Below the pieces are notes generated by a model. It had not been told where the DNA came from. It made no database searches and was given only the letters and a program-made list of their open reading frames with translations. From Mogibacterium sp. (GTDB lineage Bacteria; Bacillota; Clostridia; Peptostreptococcales; Anaerovoracaceae): a stretch of 43,933 bases of DNA. Made by a program: the position numbers and the translations under genes. Location: positions 1 to 43,933 of the forward strand of contig JAFQZQ010000001.1 of NCBI GenBank assembly GCA_017405845.1, in the 5' to 3' direction. Positions 1-43,933 of this stretch are shown here, piece after piece. Every line of letters begins with the position of its first letter. Positions within the stretch are counted from its first letter, which is position 1.

Positions 1-9
1 ATCACCTCC
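1..9 (-). promoter_or_regulatory. Ribosome binding site of a gene beyond the left edge
   Basis: Read on the minus strand the first nine bases are GGAGGTGAT, a nearly full complement of the 16S rRNA 3' end. This implies a minus-strand start codon just outside the window. A possible promoter lies directly upstream, with TATAAT at 16-21 and TGGTCA at 39-44 spaced by 17 bases. The predicted transcription start would then fall almost on the ribosome binding site, so the promoter is doubtful while the ribosome binding site looks real. Confidence 0.5.
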
Positions 10-68
10 AAAAGTATTATATAACAATTGTGAAGGGGTGACCAGTAGTGACGTTAACAAGTAGATAC

Positions 69-102
69 AACTATTCCTAAAATCATAATTTTGGGAATAG
101 TT
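69..102. repeat. Strong inverted repeat (15-bp arms, 4-base loop)
   Basis: The arms 69-83 and 88-102 are inverted copies with one mismatch (a G-U pair on one RNA strand), separated by CATA. There is no T tract on either side, so it is not a standard intrinsic terminator. It lies just upstream of the putative promoter of the gene off the left edge and could be an operator, an RNA hairpin or a small repeat element. Confidence 0.6.
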
Positions 103-355
103 ATGCACCCAAAACAGCAGAATCCCATATATCCCTGTATCTATTGTGATTTCAACGATTAGAGCCCTTTTTAATATTTATGACATTTAATTATATTCCT
201 ATAACTAAATTATTATCGGAATAGTTTCTTTGTAACACTCACCCGTTTATTACATTTATTATTTCTAATTCTAAGACCGTTTATATTATCAGCAGCAGTG
301 CCTCCGGATATTCGTTCTTATTGATACTGTTATTTATGTGATTCATTCAAACTAT

Positions 356-395
356 ACGCATACTAAGTACGTATACTAAGGCACGCATACTGCTG
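356..395. repeat. 13-bp tandem repeat, nearly three units
   Basis: Units ACGCATACTAAGT (356-368) and ACGTATACTAAGG (369-381) differ at two positions. After one extra base a third partial unit beginning ACGCATACT follows at 383. Such short direct repeats can be protein-binding sites or replication slippage products; nothing here distinguishes these. Confidence 0.55.
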
Positions 396-459
396 CGCTG
401 CTTTTTCGGATCACTCAGGTCCTTTTGCAATACTTATGCTATCTGTAAGATGGTTCTGA

Positions 460-518
460 AAAAGGCCGAAAAAACGAGGCGTTTATTTTCGATTTAAGCG
501 ATTTTTTTATGGCCTTTT
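460..518 (-). terminator. Nested inverted repeat, possible weak terminator
   Basis: AAAAGGCC (460-467) and GGCCTTTT (511-518) form an outer stem. Inside it AAACG and CGTTT (472-484) form a small hairpin. On the minus strand both stems are followed by T runs, so a transcript from the right could end here. The loop is long and the fold is uncertain. Confidence 0.25.
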
Positions 519-628
519 GACCTGTTATACCTTTAAAAAGCGCTGGTTTTTCAAGACTTTCGCGTAATCCTTTTGATCAGCATCGGTTTTCCTATATCAG
601 CTGGAGAACCTTGTAGATTTATTCGAGA

Positions 629-692
629 TTGACATAATTGTCAAGGGAAACCGCCAAGTTAACTTGACCTAACCGGCTAAAATTGGAAGCCG
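629..692. repeat. Cluster of three short palindromes
   Basis: TTGACATAATTGTCAA (629-644) is a palindrome with 6-bp arms. CAAGTTAACTTG (655-666) is a perfect 12-bp palindrome. CGGCT and AGCCG (674-678, 688-692) form a third inverted pair. GTCAAG and CTTGAC also pair across the first two. The arrangement looks like operator sites, but no adjacent promoter is clear. Confidence 0.4.
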
Positions 693-712
693 CTAAATTA
701 TTGCAAAGTGAA

Positions 713-761
713 AACCCGAAGCATGAAGCCGGGATACAAAATGCTTACATTACTTCGGGTT
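713..761 (-). terminator. Probable terminator of the yneA-like gene
   Basis: AACCCGAAG (713-721) and CTTCGGGTT (753-761) form a 9-bp stem, with an alternative inner stem AAGCAT/ATGCTT. Read on the minus strand the stem is followed by a short T run. It lies 55 bases downstream of the LysM gene stop. The loop is long (31 bases), so efficiency is uncertain. Confidence 0.45.
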
Positions 762-816
762 TATCAATAAAACACACTTCTAGACATACGTCAGAGCGAC
801 ATATGAAGCTAGCTAT

Positions 817-1143
817 TTAATAGATTGGGATAAACAGTTTTTCTCCCGGCTGGATGTCTGCCGCATCGATGTCGTTGATTTCATAAACATCGTAGATGGC
901 ACTCTGTACATCGATACTGGATCCTTTGTTACATCTTTCAATGATGTTCCAGAGGCTGTCGCCATCAGCTACTGTGACCTGTACGTATGATCTTACGGAA
1001 GCAGCCTCAGCATTAGCGGCGCCTATAACGGTGTATCCGGCAAAGACTGTGATCATGATGCTGATCAGTACAAACATAAAGAATCTTACCGGCTTTACTA
1101 TTCTGTAATGATGTTTTGTGTTCTTCTTCATTTTGCCCACCAT
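817..1143 (-). CDS. yneA: YneA-like SOS cell-division inhibitor with LysM domain
   Basis: A 108-residue membrane-anchored protein. A basic N-terminus is followed by one hydrophobic segment at about residues 20-42, ending in ANAEA, and a single LysM domain at about 53-107 (DGDSLWNI near its start, PGEKLFIP at its end). This architecture matches YneA of Bacillus and related LysM division inhibitors, which are made during the SOS response and delay septation from outside the membrane. The promoter carries three LexA boxes, which strongly supports the assignment. lexA is not next to it here, unlike in Bacillus subtilis. The start may instead be the ATG at 1131, which has GGTGGG before it. A generic LysM cell-wall protein is the alternative. 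Confidence 0.8.
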   Translation of the reverse strand: MVGKMKKNTKHHYRIVKPVRFFMFVLISIMITVFAGYTVIGAANAEAASVRSYVQVTVADGDSLWNIIERCNKGSSIDVQSAIYDVYEINDIDAADIQPGEKLFIPIY

Positions 1144-1170
1144 TCTCTTTCTATATAGCTCTCAGATGCG

Positions 1171-1184
1171 TAAACATCTGTTCG
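1171..1184. promoter_or_regulatory. LexA box 1 (downstream of transcription start)
   Basis: On the minus strand this reads CGAACAGATGTTTA, matching the Bacillus-type LexA consensus CGAACRNRYGTTYC at 13 of 14 positions. It lies roughly 10-25 bases downstream of the predicted transcription start, where bound repressor would block initiation or elongation. Confidence 0.85.
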
Positions 1185-1200
1185 TTTTCGGTATATCCGC

Positions 1201-1229
1201 ATTATAAACAAATGTTCGCTTCTTGTCAA
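1201..1229 (-). promoter_or_regulatory. Consensus sigma-A promoter of the yneA-like gene
   Basis: On the minus strand the -35 box TTGACA (1224-1229) and -10 box TATAAT (1201-1206) are both perfect and spaced by exactly 17 bases. Transcription should start near 1194, about 50 bases before the start codon. A LexA box fills most of the spacer and overlaps the -10 box. Confidence 0.9.
1205..1218. promoter_or_regulatory. LexA box 2 (inside the promoter)
   Basis: On the minus strand this reads CGAACATTTGTTTA, 12 of 14 matches to the Bacillus-type LexA consensus. It sits between the -35 and -10 boxes and overlaps the -10 hexamer, so LexA binding would exclude RNA polymerase. Confidence 0.85.
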
Positions 1230-1237
1230 TACCGTTT

Positions 1238-1251
1238 CGAACAAATGTTTA
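1238..1251. promoter_or_regulatory. LexA box 3 (upstream of -35)
   Basis: CGAACAAATGTTTA matches the LexA consensus at 13 of 14 positions. It lies just upstream of the -35 box. The centres of the three boxes are about 34 and 33 bases apart, near three helical turns, which could place the bound dimers on one face of the DNA. Confidence 0.85.
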
Positions 1252-1267
1252 TAAATGTTAATACAAC

Positions 1268-1302
1268 TGAAAAAGGCCTCCCGCAAAATGCGAAAAGCCT
1301 TG
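1268..1302 (-). terminator. Rho-independent terminator after ybaK
   Basis: On the minus strand a 13-bp stem (AAGGCTTTTCGCA against TGCGGGAGGCCTT, including G-U pairs) with a TTT loop is followed by TTTTTC. It starts about 30 bases past the ybaK stop and separates the mutS-to-ybaK unit from the yneA-like gene. Confidence 0.9.
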
Positions 1303-1332
1303 AAATCAAAGGGTTTCAGAAATTATAGCATA

Positions 1333-1818
1333 TTATTTGGTCAGATCGCAGAACTCAGCATTGCTCACTTCAGCCAGGGTTTCAGGATTAAGGATGATCT
1401 GTACTCCCCTCTTCCCAGCTGAGAAATAGATCTTTTCAAACAGTATTGCAGTTTCATCGATAAATGTCGGATAGGCCTTCTTCATGCCTATAGGCGAGCA
1501 GCCTCCTCGTATATATCCGGTTATATCGAGTATCTCCTTAACGTGGATCATCTCTATGCTCTTATTGCCTGAGGCCTTGGCCGCCTTCTTTAAATCCAGA
1601 GATTCTGCCACAGGTATTACGAATACGAAGAAGGCATTGCCGTCTCCTCTGGTGACAAGTGTCTTAAAAACGACGTCTTCCGACACGCCGAGCTCGTGGG
1701 CGGCATGGACGCCTGAAAGATCTGATTCATCATAGTCATAACTTGCCATCGAATAGTTTATACCGGCTGAATCGAGCAGCCTCATGGCATTTGTCTTCTG
1801 TACTTTTTCTTTAGCCAT
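1333..1818 (-). CDS. ybaK: YbaK/EbsC-type Cys-tRNA(Pro)/aminoacyl-tRNA deacylase
   Basis: A 161-residue protein of the YbaK/EbsC family, which hydrolyses wrongly charged Cys-tRNA(Pro) in trans and so guards translation accuracy in the cytosol. The family marks are present: VFKTLV with the conserved lysine at residue 52, GNKSIEM near 84-90, GYIRGGCSPIGMKK at 101-114 and SAGKRG at 133-138. Length is normal for the family. The start ATG lies inside the 3' end of the TVP38 gene (8-base overlap), implying translational coupling. It is the last gene before a strong terminator. The exact mischarged substrate cannot be read from the sequence. Confidence 0.9.
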   Translation of the reverse strand: MAKEKVQKTNAMRLLDSAGINYSMASYDYDESDLSGVHAAHELGVSEDVVFKTLVTRGDGNAFFVFVIPVAESLDLKKAAKASGNKSIEMIHVKEILDITGYIRGGCSPIGMKKAYPTFIDETAILFEKIYFSAGKRGVQIILNPETLAEVSNAEFCDLTK

Positions 1819-2551
1819 TTTTCTTTTCCTCTAATTCCGCATCCTTCATTTCTAATCTGTCGAGAAATTCTATAAGATCTTTACGCTTAATAAAACATAC
1901 CAGAAGCACCAGCGCAACTATCACTGACAGTATTACCAGAGCACGGTAGTTCTGTTTTCCGTAGAAATGTCCGAACAGCAGGCTGCCGAGCATGGCCGGC
2001 GATCTTCCGACAGTAGCAGCCAGAAGAAACGGTCTGAAGCGCATTTCCGAAATACCGGCGGCATATGACACCAGATCTTTAGGTATGCCTGGTATAAGAT
2101 AAATAAGGAAAGCGAGCAGCAGTCCCCGCCCTGAGTTAAGTTTCCTCTGATATTCCTTTACTTTTTCTTCGCCGAAAATGAGATGCATGGCATCGCTTCC
2201 GAGCGCCTTTGAGATATAGAAGGATATTACAGTGCCTATGACGGCACCGATGATCGATAGCAGTAATCCCCTGCCCACTCCAAACATATAGCTCGCGGCA
2301 AACTGTATCGGCTGCCCCGGCAGAAAGCAGACTACTACCTGAATTATCTGTAAAACTATTATAAGCAGGAACGATATGTGTCTGTTCTGCTTCAGATAAT
2401 CAATTACCCTCCCAGCTGTGTCCTTGCTGAATATATCGCTTCCGAATCTCAGATAAAGAAAAGCCGGTATGCCCACTATGATCATAATGAGCAATATCAG
2501 CTTGAGTATCGCTATGACCTTCTTCTTATCTGAGGAGACTTCAGCGTTCAT
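1811..2551 (-). CDS. TVP38/TMEM64 family membrane protein
   Basis: A 246-residue integral membrane protein of the TVP38/TMEM64 (VTT/DedA-related) family. Hydrophobic segments lie at about 13-33, 60-80, 88-115, 143-165, 172-195 and 203-221. The family core is seen in the FLPGQPIQFAASYMFG stretch near 76-91 and in YLIPGIPKDLVSYAAG near 151-166. Homologous DedA/VTT proteins have been linked to lipid scrambling or flipping in membranes, but the substrate of bacterial TVP38 proteins is not settled. The gene overlaps both neighbours by 4-8 bases, so it is cotranslated with the PLP lyase and ybaK, although no functional link is obvious. Confidence 0.85.
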   Translation of the reverse strand: MNAEVSSDKKKVIAILKLILLIMIIVGIPAFLYLRFGSDIFSKDTAGRVIDYLKQNRHISFLLIIVLQIIQVVVCFLPGQPIQFAASYMFGVGRGLLLSIIGAVIGTVISFYISKALGSDAMHLIFGEEKVKEYQRKLNSGRGLLLAFLIYLIPGIPKDLVSYAAGISEMRFRPFLLAATVGRSPAMLGSLLFGHFYGKQNYRALVILSVIVALVLLVCFIKRKDLIEFLDRLEMKDAELEEKKNG

Positions 2552-3882
2552 AATGTAACGAGGCCCTTCTTATACAGTGCGTCGAGGCTCTTAATGACTC
2601 CGAATCTCGAATGCCAGTACGACAGACCACCCTGGAAATATGCGATATATGGTTCTCTGAGAGGTGCATCCGCACTGAGCTCAATTGAAGATCCCTGTAC
2701 AAACGCTCCTGCAGCCATAACGACCTGGTCTTCATAACCAGGCATGTCCCAAGGCATAGGCAGCACATACGAATCGATCGGAGATGCGGACTGAACTGCC
2801 TGGCAGAAAGCAACCGTACGCTCCGGAGTCAGGAATTTGATAGCCTGTATAATGTCGCTTCTGTCCGCATCAGCTGCCGGAACAACATCAAAGCCGAGCT
2901 TGTCATATACCGTACCGGCGAGAATAGCGCCTTTTAGAGCTGCGTTTACGACTCCGGGAGCCATGAAGAGGCCCTGCATAACGTTGCGGTTCTGACCGAA
3001 TGTAAGGCCGCATTCAGCGCCGATTCCAGGACATGTAAGTCTATAGGAAATCTGCTCTATCAGATCTGCTCTGCCTACGATATAACCACCTGAAAGCGCA
3101 AGTCCTCCGCCCGGATTCTTGATAAGTGATCCTGCCATCACGTCTACACCGAATTCTGTAGGTTCAATGGCATCTACAAACTCGCCGTAGCAATTATCAA
3201 GCATTACGATGATGCCCGGATCGATCCCATGTACAAGTTCTGTAACAGCTTTGAGGCTTTCGAGTGAAATCGCAGGTCTCCAGTCATAACCGGTAGAGCG
3301 CTGCATGGCCACTACCTTGGTTTTAGGAGTGACTGCCTTGCTGATTGCGTCGAGATCAACGTCCATGTTGTCGCCAAGGGAGACTTCTTTATAGACTATA
3401 CCATAATCTTTTATTGTCCCTTTGAAATCGGAAGGTCCTAAAAGACTGCCTTCTCCCCTTTGCTTGGTACTTCCGTCGTTTCTTCCGATTACAGTCTGAA
3501 GTGTGTCGTAAGGTGTGCCGGTCACTTCAATGAGTTCGTCACCCGGACGCAGCATTCCAAGAAGTGTAGAAGCAATGGCATGTGTTCCATTTACGATATT
3601 TGGTCTGACAAGAGCTGCTTCAGTGCCGAAAACCGATGCGTATACCCTTTCTACAGCTTCGCGGCCTGCATCGTCATAACCGTAACCCGTGCTCCAGTCA
3701 AAATGAGTCGCGTTGATATGATTCTCCTGAAAAGCCTTGAGGACTTTCATCTGGCATATTGCCGTGATGTCATCTATCCTTGCAAAGCGTTCTGCGAGAG
3801 CGTTTTCAGCTTCATCAACCAGCGCGAGTACTTTATCATCTATATTGAATTGTTCCTTAATATATTCGTTGTATCTTTCCAT
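2548..3882 (-). CDS. PLP-dependent methionine gamma-lyase/aluminium-resistance family protein
   Basis: A 444-residue fold-type I PLP enzyme of the Alum_res/COG4100 family, usually annotated as a methionine gamma-lyase or cystathionine beta-lyase-like protein. The predicted Schiff-base lysine is K255 in GSLIKNPGGG, and the cofactor aspartate is probably D229 in MLDNCYGEF. NGTHAIAS (98-105) fits the phosphate-binding region. The family probably cleaves C-S or related bonds of sulfur amino acids, but the real substrate is poorly established and the aluminium-resistance name comes from an old phenotype. The ATG start is 2 bases after the recombinase stop. It is not a standard MetC or MegL, so the function name should be held loosely. 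Confidence 0.75.
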   Translation of the reverse strand: MERYNEYIKEQFNIDDKVLALVDEAENALAERFARIDDITAICQMKVLKAFQENHINATHFDWSTGYGYDDAGREAVERVYASVFGTEAALVRPNIVNGTHAIASTLLGMLRPGDELIEVTGTPYDTLQTVIGRNDGSTKQRGEGSLLGPSDFKGTIKDYGIVYKEVSLGDNMDVDLDAISKAVTPKTKVVAMQRSTGYDWRPAISLESLKAVTELVHGIDPGIIVMLDNCYGEFVDAIEPTEFGVDVMAGSLIKNPGGGLALSGGYIVGRADLIEQISYRLTCPGIGAECGLTFGQNRNVMQGLFMAPGVVNAALKGAILAGTVYDKLGFDVVPAADADRSDIIQAIKFLTPERTVAFCQAVQSASPIDSYVLPMPWDMPGYEDQVVMAAGAFVQGSSIELSADAPLREPYIAYFQGGLSYWHSRFGVIKSLDALYKKGLVTL

Positions 3883-3884
3883 TA

Positions 3885-5030
3885 TCAGTCAGTATCCGTT
3901 CTTTCAAGCTCCCATTCCATGTCGCTCACAAGGTCACGTTTAACGTTCATCTTGTGCTGAGCATATAACTGGGTCGTAGTCACCTGCTCGTGATCGAGGA
4001 GCGCAGCTACATCGTATATCGAGTTGCCTCTTCCAATGAGCGAAGTGGCAGCTGTGGCCCTGAGCTTGTGAGGGCTGTACCCCGCACGTCTGCTGGTGTT
4101 GAGAGCTATCGATGTATATTTCTTTACAAGTTCCCTGATGGCGCGTTCGGTTATCCGCTTGCCCTGCAGTGAAAGGAACAGCGCGTCCTCAGCCGGCGCA
4201 TTTTCAGGTATGACGGTATTTCGCTCACCATTTATGTAATCGTTCAGAACCATCTCAACAGAGCGGTTGAGCGGCATTATCGATTCCTTGCCTCTCTTGC
4301 GGTAGATCTTGAACTCACCTCTCGAGAAGTTGAATGAAGATACGTTCAGCTGCTGGAGTTCGCTGAGTCTGAGCCCGTAAGTAACAAACATCACAAGAAT
4401 GGCTTTGTCGCGGAGTTTAGTCTTTTCCCAGTAAGTGCGCTCGTGGTTTGTGAGACCCGTGCCGTTTGTTACGGCGTCGAGCATTATCATTACTTCGTCA
4501 TCCTGAAGCGCTTTTATCTCGCGTTCACCCGGCTTCGCTACCCTTATCGGATCGAAGCCGTCAGTGATATTCTGCTCTACTATCCCGTCTCTGTAAAGCT
4601 GTTTGAAAAGTACCGAAACCGACGATTTTTTGCGTGCCAGAGACTTGTTGTTGTTCTCATAAACCGTTACTGTGTCGCCGTCATCGACCATGTATTTGCG
4701 GCAATGATCGATGTATAAATTGATATCTGCCGCGACAACATTGTTAAGTTCTTCCGACTTTATGTCTTTAGGCGTCTCCGCTTTAGTGAGGTCGGTCTCT
4801 TTTATAAGGTAATTCATGAAAAAGCGCACATCGTGAAGATATGCAAGTCTCGTCATAGGAAGAACATTTCCCTTCAGATATGCGAAATACGGGCGCAAAA
4901 AATTCGGAAGCTCCTTCTGAATGGCTTCACACTCCATGTAAATATCGTTTTCTTTCTTAACGATATTGTCTGGCTTATCGCTTTTATTATGCGATCTGAA
5001 TTCCTTGCTGTCGTATGTGGTCTTCGCCAT
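3885..5030 (-). CDS. Tyrosine recombinase (XerC/XerD-like)
   Basis: A 381-residue site-specific tyrosine recombinase. An N-terminal core-binding SAM-like domain spans about 38-155 and the catalytic domain about 170-370. The whole catalytic set is visible: R221 (GLRLSEL), K248 (KRGKES), H321 and R324 (HKLRATAATS), H347 (LLDHEQ) and the nucleophile Y356. It should therefore be active. It is longer than typical XerC/D (about 300 residues) because of a polar N-terminal extension of some 35 residues and a longer linker near 110-130. It sits 3 bases after miaA and 2 bases before the PLP lyase, inside the mismatch-repair operon. No att site, excisionase or phage gene is nearby, so a chromosomal Xer-type role is more likely than a mobile-element integrase, but the target site is unknown. 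Confidence 0.85.
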   Translation of the reverse strand: MAKTTYDSKEFRSHNKSDKPDNIVKKENDIYMECEAIQKELPNFLRPYFAYLKGNVLPMTRLAYLHDVRFFMNYLIKETDLTKAETPKDIKSEELNNVVAADINLYIDHCRKYMVDDGDTVTVYENNNKSLARKKSSVSVLFKQLYRDGIVEQNITDGFDPIRVAKPGEREIKALQDDEVMIMLDAVTNGTGLTNHERTYWEKTKLRDKAILVMFVTYGLRLSELQQLNVSSFNFSRGEFKIYRKRGKESIMPLNRSVEMVLNDYINGERNTVIPENAPAEDALFLSLQGKRITERAIRELVKKYTSIALNTSRRAGYSPHKLRATAATSLIGRGNSIYDVAALLDHEQVTTTQLYAQHKMNVKRDLVSDMEWELERTDTD

Positions 5031-5033
5031 GCT

Positions 5034-5972
5034 TTATTCAACGCCGTATTCGGCTTTGTGGTCTTCACCGAGTATGCGGTCAACCACTTCTCCGACGGTG
5101 TCGCCCTTCTTTATCTCCAGCCAGTTAACGAAGTCGTATCTCTTCAGCCAGGTGTACTGCCTTTTTGCGTAATGTCTGGTATTCTTCATAATCAGCTCTT
5201 TGGCATCGAAAAGATCGTACTCGCCGTTAAGGAAGCCGATTATCTCTTTATATCCGATGGCCTTCATTGATGGCAGGTCTGATGTATAACCTTTTTCAAG
5301 AAGTCCGCAGACCTCATCAACAAGTCCATCGTTTATCAGTCTCGACACCCTGCGATTGATCCTCTCATAGAGCCATTCTCTCTCCATTGTAAGAGCAAAG
5401 AACTTGAAGTCGTAATCAGGATTGAGTTCGCACTCGGAAAGGTCCTTGATTCCTTTACCATGCTCATATGCCTCGATGGCACGGATTATTTTGCGTGTGT
5501 TGTTAGGATGTATCCTCGAAGCCGCATCAGGATCAAGTCCGTGGAGATACTCATGCATATACAGAGTACCGCGTTCTGCTGCGAGCTCTTCGAGCTCCTG
5601 TCTGCGTTCCATGTCGTCCGGAGCTGCGCCAAAATCCATATCGTAAAGGATGGCGTTCAGATAAAGCCCGGTTCCGCCGCATACTATAGGAGTCTTTCCG
5701 CGCGCAAGGATGTCGTTTATCGTTTCGATTGCAAGCTTTCTGTAATCCGCAACAGTCATGTTTACTGTAGGATCCTCAATCGAATAGAGGTGATGCTTTA
5801 TCTCAGACATCGCCTTCTGGGAAGGTTTGGCGCTTCCGATATCCATATATTTATAAAGCTGTATCGAGTCACAGTTGACTACCTCGCCATTAATGCGCTT
5901 TGCGAGATAGTAGGCTATCAGGCTCTTGCCCGAAGCCGTAGGACCCGAGATTATATATACTGTATTGTTCAT
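5034..5972 (-). CDS. miaA: tRNA dimethylallyltransferase MiaA
   Basis: A 312-residue enzyme that transfers a dimethylallyl group to N6 of A37 in tRNAs reading codons starting with U. The P-loop GPTASGKS (10-17) opens the protein. CDSIQLY (34-40) carries the tRNA/A37-binding aspartate, followed by DIGSAKPS, CGGTGLYLNA and the late AIGYKEI motif. Length is normal. It follows mutL with a 22-base gap, in the classic mutS-mutL-miaA order known from many bacteria. Its isoprenoid donor, dimethylallyl diphosphate, is the same pool used by the prenyl synthase at 12573-13463. Confidence 0.97.
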   Translation of the reverse strand: MNNTVYIISGPTASGKSLIAYYLAKRINGEVVNCDSIQLYKYMDIGSAKPSQKAMSEIKHHLYSIEDPTVNMTVADYRKLAIETINDILARGKTPIVCGGTGLYLNAILYDMDFGAAPDDMERRQELEELAAERGTLYMHEYLHGLDPDAASRIHPNNTRKIIRAIEAYEHGKGIKDLSECELNPDYDFKFFALTMEREWLYERINRRVSRLINDGLVDEVCGLLEKGYTSDLPSMKAIGYKEIIGFLNGEYDLFDAKELIMKNTRHYAKRQYTWLKRYDFVNWLEIKKGDTVGEVVDRILGEDHKAEYGVE

Positions 5973-5994
5973 TCTCTCAATTATTCCCCGAAAG

Positions 5995-7800
5995 TCATTT
6001 ACGTTTGAAAGATCTTTCGATGTCGTAGCTGCTGATCCTTATAAATGTAGGACGTCCGTGAGGACATGAGTACGGATTTTCGCACTCTGCAAGCTCAGAC
6101 ATGAGATCATTAATTTCCTGTTCAGAAAGCACATCGTGTGCCTTTACCGCAGACTTGCACGATTTAGTGATGAGTTTATCTATAACCACCTTGTTGGAGC
6201 CGCCGGCTTCCCCTGCCGCTTCGGCATAGCCTCTGGCAAAACCCTCGGCTTCGCTCAGGCTCATGTAAGGCGGTATACCTCTTACAATAAACGTGCAGTC
6301 TCCGAAATCTTCTATATCATAGCCCATGCGAATAAGATCGCCGAGCCATTCTCCGCTCATTGAGTATACATCATTGCTCACATTGATTGTGAAGGCTGTG
6401 AGAACAGGTTGTGGTGAGTGTGCGGAGTTGTTGTATCCGCGCATGAACTTCTCATAGAATATGCGTTCGTGAGCTGCATGCTGATCGAATACGTACAGCT
6501 CATCACTTCCCTGCATGATGATATATGTATTGAATACGTAGCCTTTAAAAGTAAGGTCTGCAAAATCGAAAGGTGCCGGCTTTACAGGTTTGCTTACAGG
6601 TGCAGGAGCTGTTTGCTCAGCCGACGATACGGAAGTATACGACAGCTCAGGTTCCTCAGCAACAGCGATCTTCTCTGCCGGCACAGGCTCTTCATAAGCG
6701 TCGTGTCTTTCGAGCTTACTCAAAAAGTCTCTGATTGAAGTCTGCTCGGTTTCTTTTACTGGTTTGACATCATCATTAAACTGTTTAACCGGAGCGGTTT
6801 CAACATTTTTAACAAAACCTTTAGGAACGCCCGCGCCTGTCATTACAGCCTTGCTTACTGCTTCTGCGATAGTATGCTTTACGTCATCCTGTTTCAGGAA
6901 TCTTATCTCCTGCTTGCCCGGGTGAATGTTTACATCGATATCGCAAGGCTCAGCCTCGATGAAGAGGACCGCTGCAGGGAATCCGCTGAATACTCTGCCC
7001 TGATAGCCTTCTTCAAGACCCTTTTCAATAACAGCACTGGAAACGAGTCTTCCGTTAACAAAGAACAGCTGACCCTTTCTGGTGCTCATTGTGCATCCCG
7101 GATCTGAGACAAAGCCATTAACCTGCTCGTTCTCTACAGGGAGCAGACCATTTTTTGCAAGCGACGGATAAAGCAGTTTTATAACAGCATGAGTGTCGCC
7201 GTCACCATTTGTAGAAAACAGCGTCATACCGTTATTGATCATCATAAAGCGGATGCCTGAGTAGCATACTGCGTACTGCTGGATCAGTTCGATTACAGAC
7301 GAAGCTTCTCGTGCATCGGTCTTCATGAACTTGCGCCTTGCAGGTGTGTTGTAGAACAGGTCCTCAACAATGATCGTAGTACCTGTATTACATCCTGTGC
7401 GCTCTTTAGAGACAACTCTGCCTCCGTGCAGCACGAGCTTTACTCCTGACGTATCTTCTGCTCTGCGCGTAACCATCGTAAGTCTGGATACGGCGGATAT
7501 GCTCGCGAGAGCCTCTCCTCTGAATCCAAGGGATACAATGTTGTCGAGATCTGTGATGCCGCTGATTTTGCTTGTAGCATGTCTTAAGAATGCCGTTTCG
7601 GCCTCATCAAAAGATATGCCGCATCCGTCATCGGTAACACGTATATACGACTTGCCTCCATTGCGTATCTCCACGATTATGGAGCCCGCTCCGGCGTCTA
7701 TTGAGTTTTCGATCAGTTCCTTAACGGCTGATACCGGCCGCTCAATAACTTCGCCGGCAGCTATTTTATCCGCTACAAAGCTGTCCAGTACTTTTATCAT
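5995..7800 (-). CDS. mutL: DNA mismatch repair protein MutL (endonuclease type)
   Basis: A 601-residue MutL. The N-terminal GHKL ATPase shows KELIENSIDAGA (27-38), DDGCGIS (57-63), GFRGEALAS (92-100) and GTTIIVEDLFYNTPA (140-154). A Pro/Glu-rich linker spans about 330-410. The C-terminal domain contains the metal-binding endonuclease motif DQHA-x2-E-x4-E (439-450) and CPHGRPT near 579-585. MutL here should therefore nick the strand itself, as in MutH-less bacteria. The stop of mutS and the mutL ATG are separated by one base, so the two are translationally coupled. Confidence 0.97.
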   Translation of the reverse strand: MIKVLDSFVADKIAAGEVIERPVSAVKELIENSIDAGAGSIIVEIRNGGKSYIRVTDDGCGISFDEAETAFLRHATSKISGITDLDNIVSLGFRGEALASISAVSRLTMVTRRAEDTSGVKLVLHGGRVVSKERTGCNTGTTIIVEDLFYNTPARRKFMKTDAREASSVIELIQQYAVCYSGIRFMMINNGMTLFSTNGDGDTHAVIKLLYPSLAKNGLLPVENEQVNGFVSDPGCTMSTRKGQLFFVNGRLVSSAVIEKGLEEGYQGRVFSGFPAAVLFIEAEPCDIDVNIHPGKQEIRFLKQDDVKHTIAEAVSKAVMTGAGVPKGFVKNVETAPVKQFNDDVKPVKETEQTSIRDFLSKLERHDAYEEPVPAEKIAVAEEPELSYTSVSSAEQTAPAPVSKPVKPAPFDFADLTFKGYVFNTYIIMQGSDELYVFDQHAAHERIFYEKFMRGYNNSAHSPQPVLTAFTINVSNDVYSMSGEWLGDLIRMGYDIEDFGDCTFIVRGIPPYMSLSEAEGFARGYAEAAGEAGGSNKVVIDKLITKSCKSAVKAHDVLSEQEINDLMSELAECENPYSCPHGRPTFIRISSYDIERSFKRK

Positions 7801-7801
7801 A

Positions 7802-10450
7802 TCAGTCGTTGAATTCTTCGATTATCTCCTGCAGCTTTACCAGTGCAGATACAGGTGTCATCGTATTGATATCTATCTCAGAGATCTTTGATGCCAGGTG
7901 TCTGTACTTGGCAGCGTCGGCTGCGATGCCCTCCTCCGCCAGTTCATCAGACATGAAAGAGATCTGTTCGGATTTCTCAGCAGCGTCTCCGTGTACTTCA
8001 GCGGACAGAGCTTCGAGTTCGTTCAGTTTCTGCCTTGCATTTTTTCTTATCACTTCAGGTATACCGGCGATCCTTGCTACGTGTATTCCGTAGCTCTTGC
8101 TTGCCGGGCCTTCTATGATGTTGTGAAGGAACACCACGTCGTTACCGTCCTCGGCAGCAGCTACCGAAAGATTATGTATTCCTTCGGTCTCGCTTTCAAG
8201 GTCTGTAAGCTCGTGATAATGAGTCGCAAACATGGTCCTCACACGGTGTGCCGGATCCGCCAGGTACTCTGCAGTAGCCCAGGCTATAGACAAGCCGTCG
8301 AAGGTGCTTGTACCCCTGCCGATCTCATCAAGAATGATGAGGCTTCGTGAGGTAGCGTTTCTGAGTATGCCGGCCAGTTCGCTCATCTCAATGTAGAATG
8401 TAGACTGTCCGAACGCGAGGTTATCAGAAGCACCTATCCTGGTGAATATGCGGTCGGTCACTCCTATAACAGCGCTGTCAGCCGGAACAAAACAACCGAT
8501 CTGAGCCATCAGAACGATAATGGCGGTCTGCCTCATGTAAGTCGATTTACCCGACATGTTAGGTCCGGTAATAATGAGCATGCTGCGTTCGCTCATGTCG
8601 ATATAGGTATCGTTCGAAACAAACATGCCCGCACCAAGAAGCTGCTCAACAGCCGGATGCCTTCCCCTCCTGATATCTATCACATCACCATCGTTTACTT
8701 CAGGCTTTACATAAGCGTTTGAAGCAGCGGTTTTGGCGAATGAGATAAGAACATCGAGAGCGGCGACGGCAGCCGATGCGTTCTGCAAACTTGTAATATA
8801 TGGTTCTATCGCAGATCTTATTCTGCGGAATTCTTCGTATTCAATCTTGTTGATCCTGGCCTCAGCAGTGAGAACCAGATCTTCCTTCTCCTTAAGTTCA
8901 GGAGTTATGTATCTCTCGTTGTTAACGAGAGTCTGTTTTCTGATGTAGTCTTCAGGCACTTTATCTATCATGCCCTTGCTTACATCGATATAGTAGCCGA
9001 ATACCTTGTTGTATCCGACCTTGAGAGTCTTGATTCCGGTCCTCTCCTTTTCGGTATTCTCAAGGTTTGCGATCCACTCCTTAGCGCCGGAAATGGAATC
9101 CTTAAGTTTGTCGAGATCTTTTGAGTAACCGGCTTTTATAATACCTCCTTCGGTGATGCCCATAGGAGGTTCTTCACATATCGAATGATCAATGAGTCTG
9201 AAAAGCTCATCGAAGTCACCGATAGATTCGCTTAGACTTCTGAGCAGACAAGCGTTTGTGTCAGCGAGTTCGTACTTTATATCCGGAAGCTGTGCAAGCG
9301 TTTTTTTAAGCGCTATCAGATCGCGGGCATCTGCACGGCCTGTTGCCACCCTTGCCGTAAGCCTTTGAAAGTCATAGATGTATTTAAGACTGTTTGAGAT
9401 ATTGTTCGATTTGATAGGATCGTTCCTTAGTTCTTCAACAGCATCAAGTCTCTTTCGTATCTCTGCCACGTCAGTCAGAGGCTCCCTGAGCCATGCTCTG
9501 AGAAGCCTGCCTCCCATCGCAGTCCTAGTTTTTCCTATCACTCCGAGCAATGAACCCTTTACATCGCCATCGTAAATCGTTTCGAGGAGCTCGAGGTTTC
9601 TGAGCGTGGATCTGTCGAGATGCATCACGCCGTCATGCTGCCTGATTGAGATGTCCTTGAACTGATCGAGATCTCCCTTCTGAGTCTCTCTCAGGTACAT
9701 GAGAAGCGCGCCTATCGCAGATGCCATTTCTTCCCTGCCTTCGAGGTCAAGAGGTATCAGCGAGGATACACCGAACTGATCCATCAGAACGTCTCTTGAA
9801 GTCTGATATCTGAAATATGAGCTGTCTATACGGTCAAGATACACATTGAGCATGTGCTCAGAAAGCGATAATTCGACCTCTGAAGCGATTTCATCGCTTA
9901 TCACGAGTTCTTTTACATCGAGTATCGAAATGTCGTTCAGAAGGCGTTCGAATGACAGCCTTTTGCCTTCCTTTTCAGTCTCATATTCATATGCGCTGAG
10001 TTCTCCCGTGCTGATATCAGCCAGAGCAACTGCGGTTAGCTCGTCTGATATACATGCTGAAGCTATAAAGACATTGCTTTCGCTTCTGCCTGCATCACTG
10101 ATATCGAGCGTTCCCGGAGTGTAGATGCGGGTGATCTCGCGCTTAACTAACCCCTTCGCCGTTGCAGGGTCTTCCACCTGCTCGCAGATCGCAACTTTAT
10201 GACCGTTGTTGACGAGCCTCACGATATATTGGTCGACAGAATGGAAAGGCACTCCGCACATAGGAGCTCTTTCTTCAAGACCGCAGTTGCGGCCTGTAAG
10301 CGTCAATTCCAGTTCACGCGAAGCAAGTAGAGCGTCATCAAAGAACATCTCATAGAAATCGCCCAGGCGATACATAAGGATAGCATCCTTGTAATCGTCC
10401 TTGATGGCCATATATTGCTGCATCATCGGGGAAAGTTTTGCTTCTGCCAT
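7802..10450 (-). CDS. mutS: DNA mismatch recognition protein MutS
   Basis: An 882-residue MutS1. The mismatch-reading Phe-x-Glu motif is present in RLGDFYEMF (28-36). The C-terminal ABC-type ATPase has Walker A GPNMSGKST near residue 625, signature/Walker B DEIGRGTSTFDG and ATHYHEL. The N-terminus SPMMQQYMAIK aligns with other MutS starts, supporting this ATG. The start lacks a Shine-Dalgarno sequence: the region 6-40 bases upstream is a terminator hairpin whose 5' arm hides the only GGGGGA run. Transcription probably comes from read-through or from a promoter inside the aminotransferase gene. It is the first gene of the unit that runs to ybaK. Confidence 0.97.
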   Translation of the reverse strand: MAEAKLSPMMQQYMAIKDDYKDAILMYRLGDFYEMFFDDALLASRELELTLTGRNCGLEERAPMCGVPFHSVDQYIVRLVNNGHKVAICEQVEDPATAKGLVKREITRIYTPGTLDISDAGRSESNVFIASACISDELTAVALADISTGELSAYEYETEKEGKRLSFERLLNDISILDVKELVISDEIASEVELSLSEHMLNVYLDRIDSSYFRYQTSRDVLMDQFGVSSLIPLDLEGREEMASAIGALLMYLRETQKGDLDQFKDISIRQHDGVMHLDRSTLRNLELLETIYDGDVKGSLLGVIGKTRTAMGGRLLRAWLREPLTDVAEIRKRLDAVEELRNDPIKSNNISNSLKYIYDFQRLTARVATGRADARDLIALKKTLAQLPDIKYELADTNACLLRSLSESIGDFDELFRLIDHSICEEPPMGITEGGIIKAGYSKDLDKLKDSISGAKEWIANLENTEKERTGIKTLKVGYNKVFGYYIDVSKGMIDKVPEDYIRKQTLVNNERYITPELKEKEDLVLTAEARINKIEYEEFRRIRSAIEPYITSLQNASAAVAALDVLISFAKTAASNAYVKPEVNDGDVIDIRRGRHPAVEQLLGAGMFVSNDTYIDMSERSMLIITGPNMSGKSTYMRQTAIIVLMAQIGCFVPADSAVIGVTDRIFTRIGASDNLAFGQSTFYIEMSELAGILRNATSRSLIILDEIGRGTSTFDGLSIAWATAEYLADPAHRVRTMFATHYHELTDLESETEGIHNLSVAAAEDGNDVVFLHNIIEGPASKSYGIHVARIAGIPEVIRKNARQKLNELEALSAEVHGDAAEKSEQISFMSDELAEEGIAADAAKYRHLASKISEIDINTMTPVSALVKLQEIIEEFND

Positions 10451-10455
10451 TGTGT

Positions 10456-10490
10456 CAAAAAGATGTAGGGGGAACCGAAATTCCCCCTAC
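10456..10490 (-). terminator. Rho-independent terminator between aminotransferase and mutS
   Basis: A perfect 10-bp stem, GTAGGGGGAA at 10465-10474 and TTCCCCCTAC at 10481-10490, has a six-base loop. On the minus strand it is followed by ATC and five Ts. It ends the aminotransferase transcript 31 bases after the stop codon, only 15 bases before the mutS start. Confidence 0.88.
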
Positions 10491-10521
10491 CGCCAGTTCA
10501 TGTGACTTATTAGTTACTGTA

Positions 10522-11718
10522 CTATCTTGCGTTGTATGCGGCAACACCCATCTTGATGAGCTCGCAAGCTCTTCTCATCTTGTCCGGTGTCAGAACGTAT
10601 GCGATACGCATTTCGTTTCCGCCAAGGCCCTTTGTTGCATAGAATCCAGGAGCAGGTGCGAACATTGCTGTTTCACCGTTGTCGTCGAATTCCTTGAGCA
10701 TGAACATCAGGAAGGACTCGATGTCGTCAACAGGGAGCTTGCATGTCATATAGAATGCGCCTGCCGGCTTCTGGCATACGATTCCAGGAATCTTGGAGAG
10801 CTCATCGTATGCAGCGTCTCTTCTTGCTTCGTACTCAGCCTTAGCTTCGTCATAGTAGCTCTTGTCCATTCTGTAGAGGGCTGCAGCACCTACCTGCTCG
10901 AGTGTAGGTACGCAGAGTCTGCCCTGAGCGAGCTTGAGGAGTGCGCTCATGAACTCTTCGTTCTTGGAGATAGCAGCTCCGACTCTTGCTCCGCATGCAG
11001 ACCATCTCTTGGATACGGAGTCAACGATTACGACTCTGTCTGCGATGTCATCAAGCTGTCCGAATGAGTGAGCCTCTGCTCCGTCATATACGAACTCTCT
11101 ATATACCTCGTCGGAGATGATCCAGAGGTCGTGCTCCTTAGCGATGTCGCCGATGAGTCTCATGTCTTCGAGTGTGAGAACTCTACCTGTTGGGTTACCA
11201 GGCGAGAGGCAGCAGATAGCTTTTGTCTTATCTGTGATAGCAGCCTCGATGAGGTCTCTCTTTGCCCAGTTGTAGCCGTCCTCTGCGGAAGTTGTCAGCG
11301 GTACGAGAACGCCGGATACTTCGTTGCAGAATGTGTTGTAGTTTGTGTAGAAAGGCTCAGCGATCAGAGCTTCATCTCCAGGATTGAGAAGAGCTGTGAA
11401 AGCGAGGATGAGAGCCTCGGATCCGCCGTTTGTGATAAGGATGTCCTTTCTCTCATACTCCATGTCGAAGTCTCTCTTCATGTAGTAGATCATAGCGTCG
11501 CGCAGTTCGTCGATACCCTGGGACTCAGCATATGCGATTACCGGCTTATCGAAATTTCTGATTGCTTCCATGAAGCATGGAGGTGTTTCGATATCAGGCT
11601 GACCGATGTTGAGACGATAGACCTTTTTGCCATGTTCTCTCTCGGCTTCAAAAGCAAAAACGTTGAATCTTCTGATAGGCGAGAACTGCATTGCTGCACA
11701 TCTTTTTGAAACTTCCAT
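10522..11718 (-). CDS. Class I/II PLP-dependent aminotransferase
   Basis: A 398-residue fold-type I aminotransferase resembling AspC/PatA-type enzymes. NIGQPDIETP (37-46) lies at the substrate end. N175 in SPGNPTG and D203 in ISDEVYREF hold the cofactor, K237 in DSVSKRWSACGARVG forms the Schiff base, and the arginine of GNEMRIAYV should bind the substrate carboxylate. It moves amino groups between amino acids and 2-oxo acids in the cytosol; the amino-acid specificity cannot be told. AAGGAG lies 8 bases before the ATG. It has its own terminator and a weak candidate promoter, so it may be a one-gene unit. The many AGA arginine codons suggest strong expression. Confidence 0.88.
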   Translation of the reverse strand: MEVSKRCAAMQFSPIRRFNVFAFEAEREHGKKVYRLNIGQPDIETPPCFMEAIRNFDKPVIAYAESQGIDELRDAMIYYMKRDFDMEYERKDILITNGGSEALILAFTALLNPGDEALIAEPFYTNYNTFCNEVSGVLVPLTTSAEDGYNWAKRDLIEAAITDKTKAICCLSPGNPTGRVLTLEDMRLIGDIAKEHDLWIISDEVYREFVYDGAEAHSFGQLDDIADRVVIVDSVSKRWSACGARVGAAISKNEEFMSALLKLAQGRLCVPTLEQVGAAALYRMDKSYYDEAKAEYEARRDAAYDELSKIPGIVCQKPAGAFYMTCKLPVDDIESFLMFMLKEFDDNGETAMFAPAPGFYATKGLGGNEMRIAYVLTPDKMRRACELIKMGVAAYNAR

Positions 11719-11761
11719 TTGAATCTCCTTACGTTGTGTTTTGTGGTAGCTTTAGGGTTGA

Positions 11762-11790
11762 TTTATAACTTTAAATTGTTATTTATTTAA
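11762..11790 (-). promoter_or_regulatory. Weak candidate promoter of the aminotransferase
   Basis: On the minus strand TATAAA (11762-11767) lies 17 bases from TTAAAT (11785-11790). The -35 match is poor and overlaps the end of tlyA. Read-through from tlyA is the alternative. Confidence 0.3.
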
Positions 11791-12573
11791 GCCGGCATGA
11801 GCGTCTTTAACTGTCATGCCCACACCTATCTTATTATCGCACTTTTTTCGTGAAAGTAAAAGCAAATATTCTATATTTCCCTTAGTTCCTTTTATAGGAG
11901 AATAAGACAAAGCCTGTGCGTATAAACCGTTTTCTCCGGCATATCCGATAACGTTGTTGATTACTTCCTCATGCACCTTAGGCTCACGCACTATGCCGCC
12001 CTTTCCGACCTGCTCCCTTCCTGCCTCAAACTGAGGTTTTACAAGGCACAGGATCATTCCGTCATCAGAAAGCACCTGTGCTGCGACCGGAAACATATGC
12101 TTCACCGATATGAAACTTACGTCAATAGATATGAGATCGACAGGCTCCTCAATCAGAGCCGTGTCAAGATAGCGTATGTTTGTCTTCTCCATGTTAACTA
12201 CGCGCTCGTCAGTCCTCAGCTTGTAGTCTAACTGTCCGTATCCGACATCTATCGCGTATACCTTGCGTGCGCCATGCTGAAGCATGCAGTCAGTAAAGCC
12301 TCCCGTAGAAGCACCCATATCCATGCATACTGCGTTATCGCATGAGACGCCCCATTCATTGATCGCCTTCTCAAGCTTAAGACCGCCTCTGCTAACATAA
12401 GGACACTCCTGCCCCTTTACCTGCACTTCAGCATCGATATCAAATTTAGTGCCGGGTTTGTCTTCGAGTCTTCCATTTACGGTGACCAGGCCGGCCATTA
12501 TTGTACGCTTTGCTTTTTCGCGGGTCTCTGCGAGACCATTATTAACTAAAAGTACATCCAGTCTTTCTTTCAT
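11779..12573 (-). CDS. tlyA: TlyA family rRNA 2'-O-methyltransferase (hemolysin A-like)
   Basis: A 264-residue protein with an N-terminal S4 RNA-binding domain (about 1-60, RLDVLLVNNGLAETREKAKR) and a FtsJ-like methyltransferase domain. The SAM-binding motif is MDMGASTGGFTDCML near 84-98, with a later SIDVSFISVKH segment and VKPQFEAG. TlyA of Mycobacterium methylates 2'-OH groups in 16S and 23S rRNA; the haemolysin name is historical. Its ATG overlaps the stop of the prenyl synthase by one base. The order xseA-xseB-ispA-tlyA is common in Bacillota. Confidence 0.9.
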   Translation of the reverse strand: MKERLDVLLVNNGLAETREKAKRTIMAGLVTVNGRLEDKPGTKFDIDAEVQVKGQECPYVSRGGLKLEKAINEWGVSCDNAVCMDMGASTGGFTDCMLQHGARKVYAIDVGYGQLDYKLRTDERVVNMEKTNIRYLDTALIEEPVDLISIDVSFISVKHMFPVAAQVLSDDGMILCLVKPQFEAGREQVGKGGIVREPKVHEEVINNVIGYAGENGLYAQALSYSPIKGTKGNIEYLLLLSRKKCDNKIGVGMTVKDAHAGLNK

Positions 12574-13463
12574 CAGTACTTCCTTACTTCGAGCGAATCT
12601 GCCAGTGCAGTAAAGAACGATGCCACATCACCATAAGGAGCGAGCGCGTTCTTTGCTTCGGCTGTGAGCCTGTGAAGCTCATCTTTTGCCGCTTCAAGCC
12701 CATGAACGTATGCGTAATTGCACTTTCCCTGTTCCGCATCCTTTCCGAGCGTCTTGCCGAGAAGAGCCTGGTCTCCCTCGATATCGAGTATGTCATCGAG
12801 TATCTGGAACGCCACGCCTATATCTCTTGCGTACAGGGTAAATCTGTCCAGCATTTCATCATCAGCACCTGCAAGCATGAGGCCTGCCCTTACCGGAGCT
12901 GTTATGAGGTCTGCCGTCTTATGGAGTTCAATATACCTGATGAGCTCAGCAGTCGGTTCGAGTTTTTCGCCCTTTATGTCTGCAGTCTGGCCGGCAATCA
13001 TACCCCTGGCGCCTGCGCGGCTCATTATCTCGTGAGCTGCGCATATATGATTTCTCATCCTGTTAAGATCGTCATGATATTTCAACGGGGTGCCTGTAAC
13101 GATCTCTGCTGCAGTTGAAAGAAGTCCGTCTCCTGCGAGTATAGCCATGGCTTCGCCGAAGACCTTGTGATTCGTCGGCTTGCCTCTTCTGAGGTCATCG
13201 TTGTCCATTGCCGGAAGATCATCATGTATGAGCGAATAAGTATGGATATACTCGAGAGCAAGAGCATAAGGCAGCGCCTCCTCGATGCTGCCACCGGCAA
13301 ACTCGCATGAAGCAAGTAAAAGCGAAGGCCTTAGTCTTTTTCCTCCTACCTCGAGACTGTATCTCATGGCATCGGCGAGCTCTGCAGCTTCTTCACCTGC
13401 ATCTCCTATGAGATCTGTCAGATGATCATTAACGATTTTTTTATACTCATCAAAGCTGTGCAT
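12573..13463 (-). CDS. ispA: Short-chain trans-prenyl diphosphate synthase (farnesyl/geranyl type)
   Basis: A 296-residue all-alpha prenyl synthase that condenses isopentenyl diphosphate with allylic diphosphates. The first aspartate-rich motif DDLPAMD is at 81-87 with RRGKPTNHK just after it. The second is in FQILDDILDIEGD near 214-226. GKRLRP (41-46) binds the diphosphate. The two extra residues between the aspartates of the first motif (DDxxxxD) are typical of bacterial short-chain FPP synthases. Product length (C15 or C20) cannot be fixed from this alone. It overlaps xseB by 14 bases, as in many Bacillota. Confidence 0.92.
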   Translation of the reverse strand: MHSFDEYKKIVNDHLTDLIGDAGEEAAELADAMRYSLEVGGKRLRPSLLLASCEFAGGSIEEALPYALALEYIHTYSLIHDDLPAMDNDDLRRGKPTNHKVFGEAMAILAGDGLLSTAAEIVTGTPLKYHDDLNRMRNHICAAHEIMSRAGARGMIAGQTADIKGEKLEPTAELIRYIELHKTADLITAPVRAGLMLAGADDEMLDRFTLYARDIGVAFQILDDILDIEGDQALLGKTLGKDAEQGKCNYAYVHGLEAAKDELHRLTAEAKNALAPYGDVASFFTALADSLEVRKY

Positions 13464-13656
13464 CTGTCAGTTCTCCGTTCTCATAAAGCATTATCTTCTG
13501 CTCGGCTCCGTCCAGTATCTTTCTGCAGTATTCGGCTTCTTTCATGCCTTCATCAAACAGCTTAAGAGAGTCTTCAAGCGTGGTAGCCTGTCTGCCTATC
13601 TCCGCTGCAGCATTCTGAAGATCTTTCAGTGCCTCAGTAAATGTTTTTTCTGCCAT
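13450..13656 (-). CDS. xseB: Exodeoxyribonuclease VII small subunit
   Basis: A 68-residue protein matching XseB: FTEALKDLQNAAAEIGRQ, then LEDSLKLFDEGMKEAEYCRKIL and a short tail. Several small subunits wrap the XseA large subunit to form exonuclease VII, which degrades single-stranded DNA into oligonucleotides. It starts 14 bases after the xseA stop and overlaps ispA. Size and position are canonical. Confidence 0.93.
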   Translation of the reverse strand: MAEKTFTEALKDLQNAAAEIGRQATTLEDSLKLFDEGMKEAEYCRKILDGAEQKIMLYENGELTDAQL

Positions 13657-13670
13657 GACTGACCCTTCCG

Positions 13671-14813
13671 TTAGTTTAGATCAACGTTTGTGGCTGTAGC
13701 GCTGAAGCTACCGTCACTCATTACAATATCGTATTCTTCGCCTGCTTTTATATCTGCAGCATGAGCAATTATCTTACCGCTCTTGTCTGTGACAGCAGCG
13801 TATCCCTTGGAGAACACCCGTCTCGGATCATTCTCTCTGAGCATTATCACAGCTTTGTCTACCGCGCCGGATGCTTCCGCAAGTTTTGAACGCATATTTG
13901 CGAAAAGAAGTGCAGCACCGCTGTCGAGTACCCTTCTTTCAGCTGCTATCTTCTGCTCGATTGATGTAAGCAGTATCTTAGAGCTGCGTTCGATGTCTTC
14001 TTTGAGCTTAAAGGTATCCATTACGGCCATGTCAGCAGCTGCGGTCGGCGTCTCCGCTCTGGCATCTGCTACGAAGTCGCTGATCGAAAAATCTATTTCG
14101 TGACCTACAGCGCTAATTACAGGTATCTCAGAAGCGAATATGGCTCTTGCGACTTCTTCATCGTTGAATGCGGCAAGGTCTTCAGGCGATCCGCCTCCTC
14201 TGCCGACTATGAGCGTATCTATCTTGATTCCGTTTTTATTCAGACTGTTTGCAGCCCTTATATTTGTGCAGATACTGTTCACTGCCCCGATGCCCTGCAC
14301 AGCCGTAGGGAAAATAAGGATATCCGTAAAGTCGTTCTTTGCTGTAATGATCTTGCGGATATCCTCTATGGCAGCTCCTGTTGCAGAGGTAACTACCCCT
14401 ACCCTGTATGGAAATTCAGGTATAGGCTTTTTATATTTTTTGTCGAAAAGGCCCTCTTTCTCGAGCTTTTCCTTGATGCGGTTGAATTCGGCAGCTAAGT
14501 CGCCCTCACCCAGGGCTTCAACATATCTGATGCTGAGCGAATATGTGCCGTTCTTTGCGTAGGGGCTGATGTCGCATACAGCTACTATCTTCTTACCGTT
14601 TTCGACCAGAGACATGTCAATTCTGGCGGCATTCTGGCCCCAGATGGCGCAGCGAATCTGGCTTGAAGCATCTTTGAGCGTCAGATAATAATGCGGACCG
14701 CTCTTGCTCAGTCCGGAGATTTCTCCCTCAACAGCAAGACCGCGCAGATTGAGATCATCGCGCAGTTTCTTAGCTATATATTCATTAACCTGTGATACGG
14801 TTACCGGTTTCAT
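13671..14813 (-). CDS. xseA: Exodeoxyribonuclease VII large subunit
   Basis: A 380-residue large subunit of exonuclease VII. The N-terminal OB-fold is seen in LRGLAVEGEISGLSKSGPHYYLTLKD (about 22-47). The catalytic domain holds VGVVTSATGAA, LIVGRGGGSPEDLAAFND and PVISAVGHEIDFSISDFVADARA, all typical. A coiled-coil region follows to about 325 and the C-terminal domain ends the protein. It is slightly shorter than the E. coli enzyme (456 residues), mainly in the coiled coil. The ATG overlaps the end of the TsaD paralogue by 29 bases. Confidence 0.95.
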   Translation of the reverse strand: MKPVTVSQVNEYIAKKLRDDLNLRGLAVEGEISGLSKSGPHYYLTLKDASSQIRCAIWGQNAARIDMSLVENGKKIVAVCDISPYAKNGTYSLSIRYVEALGEGDLAAEFNRIKEKLEKEGLFDKKYKKPIPEFPYRVGVVTSATGAAIEDIRKIITAKNDFTDILIFPTAVQGIGAVNSICTNIRAANSLNKNGIKIDTLIVGRGGGSPEDLAAFNDEEVARAIFASEIPVISAVGHEIDFSISDFVADARAETPTAAADMAVMDTFKLKEDIERSSKILLTSIEQKIAAERRVLDSGAALLFANMRSKLAEASGAVDKAVIMLRENDPRRVFSKGYAAVTDKSGKIIAHAADIKAGEEYDIVMSDGSFSATATNVDLN

Positions 14814-15783
14814 CTATCCTCTTTGCAAGAAGTGCAGTACCGACAGCATTGTCACCTGATAATTCAGGAGCTCCGAAATTCAGATCTGTGATATTGCTTC
14901 TCTGAGCTACAGCGCGGAATGTACAGCTCGAAGCAACGCCGCCTGCCATGTATATTCTGTCTGCACTGTATTTTTCTTTGAGATAAAGTGCATCGCTTAT
15001 CAAAAGATCGGATACAGCCATAAAAAGTTCGGCTGTTACGTAATTAGCTGAAATATCGCCTTGTGCTTCAGCATATCTTATGAGACGAGTTTCAGCTCCT
15101 GACAGATTAAAATATCCATCAGTTTGCTTCAGCCTTGGAATCACTTCGGTTTTAGGTGATTTCTTCCGATCGAAGTCAGTCTTTTCAAGAACTTCATATG
15201 CGATGTCATCAAGGAACTGACCCGACGGGAAATGCATCCCGAGAGCAACTCCAAATCTGTCGAGCAGCTGTCCAACTGAAATGTCGCGCGTTCCGCCGAC
15301 TATCTTCATACTATAGCCGCTTTCGTCCGGACTGCATAAAAGAGCTTCAGTAGTGCCCCCGCTCAGGTGAAAAAACAGAGTTCGTGAGGCTGGCTTTTTA
15401 CCGCCGTATTCCATAACCGCCGCTGCATGCCCTTCCTGATGAGAAAAGCTGTATGCAGACACCTTTAAGACTGCTGCTATTTCCCTTGCGGCATTGACGC
15501 CGGCAAGAAAACAAGGCATGTATGAGCCTTCGACCCTTCTCGGTCTTTCCGAGACTCCAATTGCCTTGATGCGTGCAGGTTCAACAGTTCTGAATATGTC
15601 TTCAATGTATTCCGGAAGCCTGTTGCTGTGCATGAAGAAGGCATCTGACTGCCTGAGTCCCCTCTTGCCTTCAGGGACATCAAGCAGCACGGCTTTCTGC
15701 GCGGCAATGTTTCCAACAGAATCAATTACTGCAACTGAAGTTCTGTAATTCGAAGTATCTATTCCAAGGTACAGATCGCTCAT
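14785..15783 (-). CDS. TsaD/Kae1-family paralogue (ASKHA fold)
   Basis: A 332-residue protein of the Kae1/TsaD/Qri7 family. The start chosen is the ATG at 15783, which gives MSDLYLGIDTSNY, the normal ASKHA phosphate-1 beginning, and a 4-base gap after nusB; a longer frame back to 15864 would overlap nusB by 77 bases. The metal-binding H115 and H119 (SHQEGH) and D311 (SGDNAVG) are kept, as are LSGGTTE (140-146) and MAGGVASSC (279-287). TsaD makes the threonylcarbamoyl group on tRNA A37, but many Clostridia carry this second, divergent copy beside nusB and xseA in addition to true TsaD. Whether it modifies tRNA, regulates TsaD or does something else is unknown. True tsaD may lie elsewhere in the genome, which I cannot see. 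Confidence 0.75.
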   Translation of the reverse strand: MSDLYLGIDTSNYRTSVAVIDSVGNIAAQKAVLLDVPEGKRGLRQSDAFFMHSNRLPEYIEDIFRTVEPARIKAIGVSERPRRVEGSYMPCFLAGVNAAREIAAVLKVSAYSFSHQEGHAAAVMEYGGKKPASRTLFFHLSGGTTEALLCSPDESGYSMKIVGGTRDISVGQLLDRFGVALGMHFPSGQFLDDIAYEVLEKTDFDRKKSPKTEVIPRLKQTDGYFNLSGAETRLIRYAEAQGDISANYVTAELFMAVSDLLISDALYLKEKYSADRIYMAGGVASSCTFRAVAQRSNITDLNFGAPELSGDNAVGTALLAKRIDETGNRITG

Positions 15784-15787
15784 ATGC

Positions 15788-16180
15788 TTAAATGCTGCGC
15801 GATATCTTGCCGAGCACTGAGTTGATGAAAGCGTATGATCTGTCATCACCGTACTTCTTAGCAAGATTTACAGCCTCGTTAATTGAAACGCTGACAGGTA
15901 TGCTGTCGACATAGAGCATCTCGGCAACAGCAGTCCTGAGTATAGCCAGATCTGTCTTGGCGATCCTGTCGATCGTCCATTTATCAAGGTTTTCTCTTAT
16001 GACGTTGTCAATTTCTTCGTGGTGATCCTGAACAGCACTGAGCGTTTCAGTGACCTGCTTCATGCCTGCCGCCTTTACATTTTCATCAACAATGGAAAGA
16101 TCGGCAACCGTAAAGTCGTCGGTGATATCCATCTGATAAACGAGCTGCATCGTTATTTCTCTAATATCTTCTCTTTTCAA
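15788..16180 (-). CDS. nusB: Transcription antitermination factor NusB
   Basis: A 130-residue NusB. The helical fold signature appears in REITMQLVYQMDI, DKWTIDRIAKTDLAILRTAVAEML and SVSINEAVNLAKKYGDDRSYAFINSVLGKI. NusB with NusE binds boxA in nascent rRNA leaders and helps RNA polymerase read through. The start is a TTG at 16180 that overlaps the TGA of the Asp23 gene, with GAGGGAG six bases upstream, so the non-ATG start is well supported. Length is normal. Confidence 0.94.
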   Translation of the reverse strand: MKREDIREITMQLVYQMDITDDFTVADLSIVDENVKAAGMKQVTETLSAVQDHHEEIDNVIRENLDKWTIDRIAKTDLAILRTAVAEMLYVDSIPVSVSINEAVNLAKKYGDDRSYAFINSVLGKISRSI

Positions 16181-16503
16181 TTTGTCTCCCTCTTGTCCAG
16201 ACCTTCAACACGTATGTTTACCGCTTTTACGGTATGGTCTGTCTTTTCTTCGACGTCTCTTTTTACTTTCGACTGTATGTCATAGCAGAGCTGAGGAATA
16301 TTGACACCGAAATAAACCATTATTTCGCAGTTTATGGTCAGTACTCCGTCTTCATCGTTTATCTTGATTCCCGGATTCTGCGCACCCATACCTATAGCTT
16401 TCTGGATGCTTTCACTGAATCCAAGATCAGGAAATCTGCTGACTTCATCGAAAGCGATGATATCTTCTTCAATTAACTTGATAAGATCAATATCATCATT
16501 CAT
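16177..16503 (-). CDS. Asp23/Gls24 family envelope stress protein
   Basis: A 108-residue member of the Asp23/Gls24 (DUF322) family, recognised by DGVLTINCEIMVYFGVNIPQL and the ending SKVKRDVEEKTDHTVKAVNIRVEGLD. Members of this family located next to nusB are widespread in Bacillota (YqhY type) and have been tied to fatty-acid synthesis control, whereas Staphylococcus Asp23 is membrane-associated. No catalytic residues are expected. It overlaps the CBS-domain gene by 8 bases and nusB by 4, so the three are tightly coupled. Confidence 0.85.
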   Translation of the reverse strand: MNDDIDLIKLIEEDIIAFDEVSRFPDLGFSESIQKAIGMGAQNPGIKINDEDGVLTINCEIMVYFGVNIPQLCYDIQSKVKRDVEEKTDHTVKAVNIRVEGLDKRETN

Positions 16504-17830
16504 CGGAGCTTTCCTCTCTCTCTACAATGTTGATGCGGACTTTTTCTATCCTGCGGTCTTTTACTGAAAGTATTGTAAAGTCATAATCCTCGTATGAAAC
16601 AGGATTGTACTTGATGTTTTCCCTTGGTATTTCACCCATAAGGTCTATTATAAAGCCGCCGATCGTTTCACTTGTCTCGGATTCGAGCTCAACGCCCGTT
16701 TCTTCTTCGAGATCATCCAGATATACGTTGCCGTCTACGATAAATGTAGTATCGTCAACTTTCTCTATGATGCGGTCTTCTTCATCAAATTCGTCATCTA
16801 TGTCACCAACGATCTGCTCAATAATGTCTTCGACTGATACGATACCACTGAAACCGCCGTATTCATCGATCAGAATGGCGAGATGCTGCTTCTCGATCTG
16901 CAGTTCTCTGAACAGCGAATCGATGTTCTTTGTCTCCGGAACAAAGTATGCAGGTCTGAGCAGCTTTTTGATATCTACGTTATCAAAGCCTTTCTTGGTA
17001 GCATTATAAAGATAATCCTTGATATGAAGTATTCCCACAATGTTATCCGGATCGCCTTTATATACAGGGATCCTGGAATGAGTAAGCTCCATGAGCTCCT
17101 CAAAATACTCGCTTCTGTCGTCATCAAGGTCGAACATGAAGACGTCCGTACGCGGAGTCATGATCTCGTAAGCCAGCAGGTCGTCAAACTCGAATATCGA
17201 GTCTATCATCTTGCGGCCTTCTTCTTTGATCTCTCCTGACTCCTGCCCTCTGTCGAGCATTGACATTACCTTGTCTTCTGAGAAGTACGAGTCATCGACG
17301 TCTACGTCTTTGCCCATTATGCGGAGAACAAAATTCGCGACAGCCTTGCAAATCCAGACAACCGGGAGCGTGATTATATATATGAACTTCTGAAATCCGA
17401 TCAGTCCTACTCCGACGGATTCGCTTGCTTGAGCGGCCAGCTTCTTCGGAAGTATGTCGGAAAATCCTGTGTATACGATGTAGAACCCCAGGTTATAAAG
17501 AATAAGGATCAACAGATCGAGGCCATCCGGATTCATAGCCCCTTTGGTGAAGTTGAGCCATATCAACATCACATTGAACAGCACGAAACACACGATAATG
17601 CTTATGAAGCTTGCTGCGTGATCGGCATAGTGGTACTTGGATGGTTTAGCCAGAAACTCAGTAACCGTTATGAGGCTTTTGTTTTCGGGTTCGTCCTCCA
17701 GCCTTTCCTTAATGACATTGCGGTCGATGTAGTCGAGCGCGCGTTTGCATGCCACGACAAGGCCGTTGAAGATCATTATCAGTATGATCAGAATCGGGAA
17801 CAAATAAGAGGGTAAACTGCCGTCTTCCAT
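16496..17830 (-). CDS. CNNM/CorC-HlyC family membrane protein with CBS pair
   Basis: A 444-residue protein with the order DUF21 membrane domain (about 1-180, hydrophobic runs near 8-26, 70-92, 98-120 and 145-170), a CBS pair (about 220-340, EIMTPRTDVFMFD and DEYGGFSGIVSVEDIIEQIVGDI) and a C-terminal CorC_HlyC domain (about 360-440). Related proteins such as MpfA and YhdP export magnesium or shape its homeostasis; the haemolysin name is historical. CBS domains usually sense adenine nucleotides. It lies between the trhP and Asp23 genes with a 9-base gap upstream. Confidence 0.88.
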   Translation of the reverse strand: MEDGSLPSYLFPILIILIMIFNGLVVACKRALDYIDRNVIKERLEDEPENKSLITVTEFLAKPSKYHYADHAASFISIIVCFVLFNVMLIWLNFTKGAMNPDGLDLLILILYNLGFYIVYTGFSDILPKKLAAQASESVGVGLIGFQKFIYIITLPVVWICKAVANFVLRIMGKDVDVDDSYFSEDKVMSMLDRGQESGEIKEEGRKMIDSIFEFDDLLAYEIMTPRTDVFMFDLDDDRSEYFEELMELTHSRIPVYKGDPDNIVGILHIKDYLYNATKKGFDNVDIKKLLRPAYFVPETKNIDSLFRELQIEKQHLAILIDEYGGFSGIVSVEDIIEQIVGDIDDEFDEEDRIIEKVDDTTFIVDGNVYLDDLEEETGVELESETSETIGGFIIDLMGEIPRENIKYNPVSYEDYDFTILSVKDRRIEKVRINIVEREESSDE

Positions 17831-17839
17831 TTTTTCTCC

Positions 17840-19078
17840 TTACTTTTTCTTTCTTAGTATGAAACCTTCTTCAGGTATGCGTTTGAAGCGGATGCGCAGT
17901 ATCTGCTGAGGATGCGGAGCGCTCTCTATAGGAGTGCCCTCCTCATCGTACATCTCACTAATTGTTTCTTCGTAATATGGTGTATATGGTCCAAAGACCT
18001 CTACCGTATCACCAATCGAGAACTTGTTTCTCTGCTCTACGGTTGTGAGACCTGTGGCCTCATCAGTCTCTCTTACAAGACCTACGAAAGAATAATCCCT
18101 TGTGTAATCGCTGGTGATATAGTTCTGGTCTTTATCAGTCGGCTTGTTGAAGTAGAATCCGTGTGTGAATTCCCTGTGACTGGCCTTGCAGAGTTCATCA
18201 TAGTACTTATTGTCAAAAACATAGTTCTCAGGATCACTGAGATAAGCATCTATAGCTGCCCTGTATGCTGTAACTACAGTTGCAACATAGTACATGGATT
18301 TCATGCGGCCTTCAATCTTCAGCGAGTAGACTCCTGCCTCTGCAAGTTCTGGAATATGGTCTATCATGCACAGATCGCGGGAGTTCATTATGTAGCTGCC
18401 GTAGCCGTCCTCTTCTATCGGATAATACTCACCCGGCCTTTTCTCTTCTACGAGTGCGTATTTCCATCTGCACGGATGCGTGCATGCACCGCGATTTGCG
18501 TCCCTTCCGGCCATGAAGTTACTGAGGAGGCATCTGCCGGAGTACGAAATGCACATTGCTCCGTGAACAAATGATTCTATCTCTATATCATCCGGAAGCT
18601 CGCGTCTCATAACCTTGATTTCCTCAAGGCTCATCTCACGTGCACATACTATTCTCTTGACTCCTTGTGAAGCCCAGAAGCGTGCAGTCATATAATTGGT
18701 GGTGTTTGCCTGCGTAGAAAGATGAATTTCCGCATCCGGAATCTGCTCTCTGATAAGCCCCATAACGCCCGGATCTGATACCAGATATGCGTCAACAGGA
18801 ATATGCCTGATTCTGCCGATATAGTCCCTCAGAGGCGAAATATCGCCGTTGTGCGGGTATATGTTGATGGTCATATAACCTTTGGCATTATTTGCATGCA
18901 GCCATTCCATAGCCTCTTCTATCTCAGGCACCGAAAAATTACCGGCACCGGCTCTGAGGCTGAACAGTTCGCCTCCGAAATATACGGCGTCAGCTCCGAA
19001 TCTGACAGCAGTCTTAAGTTTTTCCATATCGCCCGCAGGTGCGAGCAGTTCTAGTTTTGGTCTGTTTTCGTTACTCAT
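17840..19078 (-). CDS. trhP: U32 peptidase-like tRNA hydroxylation protein TrhP
   Basis: A U32-family protein of about 412 residues. It opens with KLELLAPAGDMEKLKTAV and contains the U32 signature SYSGRCLLSNFMAGRDANRG with nearby cysteines (CISYSGRC, ACTHPC) that can hold an Fe-S cluster. In Bacillus and E. coli TrhP makes 5-hydroxyuridine at wobble U34 using prephenate; it is not a real peptidase in that role. The adjacent gene is trmR, which methylates that product, in the same order as B. subtilis yrrM-yrrN/O. The start used is the ATG at 19078, overlapping the trmR stop by 8 bases; an in-frame ATG at 19105 has GGCGGAG directly against it and remains possible. Bacillus has two U32 genes here, this window one. 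Confidence 0.85.
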   Translation of the reverse strand: MSNENRPKLELLAPAGDMEKLKTAVRFGADAVYFGGELFSLRAGAGNFSVPEIEEAMEWLHANNAKGYMTINIYPHNGDISPLRDYIGRIRHIPVDAYLVSDPGVMGLIREQIPDAEIHLSTQANTTNYMTARFWASQGVKRIVCAREMSLEEIKVMRRELPDDIEIESFVHGAMCISYSGRCLLSNFMAGRDANRGACTHPCRWKYALVEEKRPGEYYPIEEDGYGSYIMNSRDLCMIDHIPELAEAGVYSLKIEGRMKSMYYVATVVTAYRAAIDAYLSDPENYVFDNKYYDELCKASHREFTHGFYFNKPTDKDQNYITSDYTRDYSFVGLVRETDEATGLTTVEQRNKFSIGDTVEVFGPYTPYYEETISEMYDEEGTPIESAPHPQQILRIRFKRIPEEGFILRKKK

Positions 19079-19748
19079 TAATAAATCTGATAATTGCGAG
19101 TCCATCTCCGCCGGTCAGAATTGACGCTTCTATATCGTCCCTGCGGCGCAGATATTCAATGAACTGTTTCATGTATTTAATGCTTGTTCTGTGCCTCTTT
19201 GCGGCTTTGCCCTCAGCCTCTACTATCCATCCCTTCAGAAGGATGTTGTCGCATACTATGAGTGCATCTTTAGTGCAGATCTTCTCTGCCGCTTCGAAGA
19301 ATTCCCTGTAATGGCTCTTGGCTGCGTCTATAAAAACGAAGTCGAACTTCTGAGACTCGTCTGCACCGGAAAGAGTTGATACAAGCTCATCGAGTATTTC
19401 CATGGCATCGCCTACGCGGAAATCGATGCGCTCCCCCTCTTTCCTTGCTGCAAATTCAGCCTTCGCGAAATCTATCATGCCGGGATTGCGGTCGATGGTG
19501 GTTATATGCGCAGCAGGCAGTTTCTTTGCGAAAAAGAGTGCAGAATAACCGTGTGCTGTTCCGATCTCAAGAATTCTTTCAGGAGAAGTAAGGCTCAGCA
19601 GCAAACTGAGTATCTCTTCTGTTTCAGCAAGTATGAGCGGAACTCCTTCTTCTTCATTTGCGCGTCTCAGAGCAGCCAGGTCATCATCAAATGATTTATG
19701 GTGACTGTCTACGAATTCTTTTAAAGCTACGTCTCTTACTTCAAGCAT
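19071..19748 (-). CDS. trmR: Class I SAM methyltransferase, TrmR-type
   Basis: A 225-residue O-methyltransferase of family 3 (COG4122). SAM motif I is ILEIGTAHGYSALFFA near 75-90, with TTIDRNPGM after it, FDFVFIDAAKSHYREFFE and ICDN/VCDNILLKGWI for metal and SAM binding. Its place between mltG and a U32 gene matches B. subtilis yrrM (TrmR), which methylates 5-hydroxyuridine at tRNA position 34 to 5-methoxyuridine. Family-level homology alone would also allow a catechol-type methyltransferase; the neighbour decides. Start ATG overlaps the mltG stop by one base. Confidence 0.85.
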   Translation of the reverse strand: MLEVRDVALKEFVDSHHKSFDDDLAALRRANEEEGVPLILAETEEILSLLLSLTSPERILEIGTAHGYSALFFAKKLPAAHITTIDRNPGMIDFAKAEFAARKEGERIDFRVGDAMEILDELVSTLSGADESQKFDFVFIDAAKSHYREFFEAAEKICTKDALIVCDNILLKGWIVEAEGKAAKRHRTSIKYMKQFIEYLRRRDDIEASILTGGDGLAIIRFINE

Positions 19749-20761
19749 TAGCCTTCGTCTTCGCTTTCCGTAGTTTCTTCAGCATCGTCTGATTCTTCAG
19801 ATGCAGCTTTTATAGCATCCTCATACTCTTTGAGCCATTTTTTATATTCTTCTTCGTCATCCGTAAACTTATGAGTTCCGTCCAGACTGCTGCTTAGAAC
19901 ATAATACGTGTACTCGTGATCTTCCGGGTAGAGAGCTGCCATTATGGATTCCTTTCCCGGTGAGCAAAGAGGCTTCTCCGGAAGATCCTTGACGCTTGTA
20001 AGCTCCATATTAATGCGGTTATGGATTACTCCGGAAACAGTTGCCCTCTCCTTGTCGACAGAAGTTTCCTTTTCTATCATCGAAGCCATGACGAGAAGCT
20101 GCCTTGTTGTGATGCCGAGCTCATCCGCTCTGGCTCTGCAGTCCTCGTCATAAAAGTTGTTGAACGCATCGAGCATCATGATTATGATCATGGATTCATC
20201 TGCATCAGCTGACAAAGTGTATTCGCCCGGGAGCAGAAAACCTTCAATCAAGTCAGCCCCTTTTAGTCCTTCAAGGTTTTCGCCCAGTACATCCAGCTGT
20301 GCAAGGTCTTTAGAACCTGCAGCTTTGAGGAATTTGTCCTTGTCGACAAGGCCATCTCTGTCAAGTGCTGTTGCAAGCTGACGTACGGTATAGCCTGCCG
20401 GGACGGTAAATCCTTTTGATGTAGTAAGGCCGCTCTGAAGGGTGTGCAGTATGCTGATGCTGTCCATAGATGGTGACAGATAATATGTGCCCGGCTTGAA
20501 GTCTTTTGCAAGTGTCAGCATGCTGAGAGTCTCAAAATGCGAAGCGCTCTTGATGAACTTCTGGTCATCAAGATTCTCTGCGATAGCACTGATATCGTCA
20601 CCTTCTTCTACGACAAAATCCGCGTAGGTCGTACGCGTTCTGTCGTAAGGTTTAGACATCATGTAAACAGACCAGAGTATCAGTGCTGCGAGTATAATGA
20701 GCACCGTGATGACTCTCAGCGGTCTGTGAAAACGCTTGATGCTCTTTGTATCTTCTTTCAA
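19748..20761 (-). CDS. mltG: MltG/YceG-type endolytic murein transglycosylase, shortened
   Basis: A 337-residue YceG-like protein. A cytosolic basic stretch is followed by one membrane segment (about 17-35), a LysM-like region (about 45-115), and the catalytic domain with E230 in MASMIEKETS, the residue that aligns with the catalytic glutamate of E. coli MltG. The enzyme cuts nascent glycan strands outside the membrane. The domain is shorter than usual: after VIHNRI the canonical DPTVxY and YNTY segments are absent, and PLCSPGKESIMAALYP follows directly. The C-terminus (about 302-337) is a highly acidic tail. Start is a TTG at 20761 with AGGAG six bases upstream. The mltG-trmR-trhP order is as in Bacillus. 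Confidence 0.85.
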   Translation of the reverse strand: MKEDTKSIKRFHRPLRVITVLIILAALILWSVYMMSKPYDRTRTTYADFVVEEGDDISAIAENLDDQKFIKSASHFETLSMLTLAKDFKPGTYYLSPSMDSISILHTLQSGLTTSKGFTVPAGYTVRQLATALDRDGLVDKDKFLKAAGSKDLAQLDVLGENLEGLKGADLIEGFLLPGEYTLSADADESMIIIMMLDAFNNFYDEDCRARADELGITTRQLLVMASMIEKETSVDKERATVSGVIHNRINMELTSVKDLPEKPLCSPGKESIMAALYPEDHEYTYYVLSSSLDGTHKFTDDEEEYKKWLKEYEDAIKAASEESDDAEETTESEDEG

Positions 20762-20770
20762 AAGATTCTC

Positions 20771-21331
20771 CTATTTGGATCTTCCGAGATACTCGCCTGA
20801 TCTTGTATCGATCTGAATTCTCTCACCTTCGTTGATAAAGATAGGAACCTGAATTACAGCGCCGGTCTCTACGGTAGCAGCCTTAGTTACGTTAGTAGCT
20901 GTGTCACCCTTTACGCCAGGCTCAGTCTCAACTACCTCGAGGTCTACGAAGTTAGGAGCTTCAACAGTAAATGCATTGTCCTTGTAGAACTTTACTGTAG
21001 CGATATCATTCTCACGGATATACTTGATAGCATCTTCAACCAGTTCGTATGTCAGAGGAACCTGATCATAAGTCTCCTGATCCATGAAGTAGTACAGCTC
21101 ACCATCATTGTAGAGGTACTGCATCTGCTTTGTCTCGATATGAGCCTTAGGGAACTTGTCGTTAGGGTTGAAAGCTTCTTCACGGGTTGCACCTGTAAGA
21201 ATGTTTCTGTACTTAGTTCTTACGAAAGCAGCTCCCTTGCCCGGCTTTACGTGCTGGAAGTCGAGTACTACGTGAGGCTCCCCGTTCATTTCGAAAGTAA
21301 TACCTTTTCTGAAGTCACTAGCATAGATCAT
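20771..21331 (-). CDS. efp: Translation elongation factor P
   Basis: A 186-residue EF-P with three beta-barrel domains. The loop [12 protein letters not shown] (29-40) presents K32 at the tip that reaches the peptidyl-transferase centre and is modified in many bacteria. The EF-P signature [11 protein letters not shown] closes the protein. EF-P rescues ribosomes stalled on polyproline. AAGGAG lies 8 bases before the ATG. Residues around K32 match the Bacillus-like lysine class rather than the EpmABC or arginine class, but no modification gene is in view. Confidence 0.97.
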
Positions 21332-21378
21332 TGGTGTTTCTCCTTTTATAGTAATGTTTTAATTATTAGCGTGTCTGA

Positions 21379-21702
21379 TTACTTTATGGACTCTCCGATG
21401 ATTCCGAATACGTCATTCATCATTGTAGCGATTGCCATCTGTGCCTGTAAATACTGTGCTGCCAGCGGCTTTGTCATAGCCATTGTGCTGAGGCTCTGAA
21501 AACGTGCAAACATGTCTTTATCAGGCTGCTGACCTGTCATCTGAGCTGTCTGGAGCTGAACCTGAAGCTCAGTGAGCTCCTTGAGCATGTCAGAAGTCTC
21601 CTTGTCATCATCAACTGCTTTTCTTATTCTGTCGAATTCCTTGAACTCGTTGGATTCTCTTATGGCTCTGGCAAGGTTGTGTGCCTCGTCATAAACATTC
21701 AT
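21379..21702 (-). CDS. YlbF/YmcA family regulator
   Basis: A 107-residue, almost fully helical protein of the YlbF/YmcA (Com_YlbF) family: YDEAHNLARAIRESNEFKEF at the start and a central TELQVQLQTAQMTGQQPD hairpin. In B. subtilis YlbF, YmcA and YaaT form a complex that steers RNase Y and mRNA maturation and affects competence, biofilm and sporulation. Here the gene follows the RNase J gene by 15 bases, so a role with RNA decay is plausible. I cannot tell which of the family members (YlbF, YmcA, YheA) it corresponds to. Confidence 0.78.
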   Translation of the reverse strand: MNVYDEAHNLARAIRESNEFKEFDRIRKAVDDDKETSDMLKELTELQVQLQTAQMTGQQPDKDMFARFQSLSTMAMTKPLAAQYLQAQMAIATMMNDVFGIIGESIK

Positions 21703-21717
21703 AATGTCTTACCTCCT

Positions 21718-23451
21718 CTATACGTAAAGAATTACAGGTATTATCATCGGACTCTTCTTTGTCGTGTTGTAGATAAAAGTTTTCATATCCGACTTTATCG
21801 CTCTTGTCAGCGAAGCCTCATCAAGTGCTCCCTTCGAAGTGCTCTTTCCTATCGTATTATATACGACGTTTATCGCTTCCCTGATAAGATCCATGTGCTC
21901 TTCAACGAAGATGAATCCCCTGGTGTTAAGTTTAGGCTCTGCCATGAGCGATCCTGTAGCACGGTCGAGAGCTACTGATATGGTGATAAGTCCGGCCTGT
22001 GAGAGCCTCTTTCTGTCCTTAAGCACTACGCTTCCGACGTCTCCTACACCGTAACCGTCCACCATCACATCTTCGCCTGATGTATATCCGCGGATCAGAT
22101 GTGTCTCCCTTCCGCTGACCTCAAGTGCATCACCGTTACCAAGTATGAAGATATTGTCTTTCGCCTGACCTAATGCCTGTGAGAGCTTTGCATGCTCAAC
22201 AAGATGTCTGGCTTCGCCGTGTGCAGGTATAAAGTACTTCGGTCTTATAAGTGTATGTATGAGCTTAAGCTCTTCGGATGAAGCGTGTCCCGATACATGC
22301 ACGTCCATGGCAGAAGCGAGTACTACTTCGACTTCCTTCTCATACAGTCTGTTGACTACCTGGGAAATTACTTTTTCGTTACCAGGTATTGGCGATGACG
22401 AGAATACGACCACATCGTTCTTCTTGAGCTTGATCGACTTGTGATTATCGTAAGCCATACGCGTCAGAGCGCTCATAGGCTCACCCTGGCTTCCGGTCGT
22501 TATTATGGTGATCTTGTCATCAGAGATGTTCTTGGCTTCGCTTACGTTTACGAATACCGAATCCGGTATGTCATCAAGGTATCCGAGGTTCTTCGAAAGA
22601 GCCAGAAGATTCTCCATTGACCTTCCCGAAACGGCTATCCTTCTGTGATGCTTCATCGATGCTTCAATAAAGTACTTGATTCTGTGTACGTTTGAAGCAA
22701 ACGTAGCGATGATAATACGTTTACTGGTATTATCGAAGATCTCATCTATTGAGCGCCTGACGACAGCTTCGGAAGGCGTATATCCTTTCCTCATTACATT
22801 AGTGCTGTCGCAGAGCAGCACGTCTACTCCCTGATCTCCGAGCTGAGAGAACCTGTTGAGGTCTATAACTTTGCCATCGAGCGGTGAGTAGTCGATCTTG
22901 AAGTCTCCTGTGTGGACCACATGTCCTCCCGGGAACTTGATCGAATACGCCAGGGAATCCGCGATGCTGTGATTGGTCTGGATAGCTTCTACTGTGAAGC
23001 AGCCGATATTGAATCTGTCGCCTGACTGAATCACATGCTTTTCACAGCTCAGGTAATACTCATCGAGCTTGTGATCGATCATTCCCATAGCGAGCGGAGA
23101 AGCGTAAATCGGTACCGATATCTCCTGAAGAAGATACGGAATGCCTCCGATATGGTCTTCGTGTCCGTGCGTGATTATGAGTCCCTTTACCTTTTCAACG
23201 TTTTCCTTGAGGTATGTGAAATCCGGGATGACGACGTCGATTCCGAACATTTCATACTCAGGAAATGCGAATCCGCAGTCAATGATGAGGATCTCATCGT
23301 TGCATTCAATAAGAGTGCAGTTTTTACCTATCTCTTTCATTCCTCCAAGAGGAATGATCCTGAAAGGAGTCCTCACCTTTTCATTATTCTTTTTTATTGC
23401 TTTAGCGGGGGCTTTCGCCCTGCGCTTATTATTATTCTTATATCTTGTCAT
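21718..23451 (-). CDS. rnj: Ribonuclease J
   Basis: A 577-residue RNase J. A basic N-terminal extension (about 1-28) precedes the metallo-beta-lactamase domain with HGHEDHIGG (95-103). Then come HTGDFKID, the beta-CASP domain (about 215-380, CDSTNVMRKG, SGRSMENL, TTGSQGEPMSAL, SGHASSEELK) and PAHGEARHL of motif C. The enzyme has 5'-3' exonuclease and endonuclease activity on RNA. Length fits RNase J1/J2. The basic extension, rich in Lys/Arg/Asn, is longer than in Bacillus and may aid RNA binding. Confidence 0.95.
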   Translation of the reverse strand: MTRYKNNNKRRAKAPAKAIKKNNEKVRTPFRIIPLGGMKEIGKNCTLIECNDEILIIDCGFAFPEYEMFGIDVVIPDFTYLKENVEKVKGLIITHGHEDHIGGIPYLLQEISVPIYASPLAMGMIDHKLDEYYLSCEKHVIQSGDRFNIGCFTVEAIQTNHSIADSLAYSIKFPGGHVVHTGDFKIDYSPLDGKVIDLNRFSQLGDQGVDVLLCDSTNVMRKGYTPSEAVVRRSIDEIFDNTSKRIIIATFASNVHRIKYFIEASMKHHRRIAVSGRSMENLLALSKNLGYLDDIPDSVFVNVSEAKNISDDKITIITTGSQGEPMSALTRMAYDNHKSIKLKKNDVVVFSSSPIPGNEKVISQVVNRLYEKEVEVVLASAMDVHVSGHASSEELKLIHTLIRPKYFIPAHGEARHLVEHAKLSQALGQAKDNIFILGNGDALEVSGRETHLIRGYTSGEDVMVDGYGVGDVGSVVLKDRKRLSQAGLITISVALDRATGSLMAEPKLNTRGFIFVEEHMDLIREAINVVYNTIGKSTSKGALDEASLTRAIKSDMKTFIYNTTKKSPMIIPVILYV

Positions 23452-23465
23452 ATGCAGCGAAGCCG

Positions 23466-25946
23466 CTATTTAACAACGAAGTTGATGATCTTGTTAGGTA
23501 CATAGATCACCTTGACAACTTCGCGTCCCTCCGTAGCTTCCTTGAATCTATCCGAAGCTCTTGCGGCTTCTTCAACTACCTCCTTGTCTGAATTGTTTGG
23601 CAGCATGAGTTTGTCTTTCAGCTTGCCGTTGATCTGCAGAACGACCTGAACTTCGTCTTTTACGAGTGCAGATTCGTCGCATTCCGGCCATCCTCTGTTA
23701 TAGAGCCTGTCTTCATGGCCGAGCTGACTCCAGAGTTCTTCCGTGATGTGCGGAGAGAACGGATTGAGAAGTGTCAGCAGTGTCTCAATCGCCTTATTGA
23801 ACAGCGACAGATTGATGTCGCCGTTCTTATATTTGTACATCTCATTTACGAGCTCCATGATGGATGCGATGGCTGTGTTGAAGTTGAATCTTCCACCGGC
23901 ATCTTCAGTTACCTTCTTGATGGAGCTGTTCATCATGAAGTCGAGGGATTTATCTGCTGCGTTCATTGCTTTGTATTCTGCCGGAACATCAGCATCTCCC
24001 CTTATATCATTGATATATTCGTATACAAGTCTGTATACACGGTTGAGGAACCTGTAGCTTCCCTCAACACCTTCGTCGGACCAGTCAAGTTCTTTCTCAG
24101 GCGGTGCTGCAAAGAGGATGAAGAGTCTTGCTGTATCTGAGCCATACTTTGCCTGAATCTCAGCAGGACTTACAACATTGCCGAGCGACTTGCTCATCTT
24201 TGCTCCGTCCTTTATGACCATTCCCTGAGTGAGAAGGTTCTTGAACGGCTCCTCTTCTTTGCTGAGTCCGATATCGTGCAGGAACATCTGGAAGAATCTA
24301 GCATACATGAGGTGAAGTATCGCATGCTCAACTCCGCCGATATACTGATCTACGTCCATCCAGTAATCAGCTTTTTCCTTACTGAACGGAGCCTTGTCAT
24401 TGTGCGGATCACAATATCTGAGGAAGTACCACGAGGAATCCACGAAAGTATCCATCGTGTCAACTTCACGTTTTGCCGGTCTTCCGCAGCATGGGCAGAC
24501 TGTATCCACGAATGTCTTGCTTGTTGTGATCGGGGACTCACCCTTACCTGTAAACTCAACGTCTGTTGGCAGCAGAACAGGCAGGTTCTCTTCTTTTTCA
24601 GGTACCCAGCCGCACTCATCGCACCAGATCATAGGGATTGGAGCACCCCAATATCTCTGTCTCGAAATGAGCCAGTCTCTGAGTCTGAAGTTGACTGTCT
24701 TGTCACCGATTCCCTGCTCGTTGAGCCACTCTATCATTGCAGGAATGGCTTCCTTGTTGTTCATTCCGTCAAACTTTCCGGAATTGATCATCTTTCCTTC
24801 TGCAACAAAGGCTTCCTTGAGATCGTAGAGATCGATAGATGGATCTTCAGGATCAACTACCGGGATGATCTCAAGACCGAAAGCCTTTGCGAAGTCAAAG
24901 TCTCTCTGGTCATGAGCAGGAACAGCCATGATAGCACCGGTACCGTATCCCATGAGTACATAGTCTGAAATGTAGATTGGGATCTCTTTGCCGTTAACCG
25001 GATTGACAGCATATCTTCCGAGGAAGACACCTGTCTTCTCGTTGCTTGTGGATGTCCTCTCGATATCGCTCATACGGCGTGCTTTCTCCTGATAAGCCTC
25101 TACAGCTGCTTCCTCAGGACGTCCGGCTACCAGTTCATTTACGAACGGATGCTCAGGCGACATTACCATGTATGTAGCGCCAAAGAGTGTGTCTGCTCTT
25201 GTTGTGAAAACTTCAAGAGTCTTATCGGAATCCTTGATCTGGAAATTGATGTTTGCGCCGTAGCTCTTTCCGATCCAGTTGCGCTGCATGGTCTTGACCT
25301 TATCAGGCCAGCCTTCGAGCTTATCGAGGTTATCGAGAAGCCTGTCAGCGTAGTCAGTGATCTTAAGATACCACTGGGACAGATTTTTCTTAGTTACTTC
25401 GGTCTTGCATCTTTCGCACTTTCCGTCAACTACCTGCTCATTTGCAAGTACTGTCTGGCAGCTTGGGCACCAGTTTACCGGGTTATCTTTCTTATATGCG
25501 AGTCCCTTCTTGTAGAACTGGATGAAGAGCCACTGTGTCCATCTGTAATATTCAGGTGTACAAGTAGCGACCCTGCGGTTCCAGTCGTAAGAAAGGCCCA
25601 TGCTTGCCAGCTGCTTGTCCATCTCGTCCATGTTGTCATATGTCCACTTAGCAGGCTCAGCATTGTGCTGAATGGCAGCATTTTCTGCAGGTAAACCGAA
25701 TGAGTCATAGCCCATTGGATGGAGCACGTTGTAGCCGGCCATCTTTTTGTATCTTGCTATGACATCGCCTATCGAATAGTTCCTTACATGGCCCATGTGA
25801 AGCTTGCCCGAAGGATAAGGAAACATTTCAAGTACATAGTACTTTTCCTTGGAATCGTCCTCTACAGTTCTGAAAGCATCTTCTTCAGCCCAGATTTTCT
25901 GCCATTTTGCTTCAATTTCGGTGAAATCATATCTGTCGTTGCGCAT
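23466..25946 (-). CDS. leuS: Leucyl-tRNA synthetase
   Basis: An 826-residue class I synthetase. HMGH (50-53) and KMSKS (about 583-587) form the ATP site. A zinc-type module [16 protein letters not shown] with a later CERC lies near 150-175, and the CP1 editing domain covers about 220-410. The signature motif [13 protein letters not shown] is intact. No T-box lies upstream because the gene follows rsfS by only 15 bases and must be expressed with it. Two tRNA-Leu genes lie 12 kb upstream in another transcription unit. Confidence 0.97.
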
Positions 25947-25961
25947 TATCTAACTCCTTGA

Positions 25962-26303
25962 TCAGTCTACCAGTATGGATTCGCAGTCGCTCCAGATTTT
26001 CTCGAGCGTATACTTGTCTCTGGTTTCGTTCGTGAAAATATTTACGATAACATCTCCTCCGTCAACAAGGATCCATCCTGTGTCAGGTCTTCCGTCCTTG
26101 CTCTTAGGCTCTATACCGAGTTCAGCAAACTTATCTTCTACATCATCCGCGAGTGCTCCGAGCTGTCTGTCCGATGTACCCGTTGCAATTACAAAGAAAT
26201 CTGCAAATGATGACTTCTCTGCTATATCTATCATTACGACGTCTTTTGCCTTTTTTCTGCTCAGCAGTTCTGCTATTGCCTGAGCAATTTCTTTACTTTC
26301 CAT
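25962..26303 (-). CDS. rsfS: Ribosomal silencing factor RsfS
   Basis: A 113-residue RsfS (Iojap family). Marks are KAKDVVMIDIAEKSSFADFFVIATGTSDRQ, the DDVEDKF helix and DTGWILVDGGDVIVNIF. It binds ribosomal protein uL14 and stops subunit joining when nutrients are low. It overlaps yqeK by 11 bases. nadD-yqeK-rsfS is a standard Bacillota order, so the call is firm. Confidence 0.95.
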   Translation of the reverse strand: MESKEIAQAIAELLSRKKAKDVVMIDIAEKSSFADFFVIATGTSDRQLGALADDVEDKFAELGIEPKSKDGRPDTGWILVDGGDVIVNIFTNETRDKYTLEKIWSDCESILVD

Positions 26304-26886
26304 TCTCAGTCTCCTTAATTCTTTTCAGGACCCAATCCCTTGCTTCGAGCGTGTCCTTATCGATTTCCTTTTCCTTTGTGGTAAGGGATCTTATTGTGTA
26401 TTCGAGTATCTCGAGACACGCCTGATCGAGATCTCTGTAAGCCAGCTGCTGATAATAATCCAGATCGCTGTATGTTCTGTTGTCTTCTACCACATCTGCG
26501 ACGAATATAGTCTCTTCAAGAATGCTCATATCCTTGCGTGCCGTAGTGTGATAGCGCACCGCATTGAGAACATCTTCATCATCAACACCGAATTCATTCT
26601 CGAGTATAGCAGCAGCTACCTTTGAATGTGCCAGAGCATTGTTTCCCAGAAGGTATTCAGGAAGATCATACTTTCTGATATACGCGTCCATCGTTTCGTT
26701 ATCGAAATTCTTTGCCAGATCGTGATACCTTCCGGCGAACGCAGCTTTGTCAGTGTCTGCTCCGTGCATTTCCGCAAGCCTTACAGCCATTTCCTCTACT
26801 CCGAGCGAATGTATGTAACGGCTTTCTTTCAGGTTGTTCTTGATAAAGCCATCAAGCGGTTCTCTATTTATACAATCTATGCTCAA
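26293..26886 (-). CDS. yqeK: YqeK-type HD hydrolase (symmetrical Ap4A hydrolase)
   Basis: A 197-residue HD-domain protein. H26 (YIHSLGVEEMA), H55-D56 (AGRYHDLAKNF) and the later AHSKVAA and RYHTTARKDM carry the metal ligands. YqeK enzymes split diadenosine tetraphosphate symmetrically to ADP. The start is a TTG at 26886, giving a 23-base overlap with nadD and AGAGGA eight bases upstream; no in-frame ATG lies near the conserved N-terminus. Placement between nadD and rsfS is canonical. Confidence 0.9.
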   Translation of the reverse strand: MSIDCINREPLDGFIKNNLKESRYIHSLGVEEMAVRLAEMHGADTDKAAFAGRYHDLAKNFDNETMDAYIRKYDLPEYLLGNNALAHSKVAAAILENEFGVDDEDVLNAVRYHTTARKDMSILEETIFVADVVEDNRTYSDLDYYQQLAYRDLDQACLEILEYTIRSLTTKEKEIDKDTLEARDWVLKRIKETENGK

Positions 26887-27472
26887 TTATATATTCCTCT
26901 ACTCCCGGCGGTACCAGTCCCGTAATTGGTTTGCCCTCTTTGACAAGATTCCTTACCTCCGTCGATGAAGCATCTACCGGAGCCATATTGAGTATCGTTA
27001 TGTCCGCTCCATATTTTTCGCGGTACATTTCGATAGTCTTAATACCCTCGGAATAATCAGTATCAGGACGCTTTGCCGTTACAAGATGGTAATTTTTCAG
27101 TATCTCTTCGCCCTGATACCATTTATCAAGCTGTACTGTGGAGTCAAACCCAAGCACAAAGTACAGTTCTCCGTCGAGCAGTTTTTTCCAGTGTCTGAGC
27201 GTTTCAATAGTATATGAAGGCCCTTCCCTGTTCAGTTCATATCTGGAGAGGCAGAATGCACTGTTGGTTTTCAGAACAGTTTCTATCATACCGCATCTGT
27301 CCGTTCCTCCGGTCACCTGCCTGTCCTGCTTGAACGGAGAGATATATGCGGGCATGAATATAAGCTTATCCAGTCCGCATTCTCTTACCGCACTTTCGGC
27401 AAGGGCGACATGCCCGATATGTATGGGGTCAAAGCTGCCGCCGTATATACCGTATCTTTTTGTTTTTTCCAT
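26864..27472 (-). CDS. nadD: Nicotinate-nucleotide adenylyltransferase
   Basis: A 202-residue NadD of the nucleotidyltransferase fold. YGGSFDPIHIGHVALAE (9-25) holds the ATP-binding HxGH. SSTEVRNLVKEG near 168-179 is the second signature. It converts nicotinate mononucleotide and ATP to deamido-NAD in NAD synthesis. One base overlaps aspS upstream. Length and motifs leave little doubt. Confidence 0.95.
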   Translation of the reverse strand: MEKTKRYGIYGGSFDPIHIGHVALAESAVRECGLDKLIFMPAYISPFKQDRQVTGGTDRCGMIETVLKTNSAFCLSRYELNREGPSYTIETLRHWKKLLDGELYFVLGFDSTVQLDKWYQGEEILKNYHLVTAKRPDTDYSEGIKTIEMYREKYGADITILNMAPVDASSTEVRNLVKEGKPITGLVPPGVEEYIIEHRLYK

Positions 27473-29232
27473 TATTCCTCAATGAGCTCGATTCCGAGTT
27501 CTTCAAGCTGTCCTTCGCCTGCAGGAGCAGGAGCTTCGCAAACCGGACATTCAGCGTTCTGATTCTTAGGGAACGCGATTACCTCTCTGATGCTCTTCTC
27601 ACCGAGGAGCAGCATTACCAGTCTGTCGAGGCCATATGCGAGACCTGCATGAGGTGGTGCTCCATACTTGAAGGCTTCAATCAGGAATCCGAACTTGACC
27701 TGGCACTCTTCGTCCGTGAGGCCCAGAGCCTTGAACATACGCGCCTGCAGATCCTTGTCGTGGATTCTTACGCTTCCGCCGCCGAGCTCAACGCCGTTAA
27801 GTACGATGTCGTATGCGTTTGCCTTGAGTCCGAGAATGTCGTTATCAAGCTTGTCGAGCTCGTCGAGCTTTGGCTGTGTGAACGGATGGTGCATAGCCTT
27901 GAGGTTGCCCTCTTCGTCCTGCTCAAACATCGGGAAATCAACGACCCAGAGGAAGTTGTACTTGTTGTCGTCGAGAAGACCCATAAGGCCTGCGATCCTG
28001 CGTCTGAGGAATCCGAGCGAATCGTATGTGACCTTTGCAGTGTCACTTACGATGAATACGATATCTCCGCTGCCGGCACCACACTTATCGAGTACTGCCT
28101 TAAGCTCATCTTCGCTGAAGTACTTACCGATCGATGATGAGATTGCACCGCCGTCATTCTTTATCCAGATGAGGCCCTTTGCACCATAGTGCTTGACTTC
28201 ATTTGTCAGCTTGTCGATCTTCTTACGAGAGAATTCAGCTGCTCCGCCAGGAACGCAGATACCTCTGATGTCTCCTCCCTCAGCGAGGTTCTTTGTAAAC
28301 ATCTCGAATCCGCATCCCTCAAAAACATCGTTGAGCTTCATGAGTTCGATGTCGAATCTGGTATCCGGCTTATCAGAACCGTATCTCTCCATAGCCTCGT
28401 CATAGGAAAGTCTTGGGAAAGGTGTCTGAATATCAATTCCCTTTACTTCCTTCATGACTCTCTTAAGGAAGCCTTCCTGAACTTCGATAACATCGTCTAC
28501 GCCTGCAAACGACATTTCGAGGTCGATCTGTGTGAACTCAGGTTGTCTGTCAGCTCTGAGGTCCTCATCTCTGAAGCATTTAGCGATCTGAATATATCTG
28601 TCAGTGCCGCCAACCATAAGAAGCTGCTTGAACATCTGAGGCGACTGAGGCAGAGCATAGAAGAATCCGTTATGAACTCTGCTCGGAACGATATAGTCTC
28701 TTGCGCCTTCAGGTGTAGGCTTGATGAGTACAGGTGTTTCAACTTCTGTGAATCCCTGTTCATCGAAATAGTCGCGTGTGCACTTTACGATCTTATGTCT
28801 GAAAGTAAGATTTCTCTGCATCTTGTTCTTTCTGAGATCGAGATATCTGTACTTAAGTCTGAGATCGTCGTTTACGTTATCATCGTCTTTTATATAGATA
28901 GGCGGAGTGTCTGAAGTCGAGTATACTGTGAGATCATTAGCGAAAACTTCGATGTCTCCTGTAGGGATGTTAGAGTTCTTGGAACTTCTTTCCTTAACAA
29001 CGCCCTTGACGCCGATGCAGTATTCACGGCTGAGCCCTTTTGCTGCCTCGAGTACTTCTGCAGGAGCATCCTCGTTAAATGTGATCTGAGTGATACCCGT
29101 TTTGTCTCTAATATCCACAAACACGAGACCACCGAGGCTTCTTGCCTTGGCTACCCAGCCGTTAAGCACTACGTTTTTGCCTTCATCAGCGAGCCTGAGC
29201 TCACCACACATATGAGTTCTCCTATAAAGCAT
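27472..29232 (-). CDS. aspS: Aspartyl-tRNA synthetase
   Basis: A 586-residue bacterial-type AspRS. The N-terminal OB anticodon-binding domain (about 1-105) is followed by the class II core with RDYIVPSRV, LPQSPQMFKQLLM (aspartate/AMP loop), CFRDEDLRADRQPEFTQIDLE (motif 2), and a GAD insertion at about 300-400. Motif 3 is GLAYGLDRLVMLLLG. The protein has a short tail after the core. Whether it is discriminating or also charges tRNA-Asn depends on the genome's gatCAB and asnS, not visible here. It overlaps hisS by 11 bases. Confidence 0.96.
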   Translation of the reverse strand: MLYRRTHMCGELRLADEGKNVVLNGWVAKARSLGGLVFVDIRDKTGITQITFNEDAPAEVLEAAKGLSREYCIGVKGVVKERSSKNSNIPTGDIEVFANDLTVYSTSDTPPIYIKDDDNVNDDLRLKYRYLDLRKNKMQRNLTFRHKIVKCTRDYFDEQGFTEVETPVLIKPTPEGARDYIVPSRVHNGFFYALPQSPQMFKQLLMVGGTDRYIQIAKCFRDEDLRADRQPEFTQIDLEMSFAGVDDVIEVQEGFLKRVMKEVKGIDIQTPFPRLSYDEAMERYGSDKPDTRFDIELMKLNDVFEGCGFEMFTKNLAEGGDIRGICVPGGAAEFSRKKIDKLTNEVKHYGAKGLIWIKNDGGAISSSIGKYFSEDELKAVLDKCGAGSGDIVFIVSDTAKVTYDSLGFLRRRIAGLMGLLDDNKYNFLWVVDFPMFEQDEEGNLKAMHHPFTQPKLDELDKLDNDILGLKANAYDIVLNGVELGGGSVRIHDKDLQARMFKALGLTDEECQVKFGFLIEAFKYGAPPHAGLAYGLDRLVMLLLGEKSIREVIAFPKNQNAECPVCEAPAPAGEGQLEELGIELIEE

Positions 29233-30469
29233 TTTCTAGACTCTCCCTTCTAACTTTGGTCTGTTCTGAAGTAGACATGTTTTTAAGCGTTATCTCTCCG
29301 CTTGCGACTTCATCGCCGCCTATGACAGCCGTAAATTCGGCTCTCAGTTTATTAGCATATTTCATCTGCCCTTTAAGGTTACGCTCTCTTGTGTCCATAT
29401 CAGCTCTTATGCCCTTTTCTCTTAGTTCATGAAGAAGATTGAGAGCGTAAAGCTTAGCGTCATCACCTATCCAGGCAATGAATATCTGTGGTGCAGGAGC
29501 TGCTCCGAAATCGTGGCCACAGGCTTCCATAAGAAGCAGCAGTCTCTCCTTGCCAAGTCCGAAACCGACACCCGGCATATCAGGTCCGCCAACCTCCTCT
29601 ATGAGGTGATCATACCTTCCGCCTCCGCAGACTGTGCCCTGTGCACCTATCTTGGTTGTTATGAATTCAAACGCGGTCTTTGTGTAGTAGTCGAGTCCTC
29701 TGACGATCGACGGATCGACAACATATTTGATGCCCATTGCGTCAAGATATGACTTGAGGTCCTCAAAATCCTTGCGGCAATCATCGCAGAGATAATCGAT
29801 CATCTTCGGAGCGTCCTTTACTGCCTTCTGGTCTTCTGCTGACTTGCAGTCAAGTATTCTCATAGGATTCTTGTCGAATCTTGATTTGCATGTTTCGCAG
29901 AGGCAGTCATACTTTGGTCTGAGGAAGTCCTGAAGCACCTTTCTGTATACAGGTCTGCACTTTCTGCATCCTACGCTTGAGATATGGAGCTCTATGTCTT
30001 CTATTCCCATACGGCTCAGGAAGTCGTTTCCGAGAGCGATTATTTCAGCGTCAGCCATCATTGAAGGAGTACCGAAGTTCTCGATTCCAAACTGGTGGAA
30101 CTCTCTCAGTCTGCCGGCCTGCGGCTTCTCGTACCTGTAACATGGAGTGTCATAGTAGATCTTTGTAGGCTGTGTCTCTGCATAGAGATTGCTTTCTATG
30201 AATGCTCTTACAGCCGGAGAGGTCCCTTCAGGCTTCAGTGTAATACTGCGGCCTCCCATGTCTTCGAAGGTGTACATCTCCTTCTGGACGATGTCTGTAG
30301 TATCTCCCACACCTCTGTTGAAAAGGTCAGTTGATTCGAATACAGGTGTTCTGATTTCTTTGAATCCGTATTCGGAGCAGATTTTAGCCCACTCTTGCTC
30401 TATGTACTGCCACTTGTATGCATCCTGCGGCAGCATGTCTTTAGTGCCCTTAGGCGCTTTCATTGCCAT
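29222..30469 (-). CDS. hisS: Histidyl-tRNA synthetase
   Basis: A 415-residue class II HisRS. Motif 1 region GTKDMLPQDAYKWQYIE opens it. Motif 2 is CYRYEKPQAGRLREFHQFG. The histidine-specific signature VRGLDYYTKTAFEF is intact, and the C-terminal anticodon-binding domain covers about 330-415. The insertion near 165-235 is cysteine-rich (CRKC, CLCETC, CDDC), as in many clostridial HisRS, and may bind zinc. AAAGGA precedes the ATG; a second ATG two codons later is possible. It shares a transcription unit with hemZ and aspS. Confidence 0.96.
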   Translation of the reverse strand: MAMKAPKGTKDMLPQDAYKWQYIEQEWAKICSEYGFKEIRTPVFESTDLFNRGVGDTTDIVQKEMYTFEDMGGRSITLKPEGTSPAVRAFIESNLYAETQPTKIYYDTPCYRYEKPQAGRLREFHQFGIENFGTPSMMADAEIIALGNDFLSRMGIEDIELHISSVGCRKCRPVYRKVLQDFLRPKYDCLCETCKSRFDKNPMRILDCKSAEDQKAVKDAPKMIDYLCDDCRKDFEDLKSYLDAMGIKYVVDPSIVRGLDYYTKTAFEFITTKIGAQGTVCGGGRYDHLIEEVGGPDMPGVGFGLGKERLLLLMEACGHDFGAAPAPQIFIAWIGDDAKLYALNLLHELREKGIRADMDTRERNLKGQMKYANKLRAEFTAVIGGDEVASGEITLKNMSTSEQTKVRRESLENAL

Positions 30470-30490
30470 CCCTTAGTCCTTTCGTTCGGA

Positions 30491-31864
30491 TTATTTATAA
30501 TATTCATTCTTTCGTGAGATCATATCGTCAAATCTCTCACTGTATATTTTGTAATTGCTGACGTTTGCGATGCGCTCAAGCCTGTCATCATCAGGATGGT
30601 ATACCTTTCCGACTGCGCCAGCTCCGAGCCCTATCACGGTCTGCTTGTCTTCCATTATGCGGATATTGTATATCGAATGCTTTCCCGGGAGGCACCAGCC
30701 GACGTTCTCAAGAGCCCCGATTTGATGCTTCTGTCTGTATATGTAGTACGGCCTGTATCCCGCAGCACTGAGCATATCACGTGAAAGATCGAGCATTGCG
30801 CTTACGGTTTCAGCATTCTGTCTGTAATAGCCGGGATCATTCTCTTTAAGCCTTGAACCTCTTTTCACAGATAATGTGTGTATTGTGATGTTCTCGGCAC
30901 CTAGATCTATCATTTCCTTCAGACTGGCTTCAAAGTCGTTTAAGTTCTCTTCCGGCAATCCTGCTATGAGATCAGCGTTTATTACATCGAAGCCCGTCTC
31001 ACGTGCGATGCGGAACCCTTCGCGGATATCATCTGCATTGTGTTCCCGCCCAATCAGTCTAAGCGTATCATCCTTCATTGACTGCGGATTTATACTTATG
31101 CGCGATATTCCGAGTCTGTTAAGAGTATCAAGTTTATCTCCGGTTATTGTATCGGGTCTTCCGGCTTCTACAGTAAATTCGATCTTAGACGGATCTATAT
31201 GATAAGCATCAGATACTCTGCTTATCAATCTCTCAAGCTGTGAGCTGTTCAGAGTTGTCGGGGTACCTCCGCCGATGTATATGCTCTCAAGCATCGTACC
31301 GTTTTCCTCAGCAAGCCTGCCCGCGTAGGTTATCTCTTTAAGAAGGTTCTCCAGATACTTTTCGTGTTCTTCAGCAGGTGCCACGTTTGAAGCAAAGCTG
31401 CAATAGGCACATCTCGTAGGACAGAACGGTATACCGATATAAAGCGAAGCCTTATCCCAAGGAATGCCACTGACATGGGCCAGCTGATAATCTGCTATGT
31501 CAGAAAGAAGTGATGCCTTTCTGCTGCTTAGGAGATATCTGCTTTTTATGATGCGCTCCATTTCTTCAACGGAACGCTCCCTGCATATCTCCAGAGCGGG
31601 TTTCAGCGGCCTTACGCCTGTGAGCGTACCCCACGGAGGTCTGATACCGGTGATACCTGAAAGAAGCTCATAGAACTCTCTCTTTATCTCTTCACGGTCA
31701 TCACTGCCCTTTTCATTTACGAAGAAACTGTTTTCACCCAACAGATGAGCGACAGGTTTGCCGCTATATGCGATGGTCTCAAATCCGTCATCCGGCAGGA
31801 ATACTCTGGCGAGCTCCATATAATGATAGTCATCATCTATGTTATTTATATAGAACCTATACAA
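30491..31864 (-). CDS. hemZ: HemZ-type radical SAM coproporphyrinogen dehydrogenase-like protein
   Basis: A radical SAM protein of about 457 residues. YIGIPFCPTRCAYCSFAS carries the CxxxCxxC cluster motif. IYIGGGTPTTLN, EAGRPDTI, RISINPQSM and HTLSVKRGS follow in the order typical of HemZ/HemN relatives. B. subtilis HemZ is linked to oxygen-independent haem synthesis, but in clostridia lacking haem the role is unclear. The start I favour is a TTG at 31864, which overlaps the MBL stop by 8 bases and has AGAGGG eight bases upstream; an ATG at 31924 would overlap by 68 bases and one at 31819 would drop conserved residues. The relA-MBL-hemZ-hisS-aspS order is common in Clostridia. Confidence 0.85.
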   Translation of the reverse strand: MYRFYINNIDDDYHYMELARVFLPDDGFETIAYSGKPVAHLLGENSFFVNEKGSDDREEIKREFYELLSGITGIRPPWGTLTGVRPLKPALEICRERSVEEMERIIKSRYLLSSRKASLLSDIADYQLAHVSGIPWDKASLYIGIPFCPTRCAYCSFASNVAPAEEHEKYLENLLKEITYAGRLAEENGTMLESIYIGGGTPTTLNSSQLERLISRVSDAYHIDPSKIEFTVEAGRPDTITGDKLDTLNRLGISRISINPQSMKDDTLRLIGREHNADDIREGFRIARETGFDVINADLIAGLPEENLNDFEASLKEMIDLGAENITIHTLSVKRGSRLKENDPGYYRQNAETVSAMLDLSRDMLSAAGYRPYYIYRQKHQIGALENVGWCLPGKHSIYNIRIMEDKQTVIGLGAGAVGKVYHPDDDRLERIANVSNYKIYSERFDDMISRKNEYYK

Positions 31865-32450
31865 ACGGATTTGCCCTCTTTTCGTAACCAATAGTTGTCG
31901 GTGCGCCGTGTCCCGGATAAACAATCATTTCTTCATCCAGGGTATAAAGCTTGTTCTTGATTGAATCGACAAGCTTGTACCAGTCGCCAGTAGGAAGATC
32001 AGTTCTGCCAACGCTAAGCCTGAACAGTGTATCTCCCGTAAATATCTCCTTATCTGTTGCGAAGCATACTCCGCCTCCGGTATGTCCCGGTGTCTCAATA
32101 ACGCGGAGTTCTGTTTCGCCAAGGGTGATCACATCACCATCGTTTATAATCATCGTAGGCTCCGGGCATGCATATGGCTGTCCTTTTATAAGAGCAACAT
32201 CGTTTGCCGGAACAGCGAATCTTACCGAGCTGTATTCTTCGAGATATTCCTTAGCTTCGAGGAAGTGATCATGATGGCCATGAGTCAGAAGAATATATTT
32301 CAGAAAAGCATTGTTCTGAATATCCATCCTGACATCTACGCCGTAGTATCCCGGGTCGATAATTGCTTTAAAGCCGGTCGCATCGTCGGTTATGAGATAT
32401 GTGTTCTCTCCGTACATTCCATCCGGATAACATTTGATGTCAAGTCCCAT
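31857..32450 (-). CDS. MBL-fold hydrolase (glyoxalase II-like)
   Basis: A metallo-beta-lactamase-fold protein of about 197 residues. The metal-binding THGHHDH is followed by ETPGHTGGG, FTGDTLFRLSVGRTDL and YPGHGAPTTIGYEK, the glyoxalase II-like set. It may hydrolyse thioesters such as S-lactoyl compounds or act on persulfides; the substrate is unknown. The start is the ATG at 32450, with GGAGG six bases upstream and 10 bases after the rel stop; a longer frame from 32492 would overlap rel. Clostridia often have this gene between rel and hemZ. Confidence 0.85.
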   Translation of the reverse strand: MGLDIKCYPDGMYGENTYLITDDATGFKAIIDPGYYGVDVRMDIQNNAFLKYILLTHGHHDHFLEAKEYLEEYSSVRFAVPANDVALIKGQPYACPEPTMIINDGDVITLGETELRVIETPGHTGGGVCFATDKEIFTGDTLFRLSVGRTDLPTGDWYKLVDSIKNKLYTLDEEMIVYPGHGAPTTIGYEKRANPFV

Positions 32451-32460
32451 GAAAGCCTCC

Positions 32461-34668
32461 TTATCTCGGCCTGAATACCTTGATAACACCATCCACCTGT
32501 CTGAGTGCTGTCAGCAGCCTCTGTATCTGGTGCATGTCTGTGATCTCTACGGTAAGAAGCGTATTGGTCGTACCCGGCTCACCAGGTGTAAGGTTAAGAC
32601 CAACTACTTCCAGGTCGTAATCATCGCAAACTTTTGATATATCTTTGAACAAGCCTTTTCTTTCTTCAGAAACGACCTGAATGTCTGCGTAATATTTTCT
32701 GCTTTCGCTTGGTGAATCCCAATCCACCTCTATCAGCCTGCCACGGTCCTCTTCTCTGATGTTGCGGATATTTGCGCAGTCCGTTCTGTGGACCGTGATG
32801 CCCTTTCCTTTCGAGATGTATCCGATGATAGGATCTCCCGGTACAGGGTTGCAGCAGGTTGCCCGCCTTATAAGCAGGTTGTCGGCACCTTTTACGATGA
32901 TGCCGTTTTCAGATTGTCCTGATGACCTGTTTGTGTTTGCAGGTTTCTTTTTGACTTCGATGTTTTCCTGCTCTTTTTCTTTGGTCTGATTATCAGCTTC
33001 GTAGTATTCGATCAGCTTCTGACCAAGCTTGGAAACGGTACTTCCGCCTCTTGATATCTGCAGGAAGAGCTCGTTTACATTTGAGCAGTTGAAGTCCTTT
33101 GCGGCTTTCAGAATGTATGCATTCTTAGTTACCAGTGAAGGGTCGTAGCCCTTCTTTTTGATATAGTTGTTTATATTTGTGCGGCCCTTGCTGACATCGG
33201 AGTCCTTGTCAGCTTTCCGCAGCCAGTTTCGGATCTTGTTCTTTGCGCCCGAGGTTTTACATTTCTTGAGCCATTCAACGCTTGGCCCGGATGAGTTCGC
33301 AGATGTTACGATCTCAACGATATCACCGTTCTGGAGAGGATGGTCGATGGTGACCATCTTACCGTTTACCTTTGCTCCTACGCATCTTATACCTACATCA
33401 GTGTGGATCTTAAACGCAAAGTCGAGAGGCGTGCTCTCTGCAGGGAGTTCCATAACATCTCCGCCAGGTGTAAATACGAATACCTGGTTATCAAACAGGT
33501 CGACTTTTACGGTATTAAGGAATTCTACCGAGTCATCGGCCTCCGTCTGCAGTTCGAGAGCCTGTCTGAGCCATGCCAGCTTCTGCTCACTGTCATCTAC
33601 AGCGCCTGATACCTTGCCTTCTTTGTATTTCCAATGTGCTGCGATACCGTACTCAGCTATACGATGCATCTCGTATGTTCTGATCTGAATCTCGAAAGGT
33701 TCTCCGTTATCTCCGAGTACCGTAGTATGTATCGACTGATACATGTTAGGTTTCGGCATCGCTATATAGTCTTTGAATCTTCCCGGAATAGGCTTCCATC
33801 TGTTATGGACCAGTCCAAGCGCCGCATAGCAGTCCTTAACACTTGATACCAGAATTCTGACAGCCAGTATATCGAATATCTCATCGATCTGCTTCTGCTG
33901 TACTATCATCTTGCGGTAAATGCTGTACAGATGCTTGGATCTGCCTTTTACATCATGCTGGATGTCGGCTTCATCGAGAAGACCTGAGATGGTGCTGGTG
34001 AGCACTTTGAGGTTTCTGGCGTATTCATATTTTCTGCGATCAACAGCTGCAACCAGCTTTTTATACTCGAGCGGATGCAGGTATTTAAGCGCAAGATCTT
34101 CAAGTTCAAACTTTATACTGAAGATTCCGAGCCTTCCCGCCAGCGGGGCGTAAATCTCAAGGGTTTCCATAGCCTTGATAGTACGCTTCTCAGTTGGCAT
34201 GTACTCGAGAGTCCTCATGTTATGGAGTCTGTCCGCTAACTTGACGATAAGTACTCTTATGTCTTTTGACATGGCGAGGAACATCTTCCTGAAGTTCTCC
34301 GCCTGAGCCGCTTCGTTTGAATCATAGCTGATGTTAGTGAGCTTGGTTACGCCTTCAACCAGATCGGCAATCTTTTCATCAAAGTCTGCTACCATCTGAT
34401 CTCTCGTATAACCGGTATCTTCAATTGCATCGTGCAGAAGACCGGCAATGACCGTCTCGTTATCCATGCCAAACTGAGCCAGTATCTTAGCAACAGCTAC
34501 CGGATGGATGATATAAGGTTCTCCGCTCTTACGAAATTGCCCGTCGTGTAATTTACGGGCAATCTCGTATGCTTTGATAATGACCGAATCATCATATTTA
34601 GGATTGATCTCAGTCATTTCCCCTATGAACTTTTCAGTTGACAGATCGATTACTTTTGGTGCGGCCAT
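32461..34668 (-). CDS. relA: Bifunctional (p)ppGpp synthetase/hydrolase Rel
   Basis: A 735-residue long RSH protein. The HD hydrolase domain keeps HDAIEDT (about 81-87) and ADRLHNMRTL. The synthetase domain has GRSKHLYSIYRKM, DILAVRILV and PGRFKDYIAMPKPNMYQSIHT. TGS (about 395-455), a conserved-cysteine region with CCNPVPGDPIIGY and an ACT domain at the C-terminus complete the usual order. With the HD histidine and aspartate intact it should both make and degrade (p)ppGpp, as Rel of Bacillota does. AGGAG is five bases before the ATG. Confidence 0.95.
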   Translation of the reverse strand: MAAPKVIDLSTEKFIGEMTEINPKYDDSVIIKAYEIARKLHDGQFRKSGEPYIIHPVAVAKILAQFGMDNETVIAGLLHDAIEDTGYTRDQMVADFDEKIADLVEGVTKLTNISYDSNEAAQAENFRKMFLAMSKDIRVLIVKLADRLHNMRTLEYMPTEKRTIKAMETLEIYAPLAGRLGIFSIKFELEDLALKYLHPLEYKKLVAAVDRRKYEYARNLKVLTSTISGLLDEADIQHDVKGRSKHLYSIYRKMIVQQKQIDEIFDILAVRILVSSVKDCYAALGLVHNRWKPIPGRFKDYIAMPKPNMYQSIHTTVLGDNGEPFEIQIRTYEMHRIAEYGIAAHWKYKEGKVSGAVDDSEQKLAWLRQALELQTEADDSVEFLNTVKVDLFDNQVFVFTPGGDVMELPAESTPLDFAFKIHTDVGIRCVGAKVNGKMVTIDHPLQNGDIVEIVTSANSSGPSVEWLKKCKTSGAKNKIRNWLRKADKDSDVSKGRTNINNYIKKKGYDPSLVTKNAYILKAAKDFNCSNVNELFLQISRGGSTVSKLGQKLIEYYEADNQTKEKEQENIEVKKKPANTNRSSGQSENGIIVKGADNLLIRRATCCNPVPGDPIIGYISKGKGITVHRTDCANIRNIREEDRGRLIEVDWDSPSESRKYYADIQVVSEERKGLFKDISKVCDDYDLEVVGLNLTPGEPGTTNTLLTVEITDMHQIQRLLTALRQVDGVIKVFRPR

Positions 34669-34699
34669 TCCGTCTCCTGATACGATAAGCGGTATTTAA

Positions 34700-36982
34700 T
34701 TAGAGTCTTATTCCTTCGTCGTCTCTTCTTTTAGCTGATTTCTTTCTCTGCTTATCAGCCTTTGCCTTGTTGTCTTCGTACTTGGATATTCCCTCTTTCT
34801 TTGTCAGCTCATAGAATATCGGGCTGCAGAGGAATATCGATGAATATGTACCTGTGAATACACCGATCATCAGCGGGATAAGGAACGATCTGAGTTCCGA
34901 TGATGCCATGATGAACAGCGGGATCATAACGAGCAGTGTTGTGAGCGATGTCATGAGAGATCTTGACAGCGTCTGGTTGATGCTCGTATCGATGAGCTGT
35001 ACGCCCTGTTTGCGCTTGAAGAATTTTGAGTTCTCTCTGATACGGTCGAATACTACGATTGTATCGTTGATCGAGTAACCTACTACTGTGAGGATACCTG
35101 CGATGAACGGGTTGTTGATCGTTACGTGGAAAATCGCGTAGAACGAAAGCGCAACGAGTACGTCGTGTGCAAGTCCTGCAACAGCTGCAAGACCGTACTG
35201 CCAGTTCTTGAATCTGAATCTGATGTAGATCAGCATGCACAGTGCAGCAAGCAGTATAGCCTTTGTAGCATTTGCTCTGAGGTCTTTTCCTACTGTTGGT
35301 CCGAACTCTTCTGACGCTAGAATGTCTTCGTCTTTGATTCCGTACTTTTCAGCGATAGTGTCGATTACCTTTGTACGGTCATCGGCCTTGAGGTCCTTGA
35401 TTGTTCTGATAACGATCTGTGTATTGCCTTCGCCTGCATATACGATAGTCGGATCGAGCTCGTAATCGGCAATAGTAGCTTTAACTTCGTCGAGGTCTAC
35501 CTTCTCACCCATCTCAAGCTGCATCATTGTACCGCCTGTAAAGTCGATACCATAGTTGAAGCCCCTGAATGCGAATGCTGCGACTCCGAGGAGAATCACT
35601 GCAAGGCTGAGTGCATAGAATTTCTTTCTGTTCTCGATGAACTTGATGTTGAAGTTCCAGCTGAATTTAGGTGTACCGTCTTCCTTCATTCCAAACAGAG
35701 CGTTTGTTCCGAGCTTTTCGTTGTCTGCAAGCAGATTAACGAAGAGCTGAGTGATGAATACAGCTGTGATTACGGATACAACAGTACCGATCATCAGTGT
35801 AAGTGCGAAGCCCTTAACCGAAGTGGTTCCGAACATGTAGAGCACGAATGCCGCTACAAGAGTTGTTGTCTGCGCGTCTACAACCGTTGAGAGCGCTGCA
35901 CGGTATCCCATGTCTACCGCAACTCTTACAGACTTGCCCTTCTGGATCTCTTCTCTGATTCTGGTAAAGATGATTACGTTGGAGTCAACGGCCATACCTA
36001 TTGACAGGATGATACCTGCGATACCAGGGAGTGTGAGAACGGATCCCATTCCTACCATGATCCAAAGCACGAACTGTATGTAGAGCAGAAGTGCAAGGTC
36101 AGCGATTACACCAAGTATTCCGTAAGCAAGTACCATGATGATAAGTACGAGTCCGAGACCGATTGCTCCGGCCTTTACGGAAAGCTGCAGAGCGTTTGCT
36201 CCGATGGTAGCTGTCTGAACTGATGAATTGATTTCTTCGAGATTAGCAGGAAGAGCACCGCCTCTGATGAGTGCGGAGAGCTGGGATGCTTCTGTCTCAC
36301 TGAATCCGCCGGATCTTGTAATCTCGCATGTTCTTGAATTGATCTTTTCGTGAACGAGAGGTGCGGATATTACCTCATCGTCGAGTGCGATAACGATGGC
36401 TGTCTTGTCAACAAGGTTGCCTTCCTCATCGGTCATTGTAGGTGTAACTTCGCCCTTATAAGCTTTTCCTGTAGCTTCGGCAAAGGCATTGCTTCCCTCA
36501 TTTGTAAAATCTATGGTGATCTTATAACCGCCATTTTCCGTGTCATTAGCCATCTGCGAGTCGCTTACGCCATCACCTGTGAGAGCGAGGGATCCGTCTG
36601 CAAGGAAGAACTGCAGCTGAGCTGTACGACCGATCTGGTCGATAGCTTCCTGTGCGTTCTCAACGCCCGGCATTTCAACTCTGATACGGTTGGTGCCTTC
36701 GATGGAAACCTGAGCTTCACTGATACCCATTGCGTTAACACGGTTCTCGAGTACGCTCTTTGTCTGATTCATGATGCCGGCAAGTTCTGTACCCGTCTCA
36801 GGGGTGTCAGCTTCGAGAAGTACATAGACACCTCCGTTGATATCGAGTCCGTACTTTAGCTGCTTGCCGAGGTTACCGAATTTGCTGCCAAGGCCTGTGA
36901 ACGAAATCACCCATGATGCGATGAGCAACACTACGATCAATACCGCAAATACTTTTCTTCTACCTGTTTTCTTTGATTTCAT
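34700..36982 (-). CDS. secDF: Protein translocase subunit SecDF (fused)
   Basis: A SecD-SecF fusion of about 760 residues with 12 predicted membrane segments. After one N-terminal segment comes YGLDINGGVYVLLEAD, the D1 motif, and a large outer domain to about 240. SecD segments IGLGLVLIIMVLAYG to TQLFVNLLA follow. The SecF half starts near 450 (GIDFTGGTMMQLE) and has VGYSINDTIVVFDRIREN. It uses the proton or sodium gradient to pull exported proteins across. I use the ATG at 36982 with AGGAG just upstream rather than an in-frame TTG at 37021. It has its own strong promoter and is separated from yajC by a terminator. Confidence 0.95.
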   Translation of the reverse strand: MKSKKTGRRKVFAVLIVVLLIASWVISFTGLGSKFGNLGKQLKYGLDINGGVYVLLEADTPETGTELAGIMNQTKSVLENRVNAMGISEAQVSIEGTNRIRVEMPGVENAQEAIDQIGRTAQLQFFLADGSLALTGDGVSDSQMANDTENGGYKITIDFTNEGSNAFAEATGKAYKGEVTPTMTDEEGNLVDKTAIVIALDDEVISAPLVHEKINSRTCEITRSGGFSETEASQLSALIRGGALPANLEEINSSVQTATIGANALQLSVKAGAIGLGLVLIIMVLAYGILGVIADLALLLYIQFVLWIMVGMGSVLTLPGIAGIILSIGMAVDSNVIIFTRIREEIQKGKSVRVAVDMGYRAALSTVVDAQTTTLVAAFVLYMFGTTSVKGFALTLMIGTVVSVITAVFITQLFVNLLADNEKLGTNALFGMKEDGTPKFSWNFNIKFIENRKKFYALSLAVILLGVAAFAFRGFNYGIDFTGGTMMQLEMGEKVDLDEVKATIADYELDPTIVYAGEGNTQIVIRTIKDLKADDRTKVIDTIAEKYGIKDEDILASEEFGPTVGKDLRANATKAILLAALCMLIYIRFRFKNWQYGLAAVAGLAHDVLVALSFYAIFHVTINNPFIAGILTVVGYSINDTIVVFDRIRENSKFFKRKQGVQLIDTSINQTLSRSLMTSLTTLLVMIPLFIMASSELRSFLIPLMIGVFTGTYSSIFLCSPIFYELTKKEGISKYEDNKAKADKQRKKSAKRRDDEGIRL

Positions 36983-37059
36983 AACTCCTAAATACCTTTC
37001 AATTATTTGCCGTATTTTCAAAAAAGCGCAAAATACGACATTAAATAATTATTCAATCT

Positions 37060-37088
37060 ATTGTACTCGCTTAAGCTTTATTTTTCAA
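37060..37088 (-). promoter_or_regulatory. Sigma-A promoter of secDF
   Basis: On the minus strand TTGAAA (37083-37088), a 17-base spacer and TACAAT (37060-37065) give near-consensus boxes. Transcription would start near 37053, about 70 bases before the secDF ATG at 36982. It lies just downstream of the yajC terminator. Confidence 0.8.
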
Positions 37089-37090
37089 TG

Positions 37091-37123
37091 AAAAAAGCAC
37101 ATCCGAAGCGCTTTCGGATGTAC
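37091..37123 (-). terminator. Rho-independent terminator after yajC
   Basis: On the minus strand an 11-bp stem (GTACATCCGAA with TTCGGATGTGC, one mismatch) and a five-base loop are followed by six Ts. It ends 24 bases after the yajC stop and lies immediately upstream of the secDF promoter. Confidence 0.88.
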
Positions 37124-37147
37124 TTATTTCAGTTCTTTTTATGATTA

Positions 37148-37543
37148 TTATTCAGCATCATCAGATTTTCTGCTGAGCTTTTTAGGAGTGACCTTTTTGT
37201 CCCTTGAAGGAGCTTTCTCCTCCTCTGCTTCTTTCACTTCCTTAGCAGCTGGCTTTGCAGCAGCATTAGGATCCTTTGCACTGACACTGGCGATTGCAGA
37301 CTTGAGGAACTCAATCTTGTTCTTTCCGGCCGATGTCGAAACGATGACCGATTTCTCGTTGATCTTCTCTACCTTGCCTACGATGCCGCCGATAGTGATG
37401 ACTTCATCTCCGACTCTGAGAGAATCTCTCATTTCCTTGTCAGCTTTTTCTTTCTTCTTCTGAGGTCTGATCATCATGAAATAAATCATTGCGATCAGGA
37501 GTACCATCAACACTAAACTGAATGCAGGACTGCTTGGATTCAT
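37148..37543 (-). CDS. yajC: Preprotein translocase accessory subunit YajC
   Basis: A 131-residue YajC. One membrane segment at about 7-24 ends in the conserved MIRPQKKKEK. Then come RDSLRVGDEVITIGGIVGKV and the rest of the soluble domain. A lysine/glutamate-rich tail (about 95-131) is longer than in E. coli YajC (110 residues in total). YajC associates with SecDF in the membrane. AGGAGG lies five bases before the ATG. It follows tRNA-Leu(CAA) by 30 bases without a terminator, so it is probably transcribed from the tRNA promoter. Confidence 0.93.
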   Translation of the reverse strand: MNPSSPAFSLVLMVLLIAMIYFMMIRPQKKKEKADKEMRDSLRVGDEVITIGGIVGKVEKINEKSVIVSTSAGKNKIEFLKSAIASVSAKDPNAAAKPAAKEVKEAEEEKAPSRDKKVTPKKLSRKSDDAE

Positions 37544-37573
37544 AATACCCTCCTAAATTTGAACTCTATTTAA

Positions 37574-37660
37574 TGGTGCCGGCGGTGGGGGTCGAACCCA
37601 CACGATATCACTATCACGGGATTTTGAATCCCGCGCGTCTGCCAATTCCGCCACGCCGGC
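37574..37660 (-). tRNA. tRNA-Leu (CAA)
   Basis: An 87-base class II tRNA. The acceptor GCCGGCG pairs with CGCCGGC, discriminator A and encoded CCA follow. The D-arm is GCGGAATTGGCAGACGC, as in leucine tRNAs. The anticodon stem CGGGA/TCCCG holds the loop TTCAAAA with anticodon CAA, reading UUG. A long variable arm follows, then GGTTCGACC for the T-arm. Confidence 0.95.
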
Positions 37661-37684
37661 TTTCGGCAATTTTGGCTAAAAAAA

Positions 37685-37769
37685 TGGTGTGGATGACTGG
37701 ACTCGAACCAGCACGGTTTAACCCACATGGCCCTCAACCATGCGCGTCTACCAATTCCGCCACATCCAC
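37685..37769 (-). tRNA. tRNA-Leu (GAG)
   Basis: An 85-base class II tRNA. Acceptor GTGGATG pairs with CATCCAC; discriminator A and encoded CCA are present. The leucine-type D-arm GCGGAATTGGTAGACGC is seen. Anticodon stem CATGG/CCATG holds TTGAGGG with anticodon GAG, reading CUU/CUC. The long variable arm and T-arm GGTTCGAGTCC follow. It starts 13 bases downstream of a TATAAT box. Confidence 0.95.
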
Positions 37770-37782
37770 ACGGCACTTATGG

Positions 37783-37811
37783 ATTATAAACACCTTTAAC
37801 TTATTTTGCAA
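37783..37811 (-). promoter_or_regulatory. Promoter of the tRNA-Leu/yajC unit
   Basis: On the minus strand TTGCAA (37806-37811), 17 bases, and perfect TATAAT (37783-37788). The start would be about six bases before tRNA-Leu(GAG), a typical short tRNA leader. It lies in the 70-base gap between coaE and the tRNAs. Confidence 0.85.
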
Positions 37812-37839
37812 GGCTAAAATCAAAGTTTTTTGAAAAATT

Positions 37840-38433
37840 TTATAACTCATAAGTTTTCAATGCCAAATCGACTGATTCCATGAGCTCATCAAGCGATCCG
37901 TTGTTGTAAATTACATAGTCGGCGCGTTCCACTTTCTTTTCCTCACCGTCCTGTGAATCCATAATAAGATCGATAATGGCTGCATCGATTCCGTCTCTTG
38001 CCATCACACGAGCCTTACGTATATCGTAGTCTGCGGTAACAACCCATACGGCATCGTAATCGCCCTCGCTGCCAGTTTCAAATAACAGAGGTATGTCAAA
38101 GAACAGAGCCTTATCGTTGCTTGCTTCCCTCTCCCTCTTTATGGCTTCGATGTCTTCGAGCACTACCTTAGTAGTTCCTTCTTCAAGGACCGACTTCTTT
38201 CTTGGATCTTTGAATACAAGGTCCCTCATCTTTGCACGGTCAAGGCTGCCGTCCTCAAGTATGAACTCCGGCCCGAAGTGTTCACGGATATATGGAATTG
38301 CCTTGCCTCCGGCAGAAGTCATTTCACGCGACATTTTGTCGGCATCAACAACAGTGAAGCCTTTACTGATAAGATAATTCGTTACCTGCGTTTTACCGGA
38401 TCCAATACCGCCGGTTACAGCTATAGTGATCAT
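37840..38433 (-). CDS. coaE: Dephospho-CoA kinase
   Basis: A 197-residue CoaE. The P-loop GGIGSGKT is at residues 8-15, followed by VVDADKMSREM (substrate-binding DAD), FDIPLLFETG and the lid region near 130-150. It phosphorylates dephospho-CoA to CoA, the last step of CoA synthesis. It follows polA by 15 bases, and polA-coaE adjacency is widespread in Bacillota. A pantothenate symporter gene lies 4.5 kb upstream on the same strand, so the start and end of the CoA pathway are both represented here. Confidence 0.95.
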   Translation of the reverse strand: MITIAVTGGIGSGKTQVTNYLISKGFTVVDADKMSREMTSAGGKAIPYIREHFGPEFILEDGSLDRAKMRDLVFKDPRKKSVLEEGTTKVVLEDIEAIKREREASNDKALFFDIPLLFETGSEGDYDAVWVVTADYDIRKARVMARDGIDAAIIDLIMDSQDGEEKKVERADYVIYNNGSLDELMESVDLALKTYEL

Positions 38434-38448
38434 ATCGATCCTCCGTTA

Positions 38449-41112
38449 TTATTTAAGTTCGTACCAGGTTTTGCCAGTATGTATATCGCAGACCAGATCA
38501 ACTGCAAAATCAGCTGCGCTCATCATGCAGTTCTCAAGTATATCCTTCACTTCGTCTGCTTCTCTCTCAGGTCCCTCTACTATCAGTTCGTCGTGGATCT
38601 GGAGTATGAGCTTTGACTCAAGTCCCCTTCTGCGGAGCTCTGACGACACAGAATTCATTGCAATCTTAATTATATCAGCTGCTGTACCTTGAATAGGGGT
38701 ATTCATTGCAAGTCTTTTTGCGAGTTCGCGCTCCATGAATTTGCGTGAAGCGAATTCAGGCAGTTTGCGAACACGGCCGAAGTGCGTCCTGACCTCGCGT
38801 GTTTCTTCACCTGTCTCTATCTGCTTATCAAGGTATTCTTTTACAGCTGTATGTTTTGCGAAATACTCGTTGATATACCTTTGAGCATCACTTCTTGTTA
38901 TATTAAGGCTTTCACCAAGGCCGAAGCCGCTCATACCGTAAACTACACCAAAGTTAACAGCCTTAGCTCTTGTTCTGTCGAGAGCAGTTACTTCTTCTTC
39001 AGGTATATCAAAAACTCTGGAAGCTGTCGCTCTGTGGATATCCTTACCCGCGCGGAAATCTGCTATCAGGGATTCATCTCCGCTGAGTGCGGCAAGAATG
39101 CGCAGCTCTATCTGGGAATAATCAGATCCGGTGAATAAATCCCCGCTTTCAGTAACAAACGCCTTTCTGATCAGCCTGCCGTAATCATCACGGATCGGTA
39201 TATTCTGCAGGTTAGGTTCTGTGCAGCTTAATCTTCCGGTAGCAGCGACAGTCTGCATGAAATGAGGTCTTACCCTGCCGTCTTCTCCAATCAGCGGAAG
39301 CAAACCATCAACGTAAGTACTCTTTAGTTTAGCGACCTTCCTATAGGCTAATACATCTGCAACTATCTTGTGATCGTCCTTAAGCTTATCGAGGATGTCA
39401 GCAGCGGTCGAATACGATCCGCTCTTGTTTTTACCCGGCTTAGGATATGGTATCTGCATGTTTTCAAACAGAATTACTCCAAGCTGCTTAGGCGAGTTGA
39501 TATTGAATGTGCAGCCCGCCTCAGCAAATATTTCACTTTCGAGTTTATCAATGTTTTCAGCCAGCTCGTCACCGATTTCCGTCAGAATCGAAGGCTCGCA
39601 TTTGATGCCCTCAAGTTCCATACGCGCAAGAGTCAATACAAGAGGCATTTCGCACTCATCGAATAGTTTTTTAAGGCCATTCTCATCGAGAGACTTCTCC
39701 TGTGCAGGCCTTACCTTCGATACATAGAAAGCTCTTTTCAACAGCCTTTCCGGATCAGCCTCAAGAGAATTGTATGATATGTCATCAGCTAAAATATCAG
39801 CTTCGGATTCCTTTGATGCATATCCTGCGTACCTCAGGAGCATCTTATCGAGAGTATACTTCTGCCTGTTAGCATCAAGCAGGTATTCGGCAATCATGAC
39901 ATCATAATGCGGGTCAAGTTCGGAATCCGATTTGGCAAGCATTGAGTAGAGAATGCGCTTAAGTCCGCAGCCGCACAGCTTATATGCCTTTTCGGCAATC
40001 TGACTGGTAACGATGGCTTCATCCATCGGTGTCAGTTCTTTAACACATGCAATGTTCTTATCTGCGCTGTAAAGACATATAAATCTGATTTCAGGCTCAG
40101 AAATATGATTTGCATCAGCAGAAGCTTCGATATATACCTCACTGCCTTCTTTAATGTCACTAAGAAAGCTTTCAAGGTCGGTACGTTTTACTGCTGCGAA
40201 TTCCTCATCGAAATCTGCTGACGAAACTTCTGCTGCGCCAGCACTTCCGCTCATTCCGGCATGCAGCTTTTTGATAAATGAGTTGAATTCCAGTTCAGTA
40301 TAGATAGCGATAAGCTTTTCCATATCCGGGCCGGTCAGCTCAAGGTCTTTCCACTCGAATTCTACAGGAGCCTGCGTGTTGATGGTTGCAAGCCACTTTG
40401 ACATGCGTGCAACTTCGATATTGTCACGAAGCTTCTCACCCATCTTGCCCTTGATTTCATCCGCATGATCAATCAGGTTTTCAAGGCTGCCATACTCTTC
40501 GAGAAGAGCTATGCCCTTCTTCTCTCCTATGCCGGGTACTCCCGGAATGTTATCAGAGCTGTCACCCATAAGCCCCTTGAGATCGATGAACTGCTTAGGT
40601 GTAAGATTGTATCTTTCACGCATCGCATCGCTGTCATATAGATCGAATTCGGTCATGCCACGCTTGTTTATAAGCACATTAACATGCGGACCAACAAGCT
40701 GCAGCTCGTCTTTATCGCCCGAAATAACCAGCGTATCCAGTCCATCTGCTTCTGCTCGCGCTGCAACAGTACCGATAATGTCATCCGCCTCGTATTGTGG
40801 GACCTCAAGGACTGCTATATTCATAGCATCAAGAACATCGTGGAGTAAAGGTATCTGCGAAAGCAGTTCAGGCGGTGTTTTAAGCCTGCCTGCCTTATAT
40901 TCCTTGTAGACCTCATGTCTGAAAGTGCCGCCTTTAAGATCGAATGCGACAGCCATATGTGAAGGCTCATAATCGTTTATGATCTTTCCGAGCATATTAA
41001 CAAAGGCAAACACACCTTGAGTGTGAATGCCTTTGGAAGTTACCATTGGTCTCATCGCAAAGTATGCTCTGAAAAGCAGACTGTTGCCGTCAATGAGAAT
41101 TAGTTTTTTCAT
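38449..41112 (-). CDS. polA: DNA polymerase I
   Basis: An 887-residue family A polymerase. The 5'-nuclease domain (about 1-290) has DGNSLLFRAYFAM and GDSSDNIPGVPGIGEKKG. The 3'-5' exonuclease-like domain (about 300-470) lacks the DxE and other acidic residues needed for proofreading, for example VYIEASAD in place of motif I. The polymerase domain has motif A DYSQIELRILAALSGD, motif B RTRAKAVNFGVVYGMSG and motif C QIHDELIVEG. It removes RNA primers and fills gaps in repair. Loss of proofreading is usual in Bacillota PolA. Confidence 0.95.
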   Translation of the reverse strand: MKKLILIDGNSLLFRAYFAMRPMVTSKGIHTQGVFAFVNMLGKIINDYEPSHMAVAFDLKGGTFRHEVYKEYKAGRLKTPPELLSQIPLLHDVLDAMNIAVLEVPQYEADDIIGTVAARAEADGLDTLVISGDKDELQLVGPHVNVLINKRGMTEFDLYDSDAMRERYNLTPKQFIDLKGLMGDSSDNIPGVPGIGEKKGIALLEEYGSLENLIDHADEIKGKMGEKLRDNIEVARMSKWLATINTQAPVEFEWKDLELTGPDMEKLIAIYTELEFNSFIKKLHAGMSGSAGAAEVSSADFDEEFAAVKRTDLESFLSDIKEGSEVYIEASADANHISEPEIRFICLYSADKNIACVKELTPMDEAIVTSQIAEKAYKLCGCGLKRILYSMLAKSDSELDPHYDVMIAEYLLDANRQKYTLDKMLLRYAGYASKESEADILADDISYNSLEADPERLLKRAFYVSKVRPAQEKSLDENGLKKLFDECEMPLVLTLARMELEGIKCEPSILTEIGDELAENIDKLESEIFAEAGCTFNINSPKQLGVILFENMQIPYPKPGKNKSGSYSTAADILDKLKDDHKIVADVLAYRKVAKLKSTYVDGLLPLIGEDGRVRPHFMQTVAATGRLSCTEPNLQNIPIRDDYGRLIRKAFVTESGDLFTGSDYSQIELRILAALSGDESLIADFRAGKDIHRATASRVFDIPEEEVTALDRTRAKAVNFGVVYGMSGFGLGESLNITRSDAQRYINEYFAKHTAVKEYLDKQIETGEETREVRTHFGRVRKLPEFASRKFMERELAKRLAMNTPIQGTAADIIKIAMNSVSSELRRRGLESKLILQIHDELIVEGPEREADEVKDILENCMMSAADFAVDLVCDIHTGKTWYELK

Positions 41113-41126
41113 GCTTTTTCTCCGGT

Positions 41127-42854
41127 TTAATGCATTTCCGCTGCTGCCGGCAGGCCATATGCGCTTTCAGCTGAAAGCGCTCCGTCTATTACTGCATACT
41201 GTACGACATCGGTCGCAAGCGCAGCGAATGCGTCAAAGTTAACCTTTTGTTTGCCTGTTGCAAGAACGAATATCGTATCACCGTCAAGTGTGCTGTGGAC
41301 CGGCTTTATTGCCCTTGCGTAAGCATCATGAAGTATAGAAGCGAGTTTGTTTGCCTGTGACTTTGTAAGCTCAGCATTGGTGATCAGACATGTTATCGTT
41401 GTGTTGAATGTAATGTCATAGCCCATTTCTTCTCGCGTGAGAGCGACAGGCTCCTCTACCGGCTCTTCGTAGAGTTCTTCGACTGGTTCTTCAACCGGCT
41501 CCTCGAAGTGCTCTTCGACTGATTCTTCAGCCGGTTCTTCGAATTGCTCTTCGACCGGCTCCTCGAAGTGCTCTTCGACCGGTTCCTCAGCTGGTTCTTC
41601 GACCGGTTCTTCAGCCGGTTCTTCGAAGCGCTCTTCGACTGGTTCCTCAGCCGGTTCTTCGAAGTGCTCATCGACTGGTTTTTCAGTCGGTTCTTCGAAT
41701 TGCTCTTCGACCGGCTCCTCGAAGTGCTCTTCGACCGGTTCCTCAGCCGGTTCTTCTGCAATAACAGGCTCCGCTACCGTTTCAGGTATAGATGCTTCTG
41801 CAAATCTGATCAAACTATCTTCCGTAACTTCTACAACAGGAGTATCCGGTACGAATTCTTCTACCGGTTCTTCTGTCGGAACCTCAGGTTCTTCAAAGTA
41901 TTCTTCTACCGGTTCTTCAGCTGGTGCCTCAGGTTCTTCGAAGTTTTCCTCTACAGGTTCTTCTGCAGGAATTTCTTCCGACTGAGCCTCAGGAACATTC
42001 TCTTCTGCAGGAGTTACGATTGCTTCATCTTCAGAAACTTCAGTGACCGGTTCTTCTTCAGTAGCAGCTTCTACGGAAGCCTTTGCAGCTGTTTCTTCTT
42101 CGTATTGTCTGGCAGCTGCAGCAAGCGCTTCTTCTATCTCAGATCTGTTAATAAATGAAGTGCTGTCATCAATAAGTCTGATTCTGTCGTGAACCATACT
42201 CTTTAATGTTTTTATGGTTCCATAAATGGCCTTGCCGTCCTCCGACCTCAGACCCGCTATGATTTTACCAGCGCCGTTATATATGTCACCCACAGCATTG
42301 ACTGCCGCTATAGCGCCGACTTCAATGAAACCGTCTCCGCAGGCAAAAGTTCCGAGGCCGCTCTTCATTGCTCTGTCATAGCCTTTGATTTTACCAACAG
42401 TAGCACCGGTGCCTGCACCATGATTTCCATTTGTGAAAGGTGCAGAATAAGCGTTTCGCACAGCCTGGATCCCCATGTTAACGTCAGGGAAAGCCTTGTG
42501 ATCGCCTATAGGCAGGTCGTATAAAGACGCACCGCAAACGATAGGAACAACAATATCATCACCCACATCGAATCCGATTCTGTTTTCTGCCAGCTCTCTC
42601 ATGACGCCCGAAGCAGCTTCGAGACCGAATGCCGAACCTCCGCTTAAAACGACGGCATTTACAGCATTAACGGTGTTCTCGCTTCTGAGCAGATCCGTTT
42701 CTCTTGTTGCCGGACCTCCGCCTCTTACATCAACGCCTCCTACAGCCCCTTCTTCACATATGATAACTGTGCAGCCGGTACCCTTTTCGCTGTTCTCCGC
42801 ATTACCGAGTTTAAACCCCTTTATATCGGTAATGCTGATTTTTTTCATAGCCAT
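41127..42854 (-). CDS. P1 (S58/DmpA) family self-processing peptidase with acidic repeat insert
   Basis: A 575-residue protein made of a normal P1/S58 (DmpA, NylC-like) enzyme interrupted by a huge insert. Residues 1-235 form the first part of the fold (VVLSGGSAFGLEAASGV, NHGAGTGATVGKIKG, GDIYNGAGKIIAGLRSEDGK). Residues 480-575 form the second part, starting at FNTTITCLITNAELTK and including INPVH-like IKPVHSTLDGDTIFVLATG. In this family the chain cleaves itself before a Ser/Thr nucleophile, here probably N484/T485. Between them, about 236-479, lies a Glu/Pro/Val-rich tract with EEPVEEHF-type repeats that ordinary family members lack. After cleavage it would be the C-terminal tail of the alpha chain. 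Family enzymes are aminopeptidases or amidases; this substrate is unknown. The start is the ATG at 42854 with AAAGGA six bases before it; an in-frame GTG at 42878 is less likely. Confidence 0.85.
   Translation of the reverse strand: MAMKKISITDIKGFKLGNAENSEKGTGCTVIICEEGAVGGVDVRGGGPATRETDLLRSENTVNAVNAVVLSGGSAFGLEAASGVMRELAENRIGFDVGDDIVVPIVCGASLYDLPIGDHKAFPDVNMGIQAVRNAYSAPFTNGNHGAGTGATVGKIKGYDRAMKSGLGTFACGDGFIEVGAIAAVNAVGDIYNGAGKIIAGLRSEDGKAIYGTIKTLKSMVHDRIRLIDDSTSFINRSEIEEALAAAARQYEEETAAKASVEAATEEEPVTEVSEDEAIVTPAEENVPEAQSEEIPAEEPVEENFEEPEAPAEEPVEEYFEEPEVPTEEPVEEFVPDTPVVEVTEDSLIRFAEASIPETVAEPVIAEEPAEEPVEEHFEEPVEEQFEEPTEKPVDEHFEEPAEEPVEERFEEPAEEPVEEPAEEPVEEHFEEPVEEQFEEPAEESVEEHFEEPVEEPVEELYEEPVEEPVALTREEMGYDITFNTTITCLITNAELTKSQANKLASILHDAYARAIKPVHSTLDGDTIFVLATGKQKVNFDAFAALATDVVQYAVIDGALSAESAYGLPAAAEMH
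41439..41750 (-). repeat. Two tandem 156-bp coding repeats (52 residues each)
   Basis: Residues 369-420 and 421-472 of the P1 peptidase are tandem copies (41595-41750 and 41439-41594) with about 10 differences. Aromatic residues occur at a spacing of 8, 12, 12 and 20 residues, and the pattern then repeats. The basic motif inside is EEPVEEHF or EEPAEEPV. A looser version occurs at residues 296-333 (about 41856-41969). Confidence 0.8.
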
Positions 42855-42905
42855 ATATAATCCTTTGGTTCTTTCCACAGGCTTATTAGGTTAATAATAC
42901 CATAT

Positions 42906-43933
42906 TCAGAAGCTTTTTTTAATCATTTCAGCATCCGGTTCCTCTTTGCAAAGAGAGCCAACAACAAAGTATGCTATACCACTGACGATAAGGCCGGCAA
43001 TTATCTCATGTATTCCAAGTGGAAGTATCTTCACTCTGTTGAAGAAAATGAATACTGCAAGGCCGCAGATAACGGATGCAAGGCATGCCTTGCTGTTACC
43101 TTTCTTCCAGTAAAGGCCTCCGATAACAGGCCAAAAGAACGTAGCCTCCAGGCCGCCAAATGCGAACAGATTGATCCACACGATAACATCAGGCGGATTC
43201 AGTGCGAGCAGGCATGCAATAATGCCGATACCTGCAGTAAGAGCGAAGCTGTACTGAGGTACTTTCCTGTATGCTTCATCATATTCGGATTTTGCAGCTT
43301 CTATTGCATCGAAAGGCACCTTCTTGATGTAGTGCACATAGATGTCCTTGATTATCGTAGCCGAGGCAAGTATCAGCAGCGAGTCTATAGTTGACATTAC
43401 TGCAGCCAAAGGAGCTGCCAGGAAGAAGCCTGCAGCCCATGCCGGCATGTATTCCATAACTACATAAGGAATCACCTGGTCAGTGCTTTCAAGTCCTCCT
43501 TCAGGGAGAAGCGGGAATGCAAGTGTACCTGCAAGATGCATTCCGATCATCAGGATTCCAATCACTACTGTTCCGTAAATCATTGCTTTATGCATTGACT
43601 CGGTATCCTTAAATCCCATGCATCTGACAGCAGTCTGCGGAAGTCCAAGTACTGCTATTCCTACCAGTACCCAGAACGAAATCAGTGCGCCGGGTCTGAG
43701 AGCTGCGATCTCAGCACCGTACTCTCCTTTGCCCATGAGATCCCAGCCCGGATTATTTGCATCAAGATTGCCTATTATGTTTTCCATGCCGCCTGCTTGC
43801 TTAATAACAAAGAACAGAAGCAGGAAAGTTCCGCATGTCATTACAATACCCTGAATAGTATCAGTGGTTACAACGGCTTTAAAGCCGCCAACAGATGTAT
43901 AGATGATTACAACCGCTCCGAACAGAAGCAGTC
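42906..43933 (-). CDS. panF: Sodium/pantothenate symporter, partial (5' end outside window)
   Basis: The C-terminal 341 residues of a sodium:solute symporter (SSS family) cut by the right edge. Coding continues upstream of the first internal ATG at 43841 with YTSVGGFKAVVTTDTIQGIVM, which fits PanF, so 43841 is not the start. Later marks include GLPQTAVRCMGFKDTESMH and AAPLAAVMSTIDSLLILAS, also PanF-like. About nine membrane segments are visible. It imports pantothenate, the CoA precursor, with sodium, and coaE lies further down the strand. Other SSS substrates cannot be fully excluded. Confidence 0.82.
   Translation of the reverse strand, partial: LLLFGAVVIIYTSVGGFKAVVTTDTIQGIVMTCGTFLLLFFVIKQAGGMENIIGNLDANNPGWDLMGKGEYGAEIAALRPGALISFWVLVGIAVLGLPQTAVRCMGFKDTESMHKAMIYGTVVIGILMIGMHLAGTLAFPLLPEGGLESTDQVIPYVVMEYMPAWAAGFFLAAPLAAVMSTIDSLLILASATIIKDIYVHYIKKVPFDAIEAAKSEYDEAYRKVPQYSFALTAGIGIIACLLALNPPDVIVWINLFAFGGLEATFFWPVIGGLYWKKGNSKACLASVICGLAVFIFFNRVKILPLGIHEIIAGLIVSGIAYFVVGSLCKEEPDAEMIKKSF

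Follow-up and report, generated by a model that had tools for sequence, protein, structure and literature searches.

What is a long, strongly acidic tract doing directly in front of the bond at which a self-cleaving hydrolase is predicted to cut its own chain? The question is posed by a P1/S58 peptidase gene in a stretch of 43,933 nucleotides from Mogibacterium sp., called the window here. The gene order in the window is panF, P1, polA, coaE, and the features on which the argument draws are the following:

42906..43931, minus strand: panF, sodium/pantothenate symporter, truncated at the edge of the window (TIGR02119, 345.1 bits, cut-off 328.05)
41127..42854, minus strand: P1/S58 peptidase gene, ATG start, MAMKK..., 575 amino acids
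42186..42854, minus strand: alpha-chain core, residues 1-223 (Pfam match 15-198 in 583-residue numbering; PDB alignments)
42060..42146, minus strand: predicted helix that opens the inserted segment, residues 237-265 (AF2)
41415..42059, minus strand: acidic tract rich in Glu/Pro/Val and predicted to be disordered, residues 266-480 (composition, AF2)
41855..41971, minus strand: second tandem array, period 45 (Tandem Repeats Finder)
41784..41858, minus strand: motif EFVPDTP-x13-EASIP, residues 333-357, embedded in the tract (homologue motif search)
41444..41756, minus strand: tandem array, periods 24/36/60 (Tandem Repeats Finder)
41400..41423, minus strand: flank GYDITFN/T with the predicted N484/T485 self-cleavage bond (sequence comparison)
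41130..41402, minus strand: beta chain, residues 485-575 (PDB alignment, alignment A1, AF2)
38449..41112, minus strand: polA, 14 bases downstream of the P1 gene
37840..38433, minus strand: coaE, dephospho-CoA kinase (TIGR00152, 148 bits, cut-off 65.55)

A GTG at 42878 offers the P1 gene an alternative start (frame 41127..42878, minus strand).

An S58 hydrolase with an inserted segment

Judged by sequence and comparison, the window protein belongs to the S58/P1 hydrolases and is of the NylC/ThnT type. Pfam PF03576 (Peptidase_S58) matches it in two stretches at 117.1 bits against a cut-off of 23.9, the structures of Nyl50, ThnT and NylC align on either side of an insertion, and the protein has both the S58 fold and the Asn/Thr nucleophile pair of the family (N484/T485). 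NCBIfam yielded no family for it. N484 and T485 are invariant in all 50 rows of alignment A1, which is made up of S58 proteins, as are K164, N186, D524 and D526; for NylC, Lys189 and Asn219 are named as the presumed active-site companions (PMC6021441). The alpha-chain core is modelled with AF2 pLDDT block means mostly above 90. The best match in both sequence and fold is Nyl50 (PDB 9cxr), a protein of 305 residues with about 20 between the two matched stretches, as against the long insert here.

The initial annotation had described an S58 enzyme interrupted by an acidic tract at residues 236-479, with a predicted N484/T485 self-cleavage point just past it. The pair is conserved, and Pfam match, coordinates (42149..41418 of the window) and charge (97 Asp/Glu versus 7 Lys/Arg) all agree. 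The boundaries also hold against S58 structures, ThnT having 11 residues opposite the query stretch between residues 233 and 481. The description of the segment itself needs dividing: the acidic insert is real, but residues 237-265 are modelled as a helix, with pLDDT 91-93 at residues 241-260 and about 65 at the ends, and disorder is predicted from about 266 to 480. A helix is modelled at this place in the orthologue L016 too, less confidently. The tract proper, residues 266-480 (n = 215), holds 91 Asp/Glu, 4 Lys/Arg, 32 Pro and 26 Val, and its pLDDT block means are 44-55 for residues 271-480. Supported, too, is the earlier suggestion that the tract would stay on the alpha chain after the predicted cleavage. 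That such a tail holds the enzyme on a surface, as had also been proposed, is unlikely: neither signal peptide nor anchor is visible by eye at the N-terminus, so the P1 protein looks cytosolic.

NylC, Nyl50 and other S58 enzymes have been studied as nylon hydrolases, and those with solved structures have a short loop ahead of the self-cleavage bond. In NylC, loop 5 (residues 258-269) is described as flexible, with residues 261-266 invisible, and as lying at the tetramer surface (PMC6021441). It occupies the same place as the insert of the window protein. In this nylon-oligomer hydrolase (PDB 3axg, 5xyg, 7yu0), however, the loop has about a dozen residues, whereas the window protein has about 250 extra, strongly acidic ones. 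The pantetheine hydrolase ThnT (PDB 3tm1, 3s3u) lacks the acidic insert, and DmpA (PDB 1b65) and BapA have none of this kind either. BapA differs further in its nucleophile, a Ser according to a structure entry title (precursor trapped by a Ser250 change), where the window protein has Thr485. Within one open-access library, we found neither an account of a disordered insertion in family S58 nor a paper pairing a P1 family peptidase with Mogibacterium.

Distribution of the insert

The initial annotation named no other family member of this build, but the protein is not alone in its architecture. Inserted orthologues occur at 43 loci from six genera of one family, 33 in the genus of the window and ten in five sister genera, so that the insert is routine in the genus and the unusual unit, by sequence comparison, is the whole clade and not a single protein. 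Among the best 120 of 5090 homologue matches, two (P0008, P0120) bear the name Mogibacterium sp. An S58 match was found in 37 of the 47 genus genomes, 33 of which yielded an inserted orthologue; the other four are three contig-edge fragments (G016, G017, G030) and one genome with an insert-free paralogue only (G040). The match is missing from the remaining ten, one of them (G024) 99% complete, which implies that the protein is dispensable.

At the point of insertion the linker measures 28-423 residues in the 43 orthologues (median 179); in 25 further S58 proteins from the family it has 9-17. Measured between GGSAFGL and NTT, the spacing tells the same, being 176-571 in the inserted and 157-165 in the 25 insert-free proteins, a set that forms part of the insert-free S58 loci (loci of the other S58 group, such as L003, L004 and L032-L063, were left out, and L012 and L018 were left out of the distance measurement). 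In a core tree built with the tract excluded, the 43 fall together on one side of a branch supported at 100/99; the tree includes the flagged long branches L072, L082, L127, L068, L009 and L119. Some genomes of the same genus also carry an insert-free S58 paralogue (L005-L008, L010, L012, L018), in which the spacing is constant at 160; this paralogue is represented among the 25.

More distant relatives were searched with the beta chain as query in 197 genomes of the family, 393 of the order and 398 of the phylum, and no insert outside the clade was found among the listed matches. The 14 best family matches lie in frames of 360-587 amino acids; the remainder lie mostly in frames of 320-370, though some are truncated at a contig end and a few are longer, with the S58 match unbroken. 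The order search agrees with this pattern among the matches listed. In the phylum, where matches were retained to E 1e-18 only, 33 of the 398 genomes match at that threshold and a frame above 440 amino acids occurs only in the window's own. Frames above 400 amino acids outside the clade hold no insert: the S58 match is in one piece in G126, G154, G075, G061 and G072 (915-963 bases) and spans 918-969 bases in G445, G507 and G743. The lineage-wide acidic insert is a new form within the known enzyme family S58.

Charge, motifs and the cleavage flank

In 11 near orthologue pairs, tract identity is 41-72% where alignable, compared with 85-98% for the alpha core. Linkers of 28-423 residues beside so constant a core suggest that there is room for large cargo at the processing site. 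Charge is kept despite this loss of identity, as far as the compared sequences tell, with 42 of the 43 linkers net negative. Only the short L009 departs from this, at net charge 0 to +1; like L147, it has only about 17-20 extra residues. Among the linkers, charge density ranges from about 0 to -0.40; together with the near-zero charge of L009, this means that a function of charge cannot be strict. Pooled, the 43 tracts consist of 27% Glu, 13% Ala, 9% Pro, 6% Asp and 6% Lys plus Arg, with 3 Trp in 6909 residues.

We tentatively favour the explanation that the clade-wide insert of helix and acidic tract becomes, through the predicted cut at N484/T485, a free polyanionic tail of the alpha chain that may serve as an electrostatic brush. 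Free drift of the sequence with charge kept is what would be expected of a tail working by bulk electrostatics, and it is for this that we prefer this reading. Self-cleavage would free one end of the tract while the tail remained tethered to the alpha chain. By analogy with NylC, a tetramer would expose four such tails, each with a charge of about -90, on its surface close to where the subunits meet. Acting by bulk charge, they could exclude anionic substrates or macromolecules and prevent aggregation, with the helix and a short motif described below (PETP-SIP) as possible docking points. A works-like comparison is offered by Hfq, an unrelated protein in which, according to PMC5606850, a disordered acidic C-terminal tail regulates a ring-shaped core. 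The likeness ends at the receiving surface: the acidic tip of Hfq binds its basic core, whereas the core of the inserted clade has no net basic gain. Median core net charge is -7 in the inserted proteins versus -8 in the 16 nearest insert-free ones (L144, with its start cut, left out), so nothing points to a basic surface that would receive the tail, and a basic core patch was rejected on this ground. Lys or Arg was gained at a few core positions just before the insert (204, 216, 219).

The main rival is neutral drift of a tolerated loop: a disordered surface loop that tolerates slippage would have expanded near-neutrally, turned acidic by drift and left a tail without a task. We consider this rather doubtful. 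The wide range of linker lengths and the low tract identity speak for it, as do the periods of the tandem arrays (24, 36, 45 and 60), which are all multiples of three and so in frame. The EEPVEE codon pattern, moreover, matches two further proteins of the genome, on contigs C16 and C44. The first (L090), of about 1000 amino acids and open at the locus edge, has several hundred repeat residues and a Glu/Pro/Val tract larger than that of P1; with such a tract in an unrelated protein of the same genome, the lineage may simply make them. Against drift stands the pattern of replacement. In 145 of the 412 columns where Glu is shared, one codon is GAA and the other GAG, so that transitions are frequent, and Lys and Gly, each one transition from Glu, should be common were charge irrelevant. 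Yet they are rare: aligned Glu is replaced, among others, by Ala 61, Asp 50, Val 31, Pro 29, Gln 23, Thr 23, Ser 19, Lys 14 and Gly 4 times, counts that rest on low-complexity alignments and of which Pro, Thr and Ser need two changes. The linkers that stay negative include non-repetitive tracts. Between the repeat units of the window, differences at the three codon positions number 11, 14 and 42 at lag 12 and 9, 10 and 28 at lag 20 (the compared codons overlap, and chi-square values are only a guide); this excess at third positions argues that the array is not a fresh product of slippage.

Short motifs that exceed shuffled expectation within the genus also sit poorly with drift. The helix motif near the tract start occurs in 25 of the 33 genus loci, compared with a mean of 1.3 and at most 6 in 200 shuffles, and in 0 of the 10 sister-genus loci. 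The PETP-SIP motif, of the type EF[IV]P[ED]TP-x12-14-ExSIP, is found in 67 of 120 homologues and in none of 200 shuffled sets, these homologues being the best of 5090 matches to a query that included the tract and so favoured tract-bearing proteins. Its full form is present at 8 of the 43 loci, all of one genus, and the EF[IV]P[ED]TP codon pattern matches once in the whole genome, in the P1 gene. These motif counts are optimistic, both patterns having been drawn up after the sequences had been seen; PETP-SIP was searched with a looser pattern than written and the helix in a relaxed form.

In the alignments the cleavage flank of the inserted clade differs from that of its insert-free relatives. 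The residue before Asn is Phe in 41 and Leu in 2 of the 43 inserted proteins; all 16 of the nearest insert-free proteins have Gly there (flank GN). G-Y-[DN]-I-x-[FL]-N precedes the bond at all 33 genus loci. The tract might control maturation: by putting strain on the loop ahead of N484, or by screening it, it would slow or time self-cleavage. Its location in that loop and the change of flank along with the insert are consistent with the idea, which we nevertheless regard as quite unlikely: the flank stays constant beside a tract that varies more than tenfold in length, and the geometry at the bond seems insulated. The deflating possibility raised in the initial annotation, a routine linker without conservation, is half right; the insert is routine in the genus, but conservation is seen in charge (42/43 negative), flank (33/33) and motifs (25/33 and 8/43). 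The clade provides some 40 natural length variants of an acidic region, predicted to be disordered, on a single conserved enzyme; such a series is suited to testing the effect of bulk charge in a disordered tail.

Gene neighbourhood

The polymerase gene polA lies directly downstream at all 43 inserted loci (40 by pattern, 3 by eye from translations), with a gap of -4 to +90 bases in the 40 pattern-called ones and an overlap in several. The tail could be imagined as a binding arm that recruits a partner, PolA being the first candidate, in which helix and PETP-SIP dock the partner and the acidic stretch serves as a linker that is DNA-like or binds basic proteins. Besides the constant neighbour, the near-fixed spacing within the motif, 13 residues in 60 of the 67 motif-bearing homologues (of the best 120 of 5090), would suit such an arm. 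We still judge it unlikely, a weaker rival than the neutral loop, as are maturation control and the nascent-chain effects discussed below. polA also adjoins L127, on the tree the closest of the insert-free relatives, so the linkage seems older than the insert; at the other 24 insert-free loci, two with fewer than 150 bases of downstream sequence, the pattern found no polA downstream. The full motif is confined to a single genus, and adjacency of genes alone shows no contact. A bolder version, in which self-cleavage exposes a regulatory arm whose tail and motifs bind a partner from the gene cluster (e.g. DNA polymerase I), the peptidase ring then serving as a multivalent polyanionic scaffold, is a long shot.

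Upstream of P1, the 40 readable inserted loci have yebC in 22 cases, panF in 13 and other genes in 5, as called by C-terminal patterns (one yebC and one panF confirmed by HMM). The two alternate upstream of the P1-polA pair even within one genus, out of step with the tree. Pantetheine salvage, a candidate suggested by the panF/coaE context, is weakened by panF being upstream at just 13 of these loci and yebC at 22; panF there and coaE in the window do no more than hint at ThnT-like pantetheine hydrolysis.

The yebC product assists translation of proline-rich stretches, according to PMC12234827, and it bears on a further reading, in which translation is slowed or aborted at acidic and proline-rich codons, dependent on Mg2+ or helper factors, and polA output is set in this way. 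Acidic nascent chains destabilise bacterial ribosomes (PMC9718836, PMC11282234) and strong internal acidic runs abort translation in E. coli (PMC9718836); polA overlaps or abuts the P1 gene, and yebC is the commonest upstream neighbour. We hold this explanation to be very improbable. EttA-linked stalling requires acidic residues in the first 30 (PMC11282234), and the tract starts at about 266; the P1 protein has no PP, the tract no acidic run longer than 3, and the upstream gene in the window is panF, not yebC.

Some minor observations remain. The protein on contig C16 of genome G000 (16832-19849) has a zinc-ribbon-like N-terminus (C-x2-C by eye), followed by repeats of the EEPVVEEPEVEE type. 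That on contig C44 (77290-80307, L103) is a putative lipoprotein with a EEPAEEPATEEVAEEPVEE spacer shortly past a lipobox-like cysteine, also seen by eye. Long open frames run across the repeat array of the window at 41544-42158 on the plus strand and at 41456-41761 on the minus strand in another frame; they are most likely by-products of the in-frame period and codon bias. Far from the P1 gene, at 355-391 of the window, lies a short tandem repeat of period 13 in 2.8 copies.
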